Part shown: positions 1 to 64,000 of the stretch, one piece after another
Layout: every line of letters starts with the position of its first letter
How positions within the stretch are numbered: position 1 is the stretch's first letter
Program-made: the position numbers and the translations under genes
Source: Ilumatobacteraceae bacterium
GTDB lineage: Bacteria; Actinomycetota; Acidimicrobiia; Acidimicrobiales; Ilumatobacteraceae
DNA: 64,000 bases
Direction: 5' to 3'
Assembly: GCA_033344875.1 (NCBI GenBank)
Contig: JAWPMO010000001.1
Location: 2,939,595-3,003,594 of the forward strand
Notes under the pieces: generated by a model
What the model saw: only the letters and a program-made list of their open reading frames with translations
The model's database searches: none
What the model was told of the DNA's origin: nothing

Positions 1-1
1 G

Positions 2-589
2 GCGGTGAGCTCCGGAGCTCGCGACGTTCGGATCATTCCCACATGCTATGAACCGCTCGTCACCTCGGCTCAACGCTCCAGCCCTCTCGTTGAGATCGTC
101 TGGATTGGTTCACCGTCGACGGCGGCATACCTGGAAGTCGAACGGGATCGACTCAAACCCCTCCGCCACCTCCCGAACACTCGAGTAACATTTGTCGGCG
201 GCCGCGCTCCGACATCGCTTCGAGGACTCCCCAACGTCCGCGAGCTGAGCTGGACGGCTGCCATCGAGCACGACGTACTCAGTACGGCCGACTATGGATT
301 GGCCATTCAACCGAGAACACCGTACGCGGACCACAAGTGTGGCTTCAAGATCGTTCAGTACATGGCCTATGGCGTGGTTCCCGTCGCTACGCCGAACCCA
401 GTTCATGAGTCGATCATCGGCCCGACGGGATTACTTCTGGGTCCGGCAGTTCGGGAGAACCTCGCCGAGCAACTCTCACAGAAGCCGACCGCTGAGCAAC
501 GAGCAGCCGTGGCCGACCGTTGGGAGTCTGCGTTCTCCACCAGCTCTGGCACCCAGAAGTGGGCCAGATTGCTGCGCTCGATCTCTTGA
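2..589 (+). CDS. Glycosyltransferase, C-terminal part (cut by window edge)
   Basis: The reading frame is open to the left edge, so the true start lies outside the window. The visible ~194 residues look like the C-terminal Rossmann half of a GT-B glycosyltransferase: a beta strand ending in VTFVGG, an acidic stretch, then GFKIVQYMAYGVVPVATP, which resembles the nucleotide-sugar binding KxxEYMAxGxPVVA region of group 1 enzymes. It probably transfers a sugar from a nucleotide donor to a lipid-linked or surface glycan. It converges on the glycan operon to its right. Family call is good; substrate unknown. Confidence 0.7.
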   Translation, partial: AVSSGARDVRIIPTCYEPLVTSAQRSSPLVEIVWIGSPSTAAYLEVERDRLKPLRHLPNTRVTFVGGRAPTSLRGLPNVRELSWTAAIEHDVLSTADYGLAIQPRTPYADHKCGFKIVQYMAYGVVPVATPNPVHESIIGPTGLLLGPAVRENLAEQLSQKPTAEQRAAVADRWESAFSTSSGTQKWARLLRSIS

Positions 590-630
590 GTGCCGGGGCG
601 AGGGCGCCGATGCCGGCGCGTGGATCCTCC

Positions 631-648
631 CCGCTATGGCGATAGCGG
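631..648. terminator. Hairpin between convergent genes
   Basis: CCGCTAT-GGCG-ATAGCGG is a perfect 7-bp stem with a 4-base loop, lying in the 68-bp gap between the stop of the left glycosyltransferase (589) and the stop of the methyltransferase (658). The position fits a shared terminator. No T-run follows on either strand, so efficiency is uncertain. Confidence 0.45.
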
Positions 649-657
649 AGCGAGACG

Positions 658-1611
658 CTACGAGCGATCGTCAAGTTCGAAGATCTGAGCTGGATCAGCG
701 GGGGCAGGATCATTGCTCGGCTTCCGCCGACCGACAAAGTACCCACCAATCGCATAGTCGCGCCGCCAACGGGCATCGACCAGGCGGTCGATGGAACGGA
801 GCGGCAACGTCAGTAGGTAGGCAGCCTTCGCAATCGCTTGGCTTCGAATCAGTCCACCCACGAGCCCGCGGCAAGCGAGATTTATCAAGGCGCCCGGCCC
901 CCCGATCGGCCCGCATCGCAACTCATCGCATCCGGAGAACAACAGCCGGTGGCCCGACACCGTGTAGCGGGTGAAGTCGTAGGCCCCCTCGTGCACCGGT
1001 TGCATGAACGGTGTCTCGGCATAGACCAAACCACCGGCCCGCACCACCCGCTCGACCTCGGCGACGACGACCTCGGGCCGGTACACGTGCTCCAACACGG
1101 CTTGGACAATGACCCCATCTACCGATTCATCAGCGAGAGGAATTCGATGGGCGTCGGCAACAAACGCCGTCTCATCAGTCGGATAAATGTCGAACGCGAC
1201 CACCCGGACCCCGTCCGATCGGAGCAGGGCGGCTAGCGCATCGCCTTCGGTTGCCCCGCCTACGACGAGCAGGAGAGGTGAGGCGCCAGCACTCGCTAAC
1301 AGCTCACCGAATTCGTTAACCGCGTCACGTCTACTGCCGGCCGGTTCGAACACCCGCTTCACTAGCTTCGCTATGCGCCGTCCGCGGCGCTGCGGCTTTG
1401 GCCGCTGAAGATCACCCACAACGATCGGTGGAAACCGCCAGCCACTCAGCTCCAGTCCGTCGGGCGACAGGAAGACCGGCTGACCGTCAACGAACTCAAA
1501 ACGGCGACCGGTTTCCGACACGAGCGCAACGCCTCTCGCGGCCTCGGCCAGCGGGCTGTGATCTTCTGGGTCGACGAGCAGATCGCGTATCTCGGACCAT
1601 TCAGCCTTCAC
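658..1611 (-). CDS. SAM-dependent methyltransferase with Trm112-like N-terminus
   Basis: About 317 residues from a GTG at 1611, which overlaps the end of the upstream epimerase by 11 bp; longer in-frame starts would run deeper into that gene and add non-conserved sequence. The first ~45 residues (LLVDPEDHSPL, then FEFVDGQPVFL) resemble the Trm112-like short domain seen in glycan-cluster methyltransferases. A class I methyltransferase fold follows: LLVVGG motif I, VVAFDIYP, then DESVDGVIVQAVLEHVYRPEVVVAEVERVVRAGG. It probably methylates a sugar or lipid carrier made by this cluster. Last gene of the five-gene operon 5323-658. Confidence 0.75.
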   Translation of the reverse strand: MKAEWSEIRDLLVDPEDHSPLAEAARGVALVSETGRRFEFVDGQPVFLSPDGLELSGWRFPPIVVGDLQRPKPQRRGRRIAKLVKRVFEPAGSRRDAVNEFGELLASAGASPLLLVVGGATEGDALAALLRSDGVRVVAFDIYPTDETAFVADAHRIPLADESVDGVIVQAVLEHVYRPEVVVAEVERVVRAGGLVYAETPFMQPVHEGAYDFTRYTVSGHRLLFSGCDELRCGPIGGPGALINLACRGLVGGLIRSQAIAKAAYLLTLPLRSIDRLVDARWRRDYAIGGYFVGRRKPSNDPAPADPAQIFELDDRS

Positions 1612-2296
1612 GATTGCCCTCCGTCGCGCATCGGTGAGATCGGAACGCTCGTCGCACGTTTGCCAACGTACCGCGCTCGTGTCGTTCGAAGTCTCTATGG
1701 CCAGATCCGCGTTCAGCGATCGTGTCAAGAGCCTCGGCCACGGCATCGAGGAACACCATCGGTGCGAGCACCGGCAGCCGGACCGGCGGCATCAGCACGC
1801 TCGGCCAATAGCGCAGGAAGCGGAGGCGGGCGATCTTGCCGGCATCGAACGGCGGGAACAGCAGGGCGAGCGGTCGCACGATCACCAGGCTCAGGCCGGC
1901 CTCCGCGAAACGACTTCCGAACTCAGCCTCCAACCGCCGATCGGCTTCGTACTTCGACTGTCCGTACTCCGTGGTGGCATCGGCGGTCGCCTTCACCGAC
2001 GAGATGTGGATCAGGTGGGCCCGCTCGCGGAGCGCCGCGTCGGCCAACGCCAGCGGCAGGTCGATGTTGCCGACGCGCAACCGTTCGAGGTCGGCGGGAG
2101 TCGGCTGCTCGAGGTGCGCGACCCCGGCCGCGTTCACGACCACGTCGACGCCGTCGGCTGCCCGAGACGCGATGTCGGCGGGTGACTCACCAGGGCGCCG
2201 CTCGATCGCCACGACCTCGTGCGATTCGGCCAGGTGTCGAACCAGCGCCGAGCCGACACGACCGTTGGCGCCGACCACCGCGACCCGCGTGGTCAC
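1601..2296 (-). CDS. NAD(P)-dependent epimerase/dehydratase (short SDR-type)
   Basis: GTG start at 2296 shares a GTGA overlap with the stop of the glycosyltransferase before it. The N-terminus VTTRVAVVGANGRVGSALV is an NAD(P)-binding GxxGxxG motif. ISSVKATADATTEYGQSKYEADR gives the catalytic Ser and YxxxK of extended SDR enzymes. It likely modifies a nucleotide sugar. At about 231 residues it is shorter than the usual 280-320, and its end (after LDAVAEALDTIAERG) reads as non-conserved Arg-rich sequence, so a truncation or frameshift in the C-terminal substrate domain is possible. Confidence 0.72.
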   Translation of the reverse strand: MTTRVAVVGANGRVGSALVRHLAESHEVVAIERRPGESPADIASRAADGVDVVVNAAGVAHLEQPTPADLERLRVGNIDLPLALADAALRERAHLIHISSVKATADATTEYGQSKYEADRRLEAEFGSRFAEAGLSLVIVRPLALLFPPFDAGKIARLRFLRYWPSVLMPPVRLPVLAPMVFLDAVAEALDTIAERGSGHRDFERHERGTLANVRRAFRSHRCATEGNREG

Positions 2297-3414
2297 GTTC
2301 GACCCTCGATCCCCGCCGCCGCTCGGTGCAACTCGACGATCCTCGGGAGGATCACGTCGAGCGAGAACTGCTCCAGCGCGGTGGCACGGCACTCGGCGCC
2401 GACCTCGCTGCGATGCTCGGGCGACCAGCCGGCGACCTCGGCGAGCGCTGCACGGATCGAGTCGGCGTCACCGGCGGTGAACACCACCCCGGTGCGCCCG
2501 GCCTCGATCACCTCACCGCTGCCCGACTCGGCCGAGAGCAGCACCGGTGTGCCACACGCCAGCGCTTCGAGCACGAACTTCGACACGCCCTCGCCGGCCC
2601 GCGACGGGAGGATCGCCGCGTGGGCCCGGCCGAGCACGCCGGCCGCGTCGCGGGTGGGTTCATGCAGGATGACTTGGCTCGGTCGTTGCAGGCGTTCGAG
2701 CTCGTCGGCCGACAGGGCGCCGGGGCTCGACTCGTCGAGAGCGCAGTAGAGGTGCAGTTCGACGTCGTCGAGTTGACCGGTCTCGCAGGCGGCGGCCAGG
2801 TCGAGCAGACCCTTCGACTTCACCGCCCGCCCGAGGTACACGACCTCACACGGCGGCGTGTCGGCTCGGTCGAGCGGCACGAACCGCTCGGTGTCGACCC
2901 CGACACCCGGGATCACCACACCGTCGTCCCGATCACCGACGATCGCCGACCGGTCGGCACGGGTCTGGAACAGCAGATGCACGCGCGGCAGACGGCGCGC
3001 CGAACGGATCACGGTGCGGATCACTCGCATGTCGAGCCCACGCTCCGCAGCGCTGATACCCAACCCGTTGACGCTCAGGATCAGGGCCGGGCGACGACGC
3101 ATCGGGATCAACGACAAGGTCAACGCGAGCGGTTTGAGTGCGACGCCGTGCACCACGTCGGGCCGGATCGAACGGACGAGTCGGCGAACGGTCCGGATCT
3201 CGTCGAACCAGGAACGCAACGTTCCACCGCCGCGGCCCATCTTGACCTCGTGCACCTGGCAGCCGGCGACGACCAGCTCGTCCCATCGATCGCCACGTCG
3301 GGTTCCGACGTGCACGTCGAAGCCCGCTGCGAGCAGGGCTCGAGCGTGGTCCAGGCGGTGGTTGGCGAAGTACCACGGCTCGGTCACCAGGTAGAGCACC
3401 GACGGCTTCGTCAT
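2293..3414 (-). CDS. Glycosyltransferase group 1 (GT4-like)
   Basis: 373 residues. The ATG at 3414 overlaps the previous stop as ATGA. Start MTKPSVLYLVTEPWYFANHRLDHARALLAAGFDVHV is typical of the WcaA/CapM-like group; IRPDVVHGVALKPL and ILSVNGLG match the N-terminal GT-B lobe. The C-terminal lobe carries VVYLGRAVKSKGLLDL and the EX7E-like stretch PSRAGEGVSKFVLEALACGTPVLLS. It should add a sugar from a nucleotide donor to the lipid-linked intermediate begun by the WecA-like enzyme immediately upstream. Cytosolic or membrane-associated; exact sugar unknown. Confidence 0.85.
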   Translation of the reverse strand: MTKPSVLYLVTEPWYFANHRLDHARALLAAGFDVHVGTRRGDRWDELVVAGCQVHEVKMGRGGGTLRSWFDEIRTVRRLVRSIRPDVVHGVALKPLALTLSLIPMRRRPALILSVNGLGISAAERGLDMRVIRTVIRSARRLPRVHLLFQTRADRSAIVGDRDDGVVIPGVGVDTERFVPLDRADTPPCEVVYLGRAVKSKGLLDLAAACETGQLDDVELHLYCALDESSPGALSADELERLQRPSQVILHEPTRDAAGVLGRAHAAILPSRAGEGVSKFVLEALACGTPVLLSAESGSGEVIEAGRTGVVFTAGDADSIRAALAEVAGWSPEHRSEVGAECRATALEQFSLDVILPRIVELHRAAAGIEGRT

Positions 3415-4385
3415 GCTCGGGCACCGCTTCGTCGGATCTGTTCGGGCAGCGCCAGGTACCCGGCCACCAGCGCCAGGCAACCCAGCAGCGCGAGCACCTG
3501 CAGCCACAGCGACGAATCGAGCACGACGTACATGATGATCGCTGCGAGCCCAGAGACCGCGGCACACAGCAGTGTCACAGAGACGTGACTCCAGCCCGCC
3601 TGGGTGAGGCGCTGGTAAGCGTGCTCGCGATGGGCGTCCATGAGGCGCTCTCCGCGTCGGGCGCGACGCACCAGCACCGTCGACGTGTCGGCGAGGTACA
3701 GCATGAACGGCGCGACGATCACCACGACCGGTGCACCGTCGTCGACGAGCAACAGTGCGAGCGCGGCCAACCAGAAGCCGAGGAAGTACGAACCGACATC
3801 GCCGAGGAAGATCTTCGGACGGACCGCGTTGAACGGCAGGAACCCCAACGAGGCACCACACACGGCAAGGCCGGCGATCTGCAGGTTCGGCAGATCACGC
3901 GAGTGCGCGACCGCGGCGAGCAAGGTGCCGGCGATCGCCGCCTGCGTGCCGGAGATGCCGTTGATGCCGTCCATGAAGTTGAAGGCGTTCACGTAGGCGG
4001 GCACCGCGACCGCAGCGACGATCACTGCAACGGCCAGGGTCACGCCGGTGCGGTCGACGACGACCAACGTGGCGACCACCGGCGTGACGAGCTGCACCAG
4101 CAGGCGCGGCATGGCGGGCAGACCGAACCGGTCGTCGAGCAGGCCGGTCGCACCCAGCAGACCGGCGCCAGCGAGCGCGCCGATCACCGCATCGGAGGTG
4201 CCGTCGGCGACGACCACGGCCACGATCACTGCGACGACGATCGCGATGCCGCCACCACGAGGAATCGGCGCAGAGTGCGACGAGCGGTGATTGGGTTCGT
4301 CGATCAGCGACCACCGGTGCGCCAACCACACAACGGCTGGCGTGCCGGCCAGCGCAACCACACCGGCAACCAGCAACGCGGTCAT
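3411..4385 (-). CDS. WecA/MraY-family polyprenyl-phosphate sugar-1-phosphate transferase
   Basis: 324 residues from the ATG at 4385, which shares ATGA with the previous stop. It is almost entirely hydrophobic, with about ten membrane segments. Family signatures: HSAPIPRGGGIAI, GLLDDRFGLP (the Asp-Asp of the D-D-D motif), AFNFMDGINGISGTQA, and FLGDVGSYFLGFWLAALAL. The cytoplasmic HREHAYQRLTQAGWSH matches the His-rich loop of WbpL/WecA enzymes. It probably transfers a HexNAc-1-phosphate from UDP-sugar to undecaprenyl phosphate, the first committed step of the glycan built by this operon. Confidence 0.88.
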   Translation of the reverse strand: MTALLVAGVVALAGTPAVVWLAHRWSLIDEPNHRSSHSAPIPRGGGIAIVVAVIVAVVVADGTSDAVIGALAGAGLLGATGLLDDRFGLPAMPRLLVQLVTPVVATLVVVDRTGVTLAVAVIVAAVAVPAYVNAFNFMDGINGISGTQAAIAGTLLAAVAHSRDLPNLQIAGLAVCGASLGFLPFNAVRPKIFLGDVGSYFLGFWLAALALLLVDDGAPVVVIVAPFMLYLADTSTVLVRRARRGERLMDAHREHAYQRLTQAGWSHVSVTLLCAAVSGLAAIIMYVVLDSSLWLQVLALLGCLALVAGYLALPEQIRRSGARA

Positions 4386-5323
4386 CGTCGCAACAGATGC
4401 CACTCGTACTGGCGCTCGAGCCCTTCGCGCAATGCCACCTGTGGCTCCCAGCGCAGCAGCTCGCGCGCCCGGTCGGTCAGCGCGCCGGTGCGGCCAACGT
4501 CGCCGCGCTCGGGATCGAGGCGGTCGATCTGGATGGTCCGCCCGCTCACAGCTTCGACCTCGGCGATCAGGTCGTGCATCGAGGACTGCCCGCCGCCGGC
4601 GATGTTGACGACGAGCCCTGGCTCGACGTCGGCCTCGCCGGCCAACAGGTTGGCCCGCACGACATCGCCGACGTAGGTGAAGTCACGCAGCTGGTCGCCC
4701 GTGCCGAACAGCGGGAACGGTGTGCCGTTCAGCGCCGCTTCGAACAGGCGGTGCGTGGCCATGTCGGGCCGCTGGCGCGGGCCGTAGACCGTGAAGTAGC
4801 GGAGCGACACCGTGGACAGGCCGAAGTTGCCGCCGTACAGCGAGCACAAGTGTTCAGCCGCGAGCTTCGTCACCCCGTAGGGGCTGAATGGCTGCGGCCG
4901 CATCGACTCGTCGACCGGGTAGCGCTCGGCGTTGCCGTAGAGGGAGGACGACGACGCGTAGACGAAACGTTCCACACCACGCTGAACAGCCGCCTCCAGC
5001 AGCCGCTGCGTCGCCGACACGTTGCGGTGCACGTATTCGTCGAACTGATCACGCCACGAACTCCGAACACCCGGCTGACCGGCCTGGTGAAAAATCACGT
5101 CGACGCCGTCGAGCAGATCGAGCGGCATGTCGTTGATGTCGACCTCGAGGTACTCGAACCGGTCGTCGGAGCGGGCCCCCTCGATGTTCGACCGCTTCTG
5201 GCCGACGTCGTAGTAGTCGGTCATCACGTCCACGCCGATGACCCGATCGCCTCGGTCGAGGCATGCATCGACGATGTGACTCCCGATGAAGCCGGCGCTC
5301 CCGGTCACGAGAACCGTCGTCAT
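4382..5323 (-). CDS. UDP-sugar 4-epimerase/dehydratase (GalE-like extended SDR)
   Basis: 313 residues from ATG 5323 (MTTVLVTGSAGFIGSHIVDACLDRG), the only start that places the GxxGxxG NAD motif at the N-terminus. YASSSSLYGNAERYPVDE and PYGVTKLAAEHL give the Ser and YxxxK catalytic residues. LRYFTVYGPRQRPDMATHRLFEA is close to UDP-glucuronate 4-epimerase-like enzymes. It supplies a modified nucleotide sugar. First gene of a minus-strand operon in which each of the next genes starts within its neighbour. The 127 bp to the divergent ligase gene at 5451 should hold both promoters; I cannot assign one with confidence. Confidence 0.85.
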   Translation of the reverse strand: MTTVLVTGSAGFIGSHIVDACLDRGDRVIGVDVMTDYYDVGQKRSNIEGARSDDRFEYLEVDINDMPLDLLDGVDVIFHQAGQPGVRSSWRDQFDEYVHRNVSATQRLLEAAVQRGVERFVYASSSSLYGNAERYPVDESMRPQPFSPYGVTKLAAEHLCSLYGGNFGLSTVSLRYFTVYGPRQRPDMATHRLFEAALNGTPFPLFGTGDQLRDFTYVGDVVRANLLAGEADVEPGLVVNIAGGGQSSMHDLIAEVEAVSGRTIQIDRLDPERGDVGRTGALTDRARELLRWEPQVALREGLERQYEWHLLRR

Positions 5324-5450
5324 GGGGCCTCGCGCCATAGCCGTGAACGCACGTCTCGAACCTAGCTCTCCCGAGCCAGCAGGCGTGTGACCCGTCTGAC
5401 GAGGACTCGGGTCCCAAACCAAGTTGCGCTGCGTCGGTACAGTCCGAGCG

Positions 5451-7130
5451 ATGCACAATGGGGCGAACGAGCCCGCAACCGGGTCAGCCGACTATTTGCG
5501 CGACTTGCTGTCGACGCCAACGAGCTGGACGGCGAAAGCCCTTTCGTTCTCGTTGCTGCTCTTGCCGATCGCATACATCGAGCCGGTGTTGCTCCCGAGC
5601 TGGTCGCCGCGAATGGTCGTCGCGCTGTTGGTCGTCCCGCTCGGGATATATCAGTTCGTGACGAACCTCCTCCGCTGGGACAGACCGACGATCTGGCTCC
5701 TCGGCCTGATGACCAGCTGCACCTTCGCGACGCTCATCGGGGATGCTCCGCTCTGGAACCTCCGTGGAGGTTTCGGCCGCGATTCCAGCTTGACGTTCCT
5801 CATCGTCCTGTCGGCATTCTGGGCGCTCGCTCGCTCTCTCGAACAGGACGGACGAAGGCTCGCCGTCGCAGCCTCGCTGGCCGGCGCTGGATTGAGCTGC
5901 GTTGCAGCCCTGATCCAGGTTGTCGCCGCTCCGACAACCGGCATTCTCGCGCTCATCGGTTCGCGACCTGGTGGGCTGCTCGACAACCCGGTTTCCCTCG
6001 GCGCAATCGCAGCGGGCGCGAGTTCCCTTGCTGCGACGGCCTGGGCTCGGCGATCCGTTCCAACGCTGATTGGTTCGTCAACGGTCACGCTCTTCGCGGC
6101 ATGTGTGTCGTTATCCGGTTCTCGCGGCGCGTTCGTCGGCTTGGTCATCGGAGCGATCGCCAGCGTCGCAATAGCCGAACAGCGGACCAAAGTCATGCTG
6201 CTGGGCAGCTTCGCGTTCGGCTGGACAATCGCCGGACTATTGACCAGCCTCACAGGCGGTCGCGACGTTGCGGCGCGGGCGTCGTTGGAGGACGGCGGGC
6301 GAAGCACACTGTGGCGGTACTCGCTCGAGGCAATCGCCGACAAGCCGGTGTTCGGTCATGGCCTGGGCCAGTTCCGGAGTGCTACGCAGACATACTTCGA
6401 ACCAGAGTTCGTGAGGCTCTACGCCAGCCACCCGATCAGGGGAGGCTGGCCAGATGCCCACAACGTTTTCTTGCAGTACGCCGTCATCGGCGGTCTGTTC
6501 GCAGTGGTCTTCATGAGTCTCTTCGCCTGGTCTGCCCTGCGTCGTGCACGCGGCCCAATGATGTGGGCCGCGCTGGCCGTTGCTCTCACCTGGCTGCTGC
6601 AACCCGTCACCCTGGCCACCGGGCCGATGGGATTCGCCTGGCTCGGCCTCGCCATGTCGCCGGTGATCGCCGAGCCCCAGCGAACGGTCAAGCGACAGAC
6701 GCAGCTACTGGTCCTGCTGGGCGCGGTCATGTCGCTCGGGCTCCTGATCGTGGACCAACAGCTCCACCGCAACGTCAACAATCCAGCCGCGTTCACGAAC
6801 CAGATCCAGGGGCTGCCATCGGACCCGCTGCTGGCATCGCGTGCTGCAGACCTGAACCGAGCCGTCGGAAACACCGATGAAGCAATCCGCTGGGCTCGAC
6901 AGCGAACCCAACTCGAGCCATTCAGCGCCGTCGCGGGTGCGACGTTGGCCGAGATATTTCTCGACGCCGGCCGCAACGAAGACGCTGTAACTGAGATCCA
7001 ACGATCGCTCGAACGCGACGCCTACAACCCAACGGCCCTGCGCACCGCTCTCGGCGTCGCGTTGGTCACCGGCGATATCGAACTCTTCGAACTCGCTTCG
7101 AAGCGCCTGGCGGAACTCGGTCTCGACTAA
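5451..7130 (+). CDS. O-antigen ligase/polymerase-like membrane protein with TPR tail
   Basis: 559 residues from ATG 5451 (a TTG at 5424 would extend it by nine). About ten hydrophobic segments fill residues 30-450. The ligase signature is SLSGSRGAFVGLV and, in the large periplasmic loop, LEAIADKPVFGHGLGQFR with the conserved HN of PDAHNVFLQYAVIGG. After the last membrane segment (LLVLLGAVMSLGLLIV) the C-terminus from about residue 465 forms TPR-like helices with alternating Ala/Leu/Asp. It probably polymerises or ligates a lipid-linked glycan on the outer membrane face. Its stop overlaps the convergent paralogue by 4 bp. Confidence 0.78.
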   Translation: MHNGANEPATGSADYLRDLLSTPTSWTAKALSFSLLLLPIAYIEPVLLPSWSPRMVVALLVVPLGIYQFVTNLLRWDRPTIWLLGLMTSCTFATLIGDAPLWNLRGGFGRDSSLTFLIVLSAFWALARSLEQDGRRLAVAASLAGAGLSCVAALIQVVAAPTTGILALIGSRPGGLLDNPVSLGAIAAGASSLAATAWARRSVPTLIGSSTVTLFAACVSLSGSRGAFVGLVIGAIASVAIAEQRTKVMLLGSFAFGWTIAGLLTSLTGGRDVAARASLEDGGRSTLWRYSLEAIADKPVFGHGLGQFRSATQTYFEPEFVRLYASHPIRGGWPDAHNVFLQYAVIGGLFAVVFMSLFAWSALRRARGPMMWAALAVALTWLLQPVTLATGPMGFAWLGLAMSPVIAEPQRTVKRQTQLLVLLGAVMSLGLLIVDQQLHRNVNNPAAFTNQIQGLPSDPLLASRAADLNRAVGNTDEAIRWARQRTQLEPFSAVAGATLAEIFLDAGRNEDAVTEIQRSLERDAYNPTALRTALGVALVTGDIELFELASKRLAELGLD

Positions 7131-8971
7131 GGCGAGGCCGACGACTCCGCCTCGGCGTCTTGCCGCTGCTCGATCAAGGTGGCCGCGTCGAGCGTGCAAT
7201 CGCTCTGCCCGAGCTCGCACGCGACAGCGAGCGCGGCGTCGAGACGCTTCTCGTCCTCCGCGTGCAACGCCAGCAGGATTTCCACGAGTTGCGTACGCTG
7301 GTTGTACGGCTGGAGTTCAAAGGCTCGGTCGAGCGAGCTCTCCGCTTCGTCGAACAGGTCAGCACGGCGCTGTACATCGGCGAGCCTCGACCACCAGAAG
7401 GGGCGGTCCGGCTCGGTCGACGCCGCACGCTCCCGCCACTCGATCTCTGCCTCCAAATCACCGTCGAACGAGTACGCCTGCGCGACGACGTCAGCGAGGA
7501 TGGGATCATCGCCAACCAGAGATGCGATTGCGTCCAGTCCACCGGCGTCCTCCCGCTGCAACGCCCTCTGGAACGAAGCGTCGACGAGCAGGAGCGACAG
7601 GCCCAGCACCAAACCCACGGCGATGGCGGACTTGAGCCATCGATCGAGGGCGAGCGCATCTCGGCTCACGACCTCAGGCGCACCGGCCGCGGCGAACACC
7701 AGCATCGCGAGCGGCAGCGTGAAGAGCGACACGGGTTGGAGGAGCCAGTGGAGCGCGATCGGCACGAGCAGCCACACCAACGGTCCCCCAACTGACCGGC
7801 CCCAGATGAACGCCCAGGTGAGGAACAGAACCACCCCGATGATGCCGGTTGCCACCAGAACACCGACACCGACGTTGTGCGGATCGAACCACGGCTGCAC
7901 GACCTCGTCGGCTGCGTGGTCGCGCACGAACGACGGCGAGAACTTGCCCTGCACCGCCGGACGGAAGCGACCGAATCCGTGCCCCAGGATCGGGCGATCC
8001 AGCCACGCTTCGAACCCGTACCTCCACACCGTGAAGCGACCGTCTCCCGAAGCGATCTCAGCGGTCTCGCCGAGTCGGCTGGCGGCATTCCGACCGGCAC
8101 CGACCGTCCGGTCCAGCAGAACACCACCTGCGATCGCAGCGAAGGCGAGCCCGCAGGCCATCCAAATCTCACGCCGACGGATGAAGACTGCCTGAGCGAG
8201 CAGCGTGAGGATCGCGGCCATGAGCGCGACACGGGACCCAGAAAGGCTGGTCGCGATGCCAAGGACCACCACGGGCAGCGTCATGCGCCGCCACGAGGGG
8301 CCCCAACACAGTGTCGCTGCGACCAGACCGGCAGATGCCAGCGCCCCGAAGTAGACCGGGTTGGTCACGAAGCCAGTTGGACGCCCTGCCAACAGACGGA
8401 GCGGCCCCTGTTGGACATCGGCGACCACCTGGAGAATTCCGACCAGCGCGCACGCTGATGTCGACCAGACCAGTACTTCGACGAGCAGCGATCGGCCACG
8501 ATGCGACATGTTGCGACCGATCATCCAGAAGCCGGAGGCGCCCACGACCGTCAGGGCGCTGAGATCGCGTCCCGCGAAGCCGAGCAACGCCGAGCGAGGG
8601 GCACCGCTGACCAATCCGGACAACACCGTCCACGCGAGTGCACCGGCGAGCACCCTCGAGGCGACATCGCCGGCGAGCGCTCGGCGGGCGAGCAACACGA
8701 GCCCGAGCGGCGCGACACCCACGACGATCGCCATTCGAGGCGTCCAACCATCAAGAAACAAGGGCGGGGCGAACGCGACGACCAGAAGGCAAGCGAGCAC
8801 CAATCCCGCGGCGTCCCACGGCGAAATGCCCCACCTTGCAAGGAGCGACACAGGGTTGCTGTCAGCGACTGTGTTGTCGTCGGCCGAACCGGGCTCGAGC
8901 GGAACCAGATCCCGGGTCGTCACTTCCGCGACCGTAGTTGGCCCGGCGAGCTCACGGGCTGACCGGTTCAC
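7127..8971 (-). CDS. O-antigen ligase/polymerase-like membrane protein with TPR tail (paralogue)
   Basis: 614 residues from GTG 8971, overlapping the previous gene by 20 bp. Many hydrophobic segments; SLSGSRVALMAAIL and EAWLDRPILGHGFGRFRPAVQGKFSPSFV, then DPHNVGVGVLVATGIIGVV correspond line by line to the convergent gene 5451-7130, so the two are paralogues. The C-terminal ~110 residues after the final membrane segment read as TPR helices (EIEWRERAASTEPDRPFWW, DLFDEAESSLDRAFELQPYN). Likely glycan ligase or polymerase in the membrane. The long N-terminal cytoplasmic segment of ~45 residues may be partly mis-started. Confidence 0.75.
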   Translation of the reverse strand: MNRSARELAGPTTVAEVTTRDLVPLEPGSADDNTVADSNPVSLLARWGISPWDAAGLVLACLLVVAFAPPLFLDGWTPRMAIVVGVAPLGLVLLARRALAGDVASRVLAGALAWTVLSGLVSGAPRSALLGFAGRDLSALTVVGASGFWMIGRNMSHRGRSLLVEVLVWSTSACALVGILQVVADVQQGPLRLLAGRPTGFVTNPVYFGALASAGLVAATLCWGPSWRRMTLPVVVLGIATSLSGSRVALMAAILTLLAQAVFIRRREIWMACGLAFAAIAGGVLLDRTVGAGRNAASRLGETAEIASGDGRFTVWRYGFEAWLDRPILGHGFGRFRPAVQGKFSPSFVRDHAADEVVQPWFDPHNVGVGVLVATGIIGVVLFLTWAFIWGRSVGGPLVWLLVPIALHWLLQPVSLFTLPLAMLVFAAAGAPEVVSRDALALDRWLKSAIAVGLVLGLSLLLVDASFQRALQREDAGGLDAIASLVGDDPILADVVAQAYSFDGDLEAEIEWRERAASTEPDRPFWWSRLADVQRRADLFDEAESSLDRAFELQPYNQRTQLVEILLALHAEDEKRLDAALAVACELGQSDCTLDAATLIEQRQDAEAESSASP

Positions 8972-10724
8972 GCCAGAGAGCCATACCGGAATCCTGTGCG
9001 ACCCAGAGCTCGACGGCTCCTGCCTCGGTCAAGGTCGGGTCGAGACGAGGAGCGAAGACGAACGGTCCTACCCCATCATCGAGGCCGGCGTCACGAACGA
9101 TCTCGTAGTCTGGCAAGTAGGCCTGGTAGAGCAGTGCCGCGCGTCGCTGCGCGTTCATCGAAACGTAGCTCGGCTCATCCCGACTCACGAAGTGATAGCC
9201 GATAGCCGTGTCAGGCGGCACAATGCCGCGGACAACCCTGACAGCGGACGCTGTCTCGTATTCGTTCACGGGCCGGAGCGCGGAGTACGTGAGCCCCCCA
9301 GCGGAGAACACGAGGACGGTGACCACCGCCCCAAACACCACTTCCGAGCGTGGCATCGTCAGCAGGCGGGAGCCGAGCAAGACGGAGCACACGACGATCG
9401 ACACTGCTGCTCCCAGAATAGGCGAGAGCGATTGTCCTCGGTCTGTGAACGGCAGCATCCCAGCGACCATCGGGGCCAATCCAAGATCTGCGCCGAGCGC
9501 ATCACCACTCCGCGATTCGACGTACAGCGTCGTCGCCACCGTGACGGCCAAGCAACCACCAATCATCGCCACGACTCGACGCGGCGGGCAGGCAGGGACG
9601 CGCCACAACCACGCCAACCCAACAACGAGGATGGGGCCGACAACAGCATCGTTGTAGCGGCCGTAGATCGCAAAATCCGGTCGCCCAGCACGGGCCATGA
9701 AGAGCACCGAGACTGCGAGGAGGGGCGCTGTCATCGCCAAGACCGCCAACGCGTCGCGGCCCCTGCCGATCAACAGCGGCGAAGCCAATGGACCGACAAT
9801 CCGCCTTACCAATACGGCCGTGCCGATTCCGAAGATCAGGGCCGAAGCGACCAACTGATACCAGAGCTGCCCAAGAAACGAACTTGCCACCAACGTAGGG
9901 TCCGCTAGCCGGCTCAAGGTGGAGTGAATCGAGTTCTCGCCACCCGGCGTCTCCCATACTCTCTCCCGAACGAACGCCGAGAACGAGAAGGTGAGAACCA
10001 GCGATGCCGCAAGGATCCCAGCGGTCAGCCATGGTCGCCATTGCCTCACACTGCCCGCACGAGCTTCGCGTGCGATCACGATGGCCGCGACCACGAACAC
10101 AAGCGGCAGCATCCGTCCGTGCGTGAGCGCCGCTGTAGCGGCGAGCGCTAGCGACAGAAGGCCCGCACGAAAGTCATCGTTGTCCAGGTAACGAAGCATC
10201 GACAGCAACGCTGCAAGGAACAACAGCGTGATAAGTGGCTCACCCCAAGCAACTGCGGACGCCGATAGCGACATCGGCAGCAGGGAGATCGCCGTAGCCA
10301 AGCCACAGCAGGCAGCCCTTGAGACGTCCGTCAACCGCCGAGTGAGGAACACCAGCAAGATCGCCGAAACCCCTCCCATTACGGCATTCAGCACCATCAC
10401 CGCCCGGAATACCGTCGCTACGTCATCGGTGACGAAGTAGATCGGCGCGATCAACAACGCATAGCCAGGTTGCCACGTATCAAGATCGAACAGAGTCCAC
10501 GACTGGCGACCCGATAGCCATCGCGCCATCGCGAACTGTGCAGGCTCGTCGAAGTACACGTGGAAGATGCGTCGGTCCGAAGCAAAGGCCCACTTCGCCA
10601 GCGCAACGCAAGCCCCAACCGCGAGCAGCGCCCTCGGCTCGAACGAGTCAACTCCGGTTTGGGCCATCTCGGACTCGTAGCCCGCGCAAGTGTCTTGAAG
10701 GTCGTCACGTTGCGACAATGTCAC
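8952..10724 (-). CDS. Polytopic membrane protein, GT-C-type glycosyltransferase candidate
   Basis: 590 residues from GTG 10724; an ATG at 10667 (MAQTGVDSFEPRALLA) is an equally plausible start 19 residues later. About eleven hydrophobic helices. Residues near 55-75 (HVYFDEPAQFAMARWLSG) have the acidic DE in the first extracytoplasmic loop expected of GT-C polyprenyl-phosphate-sugar transferases, and YGRYNDAVVGPILVVGLAWLW is a common GT-C C-terminal pattern. It probably moves sugars from polyprenyl carriers outside the membrane. Neighbours are glycan ligases and it is followed by them with overlap. Confidence 0.6.
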   Translation of the reverse strand: MTLSQRDDLQDTCAGYESEMAQTGVDSFEPRALLAVGACVALAKWAFASDRRIFHVYFDEPAQFAMARWLSGRQSWTLFDLDTWQPGYALLIAPIYFVTDDVATVFRAVMVLNAVMGGVSAILLVFLTRRLTDVSRAACCGLATAISLLPMSLSASAVAWGEPLITLLFLAALLSMLRYLDNDDFRAGLLSLALAATAALTHGRMLPLVFVVAAIVIAREARAGSVRQWRPWLTAGILAASLVLTFSFSAFVRERVWETPGGENSIHSTLSRLADPTLVASSFLGQLWYQLVASALIFGIGTAVLVRRIVGPLASPLLIGRGRDALAVLAMTAPLLAVSVLFMARAGRPDFAIYGRYNDAVVGPILVVGLAWLWRVPACPPRRVVAMIGGCLAVTVATTLYVESRSGDALGADLGLAPMVAGMLPFTDRGQSLSPILGAAVSIVVCSVLLGSRLLTMPRSEVVFGAVVTVLVFSAGGLTYSALRPVNEYETASAVRVVRGIVPPDTAIGYHFVSRDEPSYVSMNAQRRAALLYQAYLPDYEIVRDAGLDDGVGPFVFAPRLDPTLTEAGAVELWVAQDSGMALWREPVSP

Positions 10725-10770
10725 GGACTACATCCAACCCGATGCGGGAGCGCCGGACGAGTTCTTCGCC

Positions 10771-10812
10771 GAAAAAGCAAACGAGCCCCGCAGCCGAAGC
10801 TGCGGGGCTCGT
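10771..10812 (-). terminator. Strong intrinsic terminator after the pilin gene
   Basis: On the minus strand a perfect 14-bp stem (ACGAGCCCCGCAGC and its complement) closes a TTCG loop as C(UUCG)G, an extra-stable tetraloop, and is followed by TTGCTTTTTC. It lies 16 bp after the pilin stop and is the clearest rho-independent terminator in the window, as expected after a highly expressed pilin. Confidence 0.93.
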
Positions 10813-10827
10813 CCAACTAGTTGTTGA

Positions 10828-11151
10828 TCAGTTGGCGATGCCGACGCATTCGCCGTTGGCCCGAGGTCCGACCTCGCCGGTGCCGTTGTCAATAGTCGAG
10901 TTGGCCGACGTGTCTCGGATGAGACCGGCCGACTCGAGCTGCGCCTGGGTCGGGATGCTGGTGCCGCCGTACTGGGCGAAGTACGCCTCGAGCGCAACTT
11001 CCATGGTGCGGTACTCCGTCTGGCAGGAGTTCGCCTTGCTGTCATCGGTGATGCCACGGACCGAGAACACCACGACGGTGGCCAGGATGCCGAGGATGAC
11101 GATGACGATCAGGAGTTCGATGAGGGTGAAGCCCTCGTCTTGCTTCTTCAT
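10828..11151 (-). CDS. Type IV pilin-like prepilin
   Basis: 107 residues from ATG 11151, preceded by AAGGAAACC as ribosome binding site. The leader is six residues plus Gly7, then FTLIELLIVIVILGILATVVVFSV: a class III signal peptide cut by PilD between Gly7 and Phe8, with Glu at mature position 5. The globular part has two cysteines (43 and 102) that could form the C-terminal disulfide loop. It is the probable major or only pilin subunit here; pilB, pilC, pilT and pilD lie within 7 kb. It has its own promoter, a structured leader and a strong terminator, so it is expressed as a single gene. Confidence 0.92.
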   Translation of the reverse strand: MKKQDEGFTLIELLIVIVILGILATVVVFSVRGITDDSKANSCQTEYRTMEVALEAYFAQYGGTSIPTQAQLESAGLIRDTSANSTIDNGTGEVGPRANGECVGIAN

Positions 11152-11191
11152 GATGGTTTCCTTTTTCCTTCCGCCCAGTATGGGCAAGCTA

Positions 11192-11219
11192 TCTCACTGG
11201 TGGTTACCGCACCGTGAGA
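11192..11219 (-). promoter_or_regulatory. Hairpin in the pilin mRNA leader
   Basis: TCTCAC-T-GGTG, a 7-base loop and CACC-GTGAGA form a stem of 6+4 pairs with one bulge, 40 bases before the pilin start codon. Part of its loop and right arm (11205-11211, TACCGCA) can instead pair perfectly with TGCGGTA at 11254-11260. If transcription starts upstream of 11260 the two structures exclude each other. No known riboswitch class was recognised. Confidence 0.45.
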
Positions 11220-11243
11220 CAGGCTCCCGGTTGCGCACTGTGG

Positions 11244-11271
11244 TCTTCGGCACTGCGGTAGCAATACTTTA
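11244..11271 (-). promoter_or_regulatory. FliA/WhiG-like promoter of the pilin gene
   Basis: On the minus strand: TAAAGTAT-N12-GCCGAAGA. This resembles the sigma-28 class consensus (TAAA, about 15 bases, GCCGATAA). Start of transcription would be near 11237, giving a leader of about 86 bases. Three further sites in the window have the same N12 spacing (11309, 18958, 19083). Confidence 0.55.
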
Positions 11272-11308
11272 GGACTGAACACGTGTTTTTCCAAGAGAAT
11301 TCCAAAGT

Positions 11309-11336
11309 TCAAGACAAGTCGAAACGCTGCCGATAA
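11309..11336 (+). promoter_or_regulatory. FliA/WhiG-like promoter of the 11394 coiled-coil gene
   Basis: TCAAGACA-N12-GCCGATAA: the right half is an exact match to the sigma-28 -10 consensus. It points at the gene starting at 11394, with a leader of about 50 bases, and is back to back with the pilin promoter. Confidence 0.6.
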
Positions 11337-11393
11337 CCATGACTGAAGGTGCCCAGAGCGCACCAACCGCCACACCGAGTGAAGAAGGCACCC

Positions 11394-11879
11394 ATGTTCC
11401 ACCGCCGCGAAATGCAGCACACGCTGGGAGAACGCGGGATTCTCGGCGACGAGGCCGCCGCCGAGCTCTTGACGACCGTTGAACAACTCCGAGCCGAGGT
11501 CGCCGACCTGAAGGCCCGAGTTGACTCACAGTTCACAACGATCGCCGCCCACGCCGAGATCGCCCGACAGCAGGCCGAATTCGCTCGCGAAGAAGCGCGC
11601 GCCGACCTCGATCGCAACCGGGAGACCCTCATCGGGTTGATCGAACACGTCCGCTCCGGCGAACCCGACGTGCACGTGCCCGGCACACGGCCCGGTCCGT
11701 CGAGCGAGACCACCACCGAGCGGATCGGCGACGTCGAACGCCGCATCGCCGAGCTCGGCACCAGCGTCGAACGGTGCTTCGAGCGTCAGAACGAACTCGC
11801 CGACACGATGGCGGCGTTCCTCGACACGGTGATGGCCGAACAGCGCGGCGAACCCGTCGCCGGCCTCTCGATGACCTGA
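11394..11879 (+). CDS. Coiled-coil protein of unknown function
   Basis: 161 residues from ATG 11394, which has GAAGAAGG as ribosome binding site eight bases upstream; earlier in-frame starts lack one. No signal peptide or membrane segment. Residues ~20-85 (AAELLTTVEQLRAEVADLKARVDS onward) and ~110-150 are heptad-like and charged, predicting two coiled coils separated by a Pro/Gly-rich hinge (VPGTRPGPSSET). It does not match a family I know. It sits between pilin and pilT and has a promoter like that of the larger coiled-coil gene before pilB, so a role in pilus assembly or positioning is an inference. Confidence 0.7.
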   Translation: MFHRREMQHTLGERGILGDEAAAELLTTVEQLRAEVADLKARVDSQFTTIAAHAEIARQQAEFAREEARADLDRNRETLIGLIEHVRSGEPDVHVPGTRPGPSSETTTERIGDVERRIAELGTSVERCFERQNELADTMAAFLDTVMAEQRGEPVAGLSMT

Positions 11880-11889
11880 GCCACCCGAG

Positions 11890-12612
11890 CTACCGCACCA
11901 GCTCGACGCGGATGCCGCCCTCGTCCCACTCCGGGTCCATGGGCAACCGTGAGATCGCACGACCGGATGCACGGCGAGCCGTCCACAGCATCGCCGCCGC
12001 CTCGTACATGTGCACCTGACCGGCACCCTCGGGCGGAATCCGTTCGATCACGTCGTCGACCCCCGGCAACTTCGCGCGGATCATCTCGAGCCGCTCCCGG
12101 CGGCCCTCCTCGTGGTACGGCGAGGTCTTGAGCGGCTGATCACCGTTCATGTGCTGGAACGAGAGCGCAGCGTTGCCGCTGTACACCGACCGGCTGTGGA
12201 ACGGCTGGATCTCGGTCGCCGCTTCCTTCATCCACCGGAAGTGGCGGAAGTCGTTCTTGGTCAACCACGGCTCGAGCTCGATCGCTTCCTTGCGGGTCTT
12301 CGCGAACAGGGCGGGCCGCGACGGCACCGGCCGCAGGCTCACCATGCGCGGCCACCCGACCATCTCGCGGGCCTCCTGATCGCACTGCCGGTACTGCCCC
12401 TGCGGCCGCGCGGGGTAACCGAACGGGATGTTGATCGCCATGAAGTCGAACTTGGGCCGGTAGTCCAAGACCTCCATCAGCGTCTTCAACACGAACGCTT
12501 CTTCGGCGACGGTCGTGACACCGGCCAACCGAGCGGGCAACACCAGCCAGCCACCGGGGCACGGCGTCGCACCGCCGATCGCCTTGAAGGGATTGTCGCG
12601 CGGGCCGGCCAT
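11890..12612 (-). CDS. DUF429 domain protein
   Basis: 240 residues. PCPGGWLVLPARLAG near the N-terminus and FDFMAINIPFGYPARPQGQYRQCDQEAREMVG match DUF429, a family of predicted RNase H-like fold proteins (GVDGxxGGW and DIPIGLP motifs). The usual N-terminal Asp is replaced by Thr in GGATPCPGGW and the second motif has Asn for Asp (INIPFG), so nuclease activity is doubtful. It starts 3 bp after the pilT stop and is probably cotranscribed with pilT, though no functional link is known. Confidence 0.7.
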   Translation of the reverse strand: MAGPRDNPFKAIGGATPCPGGWLVLPARLAGVTTVAEEAFVLKTLMEVLDYRPKFDFMAINIPFGYPARPQGQYRQCDQEAREMVGWPRMVSLRPVPSRPALFAKTRKEAIELEPWLTKNDFRHFRWMKEAATEIQPFHSRSVYSGNAALSFQHMNGDQPLKTSPYHEEGRRERLEMIRAKLPGVDDVIERIPPEGAGQVHMYEAAAMLWTARRASGRAISRLPMDPEWDEGGIRVELVR

Positions 12613-12615
12613 CGG

Positions 12616-13848
12616 TCAGCCGGCGGGAGCCGGCTCGGCCGGCTGCCCGGCTTCGTTGGTCGGGGCGCCGTCGCCGTTCGTTCCGGCCGAGGCCTGCTCC
12701 TCGCCCGAGCGGACGCCCGAACCCGAGGTGGCCGACTGGCCCGACGCGGTCGTGGCCTGCGCCTGTGCCTGCGAACGGAGCGTCGACACCTGCGCCTGGA
12801 TCTCGGCCGGGTAGGCGGAGATCGACTGCGCCATCTCCATCGTCACCAGACCGGAGGTGACCAGACGGGCGAGGTCCATCTCGATCGTCTGCATGCCGTC
12901 GGGGCCACCGGTGGCGACCACGTTGCGGAGCTGACGGCTCTTGCCCTCACGGACGAGGTTGCGCACCGCCTCGGTGCCCATCAGCACCTCGTACGCCGCG
13001 ACACGACCGCCGCTGATCGCCGGCAGCAGACGCTGCGACATGACCCCCTGGAGCGCTCCGGCGAGCATGGTCTGGATCTGGTCGCGCTTGTCGGACGGGA
13101 AGACGTCGATCATGCGGTCGAGCGCCTGCGACGCGTCGTTGGTGTGCAACGTGGCGAACACGAGGTGGCCGGTCTCGGCGAGGCTGAGAGCGATCTGGAT
13201 CGACTCCAGATCTCGCATCTCACCGAGGAGCACGACGTCGGGGTCTTCACGAAGTGCAGACCGCAGACCCTGCTCGAACGACACGGCGTCGGTGCCGACC
13301 TCGCGCTGGTTGACCATCGCGACCTTGTGGTGGTGCAGGTACTCGACCGGGTCTTCGATGGTGAGGATGTGCACCGGCTTGGTCTCGTTGATCCGGTCGA
13401 TCATCGCCGCCAGCGTGGTCGACTTGCCCGAACCGGTCGGACCCACCGCGAGCACCAGACCGTACGGCCGGTTGAGCAGCGTGGTGACCGAACGCGGGCA
13501 ACCGAGCTCTTCGAGCGAACGCACCCGGAACGGGATGACGCGAAGCGCCAGGGCCAGCGAGTTGCGCTGGTTGTAGGCGTTGGCACGGAAGCGGCCGAGG
13601 CCGGAGATGCCGAACGAGAAGTCGACCTGGTACACGTCGTCGAGTTCGCGCTTCTGCTTCTCGTCGAGCAGCGACATGATCATCCGCTCGGTGTCGGCGT
13701 TCTCGAGAATCTTGACGTTCTCGAAGCTGACGAGCGTGCCGTCGCGTCGAGCGGTCGGCGCGCGGCCGACGGTGAGGTGGAGGTCGGAGGCACCGCTGTT
13801 GACGGTGGCCTGCAACAAGGTGACGAGCACCGGATCTGGATCGAACAT
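12616..13848 (-). CDS. pilT: Type IV pilus retraction ATPase PilT
   Basis: 410 residues from ATG 13848 with GGAAGGGAA upstream. Hexameric cytoplasmic ATPase that powers pilus retraction. N-terminal PAS-like domain (LLQATVNSGASDLHLTVGRAP); Walker A GPTGSGKST at ~136-144; Asp box TIEDPVEYLH; Walker B ending DVVLLGEMRD at ~205-213, the AIRAGAL-like motif being replaced by RLVTSGLVT; His box ATLHTNDAS. Family members end near residue 350-370; this one carries ~50 extra residues rich in Gln, Ala, Ser and Gly. It is divergent from pilD over 47 bp. Confidence 0.93.
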   Translation of the reverse strand: MFDPDPVLVTLLQATVNSGASDLHLTVGRAPTARRDGTLVSFENVKILENADTERMIMSLLDEKQKRELDDVYQVDFSFGISGLGRFRANAYNQRNSLALALRVIPFRVRSLEELGCPRSVTTLLNRPYGLVLAVGPTGSGKSTTLAAMIDRINETKPVHILTIEDPVEYLHHHKVAMVNQREVGTDAVSFEQGLRSALREDPDVVLLGEMRDLESIQIALSLAETGHLVFATLHTNDASQALDRMIDVFPSDKRDQIQTMLAGALQGVMSQRLLPAISGGRVAAYEVLMGTEAVRNLVREGKSRQLRNVVATGGPDGMQTIEMDLARLVTSGLVTMEMAQSISAYPAEIQAQVSTLRSQAQAQATTASGQSATSGSGVRSGEEQASAGTNGDGAPTNEAGQPAEPAPAG

Positions 13849-13895
13849 CAGAGTTCCCTTCCGCGACGACCCGTTGGGCCTAGCGTGCTGACGAG

Positions 13896-14672
13896 ATGGA
13901 AACGACACTGGTTCTTGTTGCCTGCGCCGTAATGGGGTTGTTGATCGGCTCGTTCTTGACCGTGGTGGTCGATCGCGTGCCGCGTGGCGGATCGGTGGTG
14001 CAGCCCCCGAGCGCGTGTGGCGCGTGCGGGAACCGCCTGACGGCACCTGACCTGGTACCGATCGGAAGTTGGCTGACCCTGCGCGGGAAGTGCCGACACT
14101 GCGGCAACCCGATCGGGACCGAACCGTTGATCATCGAGACGGCGAACGCCGCCCTGTTCGTGCTGTTCGGCCTGAAGTTCGGGGCCGACATCGCACTGGT
14201 CGCGTTCTGCGTGATGGCCGCAGCGCTGGTGGCGCTGGTCTGGATCGACCTGCACACGTTCCGGCTGCCGCGCGAGATCACGTACACCGCGATCGCGCTG
14301 AGCGCACCGTTCCTGGTGATCGCTGCGCTGGTCGACGACGAACCCGAACGCATCTGGCAGGCCGCCTTCGGTGCCGGCATCGCGCTGGCGATCATGGGCA
14401 TCATCTACGTGGCCAGCCGTGGCGGGATGGGCGACGGCGACGTGCGCCTCGCCCCTCTGCTCGGCATGCACCTCGGCTACCTGAACCCGGGCATCGTGCC
14501 GATCGGCCTGTTCTTCGGCTTCTTGCTCGGCGCGGTGATCGGCGTCGTGGCGATGAGCGTCGGCAAGGCCGGGCGCAAGACGGCGTTGCCGTTCGGCCCG
14601 TTCCTCGCCGCCGGTGCCGTGGTCGCCGTGTTCATCGGCCAAGCGGCCGTCGATCTGATCTGGCATGGCTGA
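13896..14672 (+). CDS. pilD: Prepilin peptidase / N-methylase PilD
   Basis: 258 residues, membrane aspartic protease that cleaves the pilin leader and methylates the new N-terminus. N-terminal helix with GSFLTVVVDRVPRG, then a zinc-binding set of four cysteines (41, 44, 66, 69: CGAC and CRHC) typical of bifunctional enzymes. Catalytic aspartates are in LVWIDLHTFRLP (Asp118) and GGMGDGDVRL (Asp180, the GxGD motif). About seven to eight membrane helices. It is the only plus-strand gene of the pilus block; its stop abuts that of pilC with no gap. Confidence 0.95.
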   Translation: METTLVLVACAVMGLLIGSFLTVVVDRVPRGGSVVQPPSACGACGNRLTAPDLVPIGSWLTLRGKCRHCGNPIGTEPLIIETANAALFVLFGLKFGADIALVAFCVMAAALVALVWIDLHTFRLPREITYTAIALSAPFLVIAALVDDEPERIWQAAFGAGIALAIMGIIYVASRGGMGDGDVRLAPLLGMHLGYLNPGIVPIGLFFGFLLGAVIGVVAMSVGKAGRKTALPFGPFLAAGAVVAVFIGQAAVDLIWHG

Positions 14673-15884
14673 TCACACGTCGCTCTTCACGCCGTTGAGC
14701 ACGCCGTACATGGCCGACACGAGCGCGACGGCGACGAAACCCACGATCAAGCCGACGAAGATGATCATGATCGGCTCGAACATCGTGGTGAACCGCTGGA
14801 TCCGGAACTCGAGTTCACGGTTGAAGTACTCGGCCGCGACCTCGAGCTGCTGATCGAGCGTTCCGGTCTCTTCGCCGACCTTGAACATCTGACGGGCAGC
14901 GCCCGGGAAGAGTTCGGTCTCGATCAACGGCTGGGTGAACCCCGAACCCTCGAGCATCTGCTGACGGGCGATGTCGAGCTGTTCTCGGTAGACGACGTTC
15001 GCGACCGCCTCGGTCGTGGTCTCCATCGCCGACGGCACGGCAACGCCGGCGACCAACATGGTGCCGAGCACGGCGCAGAACCGTTCGAGGATCGCGTACT
15101 CGATGATGCCGCCGATGACCGGCAGCTTGAGCGAGACCCGTTGCCAGATCTCCTTGCCGGTGGGGTGCATCGCTAGAAACGCGACCGTCGCGATGCCCAT
15201 CAGGAACGCAATCGCGGTGATGTACCAGAGGTCGGTGAAGAACCGGGCGATGAACAGCATCATCCGGGTCGGCAGTGGCAGTTCCGCGTCGAGCTCTTCG
15301 AACAGCGGTTTGAACTGCGGCAGCACGTAGCCGGCGAGGATCATCACGGTGACCACCGACGAGGCCATGACGACCAGCGGATAGGCGAGCGCGCCGACGA
15401 CCTTGGAGCGGGTGTCCATCTCACGCTTGATGAACTCGGCGAGCGAATCGAGTGACTCGTCGAGACGACCCGTCAGCTCGGCGGCCTGGAGGATGCCGAT
15501 GTAGTAGTTCGGGAACACCTGCGGGTGCTGGGCCGCAGCGGCCGAGAACAATCCGCCGTTGCGGAGGTCGTCGACCATCTCGGTCAGCGCACGACGAAGC
15601 GCGACGTCGGTCGACTCGTCGCCGATCGTGGTGAGCGCGTCGGTGATCGGGATACCCGCCTTGACGAACACCGCCAGCTGGCGGGTGAAGTTCATCAGGT
15701 TCTTCTTCTTGACCTTCTCCTTGGTCAGCTCGAAATCGAGCATCCCGCGGGCTTCCTCGATCTTGATCGGGAACAGGTTCTGTTCGACCAGGAGCGAACG
15801 CGCCGTACCGACCGTGTCGGCCTTGGTGGTGCCCTCGATCTCGGCGCCCGACGAATCGATGGCGGAATAAGCGAACTTGGGCAT
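14673..15884 (-). CDS. pilC: Type IV pilus inner-membrane platform protein PilC
   Basis: 403 residues. Integral membrane protein that couples the PilB/PilT motors to the pilus base. Two GspF domains: residues ~70-195 (NLMNFTRQLAVFVKAGIPITDAL) and ~270-395 (ERFCAVLGTMLVAGVAVPSAMETTTEAVANVVYR), each ending in a hydrophobic helix, plus a C-terminal helix (MIIFVGLIVGFVAVALVSAMYG). Length is normal. Starts 31 bp after pilB and is surely in the same transcript. Confidence 0.94.
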   Translation of the reverse strand: MPKFAYSAIDSSGAEIEGTTKADTVGTARSLLVEQNLFPIKIEEARGMLDFELTKEKVKKKNLMNFTRQLAVFVKAGIPITDALTTIGDESTDVALRRALTEMVDDLRNGGLFSAAAAQHPQVFPNYYIGILQAAELTGRLDESLDSLAEFIKREMDTRSKVVGALAYPLVVMASSVVTVMILAGYVLPQFKPLFEELDAELPLPTRMMLFIARFFTDLWYITAIAFLMGIATVAFLAMHPTGKEIWQRVSLKLPVIGGIIEYAILERFCAVLGTMLVAGVAVPSAMETTTEAVANVVYREQLDIARQQMLEGSGFTQPLIETELFPGAARQMFKVGEETGTLDQQLEVAAEYFNRELEFRIQRFTTMFEPIMIIFVGLIVGFVAVALVSAMYGVLNGVKSDV

Positions 15885-15915
15885 CAGATGCTCCGGAGGG
15901 TGAGAGAGTCGAAAA

Positions 15916-17703
15916 TCATGAGGCGAACAAGGTCTTGACGACCTCGGGGATGGTGGTCACGTCGTCTTCGACGAGCTGCATGGCTTCACGCAACATCGTG
16001 CGCATGCCCTGGGCGACGGCCAGACGGCGGAGCTCTTCGGTGGTGGCCCAGCCGACGATCAGGCGCCGAAGCTCCGGCGTGATCTTCAGCAACTCGTACA
16101 CACCGATGCGGCCGTGGAAACCGGTGTTCGAGCAGTAGCTGCAGCCCTTGCCCCGGAAGAAGTGGACCTTGTCGGAACCGCCCGAATGCTGGCGGAACAC
16201 GGCGATCTCGTCGGCGGTGGGCTCGTACTCCTCCTTGCAGTTGTCGCACAGGCGGCGCACGAGGCGCTGCGACACGACGGCCACGACGGCCGACGCGACG
16301 AGGAACGCCTCGATGCCCATGTCGAGCAGACGGTGCACGGCGGCGACCGAGTCGTTGCCGTGGAGTGACGAGAGCACGAAGTGACCGGTGAGCGCCGACT
16401 GCACCGCGATGCGGGCGGTGTCGGCGTCGCGAACCTCACCGACGAGGATGACGTCGGGGTCCTGTCGGAGGAGGGCCTTGAGGCCGGTGGCGAAGGTCAG
16501 ACCGGCACGTTCGTTGGTGCCCACCTGGTTGATGCCGGGGAACACGTACTCGACCGGGTCTTCGATCGTGGTCACGTTCTTGCCGGTCGAGTTGATCTCG
16601 AGCAGCGTCGCGTACAGGGTCGTGGTCTTGCCGGCACCGGTCGGACCGGCACAGATCACCATGCCGTACGGCGCGTGGACGATCTTGGAGTAGGTGTTGT
16701 AGGTCTCGCGCGGCATGCCGAGCTCGTGCAGACCGACCATCGACTTGCTCTTGTCGAGCAGACGCATGACGACCTTCTCACCGAACACGGTGGCGACGGT
16801 CGAGACACGCACGTCGAGCGGGCGACCGTCGACGACGGTGGAGAACTGGCCGTCCTGCGGTGCACGCTTCTCGACGATGTTCATCGCCGACATGATCTTC
16901 AGGCGGCTGACGAGCGGGTTGTGCGCCGAGTTCGGCAGACGCACCGCCTCGACCAGCTGACCGTCGATGCGGTACCGGACACGGACTTCCTTGTCGAGCG
17001 GCTCGATGTGGATGTCGGACGCACGGTCGCGCAGCGCCTGACCGACGATCCGCGACACGAGCTGGACGACCGGGGCCTGATCATCGAGGCTGACCTCGTT
17101 GAGCGCCTCTTCGCCCGCCTGATGGGCAGCGTCGGCCTCTTGGAACGTGGCGACGAGACGGCCGATGTCGGCGTCGGAGCGCCACATCTGCTCCATGTAG
17201 GAGGTGACCGTCTTCGGGTCGGTGGCGAACCACTCGAACTTCTTGCCGGCCGCGGCCTCGGCGGCGTCGCGCTTGGCCTGCGAACAGTCGGCGCCCCAGA
17301 CGACGATCTTGCCACCCTCTTCGGCGACCGGGACGAAGTAGAACTTGCGGGCCGTGGCCTCGTCGACCTGCTCGGCGATCTCGCCGTTGGCTTCGGTCTC
17401 CTGGGTGTTGGCCACCGGCAGACCGCACGCCTTGCCGAGCGCCGCCGCGTACTCACGACGACCGACGCCGTACTTCGTCAACGCGATGTTGCCGAACTGC
17501 CACAGTTCGCCCTTGCCGTCGGTCAGCGCCTCCGCGAGCGACTCGCTCGGCAGGTGGCCTCCTTCGACCAGCGCCTGCCCGAGGGCGACACACTCCTCGA
17601 CGCTCTCACCGGGGCGTTCCTCGACAGCGACGCCACCAGCGGGCGCGCCCGTGTCGTTCGACTCGGGTGCTCGCTTGTCGTCTTTGCTCTTGCGCAGTGC
17701 CAT
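15916..17703 (-). CDS. pilB: Type IV pilus assembly ATPase PilB
   Basis: 595 residues. Cytoplasmic hexameric ATPase driving pilus extension. N-terminal GspE/MshEN domain at ~35-180; Walker A CAGPTGAGKTTT at ~353-361; Asp box TIEDPVEYVFPG; Walker B DVILVGEVRDADTA; His box LSSLHGNDS; a zinc-binding pair LCDNC and CSYC near 500 and 535. The first 30 residues are charged and disordered. It follows the coiled-coil gene by 12 bp and precedes pilC. Confidence 0.95.
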   Translation of the reverse strand: MALRKSKDDKRAPESNDTGAPAGGVAVEERPGESVEECVALGQALVEGGHLPSESLAEALTDGKGELWQFGNIALTKYGVGRREYAAALGKACGLPVANTQETEANGEIAEQVDEATARKFYFVPVAEEGGKIVVWGADCSQAKRDAAEAAAGKKFEWFATDPKTVTSYMEQMWRSDADIGRLVATFQEADAAHQAGEEALNEVSLDDQAPVVQLVSRIVGQALRDRASDIHIEPLDKEVRVRYRIDGQLVEAVRLPNSAHNPLVSRLKIMSAMNIVEKRAPQDGQFSTVVDGRPLDVRVSTVATVFGEKVVMRLLDKSKSMVGLHELGMPRETYNTYSKIVHAPYGMVICAGPTGAGKTTTLYATLLEINSTGKNVTTIEDPVEYVFPGINQVGTNERAGLTFATGLKALLRQDPDVILVGEVRDADTARIAVQSALTGHFVLSSLHGNDSVAAVHRLLDMGIEAFLVASAVVAVVSQRLVRRLCDNCKEEYEPTADEIAVFRQHSGGSDKVHFFRGKGCSYCSNTGFHGRIGVYELLKITPELRRLIVGWATTEELRRLAVAQGMRTMLREAMQLVEDDVTTIPEVVKTLFAS

Positions 17704-17715
17704 CGCTGGTCCCCG

Positions 17716-18888
17716 TTACATCTCGTAGCCGTCACTGGATACGCCGACGTCTCCATCGGCATCCTGAGCGTCCTTCTTCACTGATTCGTTCGACGATTCG
17801 TCTTTGCGGACGAATTGGTTTGGATCGAGTTCGAGCAACGAGCGCTCGATCTCCTCGAGACGATCGAGCTGCACGGCCGTCGACACGTCCATCGTGGCGT
17901 CTTGCAGCTGGGTCTCGACATCGGTCATGCGCACGACGAGACCGTCGGTCTTCTCCGCGATGTTCTTCTCGAGACGCTCCATCTCGATGCGAACGAGCAT
18001 CGCCTCACCGGCGGCACTCGACATCTTGTCCTTGAGTTCTTCGAGCGCGTCCTGGTCGATGCCCTCGACCGACTCGGACAGCGCCTCGATCCGACGGTCG
18101 GTCTCGACGAAGCGATCCTCGAACTTCGCGATCCGCTCGTTGAGCACCGTCATCGTCTCGTCGAGGCCGGTGCTGACACGGCCGACGTGGGCCTGGATGT
18201 CGGCGATCTGCTGGCCGGCGTCTTCCTTCATCCGGCTCTCGGCGGCGAGCAGCCGGTTGTTGAAACGGTCCTCGGCGTCGTTGACCTTCGCCGAGACCGA
18301 CTGACCGACCTCGTTCTGGAACCGGCGCACCGACGAGTCGTTCTCCTCGACGAGCTGCTTCAGTGTGGCGATCTGTTCGGCGACGTCGGTCTTGAGGGTC
18401 TCGCCGAGCTCATCCTGCTTGGCCTCCATCTGCGACGACACGTCGTTGAAGTAGGTGACCATGCGAGCGGCCTGCTCGTCGAACTTGCGAAGGTTGGTGT
18501 CGAGACCGTCGACCTTGCGGGTCATCGCCTCGTAGTCGTCTCGCAGACCACCGACGACCGGTCGGACCGCCTCGGTGACCAGCCCGTCGAGACCGGACGT
18601 GGCATCGTCGAGGCGGCGCGTCTGACGCGTGTCGGCCTCGGCGATCTTCTGCTCGATCGTCGACCGAGTCTGGTCGGTGTACTCAGAGGCCTTGGCCTGG
18701 TTCTGCTCGACCGCCGCGGCGATCGCAGCGATCTGCTCGCGGAACTCCTGGCGCATCTCGGCTCGCTCACGCTCGCCCTGCTCGCGCAGTCGGTCGACTT
18801 CGGCCACGACGGCGGACGCGTGACGTTCGAGTTCGGCCTGCACAGCAGACACCAAACCCTTTCGAAACTCGTCGATCTCACTCGTCAT
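17716..18888 (-). CDS. Long coiled-coil protein, first gene of the pilB-pilC operon
   Basis: 390 residues from ATG 18888 (MTSEIDEFRKGLVSAVQAELERHA). No signal or membrane segment. Almost the whole chain is heptad-like, rich in Glu, Asp, Gln, Arg and Ala, with repeated patterns such as LDETMTVLNERIAKFEDRF and ALEELKDKMSSAAG, reminiscent of apolipoprotein/myosin-like cytoplasmic scaffolds. The C-terminus is acidic and ends GYEM. It heads the operon with pilB and pilC, so it may be a pilus-polarity or assembly scaffold (inference). No named family recognised; relation to the shorter coiled-coil gene at 11394 is by style only. Confidence 0.75.
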   Translation of the reverse strand: MTSEIDEFRKGLVSAVQAELERHASAVVAEVDRLREQGERERAEMRQEFREQIAAIAAAVEQNQAKASEYTDQTRSTIEQKIAEADTRQTRRLDDATSGLDGLVTEAVRPVVGGLRDDYEAMTRKVDGLDTNLRKFDEQAARMVTYFNDVSSQMEAKQDELGETLKTDVAEQIATLKQLVEENDSSVRRFQNEVGQSVSAKVNDAEDRFNNRLLAAESRMKEDAGQQIADIQAHVGRVSTGLDETMTVLNERIAKFEDRFVETDRRIEALSESVEGIDQDALEELKDKMSSAAGEAMLVRIEMERLEKNIAEKTDGLVVRMTDVETQLQDATMDVSTAVQLDRLEEIERSLLELDPNQFVRKDESSNESVKKDAQDADGDVGVSSDGYEM

Positions 18889-18957
18889 GTCAGAAACGAT
18901 CCTCCCGCTGGACCGCCACAGGTTCGTGGCGGCGAACCCTTGTGGGTCACGAGCCAC

Positions 18958-18985
18958 CTATCGGTCGAAGCTCCGGGAAGCTTGA
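18958..18985 (-). promoter_or_regulatory. FliA/WhiG-like promoter of the coiled-coil/pilB/pilC operon
   Basis: On the minus strand: TCAAGCTT-N12-ACCGATAG, 70 bases before the start at 18888. The -35 TCAAG and the spacing match the sites at 11309 and 19083 exactly. Confidence 0.6.
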
Positions 18986-19082
18986 GGAACCGCAGACGAT
19001 TGGACGCCGGCGCGATACCCCCGAAAAGAGTGGTCTCGATCTCCATGCTCGCACTCTTGTCCTCGTGAGTGTTCGCTTTTGC

Positions 19083-19110
19083 TCAAGATAGTCGATGGCG
19101 CCCCCGATAG
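19083..19110 (+). promoter_or_regulatory. FliA/WhiG-like promoter of the conservon operon
   Basis: TCAAGATA-N12-CCCGATAG, about 107 bases before the kinase start at 19217. Back to back with the pilB operon promoter. Nothing else was recognised in the 328-bp divergent gap 18889-19216 apart from these two sites. Confidence 0.6.
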
Positions 19111-19216
19111 AGGTTCGACACGCTCGATCGCCGACGTGCTCAACGGATGCCGCCGGGAACGGCGAATCCACAGGACACGGCGACCGATCAGGAACCAACC
19201 GAAGGAAACGCCTTAC

Positions 19217-22200
19217 ATGCGACGCCTCTCACTTTCGACCAAGCTGTTCGCCGCCGCCCTGCCCCTCATCATCGCGGTCGGCGGCCTGCTCGCACTCACC
19301 GTGCGCAGCGACCTCGACAAGATCGAGCGCGCCGAGAGCGGCGCCGACCTGGGCAGCGTGTGGGAGCCACTGATCACCGCCCTGAACGCCGTGGAGGCCG
19401 AGGCCGACACGCTCGACGACGACAGCGGTTCCGGCGACGTCGCCACCGCCGACGCCGGCGTCCGCCGTGTGACCGACCAGGCACTCAACGACCTGCGTCT
19501 CTCGATCGAGGGGCTCGGCGCCTTCGAGGCCGCCAGCGCCCACGTGACCGCAGGACGTTCCGCACTCTCCGCCGCCCGCCGCAACATCGACATGGCGGCG
19601 ATCGCACCGGAGATGGCCACCGACGTCGACCCGATCGATGCGTACGCCATGGCCGCCCGGGAGTTCGTGGCCGTCGGCCAGCTCCTCCCGTCGGAAGCCG
19701 GCGATGCCGAGCTCGGCCGTGAGCTGCTCGCCGTCGTGAAGCTCGCCGAAGCCAAGCTGCACGCCAACGACGTCCTCGCCGGCACCCGTGCCTGGGAGAC
19801 CGACCCCACCGACAACTCCCCGCTGGCGCAGTCGCGAGCCGCCTATGCCAGCCTCCTCACCACGTTCGGTGAGTTCGAGGCCATCGCCCCCGAAGACTGG
19901 GGCGCCGAGTTCCGCCAGTCCGGGTTCACGACCACGCTCGGTCGCTACAACACCGAACTCACCAGCGCCGCCCGTGCGGCCGACGCCGGGACCGTCGAAC
20001 TGTTCGACAGCGCCGGCTTCGACACCTTCATCGACCAGGTCGTCGACTTCGAGCGCACGATCAGCCAGAGCATCGTCGAGGGCGCCAACGCCCAGGCCGA
20101 CGCCACCCGCTCCGCCACGCTGCGTCGCATCGGCATCATCCTCGCCGTCGTCCTCGTCGGTGCGATCGTCGCCTGGTTCATCACCCGCTCGGTGACCCGC
20201 CGGGTCAAGGCGGTCGCCAACAGCGCCAACAAGGTCGCCTCCGATCAGCTGCCGGCACTCGTCGAAGCACTCCGCGATCCTCGCGGCAAGGCGGTGCTCC
20301 CCGAGATCGAACCGGTCGACGCCAAGGGCAGCGACGACCTCGCCGACCTGGCGCACGCCTTCAACTCGATGCAGGAGACCCTCATCGACGTGGCCCACGA
20401 GCAGGTCGAAGTGCTCCGCCGTGGCGTGTCCGACATCTTCATCACGATGGCCCGACGGAACCGGTCGCTCATCGACCGGCAGCTCTCGATGCTCGACGAG
20501 TTCGAGGCCAGCGTCGACGACCACCAGGTGTTGTCGAACTACTACCAGCTCGACCACCTCGCCACCCGCATGCGCCGCAACAGCGAATCGCTGCTCGTGC
20601 TCGCGAACGCCGAGCCGAAGCGTCGCCGGGTCAAGGCCACCGAGATCGACGACGTCGTGCGTGCCTCGATCGGTGAGGTCGAGGACTACCGCCGCATCGA
20701 GATCCAGCACCTCGAGAGCCTGCAGGTCCGCGGCAACGTCGTCGCCGACATCTCGCACCTCATCGCCGAGCTGCTCGACAATGCCACCTCGTTCAGCCCT
20801 CCGGGCAGCGCGGTCCGCATCGGCGGCCGTCGTGCCGACGACTCCTACATGCTCCGCATCGTCGACGACGGCGTCGGCATCGGACCGGACCGGTTGTCCG
20901 AACTCAACGAACTGCTCCGTGAGCCGCCGATCGTCGGCCTCTCGGTCGAGTCGACGCTCGGTATCTCCGTCGTGTCGCTGCTCGCCAACAAGCACGGCAT
21001 CAACGTGACGCTCAGCGCCGGCAGCCCCGGACTCACCGTCGACGTCGTCCTCCCGAGCAGCCTGTTCGGACCGATGGACGCCCCGGCCGAGCAGCCGCCC
21101 GCGGTCGCCGCCGAGCCGCAGCAGACCGGCGAGCAGATGATCGCCTGGAACGACCAACCGGTCGCCGCCGCCACCGCCGAACCGGCCACTGCCGAGCCCG
21201 CTGTCGTCGAGCCGGCTGTTGCCGAGCCGGCCGTTGCCGAGCCGGCCGTTGCCGAGCCGGCCGCTGCCGAGCCGATGGCCGTTGCCGAGCCGGCCGTGAC
21301 GGTCGAGCCGTCGGAGTCGCCCAGCGTGGCGCCGTCGCCGGAGCCGTTGCGGATCCCCGAGCCGGTCGAGGAGCCCGTCGTGGCTGCCGAGCCGATGGTC
21401 GCCGAGGAACCGGTCGTGGCCGAGCCGACGGTCGCCGAGCCGACCCTCGCCGAGCCGATGGTCGCTGCCGAGCCGATGGTCGCTGCCGAGTCGGCAGCCC
21501 CCGTGGCAGCCGAACCCTCCGACTGGACGAAGATGTCGCTCGACCTCTCGTCGTTCGACTCATCGTGGGACACCCCGGCATCCGCCGAACCGACTCCTGC
21601 CGAACCGGCGCTGCCGAGTGTCGAGCCAGCACCGGTCGCCGAGGTCGCCCCCGAACCGGCGCTGCCGAGCGTCGACCCCGCACCGGTCGCCGAGGTCACA
21701 CCCGCACCGGTCGCCGAGGTCACACCCGCACCGGTCATCGAGGTCACACCCGAACCGGTCGCCGAGGTCACACCCGAGCCGGTCGCCGAGCCGGCCCCAC
21801 CCGCCGTGCCGGCCGCGCCGAACTTCAACCTGCCGCCGCCGGCGTCGGCCCGACCCGAGTTCGACGTGCCGCCGGCACCCCCGATGTCGGCCAACGGTCT
21901 CAGCCGCCGTCCGGTCAGCCCCGACACCGCACGGCCCGCACCGACCCCGACCGTCACCGACACCGCACCGGCCCTGCCGACCCGCACACAGCGCGGCACC
22001 GGCCCCGAAGGCCCCGACCGACTCGCGATGCCGGCGAACGCCTCGGGCGACAGCCCGGTCACCACCAGCGAACCGGGTGCGCTCCAGGCTGCGCTCGCCG
22101 CCTTCGACAGTGGCCGAGCCGCCGTCAACGCACCCGCTGCCGCCTCGCTCCCGACCCGTGACCGGGTCGGCGAATCGGCACCGATCGTCGACGAACCGCT

Positions 22201-22351
22201 GCCCGTCACCCAGAGCCGGGTCGACCCGAGCGCACTGCGCGACCGCCTGCGGGCGTTCCAGTCCGAGTTCACCAGCGCCTCCGGCGACAACGCCGGGGGC
22301 CACGACATCTACACCGACCAGAACCCTGATCTCGGAGGGGATCCCCGATGA
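19217..22351 (+). CDS. Conservon sensor histidine kinase (CvnA-like)
   Basis: 1044 residues from ATG 19217 with GAAGGAAAC upstream. Membrane helix at ~11-30; extracellular helical sensor ~35-295 resembling nitrate/nitrite-sensing NIT domains; second helix ~302-320; HAMP ~320-395; a DHp-like region with LDHLATRMRRNSESLLVLAN; HATPase_c ~490-620 with N box AELLDNATSFSPPGS and DDGVGIGPDRL. Residues ~625-1020 are low complexity, with degenerate AVAEP pentapeptides and many Pro/Glu/Val. In Streptomyces CvnA acts with CvnB-D as a receptor complex; here the same four genes follow with 4-bp overlap. Probably senses an external signal and controls the GTPase. Confidence 0.88.
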   Translation: MRRLSLSTKLFAAALPLIIAVGGLLALTVRSDLDKIERAESGADLGSVWEPLITALNAVEAEADTLDDDSGSGDVATADAGVRRVTDQALNDLRLSIEGLGAFEAASAHVTAGRSALSAARRNIDMAAIAPEMATDVDPIDAYAMAAREFVAVGQLLPSEAGDAELGRELLAVVKLAEAKLHANDVLAGTRAWETDPTDNSPLAQSRAAYASLLTTFGEFEAIAPEDWGAEFRQSGFTTTLGRYNTELTSAARAADAGTVELFDSAGFDTFIDQVVDFERTISQSIVEGANAQADATRSATLRRIGIILAVVLVGAIVAWFITRSVTRRVKAVANSANKVASDQLPALVEALRDPRGKAVLPEIEPVDAKGSDDLADLAHAFNSMQETLIDVAHEQVEVLRRGVSDIFITMARRNRSLIDRQLSMLDEFEASVDDHQVLSNYYQLDHLATRMRRNSESLLVLANAEPKRRRVKATEIDDVVRASIGEVEDYRRIEIQHLESLQVRGNVVADISHLIAELLDNATSFSPPGSAVRIGGRRADDSYMLRIVDDGVGIGPDRLSELNELLREPPIVGLSVESTLGISVVSLLANKHGINVTLSAGSPGLTVDVVLPSSLFGPMDAPAEQPPAVAAEPQQTGEQMIAWNDQPVAAATAEPATAEPAVVEPAVAEPAVAEPAVAEPAAAEPMAVAEPAVTVEPSESPSVAPSPEPLRIPEPVEEPVVAAEPMVAEEPVVAEPTVAEPTLAEPMVAAEPMVAAESAAPVAAEPSDWTKMSLDLSSFDSSWDTPASAEPTPAEPALPSVEPAPVAEVAPEPALPSVDPAPVAEVTPAPVAEVTPAPVIEVTPEPVAEVTPEPVAEPAPPAVPAAPNFNLPPPASARPEFDVPPAPPMSANGLSRRPVSPDTARPAPTPTVTDTAPALPTRTQRGTGPEGPDRLAMPANASGDSPVTTSEPGALQAALAAFDSGRAAVNAPAAASLPTRDRVGESAPIVDEPLPVTQSRVDPSALRDRLRAFQSEFTSASGDNAGGHDIYTDQNPDLGGDPR

Positions 22352-22767
22352 ACGCAGCAGCAGAGAACCTCAACTGGCTCGTTGGACGTTTCGTCCAGCA
22401 GGTCGCCGCCGTTCGACAGGCCGTCGTGGTCTCGTCCGATGGATTGCCCCTCGCCGTCTCCGACGGTGTCGACCGGGAGGCAGGCGAACGACTCGCCGCC
22501 GTCGCCTCGGGCATGATCGGGCTCGCCTACGGATCGGCCGGACGCTTCGGCGCCGGTGCGGTCTCGAACGTGATCATCGAAATGGAACAGGGCTGGATGT
22601 TCGTCACCGGCATCCGGGACGGCTCACTCATGTGCGTCGTCACGGGAGCCAACGCCGACATCGGCACGATCGGCTACGAGATCGCCGTGTTCGCAGACCG
22701 CGCCGGTGACGTGCTCACCCCCGAGCTGCGAGAAGAACTCAAGAGCCTCATGCTCTCCAGGGGGTGA
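22348..22767 (+). CDS. Roadblock/LC7 domain protein (CvnB-like)
   Basis: 139 residues; ATGA overlap with the kinase stop. Roadblock/LC7 fold: NWLVGRFVQQVAAVRQAVVVSSDGLPLAVSDGVDREAGERLAAVASGMIGLAYGSAGRFG is characteristic of CvnB proteins, which bind and regulate the small GTPase (GAP-like role, known from MglB and Cvn work). Cytoplasmic dimer expected. Second gene of the conservon. Confidence 0.93.
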   Translation: MNAAAENLNWLVGRFVQQVAAVRQAVVVSSDGLPLAVSDGVDREAGERLAAVASGMIGLAYGSAGRFGAGAVSNVIIEMEQGWMFVTGIRDGSLMCVVTGANADIGTIGYEIAVFADRAGDVLTPELREELKSLMLSRG

Positions 22768-22769
22768 CC

Positions 22770-23159
22770 ATGATCGACGAGACCGAACTCCTCGGTGATG
22801 ACATCGAGGCCGATGACGAAGGCGACGCAACCGGCCGTCTGATTCGGCCGTATGCCATCACGGGCGGTCGCACGGGTGGCGAGGTCGAGATCGGCCTCGA
22901 GTCACAGATCCAGGCGAGCACCCGTGCCTCGCAGCACCTCGGTGTCTATCGCTGGGAAGCTGCCCGGCTCATCGAGCTCGTGCAGACCCCGATGGCACTC
23001 ATCGAGCTCTCCGCTCGGCTCGAGCTCCCGCTGGGCGTCGCCCGCGTGCTCGTCGCCGACCTCATCGCCGACGGCGCCGTGGTCCTCCACCAACCCGTCA
23101 CCACACAGAACTTCGGAAGTCTCTTGGAAAGGGTGCTCGACGGTGTCCGCAACCTCTGA
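22770..23159 (+). CDS. DUF742 protein (CvnC-like)
   Basis: 129 residues from ATG 22770, which has CCAGGGGG eight bases upstream; a GTG at 22764 overlaps the previous stop as GTGA and is possible. The sequence GRLIRPYAITGGRT, then LIELVQTPMALIELSARLELPLGVARVLVADLIADGAVVLHQP is the DUF742 winged-helix-like signature. CvnC partners the kinase, roadblock and GTPase proteins in Streptomyces. Confidence 0.92.
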   Translation: MIDETELLGDDIEADDEGDATGRLIRPYAITGGRTGGEVEIGLESQIQASTRASQHLGVYRWEAARLIELVQTPMALIELSARLELPLGVARVLVADLIADGAVVLHQPVTTQNFGSLLERVLDGVRNL

Positions 23160-23739
23160 TCCCACCGCTGCACCGGGCAAGATCCCGGTCAAGATCGTCG
23201 TGGCCGGCGGCTTCGGCGTCGGCAAGTCGACGTTCGTCAACACGATCTCGGAAATCGAGCCGCTCCGGTCCGAGGCGATGATGACCACCGCGTCCGCCGA
23301 CGTCGACGACCTGTCGCACATCTCCAAGAAGGAGACGACCACGGTCGCGATGGACTTCGGTCGCATCTCGCTCACCCCCGAGATCGTGCTGTATCTGTTC
23401 GGCACACCCGGCCAGGAACGCTTCCACTTCATGTGGAACGAGCTGTCTCGCGGCGCGATCGGGGCCGTCATCCTGGCCGACACCCGACGGCTGGGCGACT
23501 GCTTCGCCGCGATCGACTACTTCGAGGCGCGCAGCATGCCGTTCATCGTCGCGGTGAACCCGTTCGACGGACAGAAGACGCACGCGATCGAAGCGGTCCG
23601 CGAGGCCGTGCAGGTCGACGGCAACGTTCCGATGCTGTTCTGCGACGCACGCCAGCGCGAAGACGTCAAGAACGGTCTGATCGCACTCGTCGAACTCGCG
23701 CTCCTGCGTGAACGATCTCAGGCCCAAGTTCGGGCCTGA
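23143..23739 (+). CDS. Small Ras-like GTPase (CvnD-like)
   Basis: 198 residues from GTG 23143, overlapping the DUF742 gene by 17 bp. P-loop VAGGFGVGKSTFVN; switch region with SHISKKETTTVAMDFGRI; G3 replaced by LFGTPGQERFHFMW; G4 written as NPFDG instead of NKxD, as in other CvnD/MglA-like proteins; G5-like CDARQRED. Molecular switch output of the conservon, cytoplasmic. In Myxococcus the related MglA/MglB pair sets pole-specific type IV pilus activity; the pilus genes next door make a similar link attractive but unproven. Confidence 0.93.
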   Translation: MSATSDPTAAPGKIPVKIVVAGGFGVGKSTFVNTISEIEPLRSEAMMTTASADVDDLSHISKKETTTVAMDFGRISLTPEIVLYLFGTPGQERFHFMWNELSRGAIGAVILADTRRLGDCFAAIDYFEARSMPFIVAVNPFDGQKTHAIEAVREAVQVDGNVPMLFCDARQREDVKNGLIALVELALLRERSQAQVRA

Positions 23740-23836
23740 TCGCCATCCCCCAAGCGGCCCAGGCCGTGTCGTGTCGTTGGTCGGCGGACCCAACACACGG
23801 CACGGCCACGGGTAGCCGCCCGAGGACCGATCGCAG

Positions 23837-23902
23837 CCGATTGCAGTGATTGACCCGGCCGATTGCAGCCGTTGACCCGGCCGATTGCAGAGGTTGACTC
23901 GC
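23837..23902. repeat. 22-bp tandem repeat, three copies
   Basis: Three back-to-back copies of CCGATTGCAGNNNTTGAC plus four more bases, at 23837, 23859 and 23881. It lies just before repeat array 1 and is unrelated to it in sequence. Noncoding; function unknown. Confidence 0.85.
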
Positions 23903-23929
23903 GTGGCTGATTCGAGTGGCGGCGCGCCG

Positions 23930-24732
23930 TGTCGCGAACCTGCGGCCCACGGGCGCAAACCCGCGACACACCCCACCGGCCCCTGAACCGAACGCACACC
24001 ATGTCGCGAACCTGCGCCCCACCGACGCAAACCCGCGACACACCCCCAAGTCCTAGTAGCCGAACCCAGACCGTGTCGCGAACCTGCGGCCCACCGACGC
24101 AAACCCGCGACACACCCCACCCGGACCCCACCCACCGCCAGACCGCGTCGCGAACCTGAGCCCCACCGACGCAAACCCGCGACACACCCCACCGGCCCCT
24201 GAACCGAACGCACACCATGTCGCGAACCTGAGGCCCACGGACGCAAACCCGCGACACACCCCACCCGGACCCACCCACCGCCAGATCGCGTCGCGAACCT
24301 GCGGCCCATCCGACACCGTGTCGCGCACCTGAGCCCCACGGCCCCAAGAACGCGACACACCCCACCCGGACCCACCCACCGCCAGACCGCGTCGCGAACC
24401 TGCGGCCCATCCGACACCGTGTCGCGCACCTGAGCCCCACGGCCCCAAGAACGCGACACACCCCCAAGTCCTGGTAGCCGAACCCAGACCGTGTCGCGAA
24501 CCTGCAGCCCACGGACGCAAACCCGCGACACACCCCACCCGGACCCACCCACAGCCAGCCGTGCCGCGAACCTGCGATCCATCCGACACCATGTCGCGCA
24601 CCTGAGCCCCACAGCCCCAAGAACGCGACACACCCCCAAATCCTGGTAGCCGAACCCAGACCGTGTCGCGAACCTGCGGCCCATCCGACACCATGTCGCG
24701 CACCTGAGCCCCACGGCCCCAAGAACGCGACA
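23930..24732. repeat. Array 1 of 39-bp palindrome-ended elements
   Basis: Ten complete elements of exactly 39 bp, each starting TGTCGCG (or CGTCGCG) and ending CGCGACA, the inverted complement, plus four left halves alone. Starts of complete ones: 23930, 24002, 24074, 24146, 24218, 24319, 24420, 24492, 24592, 24694. Most continue TGTCGCGAACCTG. They repeat with a period of 72 bp, or about 102 bp where an extra left half is present. The ~33-bp linkers come in three recurring types (beginning ACCGGCCCCTG, CAAGTCCT, ACCCGGACCC). Long frames across it are artefacts. It ends 25 bp before the nuclease-like gene. Confidence 0.93.
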
Positions 24733-24757
24733 CGGCGGTGCCTCGCGCGCCGGGCGG

Positions 24758-25690
24758 TCAGGCGGACGGGCGGGAGGATCGACCGGCGAGCGTGGTCCGT
24801 AGCACCTCGATCACCATCAGTGGGTCGTGGATCACCTGCTCGAAGGTGAACTCGAGCACGAGCTGTCCGAGCCGCTGCAGGTCGTTTCGGCGTCGGGCAT
24901 CCTTCGCCCGCTCGCGCGGGGAGGAATGGCCGCGGCCGCCGGACACCTCGACGACGACACCGTGATCGCCGAACGCGAAGTCGACACGCGCCACGTGACG
25001 TCCATCGAGTCGATGCACCACCTGCGGCGTTGGCACCGGTATTCCGGCGCCCTGGACCAGTTGGATGAACCTGCGCTCGAGCACGGTGTGCCCACCGGAC
25101 GATGTCAACACCGAGTAGAGGCGCCCCAACCCCCAGCTACCGGGGCCACGGATCAGGGCGAGTCGTTCGAAGATCAGCTCCAGCGTCGCGCCCCGCGTCC
25201 GGATCGCCGAGTCGACGGCCCGCTCGAGTTCGTCGGTCGAGGCTCGATCCCTGGCCAGGTCGATGACGGTGCGAATCGGCGACGTGGTCGGAAACCCGTC
25301 GACCGACACTCGGTCACGCGGTCGCCGGTAGGTCGTGGTGTGCACCGTGCACGGCACGGCGGATGGACGGCGGCCGCGACACGAACGGTCGATGGTGAAC
25401 TCCACCACTTCACCCTCGAAACCGTCGAAGCCGTGCAGTTGTGCAGCCGCCCGATGGCTCACCACGGTGGTCGGCCCGAGCGACCAGACGCCGGCCTGGA
25501 GATGCTGATGCCAGGTCTCGGGGGCGCCCGCGACTCGATAGACACCCTTGGCCACCCGCACGAGAATGCCCCGCCGGGCAACGTGACGCAGACGGCTCTG
25601 CTCGGCGGCGGGCACCTGGTCGGTGCGGACCAGGCCGTACTGCCGGCCGGCGATTGCCGAGATCTCGGCGATGAGTCGATCGACGTCCAT
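24758..25690 (-). CDS. AbiEi-like / DUF559 (Vsr-like nuclease fold) protein
   Basis: 310 residues from ATG 25690 (MDVDRLIAEISAIAGRQYGLV). Residues 1-75 are a winged-helix antitoxin-type AbiEi domain (QYGLVRTDQVPAAEQSRLRHVARRGILVRVAKGVYRVAG). The middle (TTVVSHRAAAQLHGFDGF) is the usual continuation. The C-terminus ~225-300 resembles DUF559, a Vsr-like PD-(D/E)XK nuclease fold: HVARVDFAFGDHGVVVEVSGGRGHSSPRERAKDARRRNDLQRLGQLVLEFTFEQV. The DF and EV pair is kept; the Asp often found after EV is Ser. Such solitary proteins are common in actinobacteria, function unknown. Here it sits exactly between two arrays of the 39-bp element. Confidence 0.82.
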   Translation of the reverse strand: MDVDRLIAEISAIAGRQYGLVRTDQVPAAEQSRLRHVARRGILVRVAKGVYRVAGAPETWHQHLQAGVWSLGPTTVVSHRAAAQLHGFDGFEGEVVEFTIDRSCRGRRPSAVPCTVHTTTYRRPRDRVSVDGFPTTSPIRTVIDLARDRASTDELERAVDSAIRTRGATLELIFERLALIRGPGSWGLGRLYSVLTSSGGHTVLERRFIQLVQGAGIPVPTPQVVHRLDGRHVARVDFAFGDHGVVVEVSGGRGHSSPRERAKDARRRNDLQRLGQLVLEFTFEQVIHDPLMVIEVLRTTLAGRSSRPSA

Positions 25691-25762
25691 GCCCGGACTG
25701 TGGGGAATGGGCGGCCTCAATCCGGAACGACGCGCCAGGATCGGTCCCCACCCGCATAGCCG

Positions 25763-26802
25763 TGTCGCGAGTATGTACCGGTATCGCGCAGTACCGCGAC
25801 ACAGTTCGCTCGCATCGCGCCCGTTCGATCGTCGGTCGCCGTGTCGCGAAAAGCGTGGCGACGACGCGCACCGCCACAAGGGGCCGATGCTCGAAGCGAG
25901 CGTCGACGCCGATCTCTCGATCGCGCCCGCCGAACCGTGTCGCGGCCTCGTCGCCACCAGGCACGCCATCGCGACACGCCCATGCCTGCCCCCGGCCGTG
26001 TCGCGAACCTGGGGCCGGGGCACACGCCATCGCGACACGCCCACGCTTGCCCCTGGGCCGTGTCGCGAACCTGGGGCCGGGGCGCACAACATCGCGACAC
26101 GGCATGTGGGTTGGCAGCATCCGCCTCGATGCGGCCGACACCACCACCGACCGCGTCGCGAACCTGGGGCCCGGGCACACGACCGCGACACGGCATCAGA
26201 GCCCGGCACCACACACCGTCAGCGGCGGCTACCGCGGTCGAACCGTGTCGCGGCCACGTGGCCACCAGGCACGCCATCGCGACACGCCCACGCTTGCCCC
26301 CGGGCCGTGTCGCGAACCTGGGGCCGGGGTGCACAACATCGCGACACGGCACGTGAGTTGACGGCATTCGCCTCGATGCAGCCGACACCACCACCGACCG
26401 TGTCGCGAACCTGGGGCCGGGGCGCACAACATCGCGACAGGCCCACGCTTGCCCCGGGCCGTGTCGCGAACCTGGGGCCGGGGCGCACAGAACCGCGACA
26501 CGGCACGTGAGTTGACAGCATCCGCCTCGATGCAGCCGACACCACCACCGACCGTGTCGCGAACCTGGGGCCGGGGCGCACAACATCGCGACACGGCACG
26601 TGAGTTGACGGCATTCGCCTCGATGCGGCCCGCCCACGCCTGCCCCGGGGCGTGTCGCGAACCTGGGGCCGGGGTGCACAACATCGCGACACGGACTGCG
26701 GGGAGCGGAACCGTCTGGGCGAACGTTGACGTCAGTGGTGATTCGACCGACAGCGACGCGCCGTGTCGCGTGCTCGGGGCCCCGGGCCCCGAGCCCGCGG
26801 CG
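25763..26802. repeat. Array 2 of 39-bp palindrome-ended elements
   Basis: Eleven elements with both ends, ten of them exactly 39 bp and one of 37 (26154). Starts: 25763, 25938, 25999, 26061, 26154, 26246, 26308, 26401, 26462, 26555, 26653; decayed copies at 25842 and 26764. Most read TGTCGCGAACCTGGGGCC, but 25763 and 25938 have quite different interiors and still keep 39 bp. The flanking base pairs often extend the palindrome to CCGTGTCGCG...CGCGACACGG. Linkers are either ~22 bp or ~54 bp, each class repeated. It starts 72 bp upstream of the nuclease-like gene and ends at the stop of the exonuclease gene. Confidence 0.93.
26773..26793. terminator. GC-only palindrome after the exonuclease gene
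   Basis: CTCGGGGCCC-C-GGGCCCCGAG is a perfect palindrome with ten-base arms, 10 bp beyond the exonuclease stop on the minus strand and inside the decayed last repeat element (26764). It could terminate transcription from the exonuclease gene. No T-run. Confidence 0.4.
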
Positions 26803-27681
26803 TCAGGGGGCGAGGGCGGCGGCTCGGGTGGCCAGGGCGGGGACGCCGAGGCGATCACACATGGCGGCGAACTCGTCGGTCGGACCGGTCCACTTCCACT
26901 CGTCGACCGTGCCGACGGGTACCGCCCGGTCGACCGTGGCGATGATCCGGAACAGCAGCGCGTCCTCCATGTTGGCCTGCAACGTCTTCGACAGCTTGGC
27001 TGCGCCGCGCAACCCCTCGACCTCCCACAGGCTCGCCTCCGCCGGGATGTCCTCGATGTGGACGTACCGGTCGAGCACCCGTGACGCCGACTTCGCACCC
27101 CAGCCCGCCAGCCCGGGGAAACCGTCGGCCGTGTCGCCGACGAGGCCGAGGTAATCAGGGATCGAGGCCGGACCGACGCCGAACTTCTCCTGCACGCCCG
27201 CCTCGTCGATGACCTCGCGCTTGCGACGGTCGTACTGCACGACGCGTCGACCGACCACGCACTGGCCGAGGTCCTTGTCGGGCGTGACGATCAACACCTG
27301 CTCGACCCGCTCGTCCTGATCGGCGACGTGGGCCGCCGCACCGAGCGCGTCATCGGCCTCCCACTCGACCATCCGCCAGGTGGTGACGCCCATCGCCTCG
27401 AGCGCATCCTCCATGATCGGGATCTGGTGGAGCAGTTCGGGCAGCATGCCCTCGCTGGTCTTGTAGCCGTCGTAGAGCTCGTTGCGGAACGACTCGATCG
27501 TGTGGTCGCTGGCGACACCGACGTGGGTCGCGCCTTCCTCGATCAGCTGCAGCGTCGACGTGAGGACACCGATCGTGGCATCGAACTCGCCCGCCTCACG
27601 CCCGGATTCGCCGCGCCGGTTCGCGCTGCCGAAGTGTTGCCGGAACAACTCGTAGGTTCCGTCGACCAGGTGCACCTTCAC
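26803..27681 (-). CDS. 5'-3' exonuclease (PolI N-terminal-like, stand-alone)
   Basis: 292 residues from GTG 27681 (VKVHLVDGTYELFRQHF); upstream in-frame sequence is Gly/Arg-rich and non-conserved. Residues 1-170 are the PIN-like 5'-3' exonuclease domain: VDGTYELFR, FRNELYDGYKTSEGMLPELLHQIPIMEDALEAMGVTTW, WEADDALGAAAHVA and IVTPDKDLGQ give the metal-binding acidic residues. Residues 180-240 form the helix-hairpin-helix (GVGPASIPDYLGLVGDTADGFPGLAGWGAKSAS). A flap-type nuclease acting in DNA repair or replication, without the polymerase part. Confidence 0.9.
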   Translation of the reverse strand: MKVHLVDGTYELFRQHFGSANRRGESGREAGEFDATIGVLTSTLQLIEEGATHVGVASDHTIESFRNELYDGYKTSEGMLPELLHQIPIMEDALEAMGVTTWRMVEWEADDALGAAAHVADQDERVEQVLIVTPDKDLGQCVVGRRVVQYDRRKREVIDEAGVQEKFGVGPASIPDYLGLVGDTADGFPGLAGWGAKSASRVLDRYVHIEDIPAEASLWEVEGLRGAAKLSKTLQANMEDALLFRIIATVDRAVPVGTVDEWKWTGPTDEFAAMCDRLGVPALATRAAALAP

Positions 27682-27853
27682 GCCTGCAACCGTACTGCAG
27701 CGTCCTCGGACACGGTGCAGGAGACCGCGCCACGAAACGCCCGCCCCACCGCCGACCGCCACGCCGACCACGCCACGCCGACCACCACCGACGTCCGGAC
27801 AACGACGTCCGGGAACGCGGCCGGAAAACGACAACGTCGGGCTCCTGGTGAGT

Positions 27854-27966
27854 GAGGTGGTGGCCAGGCGGTCTGCGGCACACGAGCGATGCCGATGAAG
27901 GCTGCTCCATTCCTGGCCTGACCTGGTTCACGGGCGCCCATTGCACAGGACCCGACCACCACCTCA
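27854..27966 (-). ncRNA. ffs: Signal recognition particle RNA (4.5S-like)
   Basis: On the minus strand a 113-base RNA is closed by an 11-bp perfect stem, TGAGGTGGTGG with CCACCACCTCA. In the middle is the SRP domain ACCAGGTCAGG-CCAGGAATGG-AGCAGCC, the same order as E. coli 4.5S RNA (ACCAGGUCAGGUCCGGAAGGAAGCAGCC split over the GGAA tetraloop); CCA/TGG closes the GGAA loop. It binds Ffh for co-translational membrane targeting. It sits just before tRNA-Ser on the opposite strand and near tadA, a common actinobacterial setting. Confidence 0.92.
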
Positions 27967-28032
27967 CCCGCCGGGAACCCGACGAGTGCTGATCAGGTTA
28001 GCGGCCAGATATCGTGTCACCGCACAACACCT

Positions 28033-28120
28033 GGAGGGGTGCGAGAGCGGCCGAATCGGCACGCTTGGAAAGCGTGTGACCTTCACGGGTCCGTGGGTTC
28101 GAATCCCACCCTCTCCGCCA
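28033..28120 (+). tRNA. tRNA-Ser(GGA)
   Basis: Acceptor GGAGGGG pairs with CCTCTCC (one G-T), discriminator G and encoded CCA. Anticodon stem CACGC/GCGTG encloses TTGGAAA, anticodon GGA. Long variable arm as in serine tRNAs, and T arm GTGGG-TTCGAAT-CCCAC. Complete, 88 bases. Confidence 0.97.
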
Positions 28121-28217
28121 CACGGCTCGGTTCCGAGTCCGGCACCCCCACCGCGGGGCGGCGCCGGCTCCGACGGGCCGTGTTCCGCGCCCGGTCAGCG
28201 TTCGCCGGGCAGCACGG

Positions 28218-28412
28218 TCACCAGCGTGGCGGCCGCACGTCGCGCACCGAATCGAGTGCGGCGGCGTATGGCGACGTACCCGCACCGGGGTGCGACTTCA
28301 GACGCTGGACACTCCGACGCAACGCGGGACGACCACTCGCCGACGCGGGGAGCGTCTCGTCACGACGCTGGACTCGATGGAGCACGGCTCGGGGGATCTC
28401 GATCACAGTCAT
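28218..28412 (-). CDS. Possible small protein divergent from LysR gene
   Basis: A 64-residue frame from ATG 28412 (MTVIEIPRAVLHRVQRRDETLPAS) with high third-position GC, divergent from the LysR gene across 81 bp, which is where LysR targets often lie. Basic, no signal or membrane segment, no family recognised. No good ribosome binding site. It may be spurious; otherwise the 373 bp from the tRNA to the LysR gene holds only the palindrome at 28470. Confidence 0.3.
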   Translation of the reverse strand: MTVIEIPRAVLHRVQRRDETLPASASGRPALRRSVQRLKSHPGAGTSPYAAALDSVRDVRPPRW

Positions 28413-28469
28413 GCGCACAGTGTCCGGCCTCATAATCCATGACGCAACTCACAACCGTTTGTACTATTC

Positions 28470-28484
28470 ATGACATCACGTCAT
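28470..28484. promoter_or_regulatory. Dyad upstream of LysR gene
   Basis: ATGAC-ATCAC-GTCAT, a perfect 5-bp inverted repeat with 5-base spacer, ten bases before the LysR start at 28494. Size and place suit an autoregulatory LysR half-site. If translation instead began at the ATG at 28470 the dyad would be coding. Confidence 0.45.
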
Positions 28485-28493
28485 ACTGTCGGG

Positions 28494-29378
28494 ATGTCCG
28501 ATCTGCAGCTCGACGTCGAGTCGCTCCGCACCTACCTCGCCGTGCTCGACACCGGCGGCATGACACGCGCCGCGGAGCGGCTCGACATGACGCAATCGGC
28601 GGTCAGCTGGAAGATCAAGCGCCTCGAGGAGCGGGTCGGTCGTCCGCTGCTGATCCGCGACGGGCACACCATCCGTCCGACGCGCGACGGCCGAGCGCTG
28701 CTCGACGACGCACGCTCGATCGTCGCCCTGCACGACGGTGCCGTCTGGCGACTCCGGAGCTCCGAACTCACGGGCACGATCAAGCTCGGTTCGAACGAGG
28801 AGATCGACACGCCCCAGATCGCGTCCATGCTCGGTCGATTCCGACTGGCCCACCCCAACGCGACGATCGAGTTCGTGATCGACCACACGGTGCGGCTGGC
28901 GAAACTGGTCGACGACGGCAAGCTCGACGTCGTCCTCATCCAGGTCACCGACGACCAGGTCCGACACGACGACACCGTGCTGTGGACCGACCAACTGAGG
29001 TGGCTCACCCACCGCAGCTGGACCTACGACGAGGGCACCGTGCCGCTCGTCACGTTCGGCGACCTCTGCTTCTACCGCCGGCTCGGCGAACCGATCCTCG
29101 CGGCGAACGGCATCGAGTTCGCCAACGCGTTCTCGGGATCGGCGACCCGCGGCGTGGTCGCAGCAATCGAAGCCGGGCTCGGCGTCGGCGTGCTCAGCGA
29201 ACACTTCATCGCCGACGACATCATCGAGTGGCCGCGCGCCGCCACGCTGCCGCCGCTCCCCCGGGTCCACCAGATCGCTCGTACCGTGCCCGGCGAAACA
29301 GCGGCCGCCGCGGCCGCGCTCGTGAGCGTCATCGCCGAACAGCTGCTCGAGCCGGCGGTGCTCGCCGTGCAGCAATGA
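28494..29378 (+). CDS. LysR-family transcriptional regulator
   Basis: 294 residues from ATG 28494 (an ATG at 28470 is possible). N-terminal winged helix: LDVESLRTYLAVLDTGGMTRAAERLDMTQSAVSWKIKRLEERVGRPLLIRDGHTIRPTRDG, the standard LysR HTH. The C-terminal effector domain starts near 90 (LTGTIKLGSNEEIDTPQIASMLGRFRLAHPNATIEFVI). DNA-binding regulator responding to a small molecule. Effector unknown. tadA follows 13 bp later and may be read through. Confidence 0.9.
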   Translation: MSDLQLDVESLRTYLAVLDTGGMTRAAERLDMTQSAVSWKIKRLEERVGRPLLIRDGHTIRPTRDGRALLDDARSIVALHDGAVWRLRSSELTGTIKLGSNEEIDTPQIASMLGRFRLAHPNATIEFVIDHTVRLAKLVDDGKLDVVLIQVTDDQVRHDDTVLWTDQLRWLTHRSWTYDEGTVPLVTFGDLCFYRRLGEPILAANGIEFANAFSGSATRGVVAAIEAGLGVGVLSEHFIADDIIEWPRAATLPPLPRVHQIARTVPGETAAAAAALVSVIAEQLLEPAVLAVQQ

Positions 29379-29391
29379 CAGACTGCCGTCC

Positions 29392-29850
29392 GTGACCGAC
29401 GCCGACCACGAGGCAGCGATGCGCGCCGCGCTCGACCAGGCGAGAGCCGCGCTCACCCACGACGACGTGCCGGTCGGTGCGGTGATCGTGCGCGACGGTG
29501 AGATCATCGCGGCGCGTCACAACGAACGTGAGCTGACCGGCGACCCGACCGCCCACGCCGAAGTGCTCGCGATGCGCGACGCGTCGGCGAGGATCGGTCA
29601 CTGGCGCCTCGACGACTGCACCCTGGTCGTCACCCTCGAGCCGTGTGCGATGTGCGCGGGCGCCATGGTGAACGGCCGCGTCGGGCACCTCGTCTATGGC
29701 GCCACCGACCCGAAGGCCGGTGCTGCCGGCAGCCGATTCGACCTCGTCGACAGCGAGTTGCTCAACCATCGGGTCCCGCGCACGACCGGGGTCCTCGCCG
29801 ACGAGTGCGGCCGACTGCTCGTCGACTTCTTCCGCGCCAAACGACGCTGA
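29392..29850 (+). CDS. tadA: tRNA-specific adenosine deaminase TadA
   Basis: 152 residues from GTG 29392. Converts adenosine 34 of tRNA-Arg(ACG) to inosine. Zinc deaminase motifs: TAHAEVLAM (His55-x-Glu57) and LEPCAMCAGAM (Cys85, Cys88). The C-terminus GSRFDLVDSELLNHRVPRTTGVLADECGRLL is typical. Intact and normal length. A diverged 134-bp piece of the same gene lies at 31717-31850. Confidence 0.93.
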   Translation: MTDADHEAAMRAALDQARAALTHDDVPVGAVIVRDGEIIAARHNERELTGDPTAHAEVLAMRDASARIGHWRLDDCTLVVTLEPCAMCAGAMVNGRVGHLVYGATDPKAGAAGSRFDLVDSELLNHRVPRTTGVLADECGRLLVDFFRAKRR

Positions 29851-29856
29851 CCGGGT

Positions 29857-30290
29857 TCAGCCCCGGCGCTCGGCGGCCACGAACTCGGCGTAGAGCCCCT
29901 GCACCCGCGTCGTCACCGGACCGCGGCGGCCGGCACCGACCGGGGCCCCGTCGACCTCGGTGATCGGGCGAGCCCCCGCGGTGGTGCTCGTCATGAACAC
30001 CTCGTCGGCCGCCGCCAGGTCGGCGAATCGGACCGTGCCGCCGATTTCGTTCCCGAGCTCCGTGCCGATCTCGTCGGCGACGCGTTCGGTCACCGTCAGC
30101 GCGCCGTGCTCGACGCGCCCGGGTTTGGCCGAGGACGACCCGAGGTCCATCCCGGCCCTGATTGTGTTGTCATCCCCTCCGGGGAGGACCCCCTCGTCGA
30201 CCGCGGGTCCCTCGTCGTTCAGGAGGTCGATCAGCGCCTGACAGATCTCGTGGATCGCGGTGGGGACGAGCGCGCGTTGCGCTTCTCGGC
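29857..30290 (-). pseudogene. Aminotransferase class IV C-terminal fragment fused to unknown remnant
   Basis: From 29857 to about 30022 the minus strand encodes LAAADEVFMTSTTAGARPITEVDGAPVGAGRRGPVTTRVQGLYAEF, nearly identical to the C-terminus of the intact aminotransferase at 32160-33026, at DNA level too. Beyond 30022 similarity stops; the frame goes on with IHEICQALIDLLNDEGPAVDEG and AGMDLGSSSAKPGRVEHGALTVTERVADEIG, coding-like but unrecognised, then becomes non-conserved. Most likely a chimeric remnant without a real start. The ~200 bp up to 30493 show only the ribosome site of the next gene. Confidence 0.75.
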
Positions 30291-30493
30291 GCGGTCGAAG
30301 GTGAGAAGTCGAACACGGTCTCGCCGCACGTGTCGTACAGCCTTGCTTGCAGTCTTGCCGGTACAGTTCGGCCACGGGGCGAGACCGCGAACTCGATCAT
30401 CGAGGTGGCTCCTGACCGGGGCCAGGTTTCTCGTACCGTCGAGGACGCCTTTCGGCTGGTCGCCCCGAAACGACTATTGATGGAGATGGACAC

Positions 30494-31450
30494 ATGACCG
30501 CAGTCCCGGTGATCGAGATGCAACCGGTTTTCGGGCCCGGAGCGGCCTTGCCGGCAACAGATCTCGCAGCGATGTTCCAGGCCAATGGCCCGTACTGGAA
30601 CCAGGGGCGCTACCTGTCCGCCGCGGGGGCAGCATCGCAGATGCCGGGTGGTGGCGCATCGACGGTGGGCGTGCCGTGGTATCGCCAGGATTGGGCCATT
30701 GGTTCGAAACCGCTGGTTGCCGGGGCCCAGGAACTACTCGACCACCCGGGATTCGCAGACGCGGCCAAGTCGGTCTTCGGCGGCCGCGTGGTGCGCCCCC
30801 ACACGTTGTACGCCAACGTCCAGATGCCCGCGATGAGCACCGACATGGGTCACACCGACGTACCCGAGTTCCGCGGGATGACCCGGGACAAGTACCCGGT
30901 TGCCTTGCTGCATCTCATGAATCGGTCCGGGCTGTTCGCACGTTGGCAGCTCGACATCTGCACTGCGGTGACCTGGGTGTGGGACGGTCCGCGCGGCGAT
31001 TTCGTGCTCTGGTCGTCGGGGCCGGGGAATCCACCGATTCGGTACCCACCTCCGCTTTCGAACCGGGCCATCGTTTCGGACAACGATCGAATGTTTCACG
31101 CGGTCGGTGCGTTCGAGTCGCCGACCGGGCCACCGTCGGCTTCGCTGACTCCCACGAGTGAAGTGTTCGCAACCGGCGATGGTTTCGCACTCCGAGACGG
31201 GGAGATGGTGATCGGTCGGTGGCCATCGACCGCGGTCCGGTGCTCGTTGTCGTGGAAGGCGTACGTCTTCGCCGACGAGGCCGCGGCACAGACCTACGAC
31301 GGCCACACCGATGACCTCGATCCGGCGCAGGTGTACCGCGTGTTCGCCGAGAACCTGGAAGGTTTGCCATCCGGCGCTTCGGTGACGGACGAAGACGTCC
31401 TCCGGCTGTTGACCGCTCGGTGGCCCAAACTCGTTCCGGTGCCGCACTAG
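30494..31450 (+). CDS. Uncharacterised protein, possible Fe(II)/2-oxoglutarate-type oxygenase
   Basis: 318 residues from ATG 30494 with GGAGATGG upstream. No signal or membrane segment. MGHTDVPEFRG (His120-x-Asp122) and MFHAVGAF (His202) would make the HxD...H iron triad of cupin-fold oxygenases; the expected 2-oxoglutarate-binding Arg is not clearly placed (Arg249 is a candidate). RYLSAAGAASQMPGG and YANVQMP are other notable stretches. By eye its codons are less GC-rich than neighbours. It is the only intact gene in a 2.3-kb patch of remnants and was probably acquired. Function is a guess. Confidence 0.6.
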   Translation: MTAVPVIEMQPVFGPGAALPATDLAAMFQANGPYWNQGRYLSAAGAASQMPGGGASTVGVPWYRQDWAIGSKPLVAGAQELLDHPGFADAAKSVFGGRVVRPHTLYANVQMPAMSTDMGHTDVPEFRGMTRDKYPVALLHLMNRSGLFARWQLDICTAVTWVWDGPRGDFVLWSSGPGNPPIRYPPPLSNRAIVSDNDRMFHAVGAFESPTGPPSASLTPTSEVFATGDGFALRDGEMVIGRWPSTAVRCSLSWKAYVFADEAAAQTYDGHTDDLDPAQVYRVFAENLEGLPSGASVTDEDVLRLLTARWPKLVPVPH

Positions 31451-31575
31451 AACGAGCCCGGCGTGAACACGTCGGGGCCTCGACGGTTCGCTCTCAGCGC
31501 AGTGCGGCGACGGTTTCGACCCACGGGCCGGAGCCGGCGATTCGATCGACGGCAACACGGCCCGCCCCCCGCTGG

Positions 31576-31707
31576 TCGGGGGTCCCGCAGGGCCAAGGGA
31601 TGCCGATCGAGACCCAGGTACTTGTTCGCGAGGCGAGCCATGAGGGCGGGATCCGGGCCCGTGCTCACCGCTGACCACTCGACGAGAACGTCGGACCCCG
31701 AGGCAGC
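31576..31707 (-). pseudogene. Fragment resembling a PPOX/F420-type flavoprotein
   Basis: About 44 residues on the minus strand, GSDVLVEWSAVSTGPDPALMARLANKYLGLDRHPLALRDP, look like the C-terminal end of a split-barrel pyridoxamine-phosphate-oxidase-like protein (LANKYLGxD). No start and no preceding domain; the frame runs into unrelated sequence at both ends. Assignment to family is tentative, the fragmentary state is clear. Confidence 0.4.
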
Positions 31708-31716
31708 AATCCGCGC

Positions 31717-31850
31717 ACGCTGGTCGTCATCCTCGAACCCTGCGCGATGTGCGCCGGCGCGATGGTGAACGGCCGAGTTGGACACCCGGTGTACGGGGCG
31801 ACCGACCCCGAGGCCGGGGCGGACGGTAGCCGATTCGACCTCGTCGACAG
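31717..31850 (+). pseudogene. Diverged tadA fragment
   Basis: TLVVILEPCAMCAGAMVNGRVGHPVYGATDPEAGADGSRFDLVD corresponds to residues 77-120 of the intact TadA at 29392 (TLVVTLEPCAMCAGAMVNG...), with many silent differences, so it is not a recent exact copy. It has neither the HAE motif nor an end, and stops abruptly where the MscS remnant begins. Confidence 0.85.
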
Positions 31851-31992
31851 AGCTGGTTCGCCAAGAAGTCCAGAAATGCGAACCCGATCGCGATCGAGAA
31901 CACGCCACGACCCGACGGATGATTGCAGCGACGACGAGCACGACGATTGCGATCCCGATCCTGGGCAACGTTTCGAGCAGCGCCTCCAGCAT
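31850..31992 (-). pseudogene. MscS-type mechanosensitive channel remnant
   Basis: On the minus strand MLEALLETLPRIGIAIVVLVVAAIIRRVV (31992-31906) is the first membrane segment of a small MscS-like channel. In another frame, directly next to it, FSIAIGFAFLDFLANQ (31903-31850) is the family's SIAIGFAFQD pore-region motif. Everything normally between them is gone, so this is an internal deletion with frameshift. The 120 bp from 32040 to 32159 hold nothing recognisable. Confidence 0.65.
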
Positions 31993-32159
31993 GTTTGTTG
32001 CTGGAGGCGGTGGCGTTGCCGGCGACGTCGGTTGCGTCACCGTCGTCGTCGGGGGGCGCGGTCAGTCGATGCATCATCGCTCCAGCTGGTCGACCGGCTG
32101 GCACCCGGGGCCGCTCGACCGCAAACGCCCCGCCTCATTCCATCAGCGGGCGGCGTGAT

Positions 32160-33026
32160 TCAGCCCCGGCGCTCGGCGGCCACGAACTCGCCGTAGAGCC
32201 CCTGCACCCGCGTCGTCACCGGACCGCGGCGGCCGGCACCGACCGGGGCCCCGTCGACCTCGATGATCGGCCGCGCCCCCGCGGTGGTGCTCGTCATGAA
32301 CACCTCGTCGGCTGCCGCCAGTTCGTCGAGTGTCCACTCGCGTTCCGCAACCGCCAACCCCACGCCGTGCGCCGCCTCGATCACGATGCCGCGCACCACG
32401 CCGGGCAGGATGCGGTGGTCGGCAGGGGCGGTGACCAACCCACCGTCGATCACCCCGAACACGTTGGTGTGCGAGCCCTCGGTCACCACACCGTCGCGGT
32501 GCAGGATCACGTCATCGACGCCGGCGTCGAGCGCGGCCTGTTCGGCCAGCACGTTCGGGAGCAGCCCCGTCGTCTTCATGTCGACGCGACCCCACCGGAT
32601 GTCGTCGCCGGTGATCGCCCGCGAGCCGTTCTCGATCGCCGCTCGCGACGGCCCGGCGATCGCCTGCGCGCGGACCAGCACCGTCGGCGGCACACCCACC
32701 GGGAACGCGTGCGTCCGAGGCGCCACCCCGCGCGTGATCTGCACGTAGACCGTCGCGAGCGCGGCATCAGCGAGACCGTTGCGTTCGATCAGTTCGTGGT
32801 GGATCGGCGCCAGCGACGCCGCGTCGAAGTCGATGCGGATCGAGTCGAGTGTCCGCTGTAGTCGGGCGAGGTGCCGATCGAGCGCGATCGGTTGCCCCTC
32901 GATCGCGACCGTCACCTCGTAGCAGCCGTCGGCGAACAGGAACCCTCGATCGTCGACCGACACCGTCGCCGTCGCCGCAGGGACGAACCCACCGTTGAGA
33001 TACAGGACGGGTTCATCGCCAGACAT
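32160..33026 (-). CDS. Aminotransferase class IV (D-amino acid/branched-chain type)
   Basis: 288 residues from ATG 33026 (a second ATG at 33035 adds three). PLP enzyme of fold type IV: LYLNGGFVPAATATVSVDDRGFLFADGCYE start, catalytic Lys in RVDMKTTGLLPNVLAEQAAL, then VILHRDGVVTEGSHTNVFGVIDG and LPGVVRGIV. Layout is closest to D-alanine aminotransferase-like enzymes. Cytoplasmic amino-group transfer; substrate uncertain. A copy of its C-terminus lies at 29857. Divergent from the hydratase gene over 66 bp. Confidence 0.88.
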   Translation of the reverse strand: MSGDEPVLYLNGGFVPAATATVSVDDRGFLFADGCYEVTVAIEGQPIALDRHLARLQRTLDSIRIDFDAASLAPIHHELIERNGLADAALATVYVQITRGVAPRTHAFPVGVPPTVLVRAQAIAGPSRAAIENGSRAITGDDIRWGRVDMKTTGLLPNVLAEQAALDAGVDDVILHRDGVVTEGSHTNVFGVIDGGLVTAPADHRILPGVVRGIVIEAAHGVGLAVAEREWTLDELAAADEVFMTSTTAGARPIIEVDGAPVGAGRRGPVTTRVQGLYGEFVAAERRG

Positions 33027-33092
33027 CGGCGACATCTTGGCACCGCGCCGCCCACGTCGAGACATGGAAGACGGCGGCGCGAGACTCACACG

Positions 33093-33926
33093 ATGAGCGA
33101 CGACTGGGAACACATCCGCTACGAACAACCGGCCGAGCGCGTGGCCCGCATCGTCCTCGCACGCCCGCAGACCGCCAACGCGCAGGACTACCAGATGCTC
33201 AGCGAGCTCAATCAGGCGTTCGATTGCGCCGCCCGTGACGACGAGGTCCGGGTGATCATCCTCGCCGCCGACGGCAACCACTTCTCGTCGGGTCACGACT
33301 TGCGCGCCGGCACCGACATGAGCGGGATCGACCCGATCGGCACCTGGTGCTGTTTCGACAGCGACGGCGCCGAGGGGTACATGGCGACCGAGGCCGAGAT
33401 GTACGTCGGGCTCTGCTGGCGGTGGCGCAACATCCCCAAGCCCACGATCGCCCAGGTGCAGGGCAAGGTGATCGCCGGCGGGCTGATGCTCGTCTGGCCA
33501 ATGGACCTCGTCGTCTGCAGCGACGACGCCACGTTCTCCGACCCGGTCGTCGCGTTCGGCGTCAACGGCCACGAGTACTTCACACACCCGTACGAAGCCG
33601 GCGCCCGGCTCGCCAAGGAGATGCTGTTCACCGGCCGCGCGATCACCGCCGACGAGGCGTACCGCCACGGGATGGTCAACCGGGTCGTCAGCCGGGACGA
33701 CCTCGAATCGGAGACGCTGGCGATGGCCCAACACATCGCCAAACGTCCGATGATCGGCCTCACGCTGTCGAAGCAGAGCGTCAACAACAGCCTCGACGCG
33801 ATGGGGATGTACACGTCGATCCAGTCGGCGTTCGGGCTGCACCACGTCGGCCACAACCACAACCTGCGCCTGCACGACAGCCTCGTCGACCCCGCCGGCC
33901 TCCAAGTGATCCGCGACGAAGCCTGA
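33093..33926 (+). CDS. Enoyl-CoA hydratase/isomerase family protein
   Basis: 277 residues from ATG 33093. Crotonase fold: ARIVLARPQTANAQDYQMLSELNQAFDCAARDDEVRVIILAADGNHFSSGHDL forms the first oxyanion loop and KPTIAQVQGKVIAGGLMLVWPMDLVVCSDDATFSDPVVAFG the second. Acts on acyl-CoA thioesters. The usual catalytic Glu positions are not obvious (HEYFTHPYEAGARLAKEMLFTG follows), so exact reaction is open. Residues 90-125 contain an extra segment rich in Cys/Trp (TWCCFDSDGAEGYM). Confidence 0.88.
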   Translation: MSDDWEHIRYEQPAERVARIVLARPQTANAQDYQMLSELNQAFDCAARDDEVRVIILAADGNHFSSGHDLRAGTDMSGIDPIGTWCCFDSDGAEGYMATEAEMYVGLCWRWRNIPKPTIAQVQGKVIAGGLMLVWPMDLVVCSDDATFSDPVVAFGVNGHEYFTHPYEAGARLAKEMLFTGRAITADEAYRHGMVNRVVSRDDLESETLAMAQHIAKRPMIGLTLSKQSVNNSLDAMGMYTSIQSAFGLHHVGHNHNLRLHDSLVDPAGLQVIRDEA

Positions 33927-33967
33927 CCCCGCGAGCACTCGACTTCGCTCCATTCCCCCGCCGGCCC

Positions 33968-34435
33968 TGTCGCGAACCTGCGCCCACCAGCCCCCAAACC
34001 GCGACACCGCCCGACCGGCGCCCACCTCCCCGCCGGCCCTGTCGCGAACCTGCGGTCACCAGCCCCGAAACCGCGACACAGCCCGACCAGCCACCACCCC
34101 CGCCGACCTTGTCGCGAACCTGCACCCCCCAGCCCCCAAACCGCGACACAGCCCGACCAGCCACCACCCCCCGCCGGCCCTGTCGCGAACCTGCGCCCAC
34201 CAGCCCCCAAACCGCGACACCGCCCGACCGGCGCCCACCTCCCCGCCGGCCCTGTCGCGAACCTGCACCCACCACACGCAGAATCGCGACACCGCCCGGC
34301 CGGCGCCCACCTCCCCGCCGGCCCTGTCGCGAACCTGTGCCCACCACACGCAGAATCGCGACACAGCCCAGCCGGCGCCCACCTCCCCGCCGGCCTTGTC
34401 GCGAACCTGTGCCTGCCACACGCGAGACCGCGACA
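33968..34435. repeat. Array 3 of 39-bp palindrome-ended elements
   Basis: Seven elements, every one exactly 39 bp, TGTCGCGAACCTG...CGCGACA. Starts: 33968, 34040, 34110, 34181, 34253, 34325, 34397, so the period is 70-72 bp as in array 1 although linkers and interiors differ (linkers resemble CCGACCGGCGCCCACCTCCC). It fills the gap between the hydratase stop and the MarR stop, 7.3 kb from array 2. Followed by a (GGGGC)n tract at 34456-34474. Confidence 0.94.
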
Positions 34436-34475
34436 CGGCCGGCTGGTCCTCTCGGGGCGGGGCGGGGCGGGGCGG

Positions 34476-35003
34476 TCAGATCTGCAGGTCGCCGAGGGAC
34501 TGGCGCAGCGTGCGGAGTGACGAGATGACGACGTCGTGGCGATCGCCGTCGATCGACAGGGGGGCGAACACACCGGCGTTCAGCAGCTCGGTACAGCGCT
34601 CGACGAGATCGCGCCCCCGCGGGGTGATCGCCACCAGGACACCGCGGCCGTCGGCGGGGTTGGCCCGACGATCGGCGAGGCCCGCCTCGACCAGACGCTG
34701 CACGGCACTGGTCACGCTGGCCGGGTGGATCTGCAACCGCTCACCGATCTTGCCGGCCGGCAACTCGCCGCGGCGCGTGAACGCCAGCAGTCGCAACAGC
34801 TCGAAGCGGGCGAAGGTCAGCCCGAACGGCCGCAGCGTCGACTCGATCTCGGCCAGCAGCAGCTGCTGCACACGCATGATCGTCGTCACCAGAGCCATCC
34901 CGTCGGCGGCATCGGCCCAGCCCGCCGCGACCCAGTTCTGGCGCGCCAGTTCGATCGGATCGCTGTTCGGCGCCTTCACGTCCACGTCCACGTCCACGTC
35001 CAC
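34476..35003 (-). CDS. MarR-family regulator
   Basis: 175 residues. Winged helix: LTFARFELLRLLAFTRRGELPAGKIGERLQIHPASVTSAVQRLVEAGLADRRANPADGRGVLVAITPRGRDLVERC is a standard MarR domain. The frame begins with four GTGGAC hexamers (encoding Val-Asp repeats), so GTGs at 35003, 34997, 34991 and 34985 are all possible starts; the ATG at 35008 is out of frame. Divergent from the acyl-CoA mutase gene with a 26-bp palindrome between, so it probably represses itself and the mutase, perhaps responding to an acyl-CoA or acid. Confidence 0.9.
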   Translation of the reverse strand: MDVDVDVDVKAPNSDPIELARQNWVAAGWADAADGMALVTTIMRVQQLLLAEIESTLRPFGLTFARFELLRLLAFTRRGELPAGKIGERLQIHPASVTSAVQRLVEAGLADRRANPADGRGVLVAITPRGRDLVERCTELLNAGVFAPLSIDGDRHDVVISSLRTLRQSLGDLQI

Positions 35004-35010
35004 GACATGG

Positions 35011-35036
35011 ACTTTAGTTTGATATCAAAGTAAAGT
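35011..35036. promoter_or_regulatory. 26-bp palindromic operator with overlapping promoters
   Basis: ACTTTAgTTTGAT and ATCAAAgTAAAGT are complementary except for one pair, a near-perfect MarR-type operator centred on GATATC. TAAAGT at 35031 is seven bases before the mutase ATG (35044), implying a leaderless mRNA; the opposite strand has TTGACA and a second TAAAGT facing the MarR gene. A bound repressor would block both promoters. Confidence 0.8.
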
Positions 35037-35043
35037 GTCAACC

Positions 35044-36744
35044 ATGGCCGAACGAACGAACGACGACACGGCGAACGACACGGCGAACGACGACACAGCA
35101 ACCGCCGAGCAGCCCACGAACCGCGAGATCTGGGAAGCGTCGTTCGGAGCGTCCCGCCTGCGCGACGCCGACTTCGAGACGATGTCGGGGATCCCGCTCG
35201 ACCCGGTCTACGGGCCCGACGACGGCGAGTTCCCCGGGCAGTACCCGTACACCCGTGGTCCGTACAGCTCGATGTACCGCTCGAAGCTCTGGACGATGCG
35301 GATGTTCGCCGGCTTCGGCACCGCCGACGACACCAACTGGCGCTTCAAGGAGATCATCAAATCGGGCGGCGACGGACTCTCGACCGCCTTCGACATGCCG
35401 ACCCTGCTCGGCATCGACTCCGACGACCCGATGGCGCTCGGCGAGGTCGGGCGCTGCGGCGTCGCGATCGACACGATCGCCGACATGGCCGACCTCTACC
35501 GCGACATCGACCTCGGCGAGATCACCACGTCGATGACGATCAACTCCCCCGCCGCCGTGATCTTCGCGATGTTCGTGGCGCAGGCGGAGCAGGCCGGCAT
35601 CCCCCGGGCGAAGCTCGGCGGCACCCTCCAGAACGACATCCTGAAGGAGTACCAGGCGCAGAAGGAGTTCGTGTTCCCGCCCCGCCAGTCGATGCGGCTC
35701 GTCCGCGACACGATCGACTTCACCGCCGCCGAGATGCCGAGGTGGCACTCGATCTCGATCTCCGGCTATCACATCCGCGAGGCCGGGTCGACCGCGGTCG
35801 AAGAGCTCGCGTTCACGCTCGCCAACGGGTTCGCCTACGTCGAACTCGCGATGCAGGCCGGGCTCGACGTCGACGCGTTCGCGCCTCGGCTCAGCTTCTT
35901 CTTCAACGCCCACATCGACTTCTTCGAAGAGATCGCCAAGTACCGCGCCGCCCGCCGCATCTGGGCACGCTGGATGAAGGAACGGTACGGCGCTCAGAGC
36001 GAACGCTCGATGCAGCTCCGGTTCCACTGCCAGACCGCCGGCGTGTCGCTCACCGCCCAGCAGCCCGAGGTCAACATCGTGCGCACGGCGATCGAGGCGA
36101 TGGCCGGAGTGCTCGGTGGTGCGCAGTCGCTGCACACCAACTCGATGGACGAAGCGCTCGCGCTCCCGACCGAGAAGGCCGCCCGCATCGCGCTCCGCAC
36201 GCAGCAGGTGATCGCCAACGAGACCAACGTCGCCCACGTCGCCGACCCGCTCGGCGGTTCCCACTTCGTCGAGGCACTGACCGACGAGATGGAACGTCAG
36301 GCCGAGGAACTGTTCGCACACCTCGACGAACTCGGCGACGGCTCGATGCTCGAAGGAGCGATCGCCGGCATCGAGGAGAACTGGTTCCAGGGCCGCATCG
36401 CCGACTCGGCGTACGACCTCGAACGCAAGCTGAACGCCGGTCGCCGGATCACGGTGGGGGTCAACGGGTTCACCGACGGCAACGACGACGACCAGATCGA
36501 CCTGCTGCGGATCACGACCGAAGACGAGTCACGCCAACGCAAACGACTCGACCAGATTCGTCACGATCGCGACCAGAGCGCCGTCGACGCCGCACTCGCC
36601 CGGGTGCGGACCGACGCCGCCGACCCCGAGGTCAACCTGATGCCGGCGCTGATCGACGCAGTGAAGGTGTACGCGACGCTCGGTGAGATCATGGGCACGA
36701 TGGAGTCCGAGTTCGGCCGCCACGTCGAAGTCCCGGTGATCTGA
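35044..36744 (+). CDS. B12-dependent acyl-CoA mutase, large subunit (isobutyryl-CoA mutase-like)
   Basis: 566 residues from ATG 35044. TIM-barrel acyl-CoA mutase domain: [97 protein letters not shown] and [15 protein letters not shown]. The B12 domain is absent and supplied by the next gene. Where methylmalonyl-CoA mutase has Tyr89 and Arg207, this protein has Phe88 (RMFAGF) and Gln206 (AQKEF), the pair known from isobutyryl-CoA mutase; the Asp of 2-hydroxyisobutyryl-CoA mutase is Ala (STAFD). Likely interconverts isobutyryl- and butyryl-CoA or a related pair. Residues 1-25 are Asp/Asn/Thr-rich repeats. Confidence 0.88.
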
Positions 36745-36829
36745 TGCACGCTCGCCCGACCCCGACGAACACCGCGACGCAGGCGAGCGTCGGCGAACGA
36801 ACGAGCAGCCTGCGCGGCCGGAGAACACG

Positions 36830-37222
36830 ATGAGCGGCGAGCGTATCCTCATCGCCAAGGTCGGCCTCGACGGGCACGACCGCGGGATCAAGGTCGTCGC
36901 CCGGATCCTGCGCGACGCCGGGTTCGAGGTGATCTACACCGGCTTGTTCCAGACACCCGAGACGGTCGCCGCAGCAGCCGTCGACGAGGACGTCGACGCG
37001 ATCGGCCTGTCGATGCTGTCGGGTGCCCACATGACGCTCGCGCCGCTCGTCGTCGCCGAGGTGCGCAAACGCGGGAGCGAGATCCCGATCATCCTCGGTG
37101 GCATCGTGCCCGACCACGACCTCGACGAGCTCCGGGCTGCCGGGATCTCCACGGTGCTGACCCCCGGCGCAACCGCCGAGCAGATCGCGAACGAGGTCCG
37201 CAACGCGGTCACGACCGGTTGA
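36830..37222 (+). CDS. Acyl-CoA mutase small subunit, cobalamin-binding
   Basis: 130 residues. Entire protein is a B12-binding Rossmann domain: [39 protein letters not shown] contains DxHxxG (His16 is the lower cobalt ligand), then [10 protein letters not shown] and [11 protein letters not shown]. It docks on the large subunit encoded 85 bp upstream; this two-gene arrangement and size are those of IcmA/IcmB rather than of fused methylmalonyl-CoA mutase. Confidence 0.93.
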
Positions 37223-37240
37223 GGCCGATCGAGCTCGAAC

Positions 37241-37675
37241 TCAGACGACCGACATGCGCGAGAACGTCAACTCGAGCACCTCGTCGACCAGCTCGCTGCT
37301 GTCGGCATCGAGCGCCGAGAACCGGTACACGGCCGGGAATGCGTCGCTGAAGCGCCAGGTCCAGACCGGTTCGTGCCGCTCGTCGGTCAACGAGACCGTC
37401 ACGCTCCGCCGCACCTCGTCGTCGCCGGCTCGAACCTGCTCCCACCAGTCGTACAGGTCGGTTCGTCCGATGAGCCCGCGGACGAGCACCAGGTTGGTGT
37501 AGCCGACCAGACCGGGCCGCTTCTGCGGCTCGACCGTCCGGTCGGTACCCGAACGCGACACCACGATGTCGGTCGTCGCAACCGGCAACTCGACGGATCG
37601 GAACGGTGCTGCTCCGTCGCCGAGATCGACCAGGAAGTAGGAGCGTTCGAACGCATGGTCTCGCTGGATCGGCAT
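37241..37675 (-). CDS. Phage tail tube/gp19-like protein (contractile injection system type), orphan
   Basis: 144 residues from ATG 37675. Matches the T4 gp19-like conserved tail family: HAFERSYFLVDLGDG, KRPGLVGYTNLVLVRGLIGRTDLYDWWEQVRAGDDEVRRSVTVSLTDERHEPVWTWRFSDAFPAVYRFSALDADSSELVDEVLELTFSRM. Such proteins form the inner tube of phage tails and extracellular contractile injection systems. No sheath, baseplate, spike or ATPase gene is within this window, so it stands alone. Confidence 0.85.
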   Translation of the reverse strand: MPIQRDHAFERSYFLVDLGDGAAPFRSVELPVATTDIVVSRSGTDRTVEPQKRPGLVGYTNLVLVRGLIGRTDLYDWWEQVRAGDDEVRRSVTVSLTDERHEPVWTWRFSDAFPAVYRFSALDADSSELVDEVLELTFSRMSVV

Positions 37676-37777
37676 GTCACCAGGTTGTCAGATTCGAGCG
37701 GCCGCGACGCGGGAGTTCCACTGCTCGACGTACACGATCGCCGAAAGCCGAGGCCCCGACGACTAGCTTCACCCATC

Positions 37778-39370
37778 GTGACGGGGGAACGAGCCGCCGA
37801 CGGCGGGCGCGAACCGCGGTCGTTCCAGCGTCTCCGAGACCTCACCGGCGAGGTCCGACGACCTCGGGTCGAGTACGACCACCTGCTGCTCGACGACGGA
37901 CACCTCGACCGCGAGGAACAGCAGCGGATCTTCTCCCTACTCCTGCCGAATCAGAATCGGCGATCGGTCGTCAGGTTCCTGCTGATGCTCACGCTCTCCG
38001 TGACCATCGCCGTCATGGGGCTCGCCGCGAACTCCGCGGCGGTCGTGATCGGAGCGATGCTGATCGCCCCGATGATGACGCCGATCATGACCTTCGCATC
38101 ATCGGTCGGATTGGGCCTCGGTAAACGCGCCGCCCAAGCAGCGTTCCTCGTCACGATCGGGGCGGTCTGGTCTGTGCTGTTCTCGGTGTTCCTCGCGCGC
38201 GTGTTGCCGACGGTACTGATCGATTCGGAGGTGCTGGCCCGAACCCGCCCCGACGTGCGCGACCTCATCGTCGCAGTCGCTGCTGGTGCCGCAGGCGCCT
38301 ACGCAACGGCGCGCGAGGACATGTCCGGTGCGCTCCCCGGCGTCGCGGTTGCGGTCGCCCTGGTCCCCCCGCTGGCGGCGACCGGCATCTTGATCGATGC
38401 TCAGGAACGTGTGCTGGCAGAGGGCTCGGCGTTGCTGTTCGTCACGAACCTGTTCGCCATCACGTTCAGCGCGCTCGTGGTGTTCCTCGCAACCGGCGTG
38501 ATCCCGACGATCCGGCTGTGCTTCCAGAGTTCGCGCATCGCGATGACGACGATCGGCATCGTCCTCGCAACCGCGCTCATCGCGGTACCGCTCACCACCA
38601 GGTCGCTCGATGCGGCGACGTCGTCGCGACAACGGACCGCCATCTCGGTGACGGTCGACGAGTGGATCGGCGACCTCCAACTCGACGTCGTCGGCCTCGA
38701 CGTGCTCGGCCCTGAACTCCGGCTCGAGCTGACGGGACCCGACGAACCGCCCGAAGCGCACCTGCTCGCGACGCGATTGGTGCCGGAACTCGGCGATGAC
38801 GCCGAGGTGGTCGTCCGCTGGGATCAGCGGTCGCAAGGCGTCGCACGCGCCGACGCACCGCCGGCCGTCGAACCGGCCGATGTCGTCCGCGACGTGATCG
38901 ACGGCTGGGTCGTCGGGCTGGCCGACGACGGTGTGCTGCTCCGGGTCGTCGAGTTGGTCTACGACGACGGACTCGTCGATGTGACCGTGAGCGGGCCCGC
39001 CGCTCCCCCACCGGCGCCCGGGCTGTCGGCCGAGGTCGCCGACGCCGTCGGCCGAACGGTCGATCTCAAACTGCAGTGGATCCAATCGTTCGACCCCGGT
39101 CTGGGCGGTGAGCCGCCCGGAGTTCGCGTCGACCGTCTGGTGCGGGCATGGATCGGACCACGGTCGAGTGTGAGGTACATCGCATCCGACGTGTCGGGCG
39201 GGACGACGACGATCGACCTCGGATCCGACGGCACACCGCGCGGGCTCGAGACGCTGCGCCGAATCGTGCTCGATGCGATCGACGGTTCGACCCGGGTCGA
39301 GGTCCGGCTGCTCCCGGTGACGGTCATCGAGATCGCGCCCGACGTCGTCGCGATCCCCGATCTGAACTGA
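37778..39370 (+). CDS. DUF389 membrane protein
   Basis: 530 residues from GTG 37778. Residues ~60-280 hold five to six membrane helices with the DUF389 pattern: FLLMLTLSVTIAVMGLAANSAAVVIGAMLIAPMMTPIM, then AGAYATAREDMSGALPGVAVAVALVPPLAATGI and LFVTNLFAITFSALVVF. The rest (~300-530) is a soluble acidic domain with two BON/band-like alpha-beta repeats. Integral membrane, function unknown; transport has been suggested for the family. N-terminal ~40 residues hydrophilic. Confidence 0.85.
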   Translation: MTGERAADGGREPRSFQRLRDLTGEVRRPRVEYDHLLLDDGHLDREEQQRIFSLLLPNQNRRSVVRFLLMLTLSVTIAVMGLAANSAAVVIGAMLIAPMMTPIMTFASSVGLGLGKRAAQAAFLVTIGAVWSVLFSVFLARVLPTVLIDSEVLARTRPDVRDLIVAVAAGAAGAYATAREDMSGALPGVAVAVALVPPLAATGILIDAQERVLAEGSALLFVTNLFAITFSALVVFLATGVIPTIRLCFQSSRIAMTTIGIVLATALIAVPLTTRSLDAATSSRQRTAISVTVDEWIGDLQLDVVGLDVLGPELRLELTGPDEPPEAHLLATRLVPELGDDAEVVVRWDQRSQGVARADAPPAVEPADVVRDVIDGWVVGLADDGVLLRVVELVYDDGLVDVTVSGPAAPPPAPGLSAEVADAVGRTVDLKLQWIQSFDPGLGGEPPGVRVDRLVRAWIGPRSSVRYIASDVSGGTTTIDLGSDGTPRGLETLRRIVLDAIDGSTRVEVRLLPVTVIEIAPDVVAIPDLN

Positions 39371-39386
39371 GCGCGCTCGGTACGGC

Positions 39387-40151
39387 TCAGTCCGGTTCGG
39401 GGATGCCCACGTCGAACGCGACATCGACGCCGTCGTCACGCAATCCGCTGATCAGCAACCTGCCGCCCGGCGATGCCGCCGGGAATGCGAGCAACTGCCG
39501 AGCGGTACCGAACCCCGGCACCGACGTCATGCCCCACGCTCCCATTGCTTCGATGCCACCGGCCCCGGCGCCCACGACGACCGAGGCGAAACCGAACAGT
39601 TCGACACCGACGCCGATCCCGCTGGAGAATTCGACGACGACGAGGAGTTCACCCGCGGTGGACTCGTACGCCGACGTCACGCGCACCGAGATGCCGTCCT
39701 GCTCGACCGTCGCACCGCTCCCGACGATACGACCGGCGAGCGGTTGCCCGCCGATCGCGAATGTCGACACGAGACCGGCCTGGTCGGTCACCACATCGGT
39801 GAACGAGACGCACCCACCGTCGCCGTCGCAGACGTCGACGCCGTCCGGCACCGGTGTCGCCGCCGCACCCGCCACATCGCCCATGATGGCGGCGGCGTCG
39901 CTCTGATGTCGGGCGTACCGTGCCGCATCGGTTCCCGGCGCCGCGGACCCTCCGGCCTCGGAGCGCTGGGCGAGCGCGTCGAAGTAGACACCGACCTGGT
40001 CGACGGCGGGCGCCGGTGTCGTCACCGGCGCGAGCGTCGTCGAAGTCACTGTGGTCGGCGGCGTCGCGTCGCCACCATCGCACGCGCCGAGCGCGACCGT
40101 GACGGCGACCGATCCCAGGCAGACAGCGAGCCGACCGATCGAATCCCTCAC
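39387..40151 (-). CDS. Secreted lipoprotein of unknown function
   Basis: 254 residues from GTG 40151, GTGA overlap with the hydrolase stop. Signal peptide LAVCLGSVAVTVALGACDGG with lipobox LGAC (Cys24), then a Thr/Pro-rich linker (TPPTTVTSTTLAPVTTPAPA). The rest is Gly/Val-rich beta-like sequence with a CDGDGGC pair. No family recognised. Probably anchored outside the membrane. Confidence 0.75.
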   Translation of the reverse strand: MRDSIGRLAVCLGSVAVTVALGACDGGDATPPTTVTSTTLAPVTTPAPAVDQVGVYFDALAQRSEAGGSAAPGTDAARYARHQSDAAAIMGDVAGAAATPVPDGVDVCDGDGGCVSFTDVVTDQAGLVSTFAIGGQPLAGRIVGSGATVEQDGISVRVTSAYESTAGELLVVVEFSSGIGVGVELFGFASVVVGAGAGGIEAMGAWGMTSVPGFGTARQLLAFPAASPGGRLLISGLRDDGVDVAFDVGIPEPD

Positions 40152-40876
40152 GACCGGGCGGGGACGTGCTCGGCGAGGAACTCCTTGATCATCGGATCGA
40201 CCTGCGCGAGCGCGTCGCCTTCCTTCCAGCTCTCGACGAACGTCGCGTTCGGGGCCAGATCGGCGAGCTCACGAGACGTCACCGCCGGGTGGTACAGATC
40301 GTTGCCCATCGCGACGAACATCGGTGTCTCGCACGCGGCGACCTCGTCGGGGGTCGCGGTGAGCACGAACTCGCCGTCCCACATGTTGCTCCGGAACGAC
40401 TGCCAGTCGGCCTCGGTGACGTCGGGGTGCTGCGGCGCGATCGCCTCGGCCCACTGGTCGAACATCTCGTAGAGCGCCGCACGGTTGTCGCTGATGCCGA
40501 CCGGCTGCAGCATCACGACCGACGAGAAGCGGTCGGGGGCGGTCGTGAGCAGGTTCATGATGTACGGCCCACCGATGCACATGCCCACCACGTGGCAGCG
40601 CTCGACGCCCAGATGGTCGAGCAGCGCGAGCTGATCGGCGGTGTACGTGTCCCACCCGTCGTCGCCCGAGATCGGCGCCGTCGACCGGCCGGCGTTGCGC
40701 TGATCCATGCCGATCACGCGGTAGTCGTCCGAGAGTGCGGTTCGCGGGTTCCACGGCATGTTCGACCACAGCTCGTTGGCCGAACGCATCCCGCCCGGGG
40801 CGATCAGCAGGACGGGGTAGCCATCGCCCTCGATGTCGTAGTGGATCGAACGAGTGCCGTCGGTGAACTCAGCCAT
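40148..40876 (-). CDS. Alpha/beta hydrolase with cysteine nucleophile
   Basis: 242 residues. Fold markers: PVLLIAPGGM (oxyanion), VIGMDQRNAGRST (the GxDxRGxGxS-like loop), then the nucleophile elbow VVGMCIGGPY, where Cys100 takes the place of Ser (GxCxG, as in dienelactone hydrolases). MFVAMGNDLYHP provides candidate Asp and His. A classical C-terminal catalytic His is not seen. Hydrolyses an unknown ester or similar bond; cytoplasmic. Leads the lipoprotein gene by overlap. Confidence 0.8.
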   Translation of the reverse strand: MAEFTDGTRSIHYDIEGDGYPVLLIAPGGMRSANELWSNMPWNPRTALSDDYRVIGMDQRNAGRSTAPISGDDGWDTYTADQLALLDHLGVERCHVVGMCIGGPYIMNLLTTAPDRFSSVVMLQPVGISDNRAALYEMFDQWAEAIAPQHPDVTEADWQSFRSNMWDGEFVLTATPDEVAACETPMFVAMGNDLYHPAVTSRELADLAPNATFVESWKEGDALAQVDPMIKEFLAEHVPARS

Positions 40877-40885
40877 CGGCTCGTT

Positions 40886-41395
40886 CTACACCATGTGTTC
40901 GATGATGGCGACCGCCAGTTCGTCGGGCGAACGTCCGTCGGTGTCGAGCTGCCAGAACGCCCCGTACGCCTCGGAACGCTCGGCGAGCAGCGCGGCGACG
41001 CGAGCCCGGACATCGTCGCCGCGCAGCAGCGGCCGGGTCGCACCGGCACCGTCGACATCGACGCGCTCGAGGATCGTGTCGAGCGACGCCACCAGGCACA
41101 CGACGTCCCCGGTCTCGGCCAGCCGCTGCGCGTTGACGGCGTCGACCAGCATCCGTCCGCCGGTGGCGATCACCAGGCGTCGCCGGTCGGCGAGTTCGTC
41201 CGCCACGTCGCGCTCGAACTGCCGGAACGCGCCCTCGCCGTGCTCCGCGAAGATCTCGTTGATCGGCCCGTGCCGCTCCTCGATGATCCGGTCGGTGTCG
41301 ACGAACTCCCACCCGAGACGGTCGGCGAGTGCGCGACCGACGGTCGTCTTGCCGGTTCCCATGAACCCGGTGAGGACCACGTTGCGATCGGACAT
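40886..41395 (-). CDS. aroK: Shikimate kinase
   Basis: 169 residues from ATG 41395 (MSDRNVVLTGFMGTGKTTVG); longer frames upstream would cover the divergent gene. Walker A GFMGTGKTT, WEFVDTDRIIEERHGPINEIFAEHGEGAFRQFE (shikimate-binding DxD and the conserved FRxxE region), VIATGGRMLVD (GGG-like loop, here GGR) and RPLL with the lid Arg. Phosphorylates shikimate in aromatic amino-acid synthesis. The GGG loop is GGR here, a small deviation. No other shikimate genes are near. Confidence 0.85.
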   Translation of the reverse strand: MSDRNVVLTGFMGTGKTTVGRALADRLGWEFVDTDRIIEERHGPINEIFAEHGEGAFRQFERDVADELADRRRLVIATGGRMLVDAVNAQRLAETGDVVCLVASLDTILERVDVDGAGATRPLLRGDDVRARVAALLAERSEAYGAFWQLDTDGRSPDELAVAIIEHMV

Positions 41396-41453
41396 GCGCC
41401 AGCAGGCTACGCCGACCCGGTGGCGCCGGGCAGGTGAACGTAGGGTTCGGCCC

Positions 41454-42200
41454 ATGAGCGACCGACCGACGACGTGGGTCGTCCGGGCCCGGAACCTTCC
41501 CGAGCACGCCGACAACCCGATCCACACCGACGCCGGCGCCCGTGCCGAGGGATTCCCGTCCGCGTTGGTCGCCGGCGTGACGACGTACGCCTACCTCACC
41601 CGACCACTCGCCGCGGCGTGGGGTATCGACTGGCTCAGCCGAGGTGGCGGCGAGGTTCGGTTCCGGGCGCCGGTGTTCGCCGATGCCGAGGTGCAGTGCG
41701 TGCCGACGCCGGCCGACTCGGGTGACGACGGCGCGGTGCTGGTCGAGGCCGTGTGTCCCGATCAGGAGCGCAACCCGCGGGCCACGTTCGCGGCCGTTCG
41801 AGACAGCGGCGCTCCCCCGGCGATGCGGGCGGGCGAGGCACTCGCGTCACGACGGTTCACGCTCGGTCACGAGTTCGCCGCCGACTACGCCGAGCGGGCC
41901 GGCGACGATCTGGGGATCTACCGCGAGCTCCGGATCGTCCACCCGGTCACGTGGCTCCAGATCGGCAACCGTGTGTTCTCCACCGACCTGGTCGACGGGG
42001 CATGGATCCACACCCGCAGCGTCGTCCGCCACCACGCCCCGGGGCCACTCGGTGCGACGGTCGACGTCCATGCGACCGTCGTCGATCGCTTCGAGCGCGG
42101 CGGCACACGAGCGGTCGTCGACATCCTCGTCGAACACGACGGACGACCGATCGTGACGCTCGAACACGAGGCGATCGTCGATCTGTCGACGGCCGACTGA
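41454..42200 (+). CDS. MaoC-like double hot-dog protein
   Basis: 248 residues from ATG 41454. ARNLPEHADNPIHTDAGARAEGFPSALVAGVTTYAYLTRPLAAAWG contains the MaoC hydratase pattern (N-x-H-x-D ... G...A.G), followed by a second hot-dog half around HPVTWLQIGNRVFSTDLVDGAWIHTRSVVRHHAPGPLGATVDVHATVVDRF. May hydrate enoyl-CoAs or act as thioesterase. Divergent from aroK over 58 bp. Confidence 0.78.
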   Translation: MSDRPTTWVVRARNLPEHADNPIHTDAGARAEGFPSALVAGVTTYAYLTRPLAAAWGIDWLSRGGGEVRFRAPVFADAEVQCVPTPADSGDDGAVLVEAVCPDQERNPRATFAAVRDSGAPPAMRAGEALASRRFTLGHEFAADYAERAGDDLGIYRELRIVHPVTWLQIGNRVFSTDLVDGAWIHTRSVVRHHAPGPLGATVDVHATVVDRFERGGTRAVVDILVEHDGRPIVTLEHEAIVDLSTAD

Positions 42201-42218
42201 CCCGCCGGTGGTGCATGC

Positions 42219-43367
42219 ATGAGTGACGCGATCCGACCGTTCACGATCGACGTGCCCGAGGACGTGCTCGACGACCTCCGCCGCCGACTCCGAACGACCC
42301 GCTGGCCCGATGCCGAACCCGTCGACGACTGGTCGCAGGGCACCCCGCTCGCGTACGTCCGCGAGGTCTGCGAGTACTGGGCCGAGCAGTACGACTGGCG
42401 CACCGGCGAAGCCGCCCTCAACCGGTTCGATCAGTACACGACGGAGATCGACGGCGTCGACATCCACTTCGTCCATCAGCGCTCGTCGAACCCCGACGCC
42501 CTCCCGCTGATCCTCACCCACGGATGGCCGGGCTCGATCGTCGAGTTCGAGCAGGTCATCGGGCCGCTCACCGAGCCCCAGCGCCACGGCGGTGACACGG
42601 CCGACGCGTTCCACGTGATCGCGCCGTCGCTACCCGGTTTCGGGTTCTCTGGCAAGCCGACCGAGACCGGCTGGGGCGTCGAGAAGATCGCCGACGTGTG
42701 GGAGGCGCTCATGCAGCGGCTCGGGTACGAGCACTACCTCGCGCAGGGCGGCGACTGGGGGTCGGCCGTCACCGCCGCGCTGGGCCGGCGGCACCCGGAT
42801 CACTGCGTCGCGATCCACATGACGCTCGCGATGGACGCCCGGCCGACGAGCGAACCGACCACCCCAGAGGAACTGCAGGCGGTCGAACGTCTGCGGTACT
42901 ACGCCGAATGGGACTCCGGTTACTCGAGCCAGCAGCGTTCGCGTCCGCAGACGGTGGGGTACGGCCTCAACGACTCGCCCGCCGGCCAGCTGGCGTGGAT
43001 CCTCGAGAAGTTCTGGGCCTGGACCGACTGCGACGGCCACCCGGAACGGGCGGTGGCCCGCGACCGGCTGCTCGACAACGTGATGCTCTACTGGGTGACC
43101 GAGTCGGCCACGTCGTCGGCCCGGATCTGCTGGGAGAGCTTCGGCCGTGGTGGCAGCCGCGAGCCGGTCACGGTGCCGACCGGATTCAGCGTGTACCCCG
43201 CCGAGATCGTGCGACCGGTCCGGGCGTGGCTGGGCGACTCGTTCCCCCACATCGTGCACTGGGCCGAACACGGGCACGGCGGACACTTCGCCGCCCTCGA
43301 AGTGCCCGACACGTTCGTGGCCGATCTGCGCGCGTGCTTCCGACCGCACCGCAGCGGGTCGGCCTGA
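42219..43367 (+). CDS. Epoxide hydrolase (EHN-type alpha/beta hydrolase)
   Basis: 382 residues. Residues 1-110 are the epoxide-hydrolase N-terminal domain (IRPFTIDVPEDVLDDLRRRLRTTRWPD and YDWRTGEAALNRF). The hydrolase domain has oxyanion HGWPGSIVEF at ~101, nucleophile YLAQGGDWGSAVTAALG (Asp179), and catalytic His in EHGHGGHFAALEVPD. Converts epoxides to diols by a covalent Asp ester. Full length for the family. Starts 18 bp after the MaoC-like gene, likely same operon. Confidence 0.93.
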   Translation: MSDAIRPFTIDVPEDVLDDLRRRLRTTRWPDAEPVDDWSQGTPLAYVREVCEYWAEQYDWRTGEAALNRFDQYTTEIDGVDIHFVHQRSSNPDALPLILTHGWPGSIVEFEQVIGPLTEPQRHGGDTADAFHVIAPSLPGFGFSGKPTETGWGVEKIADVWEALMQRLGYEHYLAQGGDWGSAVTAALGRRHPDHCVAIHMTLAMDARPTSEPTTPEELQAVERLRYYAEWDSGYSSQQRSRPQTVGYGLNDSPAGQLAWILEKFWAWTDCDGHPERAVARDRLLDNVMLYWVTESATSSARICWESFGRGGSREPVTVPTGFSVYPAEIVRPVRAWLGDSFPHIVHWAEHGHGGHFAALEVPDTFVADLRACFRPHRSGSA

Positions 43368-43383
43368 CCCGCACGACCGGACC

Positions 43384-43941
43384 TCAGCCGGCGTCGCGGT
43401 CGCTGCGCACGATGCTCATCACGATCGCGTCGTGGAACTCGCCCTCCCAGTACAGCGCGTCGCGCAGTACGCCCTCGCGCACGAAGCCGACCTTCTCGTA
43501 GACCGCGAGCCCGCGCGGATTGAAGTCGTACACCTCGAGTGAGATCCGGTTCACGGGTGGGTCGTCGATGGCGTCGAAGACGTGATCGACGATGAGCCGG
43601 GTCGCCTCGGTCCCGACGCCGCGGTTGCGAGCGTGCGCCCCCAGCGCGATCCGGAAGCTGCACGACCGGTTGTCGGGGTCCCACTCGTTGACGACCACCT
43701 CGCCCAGCCAGGCACCGGTGTCGGGGTCGACGACCGCCATGTCGAGGCGGTCGGTCTGCTCGGGGCGTGAGGCGCACCACCGCTCGATCTGCTCACGGGT
43801 GAAGTCGGCGTGGGTGCCGGTGAAGTGATCGATCTCGTCGTCGTGGAGGTCGGCCCACATCGCCGCCGCGTCCTGGGGCCCCATCGGCCGCAGCAGTACC
43901 CGTTCGCCTCGCAGGGTCGGCTTGTCCGCGAACGTCGACAT
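43384..43941 (-). CDS. GNAT acetyltransferase (RimJ/RimL type)
   Basis: 185 residues from ATG 43941 (MSTFADKPTLRGERVLLRPMGPQDA). GNAT fold: LGEVVVNEWDPDNRSCSFRIALGAHARNRGVGTEATRLIVDHVFDAID carries the acetyl-CoA pyrophosphate loop RNRGVGTE, and RISLEVYDFNPRGLAVYEKVGFVREGVLRDALYWEGEFHD the typical end. N-acetylates an amine on protein or small molecule. Convergent with the epoxide hydrolase. Confidence 0.92.
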   Translation of the reverse strand: MSTFADKPTLRGERVLLRPMGPQDAAAMWADLHDDEIDHFTGTHADFTREQIERWCASRPEQTDRLDMAVVDPDTGAWLGEVVVNEWDPDNRSCSFRIALGAHARNRGVGTEATRLIVDHVFDAIDDPPVNRISLEVYDFNPRGLAVYEKVGFVREGVLRDALYWEGEFHDAIVMSIVRSDRDAG

Positions 43942-43994
43942 CGCCCGAGCGTAGGTCGGGGTGCCCGAGACCTCTCGAGACGTTTCCGCCATTA

Positions 43995-44010
43995 TCTGAC
44001 TAAAGTCAGA
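43995..44010. promoter_or_regulatory. Operator of the MarR-GNAT gene
   Basis: TCTGAC-TAAA-GTCAGA is a perfect 6-bp inverted repeat ending two bases before the ATG at 44013. It contains TAAAGT (44001) as a possible -10 six bases before the ATG, the same layout as at 35031, so leaderless transcription blocked by the protein itself is likely. Confidence 0.7.
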
Positions 44011-44012
44011 GA

Positions 44013-44912
44013 ATGCCTGACACGCCGGCACCCGACGTTTCCACGCTCCGTACCTTCAACCGCTCGTTCACGCAGCGCATCGGCGTGCTCGACGACTCGT
44101 TCCTCCAGTCCGGCCGCCCCCTGGCCGAGGCTCGCCTGCTGTTCGAGATCGGCACCGACGGCGCCTCGATCCTCGAACTCCGACATCGACTCGGCCTCGA
44201 CTCGGGCTACCTGAGTCGTCTGCTCCGCGAACTCGAACGCGACCGGCTCGTGACTGCGTTGCCCGACCCCGACGATGCCCGTCGTCGACTCGTCCGCCTC
44301 ACCGCAGCGGGCCGATCGGCGTGGACCGAACTCGACCGCCGATCCGACGAACTCGCCACGGGCCTGCTCGAACCGCTCTCCGACGATCAACGGCGCCGGC
44401 TCGACGAGGCACTCCGCTCGGCCGACCGGCTGCTCCGAGTCGCCACGCTCACGTTCGACGTCGTCGACCCGCGCAGTGACGATGCGCTCGAGGCGATGGC
44501 CGCGTACTTCGCCGAGCTCGCCGTCCGGTTCTCCGATGGCTTCGACCCGGGCGACACCCTGACCGCCGATGCGCCCGCGATGCGAGCACCGACCGGGTCG
44601 TTCCTCGTCGCACGGTCGGACGGTGTCGTCGCTGCATGCGGCGGTGTCCAGCGCCACGACGACACCACCGGCGAGATCAAGCGCATGTGGGTGCACCCCG
44701 GTTGGCGCGGCGCCGGCGTCGGACGGCGTATGTTGACGCACCTCGAAGCACAGGTCGCCACGCTCGGCTACACGAACGTCGTGCTCGACACCAACGACTC
44801 GCTCACCGAGGCGATCACGATGTACCAGCGGGCCGGCTATCGCCCGATCGAGCGCTACAACGACAACCCGTACGCCAAGTGTTGGTTCGCCAAGTCGCTC
44901 GCCACGGCCTGA
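44013..44912 (+). CDS. MarR-GNAT fusion protein
   Basis: 299 residues. N-terminal MarR winged helix ~1-140 (LAEARLLFEIGTDGASILELRHRLGLDSGYLSRLLRELERDRLVTALPDPDDARRRLVRLTAAG) fused to a GNAT domain ~150-299 (KRMWVHPGWRGAGVGRRMLTHLEAQVATLGYTNVVLDTNDSLTEAITMYQRAGYRPIERYNDNPYAKCWFAK). Bifunctional fusions of this type are known in actinobacteria. It may acetylate a compound that also tunes its DNA binding; a palindrome lies immediately upstream. Confidence 0.93.
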   Translation: MPDTPAPDVSTLRTFNRSFTQRIGVLDDSFLQSGRPLAEARLLFEIGTDGASILELRHRLGLDSGYLSRLLRELERDRLVTALPDPDDARRRLVRLTAAGRSAWTELDRRSDELATGLLEPLSDDQRRRLDEALRSADRLLRVATLTFDVVDPRSDDALEAMAAYFAELAVRFSDGFDPGDTLTADAPAMRAPTGSFLVARSDGVVAACGGVQRHDDTTGEIKRMWVHPGWRGAGVGRRMLTHLEAQVATLGYTNVVLDTNDSLTEAITMYQRAGYRPIERYNDNPYAKCWFAKSLATA

Positions 44913-44969
44913 CCGCCTCGACCGCCTCGTCTGATCGAGCCGGTCCGCGATTCCGGCTACGGTCGCCGG

Positions 44970-45785
44970 ATGGCGCTGATCTCCGTGGCCGAACTCGCCG
45001 ACATCATCGACGACCCCGACGTGGTCGTCTGTGACGTCCGATTCCACCTCGCCGACCACGGCCAGGGACGCCGCGAGTACGACGCGGCACACCTCCCCGG
45101 CGCACGGTTCGTCGACCTCCACGACGAACTCGCCGCTCCGAGCGGCGGCGGGCGCCACCCGCTGCCCTCGATCGACGAGTTCGGTGCGCTCCTCGGTCGT
45201 CTCGGCATCCAACCCGGTTCGATGGTCGTCGCCTACGACGATGCGGGCGGTGCGACGGCGTCCCGTCTCTGGTGGATGCTGCGGTCGGTCGGACACGGAC
45301 GGGTCAGCGTGCTCGACGGGGGCATGTCGGCGTGGGTCGCCGCCGGGCACCCGACGACCGGAGAGGTGCCCGCCGTCACCGAGACGGAGTATCCCGTCGC
45401 TCCGGAGTGGACGGGCATCGTCGACGCCGACGCGGTGGCACAGAGTCTCGAGTTCGGCGGCACCGTCGTCGACGCCCGCGCCCCCGAGCGGTTCCGCGGC
45501 GAGGTCGAGCCGATCGACCCCAGAGCGGGCCACATCCCCGGTGCGATCAACCGGTTCCACGGCGACGTGCTCGGGCCCGACGGTCTGCACCTGCCGACGC
45601 CCGAGCTCGCGGCCCACTTCGCCGACATCGGCGCGAACCCGATCGTGTACTGCGGCAGCGGCGTCACGGCGTGTCACGCGCTGTTGGCGATGTCGCAGGT
45701 CGGCCTGACCGGCGCTCGGCTGTACCCCGGTTCGTGGAGCGAGTGGTCCGCCGACCCCGAGCGCCCGGTCGCCACCGGCGACTGA
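44970..45785 (+). CDS. Sulfurtransferase (two rhodanese domains)
   Basis: 271 residues. Domain 1 at ~5-125 (inactive, Asp in place of Cys: VVAYDDAGGATASR) and domain 2 at ~150-268 with active Cys228 in NPIVYCGSGVTACHAL. The CGSGVTA loop is that of thiosulfate/3-mercaptopyruvate sulfurtransferases (SseA type). LPGARFVDLHDEL and HIPGAINRFHGDVLGPDG are signature stretches. Moves sulfane sulfur to thiol acceptors; cytoplasmic. Convergent with the wax ester synthase. Confidence 0.93.
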   Translation: MALISVAELADIIDDPDVVVCDVRFHLADHGQGRREYDAAHLPGARFVDLHDELAAPSGGGRHPLPSIDEFGALLGRLGIQPGSMVVAYDDAGGATASRLWWMLRSVGHGRVSVLDGGMSAWVAAGHPTTGEVPAVTETEYPVAPEWTGIVDADAVAQSLEFGGTVVDARAPERFRGEVEPIDPRAGHIPGAINRFHGDVLGPDGLHLPTPELAAHFADIGANPIVYCGSGVTACHALLAMSQVGLTGARLYPGSWSEWSADPERPVATGD

Positions 45786-45791
45786 CGCCGA

Positions 45792-47486
45792 CTACTTCTT
45801 CTTTGCGCTCGACTTCTTCGCGGACGACTTCTTCGCGGTCGACTTCTTCGGGCTGCTCTTCTTGGCGGTCGACTTCTTGGCCGTCGACTTCTTGGCGCTC
45901 GACTTCTTGGCGGTCGACTTCTTGGGGCTGCTCTTCTTCGCGGCCGACTTCTTCGGCGCCGGCTCCACCTTGGGCATCGCACCACGACGTCCGGCGGGCT
46001 TCGCCTGTGGCTCGGCCCACTCGGCACCCGACGCCTCGAACAGTCGGGCGATCTCGTCGACGTGCAGATCGACGAGGTCCCACAGGTCGGGCACGAGGTC
46101 ACGGTCGGCGACCAGTCCGAAATCGAGCCGGTCCTCGTACGAGTGCACCGTGATGTTGAGGCCGACGCCGTTGCTGATCGTCGAGACCGGGATGTAGTGA
46201 TCGAGCTTGCACCCCGCGAAATACAGCGGCTCGCGTGGGCCCGGGACGTTCGAGATCACGACGTTGACCGGCAGGTTGACCCGGTCGGAGAGTCGCGCCA
46301 TGAGTCGCACCGCCGCACCGGCGACCACCGGCGACGTCGCGTCGGTCGCCTCGGTCAACGCGGTGGCCGGCACCAGTTCGAGTTGGTGCTTGGCAACGTC
46401 CATCGCGGCCCTGCAGCGGGCGACACGCTCGACCGGGTCGTCACAGTCGGTCGGGAGTTCGGCGACGATCGACGAGACCCGATTCGTCCACGGGTCCTCC
46501 TCGAGCCCGGTCCGGATCGACACGGGCACCATCGCCCGCAGCGGTGCCGTCGGTAGCGCGTCGCGCTGCACGAGGTACTCGCGAAGTGCACCCGCACAGA
46601 TCGCCATGACGACGTCGTTCACCGTGCCGCCCGTCGCATCCTTGAGCTGCTTGATGTTGGAGAGCGCGGTCGATCGCATCGCGAAACGGCGGTGCGGGCC
46701 GACGCTCTTGTTCCACGGCGTCGGCGGCGCCGGGGTGACCGGCAGCGTCACACGGCGGATCTGGTCGGCGACCGCCTCGGCCTCCTCGCTCCGTCCGGCC
46801 CGCGAGGCGATCAACTCACGCGACCGCGCCACCACGCCACCCAACGTCGTGAGACCGGCCGCCTCGGCCATGTTCCGGACGACTCGGAGCGAGAGTCGGG
46901 TTGCCTTGACCGGGTTGGCGACGAGGTTGCCGACCGTGTGCTTCAACAGCTCGGAGTCGGCCGGGAGCGGGTCGGGCGTCCAGGCGATCGGTTCGAAGGG
47001 CCACGGCGCGTCAGCCGACTCGTCGGTGAACATCTTGAGCATGATCACGCCGGCGGCGCCGTCGACGGTCGCGTGGTGGAACTTCGTGAGCATCGCCCAG
47101 CGACCGTCACCGAGCCCTTCGATCACGTACACCTCCCACAGCGGGTGGGTACGGTCCATCCGTCGGCCGATGATGCGAGCGACCTGCTCGGCCAACTGGT
47201 CGGCGGCCCCGGGCGGGGCCAACCCGATCTGGCGCACGTGGAAGTCGAGATCGAAGTGGGGGTCGTCGACCCAGTACGGATGATCGAGTCCGAACGGCAC
47301 CTCGACGACTCGACGGCGGAGCGGCTCGACGTGGCCGACCATCGACCCGAACCGTTCGTACACGGCCGCATAGGGGTCGAAGTCGGGCGTCGGACGCTCG
47401 TAGATGGCGAGCCCGTTCACGTGGCCGTACGTCGTCGGGGTCTCCATGTAGAGGAACGACGCGTCGAGGCCCGTGAGCTGCTTCAT
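45792..47486 (-). CDS. Wax ester synthase/diacylglycerol acyltransferase with Lys-rich tail
   Basis: 564 residues from ATG 47486 (MKQLTGLDASFLYMETPTTYGHVNGLAI). WS/DGAT N-terminal domain with active-site HHATVDGAAGVIML (HHxxxDG at ~137), PLWEVYVIEGL, and the C-terminal domain with NDVVMAICAGALREYL and NVVISNVPGPREPLYFAG. Makes wax esters or triacylglycerol for lipid storage. Length of the family is ~460; here the last ~75 residues are repeats of KKSTAKKSSAKKS and PKKS, like histone H1 or mycobacterial HupB tails. Confidence 0.93.
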   Translation of the reverse strand: MKQLTGLDASFLYMETPTTYGHVNGLAIYERPTPDFDPYAAVYERFGSMVGHVEPLRRRVVEVPFGLDHPYWVDDPHFDLDFHVRQIGLAPPGAADQLAEQVARIIGRRMDRTHPLWEVYVIEGLGDGRWAMLTKFHHATVDGAAGVIMLKMFTDESADAPWPFEPIAWTPDPLPADSELLKHTVGNLVANPVKATRLSLRVVRNMAEAAGLTTLGGVVARSRELIASRAGRSEEAEAVADQIRRVTLPVTPAPPTPWNKSVGPHRRFAMRSTALSNIKQLKDATGGTVNDVVMAICAGALREYLVQRDALPTAPLRAMVPVSIRTGLEEDPWTNRVSSIVAELPTDCDDPVERVARCRAAMDVAKHQLELVPATALTEATDATSPVVAGAAVRLMARLSDRVNLPVNVVISNVPGPREPLYFAGCKLDHYIPVSTISNGVGLNITVHSYEDRLDFGLVADRDLVPDLWDLVDLHVDEIARLFEASGAEWAEPQAKPAGRRGAMPKVEPAPKKSAAKKSSPKKSTAKKSSAKKSTAKKSTAKKSSPKKSTAKKSSAKKSSAKKK

Positions 47487-47572
47487 CGACTCAGTCTCCC
47501 ACGCGATCGGACCGGCGCGGGCCGGCGTGGGCCGGTGCTCGACGGGCACCCGCTCGATGGCAGACTGCACCG

Positions 47573-48196
47573 ATGGACGTTCCCGGACGGATCGAGACCA
47601 TCGACGAGCTGACGGCGCTGTACCGAGCGCCCGGTGCCGGGGCCGTCAGCAAGCAACTCGACCACATCAACGCCGGCATGGCCGCGTTCATCGACCTCAG
47701 CCCGTTCCTGGTACTGGCCACGAGCGACGGCGCCGGCTCGATCGACGCGTCGCCCCGCGGCGGCCCACCCGGGTTCGTGCGTCGGCTCGACGAGCGTCAC
47801 ATCGCGATCCCCGATCTGAACGGCAACAACCGGCTCGACAGCTACCGCAACATCGTCGTCGCCGGCCGCGCCGGGGTCCTGATGGTGGTACCGGGCAAGA
47901 CCGAGACGTTGCGGATCAACGGCCCGGCCGCGATCACGACCGACCCCGATCTCCTCGCCGGCTTCACCGACGAGCTGCGCACCCCCAAAGCGGCGATCGT
48001 CATCGAGACCGCCGAGATCTACGGACACTGCGCCAAAGCCTTCCAGCGGGGCCACCTCTGGGACGAGTCGACGTGGGCGGCGCTCGATGCGGCGCCCGAC
48101 CTGGCGACGATGTACTCGGGCGTGTGGAACGTCGACGAGACGACGATCCGTGACGGGTTGGCGGCCGACTACGAACTCGGCCTCGCCGCCGACTGA
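47573..48196 (+). CDS. PPOX-class flavin-binding protein
   Basis: 207 residues. Split-barrel flavin fold: INAGMAAFIDLSPFLVLATSDGAGSIDASPRGGPPGFVRRLDERHIAIPDLNGNNRLDSYRNIVVAGRAGVLMVVPGKTETLRINGPAAIT is the pattern of the MSMEG_1061-like pyridoxamine 5'-phosphate oxidase family. Oxidoreductase of unknown substrate using FMN or F420. Divergent from the wax ester synthase over 86 bp. Confidence 0.88.
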   Translation: MDVPGRIETIDELTALYRAPGAGAVSKQLDHINAGMAAFIDLSPFLVLATSDGAGSIDASPRGGPPGFVRRLDERHIAIPDLNGNNRLDSYRNIVVAGRAGVLMVVPGKTETLRINGPAAITTDPDLLAGFTDELRTPKAAIVIETAEIYGHCAKAFQRGHLWDESTWAALDAAPDLATMYSGVWNVDETTIRDGLAADYELGLAAD

Positions 48197-48230
48197 CGGC
48201 GCGGCCCGGCCGGTCTGCCGGGGCGATCGA

Positions 48231-49142
48231 TCAGGCCGAGACGCCCTCGTGCACCCACACCGGGGTCTCGAGCGGCATGATGCCCGTCTCCCAGATCCAG
48301 TCCATCGCCGGCACGCTCACCCGGACACAGCCGTGTGACGCCGGGTAGTCGGGCACGTGGTTGGACCCGTGGACGGCGATCCCGCCGGTGAAGTACTTCG
48401 GCCGGTAGATCTCACCGAGGTCGCCTTCCCACCAGCCTTCGGCACGCTCGCGGTACACGTCGTGGAGCCCGTTGCGGGTGACCGAGTCGCCCCGCTGGAT
48501 CTCGCCGGGCGTGTTCTGGTCGGGCTCCTCGTACGGGATCTCGCTGCCGCTCGACGCGTTGAGGATCCACTCGGTCTTGCCGTCGATCACGAACATCAGC
48601 AGCTGCAAGCCCTTGTCGATCTCGACCAGGGTGCCGGCGTCGGCACGACCGTGCGGACGCTCGGTGACCGCGGTCAGCGCGGCCGCGGTCTCGTCGCCGA
48701 GCACGCCGTCGGTGGCGAGACCGTAGAACTTCTGGAATGCCATGACCGCTTGCGAGGTCGTGAGGTTGTAGTCGCCGTCGGCGGCGTCGAGCCAGAAGCC
48801 GAGTTCGAGGAGTCGTTCCTCGGCGCGGCGGGTCTCGTCGCCGTCGCTCTGGCCGACACCCACGATCGGCGGGTCGGCCGGCGGCACCGCGATCTTGTTG
48901 ACCGGGATCGTCGTGGTGGTCTCGACCGGCACGGTCGTGGTCGGAGCGGGCCGGGTGGTGGCGGGTTCGGTCGTCTCCGGCGCCGGGAGTGTGACCACCG
49001 CGGTCGTGGTGGTCGCCGGTTCGGTGGTGGCCGGCACGACACGGACCGGAGCCGGTGCGGTGCTCGCGATCGACGTGGACGCGCACGCAGGGAGCAGGAC
49101 GACGGCCGCAACAGCGGCGAGGTACCCCGATCTCACCTGCAT
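48231..49142 (-). CDS. L,D-transpeptidase lipoprotein with peptidoglycan-binding domain
   Basis: 303 residues from ATG 49142 (MQVRSGYLAAVAAVVLLPAC), the start that puts a signal peptide with lipobox LPAC at the N-terminus. A Thr/Pro-rich linker (~22-75), PG_binding_1 domain ~85-145 (RRAEERLLELGFWLDAADGDYNLTTSQAVMAFQKFYGL), then YkuD domain with active site HGSNHVPDYPASHGCVRVS. Forms 3-3 peptidoglycan cross-links outside the membrane. The 152 bp upstream to the next gene show nothing definite. Confidence 0.93.
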   Translation of the reverse strand: MQVRSGYLAAVAAVVLLPACASTSIASTAPAPVRVVPATTEPATTTTAVVTLPAPETTEPATTRPAPTTTVPVETTTTIPVNKIAVPPADPPIVGVGQSDGDETRRAEERLLELGFWLDAADGDYNLTTSQAVMAFQKFYGLATDGVLGDETAAALTAVTERPHGRADAGTLVEIDKGLQLLMFVIDGKTEWILNASSGSEIPYEEPDQNTPGEIQRGDSVTRNGLHDVYRERAEGWWEGDLGEIYRPKYFTGGIAVHGSNHVPDYPASHGCVRVSVPAMDWIWETGIMPLETPVWVHEGVSA

Positions 49143-49294
49143 GATGTGACCCAAACTTAGCGAGCCTCGGGGAACTCCCGCGGGCGGTTCCGCCGGTTTC
49201 TCCGCGAAATCGCTCAGAAATTCTGTCATAACAGTGTTCCTCAACCCGCCTCGACCGGGCGCTGTTCCCCCCGGGCGGCACCGCTGTCACCCGG

Positions 49295-50215
49295 TCAGGT
49301 CACGAGCGTGGCCAGCATGGTCGGTCCGCGCTCCAGCGCCGAGGGGTCGTAGCGGTCGAGCAGCTCGCCGACGGTCACCCGCTCGTCCGACGCCGCCAGG
49401 CCCAGCGAACGCCCGAGTGTGCCGAGCACCGCCTCGGCCGACCACCCCTCGGCGGCGAGATCAGCGAGCGTGACCGCGCCATGACGCTTGGCGAGCCGCC
49501 GGCCATCGGCGCCGAGCACCAGGGGGACGTGGAGATACTCGGGCACCTCTCCGCCGAGCAGTCGGTACAGCAGCACCTGGCGAGGGGTCGACGACAGCAG
49601 ATCGTCGCCGCGCACGACCTGGGTGACCCCCTGGGCGATGTCGTCGACCACGACCGCGAGGTTGTAGGCGGGCACACCGTCGGCACGGGCGAGCACCACG
49701 TCGTCGACCGCACCGACGAACTCGCCCGCCAGCACGTCGTGCACCGTGATCGACTCGCCCTCGGTCCGCAACCGAAGCGCCGGCGTCCGCCCCGAGGCCC
49801 GACGAGCCCGACGTTCGTCGTCGGTCAGGTCACGACAGGTACCGGGATACGCGCCGTCGGGCAGATGGGTGTGCGGGGCACTCGCCGCCGCCTCGATCTC
49901 CGCCCGGATCTCTCGCCGCGTGCAGAAGCATTCGTACACGCGCCCGTCGGCACGAAGTCGCCCGATCTCGGCGCGGTACCGGTCGAACCGGTCGCTCTGC
50001 CGCACGACCTCGCCGTCCCAGTCGAGGCCGAGCGCGGCGAGGTCGGCGAGCTGACGATGTTCGTGTTCGACCGACGACGTGACCCGGTCGAGATCCTCCA
50101 TCCGCACGAGGAACGCGAGACCGGCCGAGCGTGCCGCGAGCCACGCCACCAGCGCGGTGCGCAGGTTGCCCAGGTGGAGATCGCCGGTGGGCGAGGGTGC
50201 GAAACGGCCGGCCAC
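49295..50215 (-). CDS. gluQ: Glutamyl-Q tRNA(Asp) synthetase-like protein
   Basis: 306 residues from GTG 50215 (VAGRFAPSPTGDLHLGNLRTALVAWLAAR). Class I synthetase core: HLGN is the HIGH motif and RRLAKRHGA the KMSKS-type loop; the anticodon-binding domain of GluRS is missing, as in GluQ. A zinc site is suggested by CFCTRRE and GTCRD. It attaches glutamate to queuosine of tRNA-Asp. Length fits the family (~300). Confidence 0.88.
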   Translation of the reverse strand: MAGRFAPSPTGDLHLGNLRTALVAWLAARSAGLAFLVRMEDLDRVTSSVEHEHRQLADLAALGLDWDGEVVRQSDRFDRYRAEIGRLRADGRVYECFCTRREIRAEIEAAASAPHTHLPDGAYPGTCRDLTDDERRARRASGRTPALRLRTEGESITVHDVLAGEFVGAVDDVVLARADGVPAYNLAVVVDDIAQGVTQVVRGDDLLSSTPRQVLLYRLLGGEVPEYLHVPLVLGADGRRLAKRHGAVTLADLAAEGWSAEAVLGTLGRSLGLAASDERVTVGELLDRYDPSALERGPTMLATLVT

Positions 50216-50227
50216 CGCGCCATTCTG

Positions 50228-50647
50228 GTGGCTGTGGTCGGTCGTCGCGATCCCGAGCGTCAGTCGAACCGCCGCGAGCGGATGGAACGCATCCTCGAGC
50301 GCGACGGTGACGAGTGCGTCTGGTGTCGACGTCCGCTCGACGTCGGCCTGGTCGCCGCGACGACCGAGCACCTGATCCCGCGCATCAAGGGCGGACCGAG
50401 CTGGATCGAGAACGAGCTCGCTGCCTGCCGTCGCTGCAACGGCGAACGCGGCCATCGCACGCCGGGCGACTGGTTCGACGAGTGCGAACGACGCGGCTGG
50501 CAACCGAACCTCGCCACCATCGTGCGCGCGCTCCATGCCCTCGACGAGGCGATCGCACGTCGCGGCGGTCAACGGCGGGCGCGCCCGTACCTGGCCGCGC
50601 AACTCCGCCGCCTCGACCCCGGTGCCCGACGGGCGTCCGGTTCGTGA
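50228..50647 (+). CDS. HNH endonuclease
   Basis: 139 residues from GTG 50228 (or GTG 50234). The HNH core CVWCRRPLDVG...TTEHLIPRIKGGPSWIENELAACRRCNGERGHRTP shows the zinc CxxC pairs, catalytic His in EHLIP and Asn in NELAAC. Small stand-alone nuclease; target unknown. Starts 12 bp from the divergent gluQ start, so the promoters overlap. Confidence 0.87.
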   Translation: MAVVGRRDPERQSNRRERMERILERDGDECVWCRRPLDVGLVAATTEHLIPRIKGGPSWIENELAACRRCNGERGHRTPGDWFDECERRGWQPNLATIVRALHALDEAIARRGGQRRARPYLAAQLRRLDPGARRASGS

Positions 50648-50712
50648 CGTCTGGATGTCGACTCGACGAAACGCCCGGACGTCGGCGCGCCCGGCCCCTA
50701 ACATGCGTCGCC

Positions 50713-52155
50713 ATGGAGTGCCCCACCTGCGGACGCAGCGTCGAATCGGGTGACCGGTTCTGCAATGGATGCGGCACATCGCTCGAGGGCGTCACCGACA
50801 CGACCCAGATCGTCGCCATCGTCGATGACGTCGATGAGGGTGGCACCACGGCCGACGTCGATGCCGACACCCCGCCCGCCGGGCTGCCGCCGGTCATCGT
50901 CGACGCGTCCGACGACGTCGACCTCGCCCCGACCGAACTCGTCACCATCGACACCGGCGACGATGAACTCGTCGACGAACCGGCGTGGGCCGCGACCGGC
51001 TCGCTCCCGGTGACGACCCCCGACGAGGCGGCGACCGTCACCGGTGACCTGCCGGCAACCGAGCCGATCACCGAGGTCTGGATGGAGCAGGTCGCCGACG
51101 AGCCTGCCGCCACCACCCCGTACGACTTCACCGAACGAGAACCGGTCGCGATCACCGGTGAGATCGAGAGCCAGGTCGATGCCACCGCGACGATGCCGGT
51201 CGTCCCGGCCGCTGCACCGGCGCCGCCACCACGATTCGGTTTCAACCTGATCCTGCTGATCTCGCTCGCGACCGGCATCGTGGCACTCGTCGCGCTGTTC
51301 GGGAACATCCTCACCATCACGAGCGACACCCGCCTCGTGCAGACCGACGACACCCCCGCCGGTTTCCGCACCGGCACGTGGATCCTCGACGACCTCGCCG
51401 ACAACCTGTCGATCGCCGGATTGATCGCCGTCGTCGCGATGGTCGCCGGCGGTGTCGCCTCCGGCTTCCGATGGCGATGGGGTTCCGGTCTCGCCGGCGG
51501 TGCCGGACTGGCGATGGCCGGCCTCGCTGCAGTCGCCGTCGGGCTCGCCCAGTTCCCGATCGACACGGCCCACGCGTTCGCCCGGGTGCCGGCCGACGAC
51601 CCGTTCGTCCTCACGATCACCCGAGATCTCGGCTACTGGCTCCTGCTCGCCGTCGGCGCCCTCGGGATCGTGCTGTTCTTCGCCTCGGTCAACGACGCGT
51701 TCGGCGATCGCCGCGCCGGACTCAATCCGTGGATCGCCGCGCTCGGCGCACTGGCGATCGTCGTCGCAGCCGCCGGCCCCCTGCTCCCCGAGAACCAGGC
51801 GATCTTCAGCGACAACTGGTACCTGATCGAAGGCGTCGGCGAAGCGTCCGCCCTCCTGCTCGTGGGCCGCCTCGTCCAACTCGGACTCTTCGTGATCGGC
51901 GGTGTCGTCGGCTTCCTGTCCGTGCGCCGATGGGGGCTGGGACTCGCGGTCGGCGCATCGCTCCCGGGTCTGTGGCTCGTGATCAGCACGCTGCTCGACG
52001 TCGGCGACCGCCCCGTCGGGCTCGGGTTCCGGAACCCTGGCGCGGTCGACATGCACGTCCACGGCGTCACGATCATCGGCACGAGCGCCGTCATCGCCAT
52101 GATCGTCCTGGCCCTGATCGGCGCCTACGATCAGGGCGTCCGCGAGCGTCGCTGA
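50713..52155 (+). CDS. Zinc-ribbon membrane protein
   Basis: 480 residues from ATG 50713. N-terminal zinc ribbon MECPTCGRSVESGDRFCNGCG (two CxxC pairs), then ~140 acidic disordered residues rich in Asp, Thr, Pro and Val, then seven to eight membrane helices (~178-470), e.g. FNLILLISLATGIVALVALFGN and GLIAVVAMVAGGVASGF. No enzyme family recognised. Integral membrane protein with cytoplasmic zinc domain. Confidence 0.8.
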   Translation: MECPTCGRSVESGDRFCNGCGTSLEGVTDTTQIVAIVDDVDEGGTTADVDADTPPAGLPPVIVDASDDVDLAPTELVTIDTGDDELVDEPAWAATGSLPVTTPDEAATVTGDLPATEPITEVWMEQVADEPAATTPYDFTEREPVAITGEIESQVDATATMPVVPAAAPAPPPRFGFNLILLISLATGIVALVALFGNILTITSDTRLVQTDDTPAGFRTGTWILDDLADNLSIAGLIAVVAMVAGGVASGFRWRWGSGLAGGAGLAMAGLAAVAVGLAQFPIDTAHAFARVPADDPFVLTITRDLGYWLLLAVGALGIVLFFASVNDAFGDRRAGLNPWIAALGALAIVVAAAGPLLPENQAIFSDNWYLIEGVGEASALLLVGRLVQLGLFVIGGVVGFLSVRRWGLGLAVGASLPGLWLVISTLLDVGDRPVGLGFRNPGAVDMHVHGVTIIGTSAVIAMIVLALIGAYDQGVRERR

Positions 52156-52203
52156 CCCGGCGCCGCCCCTCGGGGCCGCCACCTCGTGCGCGAGACTGCG
52201 ACG

Positions 52204-53241
52204 GTGACACAGATCGAGTTCCGGAGTGACAACGCGGCCGGGGTCGCCCCCGAGATCGTGCAGGCCGTCGCCGACGCCAACGTCGGTTCCGCGATCGCCT
52301 ACGGCGACGACGACGTCACCGCTCGTCTCCACGACGTCGTCCGCGAGGTGTTCGAACACGACACCGCACGCGTGTTCCCGGTCACCAGCGGCACGGCCGC
52401 CAACGCGCTCGCGCTGACGGCGATGTGCCCACCATGGGGCGCCGTGCTGTGTCACGAGACCGCCCACATCCTCAACAGCGAGGGCGGTGCGACGTCGATG
52501 CTCGGCGGGGGCGCCGTCATGCGTGCCGTCGGTGGCGGCGACTATCGCGTCCGGCCCGACGAACTGCGGGCGACGCTCGCCGGCGTCCGCTGGGGAGACC
52601 CGCACCATTCCCAGCCGGCGGTGCTGTCGCTGACCTCGCCGACCGACATGGGCACGATCTACGCGGTCGACGAGATCGCCGAACTCGCCGAGATCGCCGG
52701 GGGCCATGGGCTCAAGATGCACCTCGACGGTGCTCGGATCGCCAACGCCCTCGTCGCGCTCGGGTGCACACCGGCCGAACTGACCTGGAAGGCCGGCATC
52801 GACGCGGTGTCGCTCGGATGCACCAAGAACGGGGCGCTCTCGTCCGAGGCGATCGTCGTGTTCGACGACGCGATCGCCGACGAACTCGTCTATCGGACCA
52901 AACGATCCGGCCACGTCACGTCGAAGATGCGGTTCCAGTCGGCGCAGGTGATCGCCTACCTCACCGACGACCTGTGGCTCCGCCTCGCCGGCAACTCCAA
53001 CGCCCGGATGAAGCGATTGGCCGCCGGCCTCGAGCCGCTGGGGGTCCGGTTCGTCAACCGACCCGACGTCAACATGCTGTTCGCCGACGTCGGCGACGAA
53101 GCCGCTCGGGCGATGGCTGACGCCGGGATGCTCTTCTACGAGGCGAGCGGTGGCGTGATCCGGCTCGTGACGAGTTGGCAGACCACCGACGACGACATCG
53201 ACCGGGCGCTCGACATCGCCGCGACCGCGTTGTCGGGCTGA
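52204..53241 (+). CDS. Threonine aldolase-like PLP lyase
   Basis: 345 residues from GTG 52204 (a GTG at 52186 adds six). Fold type I PLP enzyme of the beta-eliminating lyase family: EFRSDNAAGVAPEIVQAVADANVGSAIAYGDDDVTARL, VTSGTAANALAL, HETAHILNSEGG, HLDGARIANALVALG and Lys in SLGCTKNGALSSEA. Closest to low-specificity L-threonine aldolases (Thr or allo-Thr to Gly and acetaldehyde). Confidence 0.88.
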   Translation: MTQIEFRSDNAAGVAPEIVQAVADANVGSAIAYGDDDVTARLHDVVREVFEHDTARVFPVTSGTAANALALTAMCPPWGAVLCHETAHILNSEGGATSMLGGGAVMRAVGGGDYRVRPDELRATLAGVRWGDPHHSQPAVLSLTSPTDMGTIYAVDEIAELAEIAGGHGLKMHLDGARIANALVALGCTPAELTWKAGIDAVSLGCTKNGALSSEAIVVFDDAIADELVYRTKRSGHVTSKMRFQSAQVIAYLTDDLWLRLAGNSNARMKRLAAGLEPLGVRFVNRPDVNMLFADVGDEAARAMADAGMLFYEASGGVIRLVTSWQTTDDDIDRALDIAATALSG

Positions 53242-53420
53242 CCGTCACGATGCGCAGTCGCGGTGGGCGTCGTCTCCGCCGACGAGCTGCCCACCACGAC
53301 GATCCCGCATTCCCTGGTTCCCATGCGGGATCGTCGCGCGATCTCCGCCGCCCGTCCACCGATTTTCTCCGGAGGACGCCACGGAGCCATCGGAAGGTCC
53401 GGCGACCTACGGTGGCGGCC

Positions 53421-54026
53421 ATGACCATCGGCCCGCTCTACGGCGCAGGCGCTCGCGCGATCCAGGACCAGTTCGACTCGCGGCGGCTCGCCGACCGACT
53501 GCACGACCTGACGGTCCACACCGAACTGACCGACGACGACACGGCGCTGATCGGCGCGCAGTCGACGGCGTGGGTGTCGACCGTCGACTCCGACGGGTGG
53601 CCCGACGTGTCGTACAAGGGCGGCGACGTCGGCTTCGTGCGGGTCGTGTCGCCGACCGAGTTGCGGATCCCCGCCTACGACGGCAACGGGATGATGCGCA
53701 CCCTGGGCAACATCGTCGACACCGGTCGGGTCGCCCTGCTGTTCGTCGACCATGACCGGCCGTGGCGACTCCGCCTCCACGGCGAGGCGACCGTGTCGAC
53801 GACGGAGGTCGACGTCGGCGCATTCCACGGCGCCTTCGCGGTGATCACCGTGAGCGTCGCACGCGTCTTCCCCAACTGCGGGCGCTACATCCATCGCGAC
53901 GAGGTGTCGGCGAACGTGCCGCGGGTCGGCCACGAACCTCCGGTGCCCGACTGGAAGACCTACGACGTCATCAACGACGCACTCCCGGCGCACGACCCGG
54001 CGCGCCGCGCCGCCGGCGACCGCTGA
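53421..54026 (+). CDS. PPOX-class flavin-binding protein
   Basis: 201 residues from ATG 53421. Split-barrel flavin protein: DDTALIGAQSTAWVSTVDSDGWPDVSYKGGDVGFVRVVSPTELRIPAYDGNGMMRTLGNIVDTGRVALLFVDHDRPWRLRLHGEATV. Distinct subfamily from the one at 47573. Probable FMN-dependent oxidoreductase. The 179 bp upstream contain GCGGGATCGTCGCG-type inverted stretches around 53305-53340 (GATCCCGCAT/ATGCGGGATC), perhaps a terminator for the aldolase gene. Confidence 0.87.
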   Translation: MTIGPLYGAGARAIQDQFDSRRLADRLHDLTVHTELTDDDTALIGAQSTAWVSTVDSDGWPDVSYKGGDVGFVRVVSPTELRIPAYDGNGMMRTLGNIVDTGRVALLFVDHDRPWRLRLHGEATVSTTEVDVGAFHGAFAVITVSVARVFPNCGRYIHRDEVSANVPRVGHEPPVPDWKTYDVINDALPAHDPARRAAGDR

Positions 54027-54069
54027 TGCGTCGACGTTTGCGAACCCCGATCCGGGGCACCATCGGCGC

Positions 54070-54234
54070 ATGGGAACGCTTTTCGTCATCCTGCTGGTCG
54101 TCGTCGGCATCGTGCTGCTGTTCGCGCTGATCGAGCTGATCTTCTGGCTCGCCGTGATCGCGATCGTCGCGATCGCCGCGCTGGTGGCATGGCGCCGCTG
54201 GGGCCGACCGTTCGTCGACCGCGCCGCCACCTGA
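54070..54234 (+). CDS. Small membrane protein (54 residues)
   Basis: MGTLFVILLVVVGIVLLFALI, then ELIFWLAVIAIVAIAALVAW and the charged tail RRWGRPFVDRAAT. Almost entirely hydrophobic, one long or two short membrane helices with a basic C-terminus. High third-position GC supports coding. No family recognised. 43 bp after the PPOX gene. Confidence 0.65.
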   Translation: MGTLFVILLVVVGIVLLFALIELIFWLAVIAIVAIAALVAWRRWGRPFVDRAAT

Positions 54235-54282
54235 CCGGACCGATCACCGATCGGACGCTCCTGCGTGGGTAGTCTCCAGCAG

Positions 54283-54645
54283 ATGAAGTCGCTCGGCGTG
54301 CACCACGTGTCGATCAACGTGTCGAACCCCGATCGGAGTATCGCGTTCTACACCGACGTACTCGGCGGGACGGTCCGCACCGACCGGCCGGACTTCGAGA
54401 TCGGAGGCGCATGGATCGACTTCGGCGCCGCTCAGGTCCACCTCATCGAAACCGACGTTCCCCCGAACATGGGTCAACACTTCGCGATCCTGGTCGACGA
54501 TGTCGATGCCGTCGTTCGCGAGCTGCGGGCGAAGGGGTACCAGGTCGAGGATGCACGGGTGGTCGGACCCGACCGCCAGACCTTCATCGACGACCCGGAC
54601 GGCAACCTGATCGAACTCCACCAGATCGGAACAGCGACGTCGTGA
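54283..54645 (+). CDS. VOC/glyoxalase-family protein
   Basis: 120 residues from ATG 54283. Glyoxalase fold: LGVHHVSINVSNPDRSIAFYTDVLGGTVRTDRPDFEIGGAWIDFGAAQVHLIETD and HFAILVDDVDAVVRELRAKGYQVEDARVVGPDRQTFIDDPDGNLIELHQIG. Metal ligands His (HHVSI), His (VHLIE), His (QHFAI) and Glu (LIELH). Single-domain dioxygenase or lyase of unknown substrate. Confidence 0.9.
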   Translation: MKSLGVHHVSINVSNPDRSIAFYTDVLGGTVRTDRPDFEIGGAWIDFGAAQVHLIETDVPPNMGQHFAILVDDVDAVVRELRAKGYQVEDARVVGPDRQTFIDDPDGNLIELHQIGTATS

Positions 54646-54761
54646 CCTCTCGGTTCGCGAGCGCCGAGCCCTGGACCGCGACGTCCGATGTCGCGGCAGC
54701 CGAGAACGCCGGCTGCTGACCGCTGATCACTTCCAGGGTGACCTGCTGTGGGCAGGTGTGC

Positions 54762-55451
54762 TCACGGCGGTCCCGACACGCCGAGCGCGATCGCGACCTG
54801 GAACGGGAGAGCGACGCTGACACCGACCGCGACCAGCCCGAGCATCGCCCAGCGCGGCGGCGACACCCCCCGCCGGGTGGAGTTGTCGATCAGTGCAACG
54901 GCCGGCAGCACGAACAGCGTCGCCGCGTGCAGGATCCCGAGCGCCAGCAGCAGACCGGCGATCCGGAACGACGCCTCGGCGAGCTGACCCGACAATCGTT
55001 CCGCGATCAGTTCGGGCCCGAACTCGAACTGAGCAGTGAGCAGGACGTATCCGGTGCCGACGAGATAGAACGCGAGGTCCATCAAACGGAGCAACGCTCG
55101 CGGGACGGCTGAACCACGCGGCCACAGATCGTCGACGTAGCCGCGTCCGAATCGACGGATCGCCGGGCCCAGCGCCAGCAGCAGCACGACGAGCACCACC
55201 CACTCCAGGAGTTCCATCGTCGCCCGGTGGACGTAACCCTGACGCGGTCCCGGACTGTCCTGCATCGCCACGACCCCGGCGACGACGACCGCGGCGAAGG
55301 TGACCACGGCGGCGACGGCGGACGCCACGACCCGGCGCCGATGGCGTCGATCCTCCTCGATCGAGTGCACCACTCGGGTGAAGAGGTCGGGGGTGGGTTC
55401 GGGGCGAGCCGACGTCTGGAACACCTCGATCAGGCGCTGTTCGACGTTCAT
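54762..55451 (-). CDS. Anti-sigma-like N-terminus fused to membrane domain
   Basis: 229 residues from ATG 55451, ATGA overlap with the ECF sigma stop. Residues 1-35 (VEQRLIEVFQTSARPEPTPDLFTRVVHSIEED) resemble the cytoplasmic part of actinobacterial anti-sigma proteins; a membrane helix follows at ~42-65. Then a four-helix membrane module (~82-200: WVVLVVLLLALGPAIRRFGRGYVDDLW, LLRLMDLAFYLVGTGYVLLTAQFEFG) that is clearly related to the separate protein at 56645-57043. Probably holds the sigma factor at the membrane until a signal acts on the module. Confidence 0.78.
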   Translation of the reverse strand: MNVEQRLIEVFQTSARPEPTPDLFTRVVHSIEEDRRHRRRVVASAVAAVVTFAAVVVAGVVAMQDSPGPRQGYVHRATMELLEWVVLVVLLLALGPAIRRFGRGYVDDLWPRGSAVPRALLRLMDLAFYLVGTGYVLLTAQFEFGPELIAERLSGQLAEASFRIAGLLLALGILHAATLFVLPAVALIDNSTRRGVSPPRWAMLGLVAVGVSVALPFQVAIALGVSGPP

Positions 55452-55987
55452 CGATCGTCCTCCAAGACGCGCTCGAGCGCAGCGAGCGCCCGGCGACAGT
55501 GGGTCTTCACGGAGCTCTTCGAGATGCCGAGCGTGTCGGCCGTCTCGGATTCGGAGTACTGCAGGTAGTAGCGAAGGACGACGCACGCCCGTTGCCGTTC
55601 GGGCAGGAGGCGAACCGACGTGAGCACCGCCCGACCTGCCGCCACGTCGAGCGCCTCGTCTTCGAGACCTGTCTCGACGCCGGACCGATGCGTCGTCGCT
55701 CGGTGGCGCAGCGACATCAGACCCCGTCGGTTGTGATCGCGAGCCAAATTGATCACGATCGACCGGAGGAAGGCGGGGGCCCGACCGAGGTCGCGGATCG
55801 ATCCGGCCGAACGATGGAGCCGGATGAACGCCTCCTGCACGAGGTCCTCGGCGGCCGCCTGATCGTCGCAGAACATTCGTGCGAGGTGGACGAGTGACCG
55901 GGCTTCGGTGGCGAACAGGTCGGCGACGAGCGCATCGGCGTCGACCTGCGTGACGGTGGAGGTCGCCACCGTCAGTTCGGCGTTCAC
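55448..55987 (-). CDS. ECF RNA polymerase sigma factor
   Basis: 179 residues from GTG 55987 (GTG at 56032 is also open). Region 2: FATEARSLVHLARMFCDDQAAAEDLVQEAFIRLHRSAGSIRDLGRAPAFLRSIVINLARDHNRRG; region 4: LPERQRACVVLRYYLQYSESETADTLGISKSSVKTHCRRALAALE. SigE-like ECF type. It should transcribe a small regulon when released by the membrane protein whose gene overlaps its end. Confidence 0.92.
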   Translation of the reverse strand: MNAELTVATSTVTQVDADALVADLFATEARSLVHLARMFCDDQAAAEDLVQEAFIRLHRSAGSIRDLGRAPAFLRSIVINLARDHNRRGLMSLRHRATTHRSGVETGLEDEALDVAAGRAVLTSVRLLPERQRACVVLRYYLQYSESETADTLGISKSSVKTHCRRALAALERVLEDDR

Positions 55988-56054
55988 GACCCGCCACCGG
56001 GGTCGCTGCAGGGGGAGGCGATCGCTCGCCACCCCCTGCCGCTCGCCACCGTGT

Positions 56055-56534
56055 TCATGACAGGTCGACGCATGCCAATCGGATCGACGTGTTCGCCGGG
56101 TGGTGGATCACGACCGACTGCGCTTCGGGGCGAGCCCGGAACGCGTGGAACGCCCTGCCCGAGCCGCGACCTCTGTCGTCGGTGGTGACGGTCGGCCACA
56201 TTTCGTTGGTCGCGTCGACCGGCCCGGACACCGTGTTCTGGTAGTGCCCGCCTCCCGGCGGCGTCGACGAACACGGCTGATTGTGGACATGGGTCGGGTA
56301 GGTCGTGTCCGGTGCGAGCCCCTTGACCTCGACGTACACGGCGGTGGCATCGGCGAAGCGGAACATGATCGCCCCGCCCTTCACCTCGTCGTGGACGCCG
56401 TCGGCGTCATGGGGCAGGGTCTGGAAGCGGCCGTTGGTGACCTCGAGCGACCTCCCGTTGTGAGCGTCGACCGGCGCAGCGGAGGCTGCGAGGCCGGTCG
56501 CCGTCAGGATGATGAGCGTGAGCACCTTCTTCAC
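56055..56534 (-). CDS. Exported Cu/Zn-superoxide-dismutase-like protein
   Basis: 159 residues from GTG 56534 with AAAGGAG seven bases upstream. Signal peptide VKKVLTLIILTATGLAASAAPVDAHN. Mature part has PTHVHNQPCSSTPPGGGHYQNTVSG, similar to the His-x-His, Cys and GGHxx copper-site region of SodC-like folds, and VVIHHPANTSIRLACVDL at the end, with the second Cys for the disulfide. Some ligands differ, so it may be a copper-binding relative rather than an active dismutase. Secreted. Confidence 0.7.
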   Translation of the reverse strand: MKKVLTLIILTATGLAASAAPVDAHNGRSLEVTNGRFQTLPHDADGVHDEVKGGAIMFRFADATAVYVEVKGLAPDTTYPTHVHNQPCSSTPPGGGHYQNTVSGPVDATNEMWPTVTTDDRGRGSGRAFHAFRARPEAQSVVIHHPANTSIRLACVDLS

Positions 56535-56644
56535 GGGCGACTCCTTTCGTGTGGGTGGCTCCGAGGAGCCGGATCCCGGTGTCGGACCGGTGCCGTGGCG
56601 AGCGTGCGACCGATTCGTGCGCGGCGGACGCCGCGCGGGGTGTG

Positions 56645-57043
56645 TCAGGCGGCGCGCGGGCCGGCGACCTCGTCGTCGAGACGTTTGTTGAGCGTGAACA
56701 CCCGACCGATGATCGGCAGGCTGAGGACGTTGAGGCCGTGGAGCAGTCCCATCAGGAGGACCATGCCGCCGAGGCGGGCGACGGAGCCCTGGATCTGCTG
56801 AGCATTGACGGTGTCGGCCCAACCCGTATCCGGCTCCCACTTGATGACGAACAGGATGTAGGCGCCGAAGATCATGTAGTAGGCGAAGTCCATGAGCACG
56901 AGGTAGCTCTTACCCGTGCGCGGGTTCGCCTGGAACACGTCGGCCGCGTACGCCTTGCCGAACCGCTTGATCAGCGGACCGAGCACCCCGATCACCACGA
57001 ACATCGCGGCCACGAAGACCAGTTCCAGAATCCACCAGTCCAT
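56645..57043 (-). CDS. Small four-helix membrane protein
   Basis: 132 residues from ATG 57043 with GAGAGGAG upstream. WILELVFVAAMFVVIGVLGPLIKRFGKAYAADVF, SYLVLMDFAYYMIFGAYILFVIKWE, QQIQGSVARLGGMVLLMGLLHGLNVLSLPIIGRVF: four membrane segments. It aligns with the membrane module of the anti-sigma protein at 54762-55451 (GP-I-RFG--Y--D, LMD-A-Y---G-Y-L). Function unknown; perhaps partner or decoy of that module. Upstream of the SOD-like gene by ~110 bp. Confidence 0.8.
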   Translation of the reverse strand: MDWWILELVFVAAMFVVIGVLGPLIKRFGKAYAADVFQANPRTGKSYLVLMDFAYYMIFGAYILFVIKWEPDTGWADTVNAQQIQGSVARLGGMVLLMGLLHGLNVLSLPIIGRVFTLNKRLDDEVAGPRAA

Positions 57044-57192
57044 GTCGTCTCCTCTCGATCCGCCACGCATGGCGCAGCACGGACACTTGGACAGACGAGC
57101 GCCGAGCCGATTCGGGTGACAGGAACCGTTCGACGCCGAAGCGCGCCCCACCCATCAGGTTCCTCCGACACGCCGGCCGGGTCAACGTCGGC

Positions 57193-58278
57193 TCAGCGTT
57201 CGAGGACGCGCAGGGCCTCGCGCGCCAACACCACACCGATTCGCGTTCCGGGGGTCGGTACCGACGACGCACCGTCGTTCGACAGCACCACCTCGAGCTC
57301 CTGACCGTCGACCGCGACACGAACGTGCGTGGTCGAACCGACGAACGCCACGTCGTCCACCACCCCGAGGACACGATCCGCGGACGGGTCGGCGATGGGG
57401 TCGGTCAACGCCAGTCGCTCCGGGCGGGCGAACACGGTGCAGACGCCACGAACGCTTCCGGTACTCGCCGGCAACGTGCGGCCGAGCACCTCGACCTCGC
57501 CGTTGCTCGTCACGACACCGGGCAGCAGATTCGCGAGACCGAGGAAGTCGGCCACGTAGGTGGAGTTGGGTACGTCGTAGACCTCCTGCGGTGGACCGAC
57601 CTGTTCGATCGTGCCCTCGCGCATCACCGCGAGGCGATCGCTCATGGTGAGCGCCTCCTCCTGATCGTGCGTCACGTACACGAACGTGATGCCGACCTCG
57701 CGATGCAACTCTTTCAACTCGAACTGCAGGGCACGACGCAGCTTGGCGTCGAGTGCGCCCAGCGGCTCGTCGAGCAGGAGTACCCGCGGTCGTAACACGA
57801 GGGCGCGGGCGAGCGCCACGCGCTGCTGCTGGCCGCCGGAGAGTTGATGCGGTCGACGACCACCGAAGTCGGAGAGCCGGACGAGTTCGAGCGCCTCGCC
57901 GACCCGGCGGCGACGCTCGTCCTTCGAGCAGTTCTGGAACCGGAGCCCGAAGCCGACGTTGTCGGCGACCGTCATGTGCGGGAACAGTGCGTAGTTCTGG
58001 AACACCGTGTTGACGGGCCGCCGCTCTGGAGCGACGCCGGCGATGTCGACCCCGTCGATCAGCACCGCGCCCGCCTCGTTCTCCTCGAACCCGCCGATCA
58101 GTCGCAGCGTGGTGGTCTTGCCGCACCCCGAGGGTCCGAGCAACGAGAAGAACTCACCAGCCTCGACCGTGAGGTCGATGCCTTTGAGCACCCGCTGCGA
58201 GCCGTAGGACTTCATCAGCGAGACGAGTTCGACCCGCCCACCGACCCGTGCCCGGGGTTCGGTCACATCGTGCGTCAT
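57193..58278 (-). CDS. ABC transporter ATPase, polyamine/amine type (PotA-like)
   Basis: 361 residues from ATG 58278 (ATG 58284 adds two). Walker A LLGPSGCGKTTTLRLIGG, Q-loop NTVFQNYALFPHMTVADNVGFGL, signature HQLSGGQQQRVALARALVLRP, Walker B VLLLDEPLGALD, His switch VYVTHDQEEALTMSDR; C-terminal TOBE domain ~280-360. Energises import of a spermidine/putrescine-like solute with the permeases at 62182-63959. Last of a two-gene minus-strand unit with the aminotransferase. Confidence 0.93.
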   Translation of the reverse strand: MTHDVTEPRARVGGRVELVSLMKSYGSQRVLKGIDLTVEAGEFFSLLGPSGCGKTTTLRLIGGFEENEAGAVLIDGVDIAGVAPERRPVNTVFQNYALFPHMTVADNVGFGLRFQNCSKDERRRRVGEALELVRLSDFGGRRPHQLSGGQQQRVALARALVLRPRVLLLDEPLGALDAKLRRALQFELKELHREVGITFVYVTHDQEEALTMSDRLAVMREGTIEQVGPPQEVYDVPNSTYVADFLGLANLLPGVVTSNGEVEVLGRTLPASTGSVRGVCTVFARPERLALTDPIADPSADRVLGVVDDVAFVGSTTHVRVAVDGQELEVVLSNDGASSVPTPGTRIGVVLAREALRVLER

Positions 58279-58350
58279 CGGCATCGCGTGTGTTCTAGCG
58301 CATCCACCGAAGGCCTCGATCACCGACCGCCCCTCGGCCGCTCGGGTGCG

Positions 58351-59751
58351 TCACGTGACGGCACCGACGTCGAACAGCTCCGACGCTCGCTCCGACGTCG
58401 CGCCGAGGAGCTCGCCGAGCCTCCGGGTGTTCTCGACCAGGCGGGCGCCGTCGTCGGGCGTGTGCGCGACCGACAACGTCCACGACTCGCTCTTCGCCCA
58501 CGGCGCCAGGAACACGCCGCCGTTGTGCTGGACGAGATAGTTGAGGTGACTGACCGCCGTGTCGATCGCCAGGAACTCGCGGTAGTTCGTGGCCGGGCGG
58601 TCGTGGACGACGACCGAGCCCTTGAAGCCGTGCACGATGCCGTACGAGGGCAACCCGTGCGCGGCCAGTACCTCGGTGCAACCGTCGAACATCTCGCGCC
58701 CGAGCGTCTCGGCCCGCTCGTACGTGTCGGGCGTCAGCACCTCGGTGAGCACCGCCCGTGCCGCAGCCATCGTGAGCGGGTTGCCGTTGAACGTGCCCAC
58801 TTGGGCGTACCGGCCGTCTCCGATCGCGCTCATCACGTCGTCGGTCCCTCCGACCGCTCCGCACGGCACACCACCGCCGAGCGCCTTCGCCAGACAGATG
58901 ATGTCGGGGGTGACGCCGAACAGTTCGGTCGCTCCGCCGTAGGCGACGACCATGCCGGTCTTGACTTCGTCGAACGTCAGCAGCGCGCCGTGCCGGTGGA
59001 CGAGATCGCGAAGCCCCTCGAGGTATCCGGCCACCGGTGGGATGATCCCGGCGTTCATCATCATCGGCTCGATGATCATGCCGGCGACCCGATCGGGATG
59101 GTCGGCGAACACGCGCTCGACCGCGGCGAGGTCGTTGAAGGGCACGATGCGCACGAGGTCGGCGATCACCTTCGGGATGCCGGGTCCCGGCTCGCGGAGC
59201 GGATCGTCGAGGGGGCCCAGTTCGCCCAGCGATCCCCACAGCGACACGTTCACGAGGTCGTGGTGTCCGTGGTACGAACCCTCGACCTTGATGATCAGGT
59301 CGCGTCCGGTGATCGCCCGCATGAGGTGGATCGCGTCCATCGTCGATTCGGTGCCGGAGTTGTTGAAGCGCCACTGCGGCAACCCGAACCGATCGGCGAG
59401 CGCCTCGGCGACCACGATCGCGTCCTCGACCGGCTGTGCGAAGTGGGTCCCCATCGTGACCCGCCGCTGGACCGCTTCGACCACGGCCGGGTTGGCGTGG
59501 CCCACCACGTTGACGCCGTAGCCCGCGTGGTAGTCGACGTACTCGTTGCCGTCGACGTCCCACACATGGCTGCCCTCGCCGCGTTCGACCCACATGGGGA
59601 TCGGGCGAGTGCTCGACCAACTCGACGTCACACCGCCCGGCATCGAGTGGAGCGCCCGGTCGTACAGCTCGGCTGACCGTCGGTTGCGGTCGACGAACCG
59701 AGCCTCTTCTTCGCGGATTCGGTCGTCGATCGTCGTCGTCTCGGTACTCAT
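58351..59751 (-). CDS. Class III aminotransferase (glutamate-1-semialdehyde-aminomutase-like)
   Basis: 466 residues. ALHSMPGGVTSSWSSTRPIPMWVERGEGSHVWDVDGNEYVDYHAGYGVNVVGHANPAVVEAV is the GSA-aminomutase-type start. PLP site: NNSGTESTMDAIHLMRAITGRDLIIKVEGSYHGHHD, LLTFDEVKTGMVVAYGG and Lys in ICLAKALGGGVPCGA. Lineage resembles catabolic aminotransferases next to ABC and Rieske genes, so it probably deaminates the imported amine rather than making heme. Divergent from the Rieske gene across a TetR-type operator. Confidence 0.9.
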   Translation of the reverse strand: MSTETTTIDDRIREEEARFVDRNRRSAELYDRALHSMPGGVTSSWSSTRPIPMWVERGEGSHVWDVDGNEYVDYHAGYGVNVVGHANPAVVEAVQRRVTMGTHFAQPVEDAIVVAEALADRFGLPQWRFNNSGTESTMDAIHLMRAITGRDLIIKVEGSYHGHHDLVNVSLWGSLGELGPLDDPLREPGPGIPKVIADLVRIVPFNDLAAVERVFADHPDRVAGMIIEPMMMNAGIIPPVAGYLEGLRDLVHRHGALLTFDEVKTGMVVAYGGATELFGVTPDIICLAKALGGGVPCGAVGGTDDVMSAIGDGRYAQVGTFNGNPLTMAAARAVLTEVLTPDTYERAETLGREMFDGCTEVLAAHGLPSYGIVHGFKGSVVVHDRPATNYREFLAIDTAVSHLNYLVQHNGGVFLAPWAKSESWTLSVAHTPDDGARLVENTRRLGELLGATSERASELFDVGAVT

Positions 59752-59783
59752 GGCGATGCGGACCTCGGGGCCGCTCTTGTCCT

Positions 59784-59799
59784 GACTGACCAGTCAGTC
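59784..59799. promoter_or_regulatory. TetR-type operator between divergent catabolic genes
   Basis: GACTGAC-CA-GTCAGTC, a perfect 7-bp inverted repeat in the 82-bp gap between the aminotransferase and Rieske genes; TGACCAGTCA-type sites are typical for TetR repressors. It could control both directions. The repressor gene is not in the window. TCTAGAAT just after may contain a -10 for the Rieske gene. Confidence 0.75.
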
Positions 59800-59833
59800 T
59801 AGAATCTGATCACTCAGGCGACAAGGGCGACGC

Positions 59834-60964
59834 ATGCACACCACCCACCACCTCCACGACGACGTCCCGCCGCAGCAGGGCCTCGCCCCCACCCTGACGT
59901 CTGCCGACTACTGCGACCCGGCGATCTTCGAACTCGAGCGGCGGAACATCTTCCACGCCGGGTGGATGTTCGTGTGCCACGCCGACGGACTCCCGGCCGG
60001 CACGCGGCGTGTGTTCGATCTCGCCGGCGAGTCCGTGATCGTCACCCGCGACCGCGACGGAGCGATCCACGCCTTCGCCAACGTCTGCCGTCATCGGGGA
60101 TCCGAACTCTGCGCCGCCGGCAACGTGCCGGCCACCGGCAACATCCGCTGCGGGTACCACGCGTGGACCTACTCGCTCGACGGAACACTCGTCGCGACCC
60201 CTCGCGTCGACGACGAGTTCGACCGCGCCGAGTACGGGCTGTGGACCCATCACGCCGACGTCTGGAACGGGTTGGTCTTCGTGTCGGTCGCCGAACATCC
60301 GCCGTCGCTCGCCTCGTGGCTCGATCGATGGTCGCCCGGCATCGACGACTTCGCCCACGTCCCGGTCGCCGACTACCGGATCGGGCACCGCACCGAGGCC
60401 GTCGTCGCCGCGAACTGGAAGATCTTGATCGAGAACTACAACGAGTGTCTCCACTGCGCGGTCGTCCACCCCGAACTGGTCGACGTCATCCCGCTCTACC
60501 GCTCCGGCCACGTCGTCGACCCGGCGCGCGACGACGACATCGTCGACCTCCGGCCGGGCGCACGGGCGCTGACCGCCGACGGCCAGACGACGTTGTCGCC
60601 ACTCCCCGGGATCGCACCCAACGCCGAGTACAGCGGTCTCGTGTTCTTCCCGAACCTCGAGTTCGACCTCACGCCGACCAACCTCGCGGTGACGGCGCTC
60701 TTCCCGGTCTCCGCCGAGCGGACCGTGGTGGTCGCCGAGTACCTGTTCGCCGCCGACGACGTCGACCGCGACGACTTCGATCCCTCGCCCGAGGTCGATC
60801 TGAACGAACTCGTCGGCGCCCAGGACTTCGCGGTCTGCGAGATGGTCCAGCGCGGCGTGTCGTCGCGCTCGTTCGCCGGCGGGGGCCTGACCGCAAAGGA
60901 CTCGTACGTCACCGAGTTCGTGCACCGGTACCTCGACATCCGGAGCCAGGGCGCACACGATTGA
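59834..60964 (+). CDS. Rieske-type non-heme iron oxygenase, alpha subunit
   Basis: 376 residues. Rieske [2Fe-2S] domain ~40-140 with NVCRHRGSELC and IRCGYHAWTYSLDG (Cys-x-His and Cys-x2-His). Mononuclear iron site: ENYNECLHCAVVHPEL (Asn/Glu bridge, His-x4-His) and a downstream Asp in GAQDFAVCEMVQRG. Closest in style to demethylating/hydroxylating enzymes acting on quaternary amines or betaines. Needs a separate reductase, not seen here. First gene of the plus-strand unit leading to the transporter. Confidence 0.92.
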   Translation: MHTTHHLHDDVPPQQGLAPTLTSADYCDPAIFELERRNIFHAGWMFVCHADGLPAGTRRVFDLAGESVIVTRDRDGAIHAFANVCRHRGSELCAAGNVPATGNIRCGYHAWTYSLDGTLVATPRVDDEFDRAEYGLWTHHADVWNGLVFVSVAEHPPSLASWLDRWSPGIDDFAHVPVADYRIGHRTEAVVAANWKILIENYNECLHCAVVHPELVDVIPLYRSGHVVDPARDDDIVDLRPGARALTADGQTTLSPLPGIAPNAEYSGLVFFPNLEFDLTPTNLAVTALFPVSAERTVVVAEYLFAADDVDRDDFDPSPEVDLNELVGAQDFAVCEMVQRGVSSRSFAGGGLTAKDSYVTEFVHRYLDIRSQGAHD

Positions 60965-61011
60965 ATCGAGACCTGGCACCGCCGGGTCACAACTGAAAAT
61001 TGGGGGAACGG

Positions 61012-62178
61012 ATGGTTACGACCCGACGGGAGTTCATCGGCCACGCGGCCGGGTTCGGCGTCATGCTCGGAGCCGGCGTCCCGCTGCTCCAGGCATGCGG
61101 TGGTGACGACGACACGGGTGGCGGCGCTGTCACCGACGCCATCGACGACGGGCTCGAACCCGAGGCCGGTCCACTGCGCGTGTACAACTACGCCGACTAC
61201 GTCAACCCCGACACGGTCGCCGCCTTCGAAGCGCAGTACGGCGTCACGGTCGAGATCACGACCTTCGACGTCGACGCCGAGGCGATCACCAAACTCGCCA
61301 ACGGTTCGGTCGACGTCGACGTGCACAACTCGGCGGCACCGAACACGCTCGACCGCCTCATCGCGGGCGGTCTGCTGCAGCCGCTCAACAAGTCGTACCT
61401 CACGAACTTCTCCAACGTGCTGCCGTCGTTCACCAGCCCGTGGTACGACGAGGGTTCGACCTACACCGTGCCGTACACCGTGTTCTCGTCGGGGATCGCC
61501 TACCGGAGCGACCGCATCGACCCGGCGAAGGTCGAGGAGATGGGGTGGGACATCCTCTGGGACCCGGCCCACCAGGGCGTCACGTCGATCCTCGACGACT
61601 ACCGCGAGGGCATCTCCATGGCGCTCCTGCGTCGGGGCATCACCGACGTGAACACCACCGACACCGCGCAGATCGAGCAGGCCGGAGCCGACCTCGCCGA
61701 ACTCGTCGACCTGATGAACATCAAGGTCAACATCGAGGCGTACAAGGACATCCCCGAAGGCGCGACCGACCTGGCGCACACCTGGAGCGGCGACATGCTG
61801 GCAGGGGTCTGGTACATGCCGGAGGGCACCGATGCGTCGGTGCTCGGCTGGTGGTACCCGCCCGACGGTGTCGGCGTCGTCAACAACGACTGCATGGCCG
61901 TCACCGCCTCCGCCAAGAACCCGGTGCTCGCGCACCTGTGGATCAACTTCCTGCTCGACGCCGCCAACGCCGAGGAGAACTTCGGCTGGAACGGCTACCT
62001 GCCGCCGATCCAAGGCCTCGACGCCGACTACCTGATCGAGAACGAGTACGCGCCGGAGAATCTCCGGTCGGCGGTGCTCACCGACGACATCATCGGCAAG
62101 GGGCTCCGATTCGAGCCGCTCGACACCGACACCGACCGCGTCTGGGAAGAGACCTGGTCGAGGTTCACCGCCGGCTGA
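61012..62178 (+). CDS. Extracellular solute-binding lipoprotein (PotD-like)
   Basis: 388 residues from ATG 61012 (GGGGGAACG upstream). TTRREFIGHAAGFGVMLGAGVPLLQACGG combines a twin-arginine motif with a lipobox (LQAC), so it may be folded in the cytoplasm and exported by Tat, then lipidated. Bacterial solute-binding fold: LRVYNYADYVNPDTVAAFEAQYGVTVEITTFDVDAEAITKLANG, VPYTVFSSGIAYRSD, GVGVVNNDCMAVTASAKNPVLAHLWINFLLD. Captures a polyamine-like amine outside the cell. Confidence 0.92.
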   Translation: MVTTRREFIGHAAGFGVMLGAGVPLLQACGGDDDTGGGAVTDAIDDGLEPEAGPLRVYNYADYVNPDTVAAFEAQYGVTVEITTFDVDAEAITKLANGSVDVDVHNSAAPNTLDRLIAGGLLQPLNKSYLTNFSNVLPSFTSPWYDEGSTYTVPYTVFSSGIAYRSDRIDPAKVEEMGWDILWDPAHQGVTSILDDYREGISMALLRRGITDVNTTDTAQIEQAGADLAELVDLMNIKVNIEAYKDIPEGATDLAHTWSGDMLAGVWYMPEGTDASVLGWWYPPDGVGVVNNDCMAVTASAKNPVLAHLWINFLLDAANAEENFGWNGYLPPIQGLDADYLIENEYAPENLRSAVLTDDIIGKGLRFEPLDTDTDRVWEETWSRFTAG

Positions 62179-62181
62179 TCG

Positions 62182-63120
62182 GTGGGTGGCGCACTCGACT
62201 ACCCGCCGAGGACCGGGCCGCCATCCGCGCGCGTCCGCGCTGGGTTCTGGGCCGCGCTGGCGACGCCGGGCACGCTCTGGTTGGTCGCGCTGTTCGTGAT
62301 CCCGTCGTATGCGATCTTGGCGGTCGCGTTCGGGGGGATCGACCCGATCCTGCGCACCACCGACCCCGAGTGGAACCCATTGGCGTGGGAGTTCGACACG
62401 ATGCGCCACGTCCTCGACCGGGTGTTCACCGACGACCTCCGTCGCGTGTTCGCCCGCACCGGGCTGTTCGTCCTGGCGTCGCTGGCCGGCTGCTGTCTGA
62501 TCGGCTACCCCGTCGCGTACTACGTCGCCAGGTCAGCGCACCGCTCACGCGGACTCCTGCTCGCGCTGCTGGTGCTGCCGTTCTGGATCAGCTACCTGAT
62601 GCGGATGCTGGCCTGGGTCAACCTGCTCCAGACCGACGGCTACATCAACCGTGTGCTCGGCTGGCTCCAACTCGGATCGTCGCGAAACTGGCTCGACGGT
62701 GACTGGCCGACCGTCGTGTTCGGCCTGATCTACGGCTACATCCCGTTCTTCATCCTGCCGCTGTACGCCGCGCTCGAACGGCTCGACGGCAAGCTGATCG
62801 AGGCGTCGCGCGACCTCGGCGCATCGGCATCCTGGACGTTCCTGCGGGTCACGCTGCCGCTCTCGATTCCCGGGCTGATGGCGGCATCGGTGATCGTCGT
62901 GCTGCCGATGTGCGGTGACTACTACACCAACACCTACCTCACCGGCGGGTCGCCGCGCACCGAGATGGTCGGCAACCAGATCGAGTTCTTCCTGCGGGGA
63001 TCGAGCCAGCCGCAGACCGGTGCATCACTCGTGATCGTGCTGATGGTGCTGCTGATGGTGTTGATGGCGTACTACCTCGTGACGATCGCCCGCTCGCAGC
63101 GCGAGGCGGCAGCCGCATGA
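62182..63120 (+). CDS. ABC transporter permease (PotB-like)
   Basis: 312 residues from GTG 62182, 3 bp after the binding-protein stop. Six membrane helices; TLWLVALFVIPSYAILAVAFG first; EAA loop EASRDLGASASWTFLRVTLPLSIPGLMAASVIVVLPMCGDYYTN. Forms the channel with the next gene. Confidence 0.93.
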   Translation: MGGALDYPPRTGPPSARVRAGFWAALATPGTLWLVALFVIPSYAILAVAFGGIDPILRTTDPEWNPLAWEFDTMRHVLDRVFTDDLRRVFARTGLFVLASLAGCCLIGYPVAYYVARSAHRSRGLLLALLVLPFWISYLMRMLAWVNLLQTDGYINRVLGWLQLGSSRNWLDGDWPTVVFGLIYGYIPFFILPLYAALERLDGKLIEASRDLGASASWTFLRVTLPLSIPGLMAASVIVVLPMCGDYYTNTYLTGGSPRTEMVGNQIEFFLRGSSQPQTGASLVIVLMVLLMVLMAYYLVTIARSQREAAAA

Positions 63121-63959
63121 AGCGCCGTCGGTTCGGGGCCCTCGCCGCAATCACGTGGCTCTACGTGCTGTGGTCGCTCGTGCCGGTGTTGATCGCCGTG
63201 CGGATCTCGTTCAACTCGGGCAAGAGCCGGTCCACGTTCCAGGCGATGTCTATGCGGTGGTACACCGACGACCCGGCCTCGGTCTGGCAGAGCAACGAGC
63301 TCCAGACCGCTTTGCTCAACACGCTGAAACTGGCCGGCCTGACGATGCTGATCGCGACCCCGCTCGGCGTCGCGATGGCGATCGGCCTGCAACGGTGGCG
63401 CGGCAAGATCTCACGCGGCGCGAACAATCTGATGCTGCTGCCGCTCGTGACGCCCGAGATCGTCGTCGGTGTCTCCCTGTTCCTCGTGTTCACCCAGATC
63501 TACACCGGCGTGCCGCGTGGGTTCACCACGCAGTTGCTCGGCCACGTCACGTTCACGATGTCGTACGTCGTGATCATCGTCCGCGGCCGACTGCTGTCGA
63601 TCGGCATCCAGTTCGAGGAGGCCGCGCGCGACCTGGGCGCATCGCGCACGCAGGCGCTCCGGATGGTGCTCCTGCCGCAACTCGGGCCGGCGATCTTCGC
63701 CAGCCTGATGGTCGTGTTCGCCACGTCGGTCGACGACTTCGTGATCTCGTCGTTCCTGTCGACGGGAGCATCGACCGAGACGGTGCCGATCAAGATCTAC
63801 TCGTCGGCGCGGGCCGCGGCGACCCCGAACGTGAACGCGCTCGCGACCGTGATGCTCGTGATCACGCTCCTCGCCGTCGTCATCGCCTGGCTGGTGATGC
63901 GTCTGTTCCGCCGAGGCGGCGTCGACGGTGACGCCAGCCTCACCAGCATGAGCATCTGA
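63117..63959 (+). CDS. ABC transporter permease (PotC-like)
   Basis: 280 residues, ATGA overlap with the previous stop. Six membrane helices; EAA loop EEAARDLGASRTQALRMVLLPQLGPAIFASLMVVFATSVDDFVISSFLS is characteristic of PotC. Partner of PotB-like permease and the PotA-like ATPase encoded at 57193. The last 41 bases of the window hold only the tail of a possible next gene. Confidence 0.93.
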   Translation: MKRRRFGALAAITWLYVLWSLVPVLIAVRISFNSGKSRSTFQAMSMRWYTDDPASVWQSNELQTALLNTLKLAGLTMLIATPLGVAMAIGLQRWRGKISRGANNLMLLPLVTPEIVVGVSLFLVFTQIYTGVPRGFTTQLLGHVTFTMSYVVIIVRGRLLSIGIQFEEAARDLGASRTQALRMVLLPQLGPAIFASLMVVFATSVDDFVISSFLSTGASTETVPIKIYSSARAAATPNVNALATVMLVITLLAVVIAWLVMRLFRRGGVDGDASLTSMSI

Positions 63960-64000
63960 GGTGGGCTCGGCGTTGCGGTCAGATGGCCGCCGTCCCCGGT

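Follow-up and report, generated by a model that had tools for sequence, protein, structure and literature searches.

AbiEi-DUF559 genes of Actinomycetota are repeatedly associated with their own flanking palindromes: a putative REPtron-like system with a different enzyme

The 64-kb stretch of DNA analysed here (the window; positions 2939595-3003594 of contig C1 of the source genome, G000) carries three arrays of a 39-bp palindromic element, TGTCGCG-N25-CGCGACA, two of which flank an AbiEi-DUF559 gene (P0001) located at 24758-25690 on the minus strand and encoding 310 aa from its ATG. Array 1 (23930-24732) lies between the 3′ end of this gene and the 3′ end of its left neighbour (P0003; 23143-23739, plus strand), which we take to encode a small GTPase, and consists of ten elements, nine of them exact and one with CGTCGCG at 24146, along with extra half-sites. 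Array 2 (25763-26802) is positioned 5′ of the DUF559 gene and 3′ of the next gene (P0002; 26803-27675, minus strand), presumably encoding a 5′-3′ exonuclease-like protein, and holds ten exact elements within 25763-26691 and decayed copies at 25842, 26154 and 26764, the last of which occupies 26764-26802. Array 3 (33968-34435) contains seven exact elements spaced by 70-72 bp between convergent genes, and a tandem period of 72 is found in arrays 1 and 3. The gaps from the DUF559 gene to arrays 1 and 2 are 25 and 72 bp, exactly as stated in an earlier note on this DNA, which had proposed that the gene and the arrays around it belong together. Just before array 1, at 23836-23898, there is a 22-bp tandem repeat of 2.9 copies that differs from the palindrome. 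Beside the exonuclease gene lie a small bacterial SRP RNA (27859-27957, minus strand, 68.4 bits) and a tRNA gene (28033-28117, plus strand, 48.1 bits). ORFs at 29392-29850 and 31747-32196, and at 29857-30375 and 32160-34025, are repeated pieces of what we assume to be a TadA-like deaminase and an aminotransferase C-terminus, and look like duplication remnants among intact genes.

An exact search of the window returned 26 elements of 39 bp in the three arrays, and 100 dinucleotide shuffles of the same sequence gave a mean of 0.07 exact elements and a maximum of 1. When one end mismatch was tolerated within the array stretches we obtained 29 candidates, 27 of 39 bp and two shorter ones of 37 bp, of which that at 25842 is doubtful. 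The 28 elements counted in the earlier note, 27 of them 39 bp long, fit this one-mismatch count, although two of the 28 lack one exact end letter. The note had further placed the half-site centres 32 bp apart and argued from three helical turns that both half-sites face the same side of the DNA. This spacing is right in G000 but is not general, and the helical-phase argument fails as a rule across species because, in other genomes, most copies have a whole length of 37-40 bp and two copies of G019 measure 42-44 bp. The elements matched no known RNA family above its gathering score.

P0001 comprises an AbiEi-like part at approximately residues 1-180 and a DUF559/EDxHD-type nuclease domain at approximately residues 200-306. 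Pfam DUF559 scores 25.1 bits, above its cut-off, AbiEi_4 scores 23 bits, just below its cut-off, and the PADLOC AbiEi model matches residues 1-178 at 7e-27. In an alignment of ten relatives E205, D237, E248, H255 and D264 are invariant, and we take E205, D237, H255 and D264 to be the residues of the EDxHD motif. A profile built from these ten relatives matched 3hrl (an endonuclease-like protein) and 3r3p (the I-Bth0305I domain), both with E 0.0005, while its N-terminal part matched the abortive-infection proteins 6y8q, which we assume to be AbiEi, and 9hlo, with E 0.02. The structure model is confident around residues 200-306 only, and the modelled nuclease domain (residues 202-306) resembles 3hrl (Z 8.8), I-Bth0305I (Z 8.7, rmsd 2.9, 92 aligned) and Vsr (Z 7.4); the N-terminal half has low confidence, so we make no claim on its fold. 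By sequence and model, the protein is thus an AbiEi-like part fused to a predicted EDxHD/Vsr-like nuclease domain. It shares with I-Bth0305I and Vsr the modelled nuclease fold and the conserved acidic and histidine residues, and differs from them in its AbiEi-like N-terminal part and in the position of its gene between palindromes outside genes. A DUF559 protein of Caulobacter has been termed Vsr-like and is needed there for a response to DNA damage in the absence of a methyltransferase (PMC12907096).

The AbiEi-like part also recalls the AbiE type IV toxin-antitoxin systems, but no AbiEii nucleotidyltransferase toxin adjoins the gene in the window, where five AbiEii query sequences found no AbiEii-like match. 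Among the flanks of 66 relatives, three contain an AbiEii-like match, and none of these three genes is bracketed by palindromes. The plasmid relatives present a different picture: all six regions examined are AbiE operons in which AbiEii adjoins the antitoxin gene, with no matching flanks around the latter. In one of these operons (L403) a repeat scoring 99 surrounds the whole operon, which by eye is long and not a palindrome. The query protein P0004 had no match on plasmids.

Across the single 4,968,626-bp contig of G000, the whole-genome search that the earlier note had called for revealed 95 copies of the pattern with a spacer of N18-32, and no match for the backward control. Sixty-seven of the 95 lie within 2.724-2.974 Mb, a 250-kb region that includes the DUF559 gene, and 43 copies lie no more than 50 kb from that gene; there are none from 2.974 Mb to 3.083 Mb. 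Four copies precede 1.72 Mb (at 0.56, 1.04 and 1.71 Mb), one, at 3.606 Mb, came from a sampled stretch, and the remaining 23 are elsewhere, at positions not among the matches listed. The commonest spacing between neighbours is 72 bp, accounting for 21 of the 47 spacings below 130 bp. The elements in the 2.724-2.974 Mb region form arrays, whereas G229 and G030 carry theirs singly or in pairs. We considered and set aside two accounts of this distribution. Clustering at the replication terminus was rejected on the grounds that the sampled GC skew of G000 flips near 0.6 and 3.3 Mb, leaving a few hundred kb between the arrays and one of these points, and that the copies of G229 are scattered from 1.79 to 5.10 Mb. 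A DNA uptake signal was rejected since lone half-sites outside the arrays are about as numerous as base composition predicts, as estimated by hand.

In an order-wide sample, at least one match to the TGTCGCG pattern was present in 56 of 298 genomes, many with only one or two, like the backward control. At least six matches were obtained in eight genomes (G000 93, G229 32, G030 22, G307 16, G186 15, G166 11, G252 7 and G033 6), and a wider spacing range gave 21 in G019, 15 in G005 and 7 in G006. The 7-bp ends common to all these genomes are a consequence of the search pattern chosen; outside them, both arms carry (G)TTC-N0..2 in most genomes, GTCT in G030 and GGCCG in G000, and the interior arms pair, yet vary from genome to genome. 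A longer pattern run against a genome contig collection recovered 63 stretches, of which 44 belong to actinobacterial assemblies, 15 are single matches in Mesorhizobium contigs and 4 come from elsewhere.

We found relatives of the protein in 28 of 41 genomes, and their presence does not track the TGTCGCG counts. The reading that this refutes any pairing was reversed by the bracketed loci and by comparison of gene flanks. Pairs of elements approximately 1 kb apart enclose a 300-aa AbiEi/DUF559 ORF in G307, a frame-broken AbiEi/DUF559 ORF in G252 and an ORF of another kind in G186, and a further TGTCGCG-bracketed AbiEi/DUF559 locus is present in G229. In the flank comparison, the 350 bp to the left of each AbiEi-DUF559 gene were compared with the 350 bp to its right, and a gene passed if the score exceeded 37, the 99% value of a cross-genome null, and the common segment was palindromic, a criterion that was then kept fixed. 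Most of the first 37 loci had a high-scoring segment common to both flanks, often a long palindrome that differed between genes. With 28 loci added from other actinobacterial groups, and 3 of 66 dropped for short flanks, 63 were tested; G030 contributed three of its six DUF559 genes, and the other hits were likewise represented in part.

A two-sided palindrome was found for 36 of these 63 AbiEi-DUF559 genes, drawn from 42 actinobacterial genomes, vs 3 of 589 control genes. The controls were drawn from loci of Acidimicrobiales, of which some were centred on elements, and their intergenic setting was left unmatched. Passes numbered 25 of 36 within the order and 11 of 27 elsewhere in the phylum, and at least one bracketed gene was present in 26 of the 42 genomes. 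One of the three passing controls is a miscalled ORF over the G252 gene, and removal of the four previously known loci left 33 of 59 vs 2 of 588 controls (p = 7.5e-37). Held-out genes, whose flanks had not been seen beforehand, passed the same criterion in 23 of 40 cases, including 7/7 in G026. The genes that fail number 27 of 63 in the first set and 17 of 40 in the held-out set. The window's own gene is among those that fail the automatic criterion, with a flank score of 39 over an aligned piece that is a half-site, since its imperfect elements align as half-sites only; it is bracketed by inspection. The palindromes of the family are mostly 36-60 bp long and symmetric. Bracketing is not unique to DUF559 genes, as two single genes from other families in G001 (L350:2266-3235 and L351:2293-3223) also stand between copies of that genome's palindrome, which may reflect local spread.

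These results establish a strong, repeated and gene-specific association of AbiEi-DUF559 genes with palindromes, and the bracketing of relatives by their own, differing palindromes suggests a partnership of repeat and enzyme. The pairing put forward in the earlier note is thereby retained in a wider form, in which the palindromes also recur genome-wide, and its narrower part, the TGTCGCG element as the mark of one DUF559 subfamily, is lost. On a tree of 62 of the 66 loci, the proteins flanked by TGTCGCG, seven in number, fall in separate places and require 6 changes, and 100 of 500 shuffles were as low; two of the seven, in G166 and G186, have degenerate TGTCGCG flanks. That such flanks accompany distant proteins means that recognition cannot simply track protein descent. 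The note had itself set arrays without the gene, and genes without arrays, against its proposal, and both were encountered in part: by coordinates, G030 has 23 TGTCGCG elements, none of them near its six DUF559 matches, and G016 has 13 relatives and one TGTCGCG match, two of the seven G016 genes that we examined being bracketed by other palindromes.

Where the copies lie in relation to genes bears on a reading in which the palindromes are transcription terminators or mRNA-end hairpins kept by selection and the nuclease gene is incidental. Most dispersed copies lie close to gene 3′ ends, in intergenic regions between tandem or convergent genes. Pooling the TGTCGCG sites of eight genomes (n = 97) gave 45 tandem, 27 convergent and 6 divergent positions, 4 inside a called gene and 15 at a contig edge, with gene positions taken from a simple purpose-made gene finder that ran without training codons for G186 and G331. 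The gene-pair background for the same count was 611 tandem, 143 convergent and 147 divergent (n = 901), so that convergent positions make up 27 of 78 classified sites vs 143 of 901 gene pairs and divergent ones 6 of 78 vs 147 of 901. In G229, 17 of 18 sites lie 6-59 nt past stop codons; the 3′ distance is -11 to 43 nt for 20 of 21 TGTCGCG sites of G030, -11 to 38 nt for 20 of 23 sites of the different palindrome of G001, and 14-131 nt for 13 of 14 sites of a second G030 palindrome. Wider distances occur, up to 400 nt in G000, 237 nt in G307 and 420 nt in G005. This placement after stop codons is what terminators would show, and a small GC-rich hairpin occupies the same spot in G026 as a palindrome-gene unit in G229. 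Selection for termination alone would not, however, demand that the copies of one genome have loop and arm sequence in common, and the copies found number tens per genome; moreover, other genes are rarely bracketed by one palindrome, as the 3 of 589 controls indicate, and 0 of 12 exonuclease relatives exceed the same score limit. We therefore regard the terminator reading as improbable.

The position of the palindromes relative to the genes they bracket suggests another reading, namely that they are operators for AbiEi-type autoregulation and that the copies elsewhere arose as side effects. For both AbiEi and Rv2827c, binding to inverted repeats in the protein's own promoter has been reported (PMC7319586), and the palindrome lies a median of 76 bp before the matched gene part. 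A matching copy nonetheless lies also after the gene, at a median of 24.5 bp, the dispersed copies sit at the 3′ ends of other genes, and the six plasmid AbiE operons have no matching flanks around the antitoxin gene (scores 20-31). An operator role as the whole explanation is accordingly very improbable in our view, yet by analogy with the same AbiEi proteins, binding of the palindrome by P0001 is plausible.

We then asked how far each palindrome extends beyond its gene, joining nine flanking palindromes into one query against 13 genomes. Matches on both strands numbered 79 in G030, 58 in G001, 57 in G009, 34 in G331, 30 in G229, 26 in G021, 16 in G006, 14 in G003, 10 in G005 and 8 in G023, and this joined query returned 0 matches in G019, G307 and G033. 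Among the matches listed, eight of the nine palindromes have copies beyond the bracket, the exception being that of G006, and the complete genome G001 has 28 places, 2 of which form the bracket and 26 of which are further copies. Matches, again among those listed, fall on the palindrome of their own genome, except for G005, which has copies of the G001 palindrome; three of the four genomes that contributed no probe (G019, G307 and G033, but not G005) were without any match.

In an orthologous gene pair that we examined, from G009 and G003 (79.7% over 3.8 kb), the copies within a genome resemble each other closely: the flanking palindromes are 96.7% and 95.0% alike inside each genome vs 79% between the two, with matched changes in both copies. 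The gene body and the outside DNA of the two loci are 77-85% alike, so the palindromes do not diverge faster than the surrounding DNA. Across 36 genes, the more distant two proteins are, the less similar their palindromes tend to be, and the trend is weak (rho -0.18; a value as low arose in 31 of 2000 permutations). Among paralogue pairs of the same genome, 14 of 15 have a palindrome similarity score of at most 16, and one G186 pair scores 24.

Sites without the palindrome-gene unit were found in related genomes. The two neighbours of the G229 unit are 1.28 kb apart, and the same two neighbours in G026 are approximately 32 bp apart, with the small GC-rich hairpin (L391, approximately 1855-1890) between them, and this hairpin is no copy of the element. 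The aligned pieces of the neighbours are separated by 8 bp in G250 and by 82 bp in G123. Four more genomes were searched: in G084 the two genes lie 6 kb from each other, and in G306, G205 and G180 they were not found together on one contig. The unit present in G000 is likewise missing from its site between the GTPase and exonuclease genes in G003, G007 and G009, where these two genes are adjacent; no GTPase gene was found in the stretch examined beside the exonuclease gene of G001 or G005. We recognised no target-site duplication at the sites without the unit. The hairpin at the G026 site hints that units may replace native terminators. In G009, the exonuclease/GTPase junction (L190:1080-1490) includes a run of N surrounded by partly repeated ends of the two genes, probably an artefact of assembly.

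Such presence and absence at one site would be expected of a free-standing homing endonuclease that parasitises older palindromes, cutting at gene 3′ ends and having its own gene copied in, the palindromes themselves not being spread. The nuclease domain, nearest to an endonuclease-like protein, I-Bth0305I and Vsr, fits this account, as does the existence of elements without a flanked gene in G030. It is less easily squared with paralogues of one genome that own different palindromes, with flanking copies that agree inside a genome, or with the G026 site, which bears a different small hairpin and no copy of the element. We judge this homing account unlikely, though it is the strongest of the alternatives that we weighed.

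The closest precedent is the REPtron, in which a TnpAREP/RAYT gene is bracketed by gene-matched dispersed palindromes that are sometimes concentrated near the gene (PMC8266576). AbiEi-DUF559 genes are similarly bracketed by gene-matched palindromes dispersed outside genes. They differ in their enzyme, which is an AbiEi-EDxHD/DUF559 protein where the REPtron has a Y1 HuH transposase, and in their palindromes, which are symmetric and, for the TGTCGCG ones, have no GTAG tag at one end. The nearest described orphan palindromes are the CGTC-tagged REPs, dispersed palindromes that the part of the report we could consult gives as not associated with transposase genes (PMC3733652); they differ in being tagged at one end, and the same part names no partner gene (PMC3733652).

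Given this REP-like layout and placement, the elements might simply be REPs of a Y1 transposase of the RAYT or IS200 type, or relics of a classical insertion sequence. Y1 genes were found in 8 of 24 genomes searched. No Y1_Tnp (PF01797) match exists, however, in G000, G019, G030, G033, G166, G186, G252 or G307, that is, in 8 of the 12 element-carrying genomes searched, and the half-site consensus of the TGTCGCG elements contains no GTAG tag. A RAYT is thereby ruled out for G000, and we assign the Y1 explanation as a whole an almost negligible probability.

Taken together, we consider it probable that gene and palindrome form one functional pair, a putative REPtron-like system with a different enzyme, in which the protein would act on the palindrome and drive its spread and homogenisation. 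In such a system the AbiEi-like part would bind the inverted half-sites, and the EDxHD/Vsr-like nuclease domain would nick or cut the palindrome, be it as duplex, cruciform or single-stranded hairpin. Repair would then copy the palindrome to new places and overwrite old copies, and copies would persist where they are least harmful, after stop codons, where they may act as terminators; in G000, tandem growth would have produced the arrays, many of them near the gene. The broader proposal, to which we give a slightly better than even chance, is that AbiEi-EDxHD (DUF559) genes across Actinomycetota are a second, independent group of REP-like enzymes, each putatively spreading and homogenising its own palindrome at gene 3′ ends, with a homing-type nuclease in place of the HuH transposase and new specificities arising through linked changes in gene and repeat. 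Palindromes dispersed outside genes are common among bacteria, and in the publications consulted the enzyme family linked to them is the HuH RAYT; among the titles and abstract openings of the open-access publications listed by our searches we found none describing a DUF559/AbiEi gene-palindrome pair. If the proposal is true, orphan palindromes could be traced to a second enzyme family with palindromes matched to its genes; the large set of genes currently annotated as DUF559 or AbiEi antitoxin would gain a role, and many natural protein-palindrome pairs would become available in which the joint change of a nuclease and its target could be studied.

The Y1 transposase genes of these genomes were themselves submitted to the flank comparison, with 700-bp instead of 350-bp flanks. 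The eight loci examined (L120-L127) have similar sequence on both sides, and 8/8 exceed the same score limit. Ordinary REPtrons or IS200-like elements may therefore also occur in these actinobacteria.
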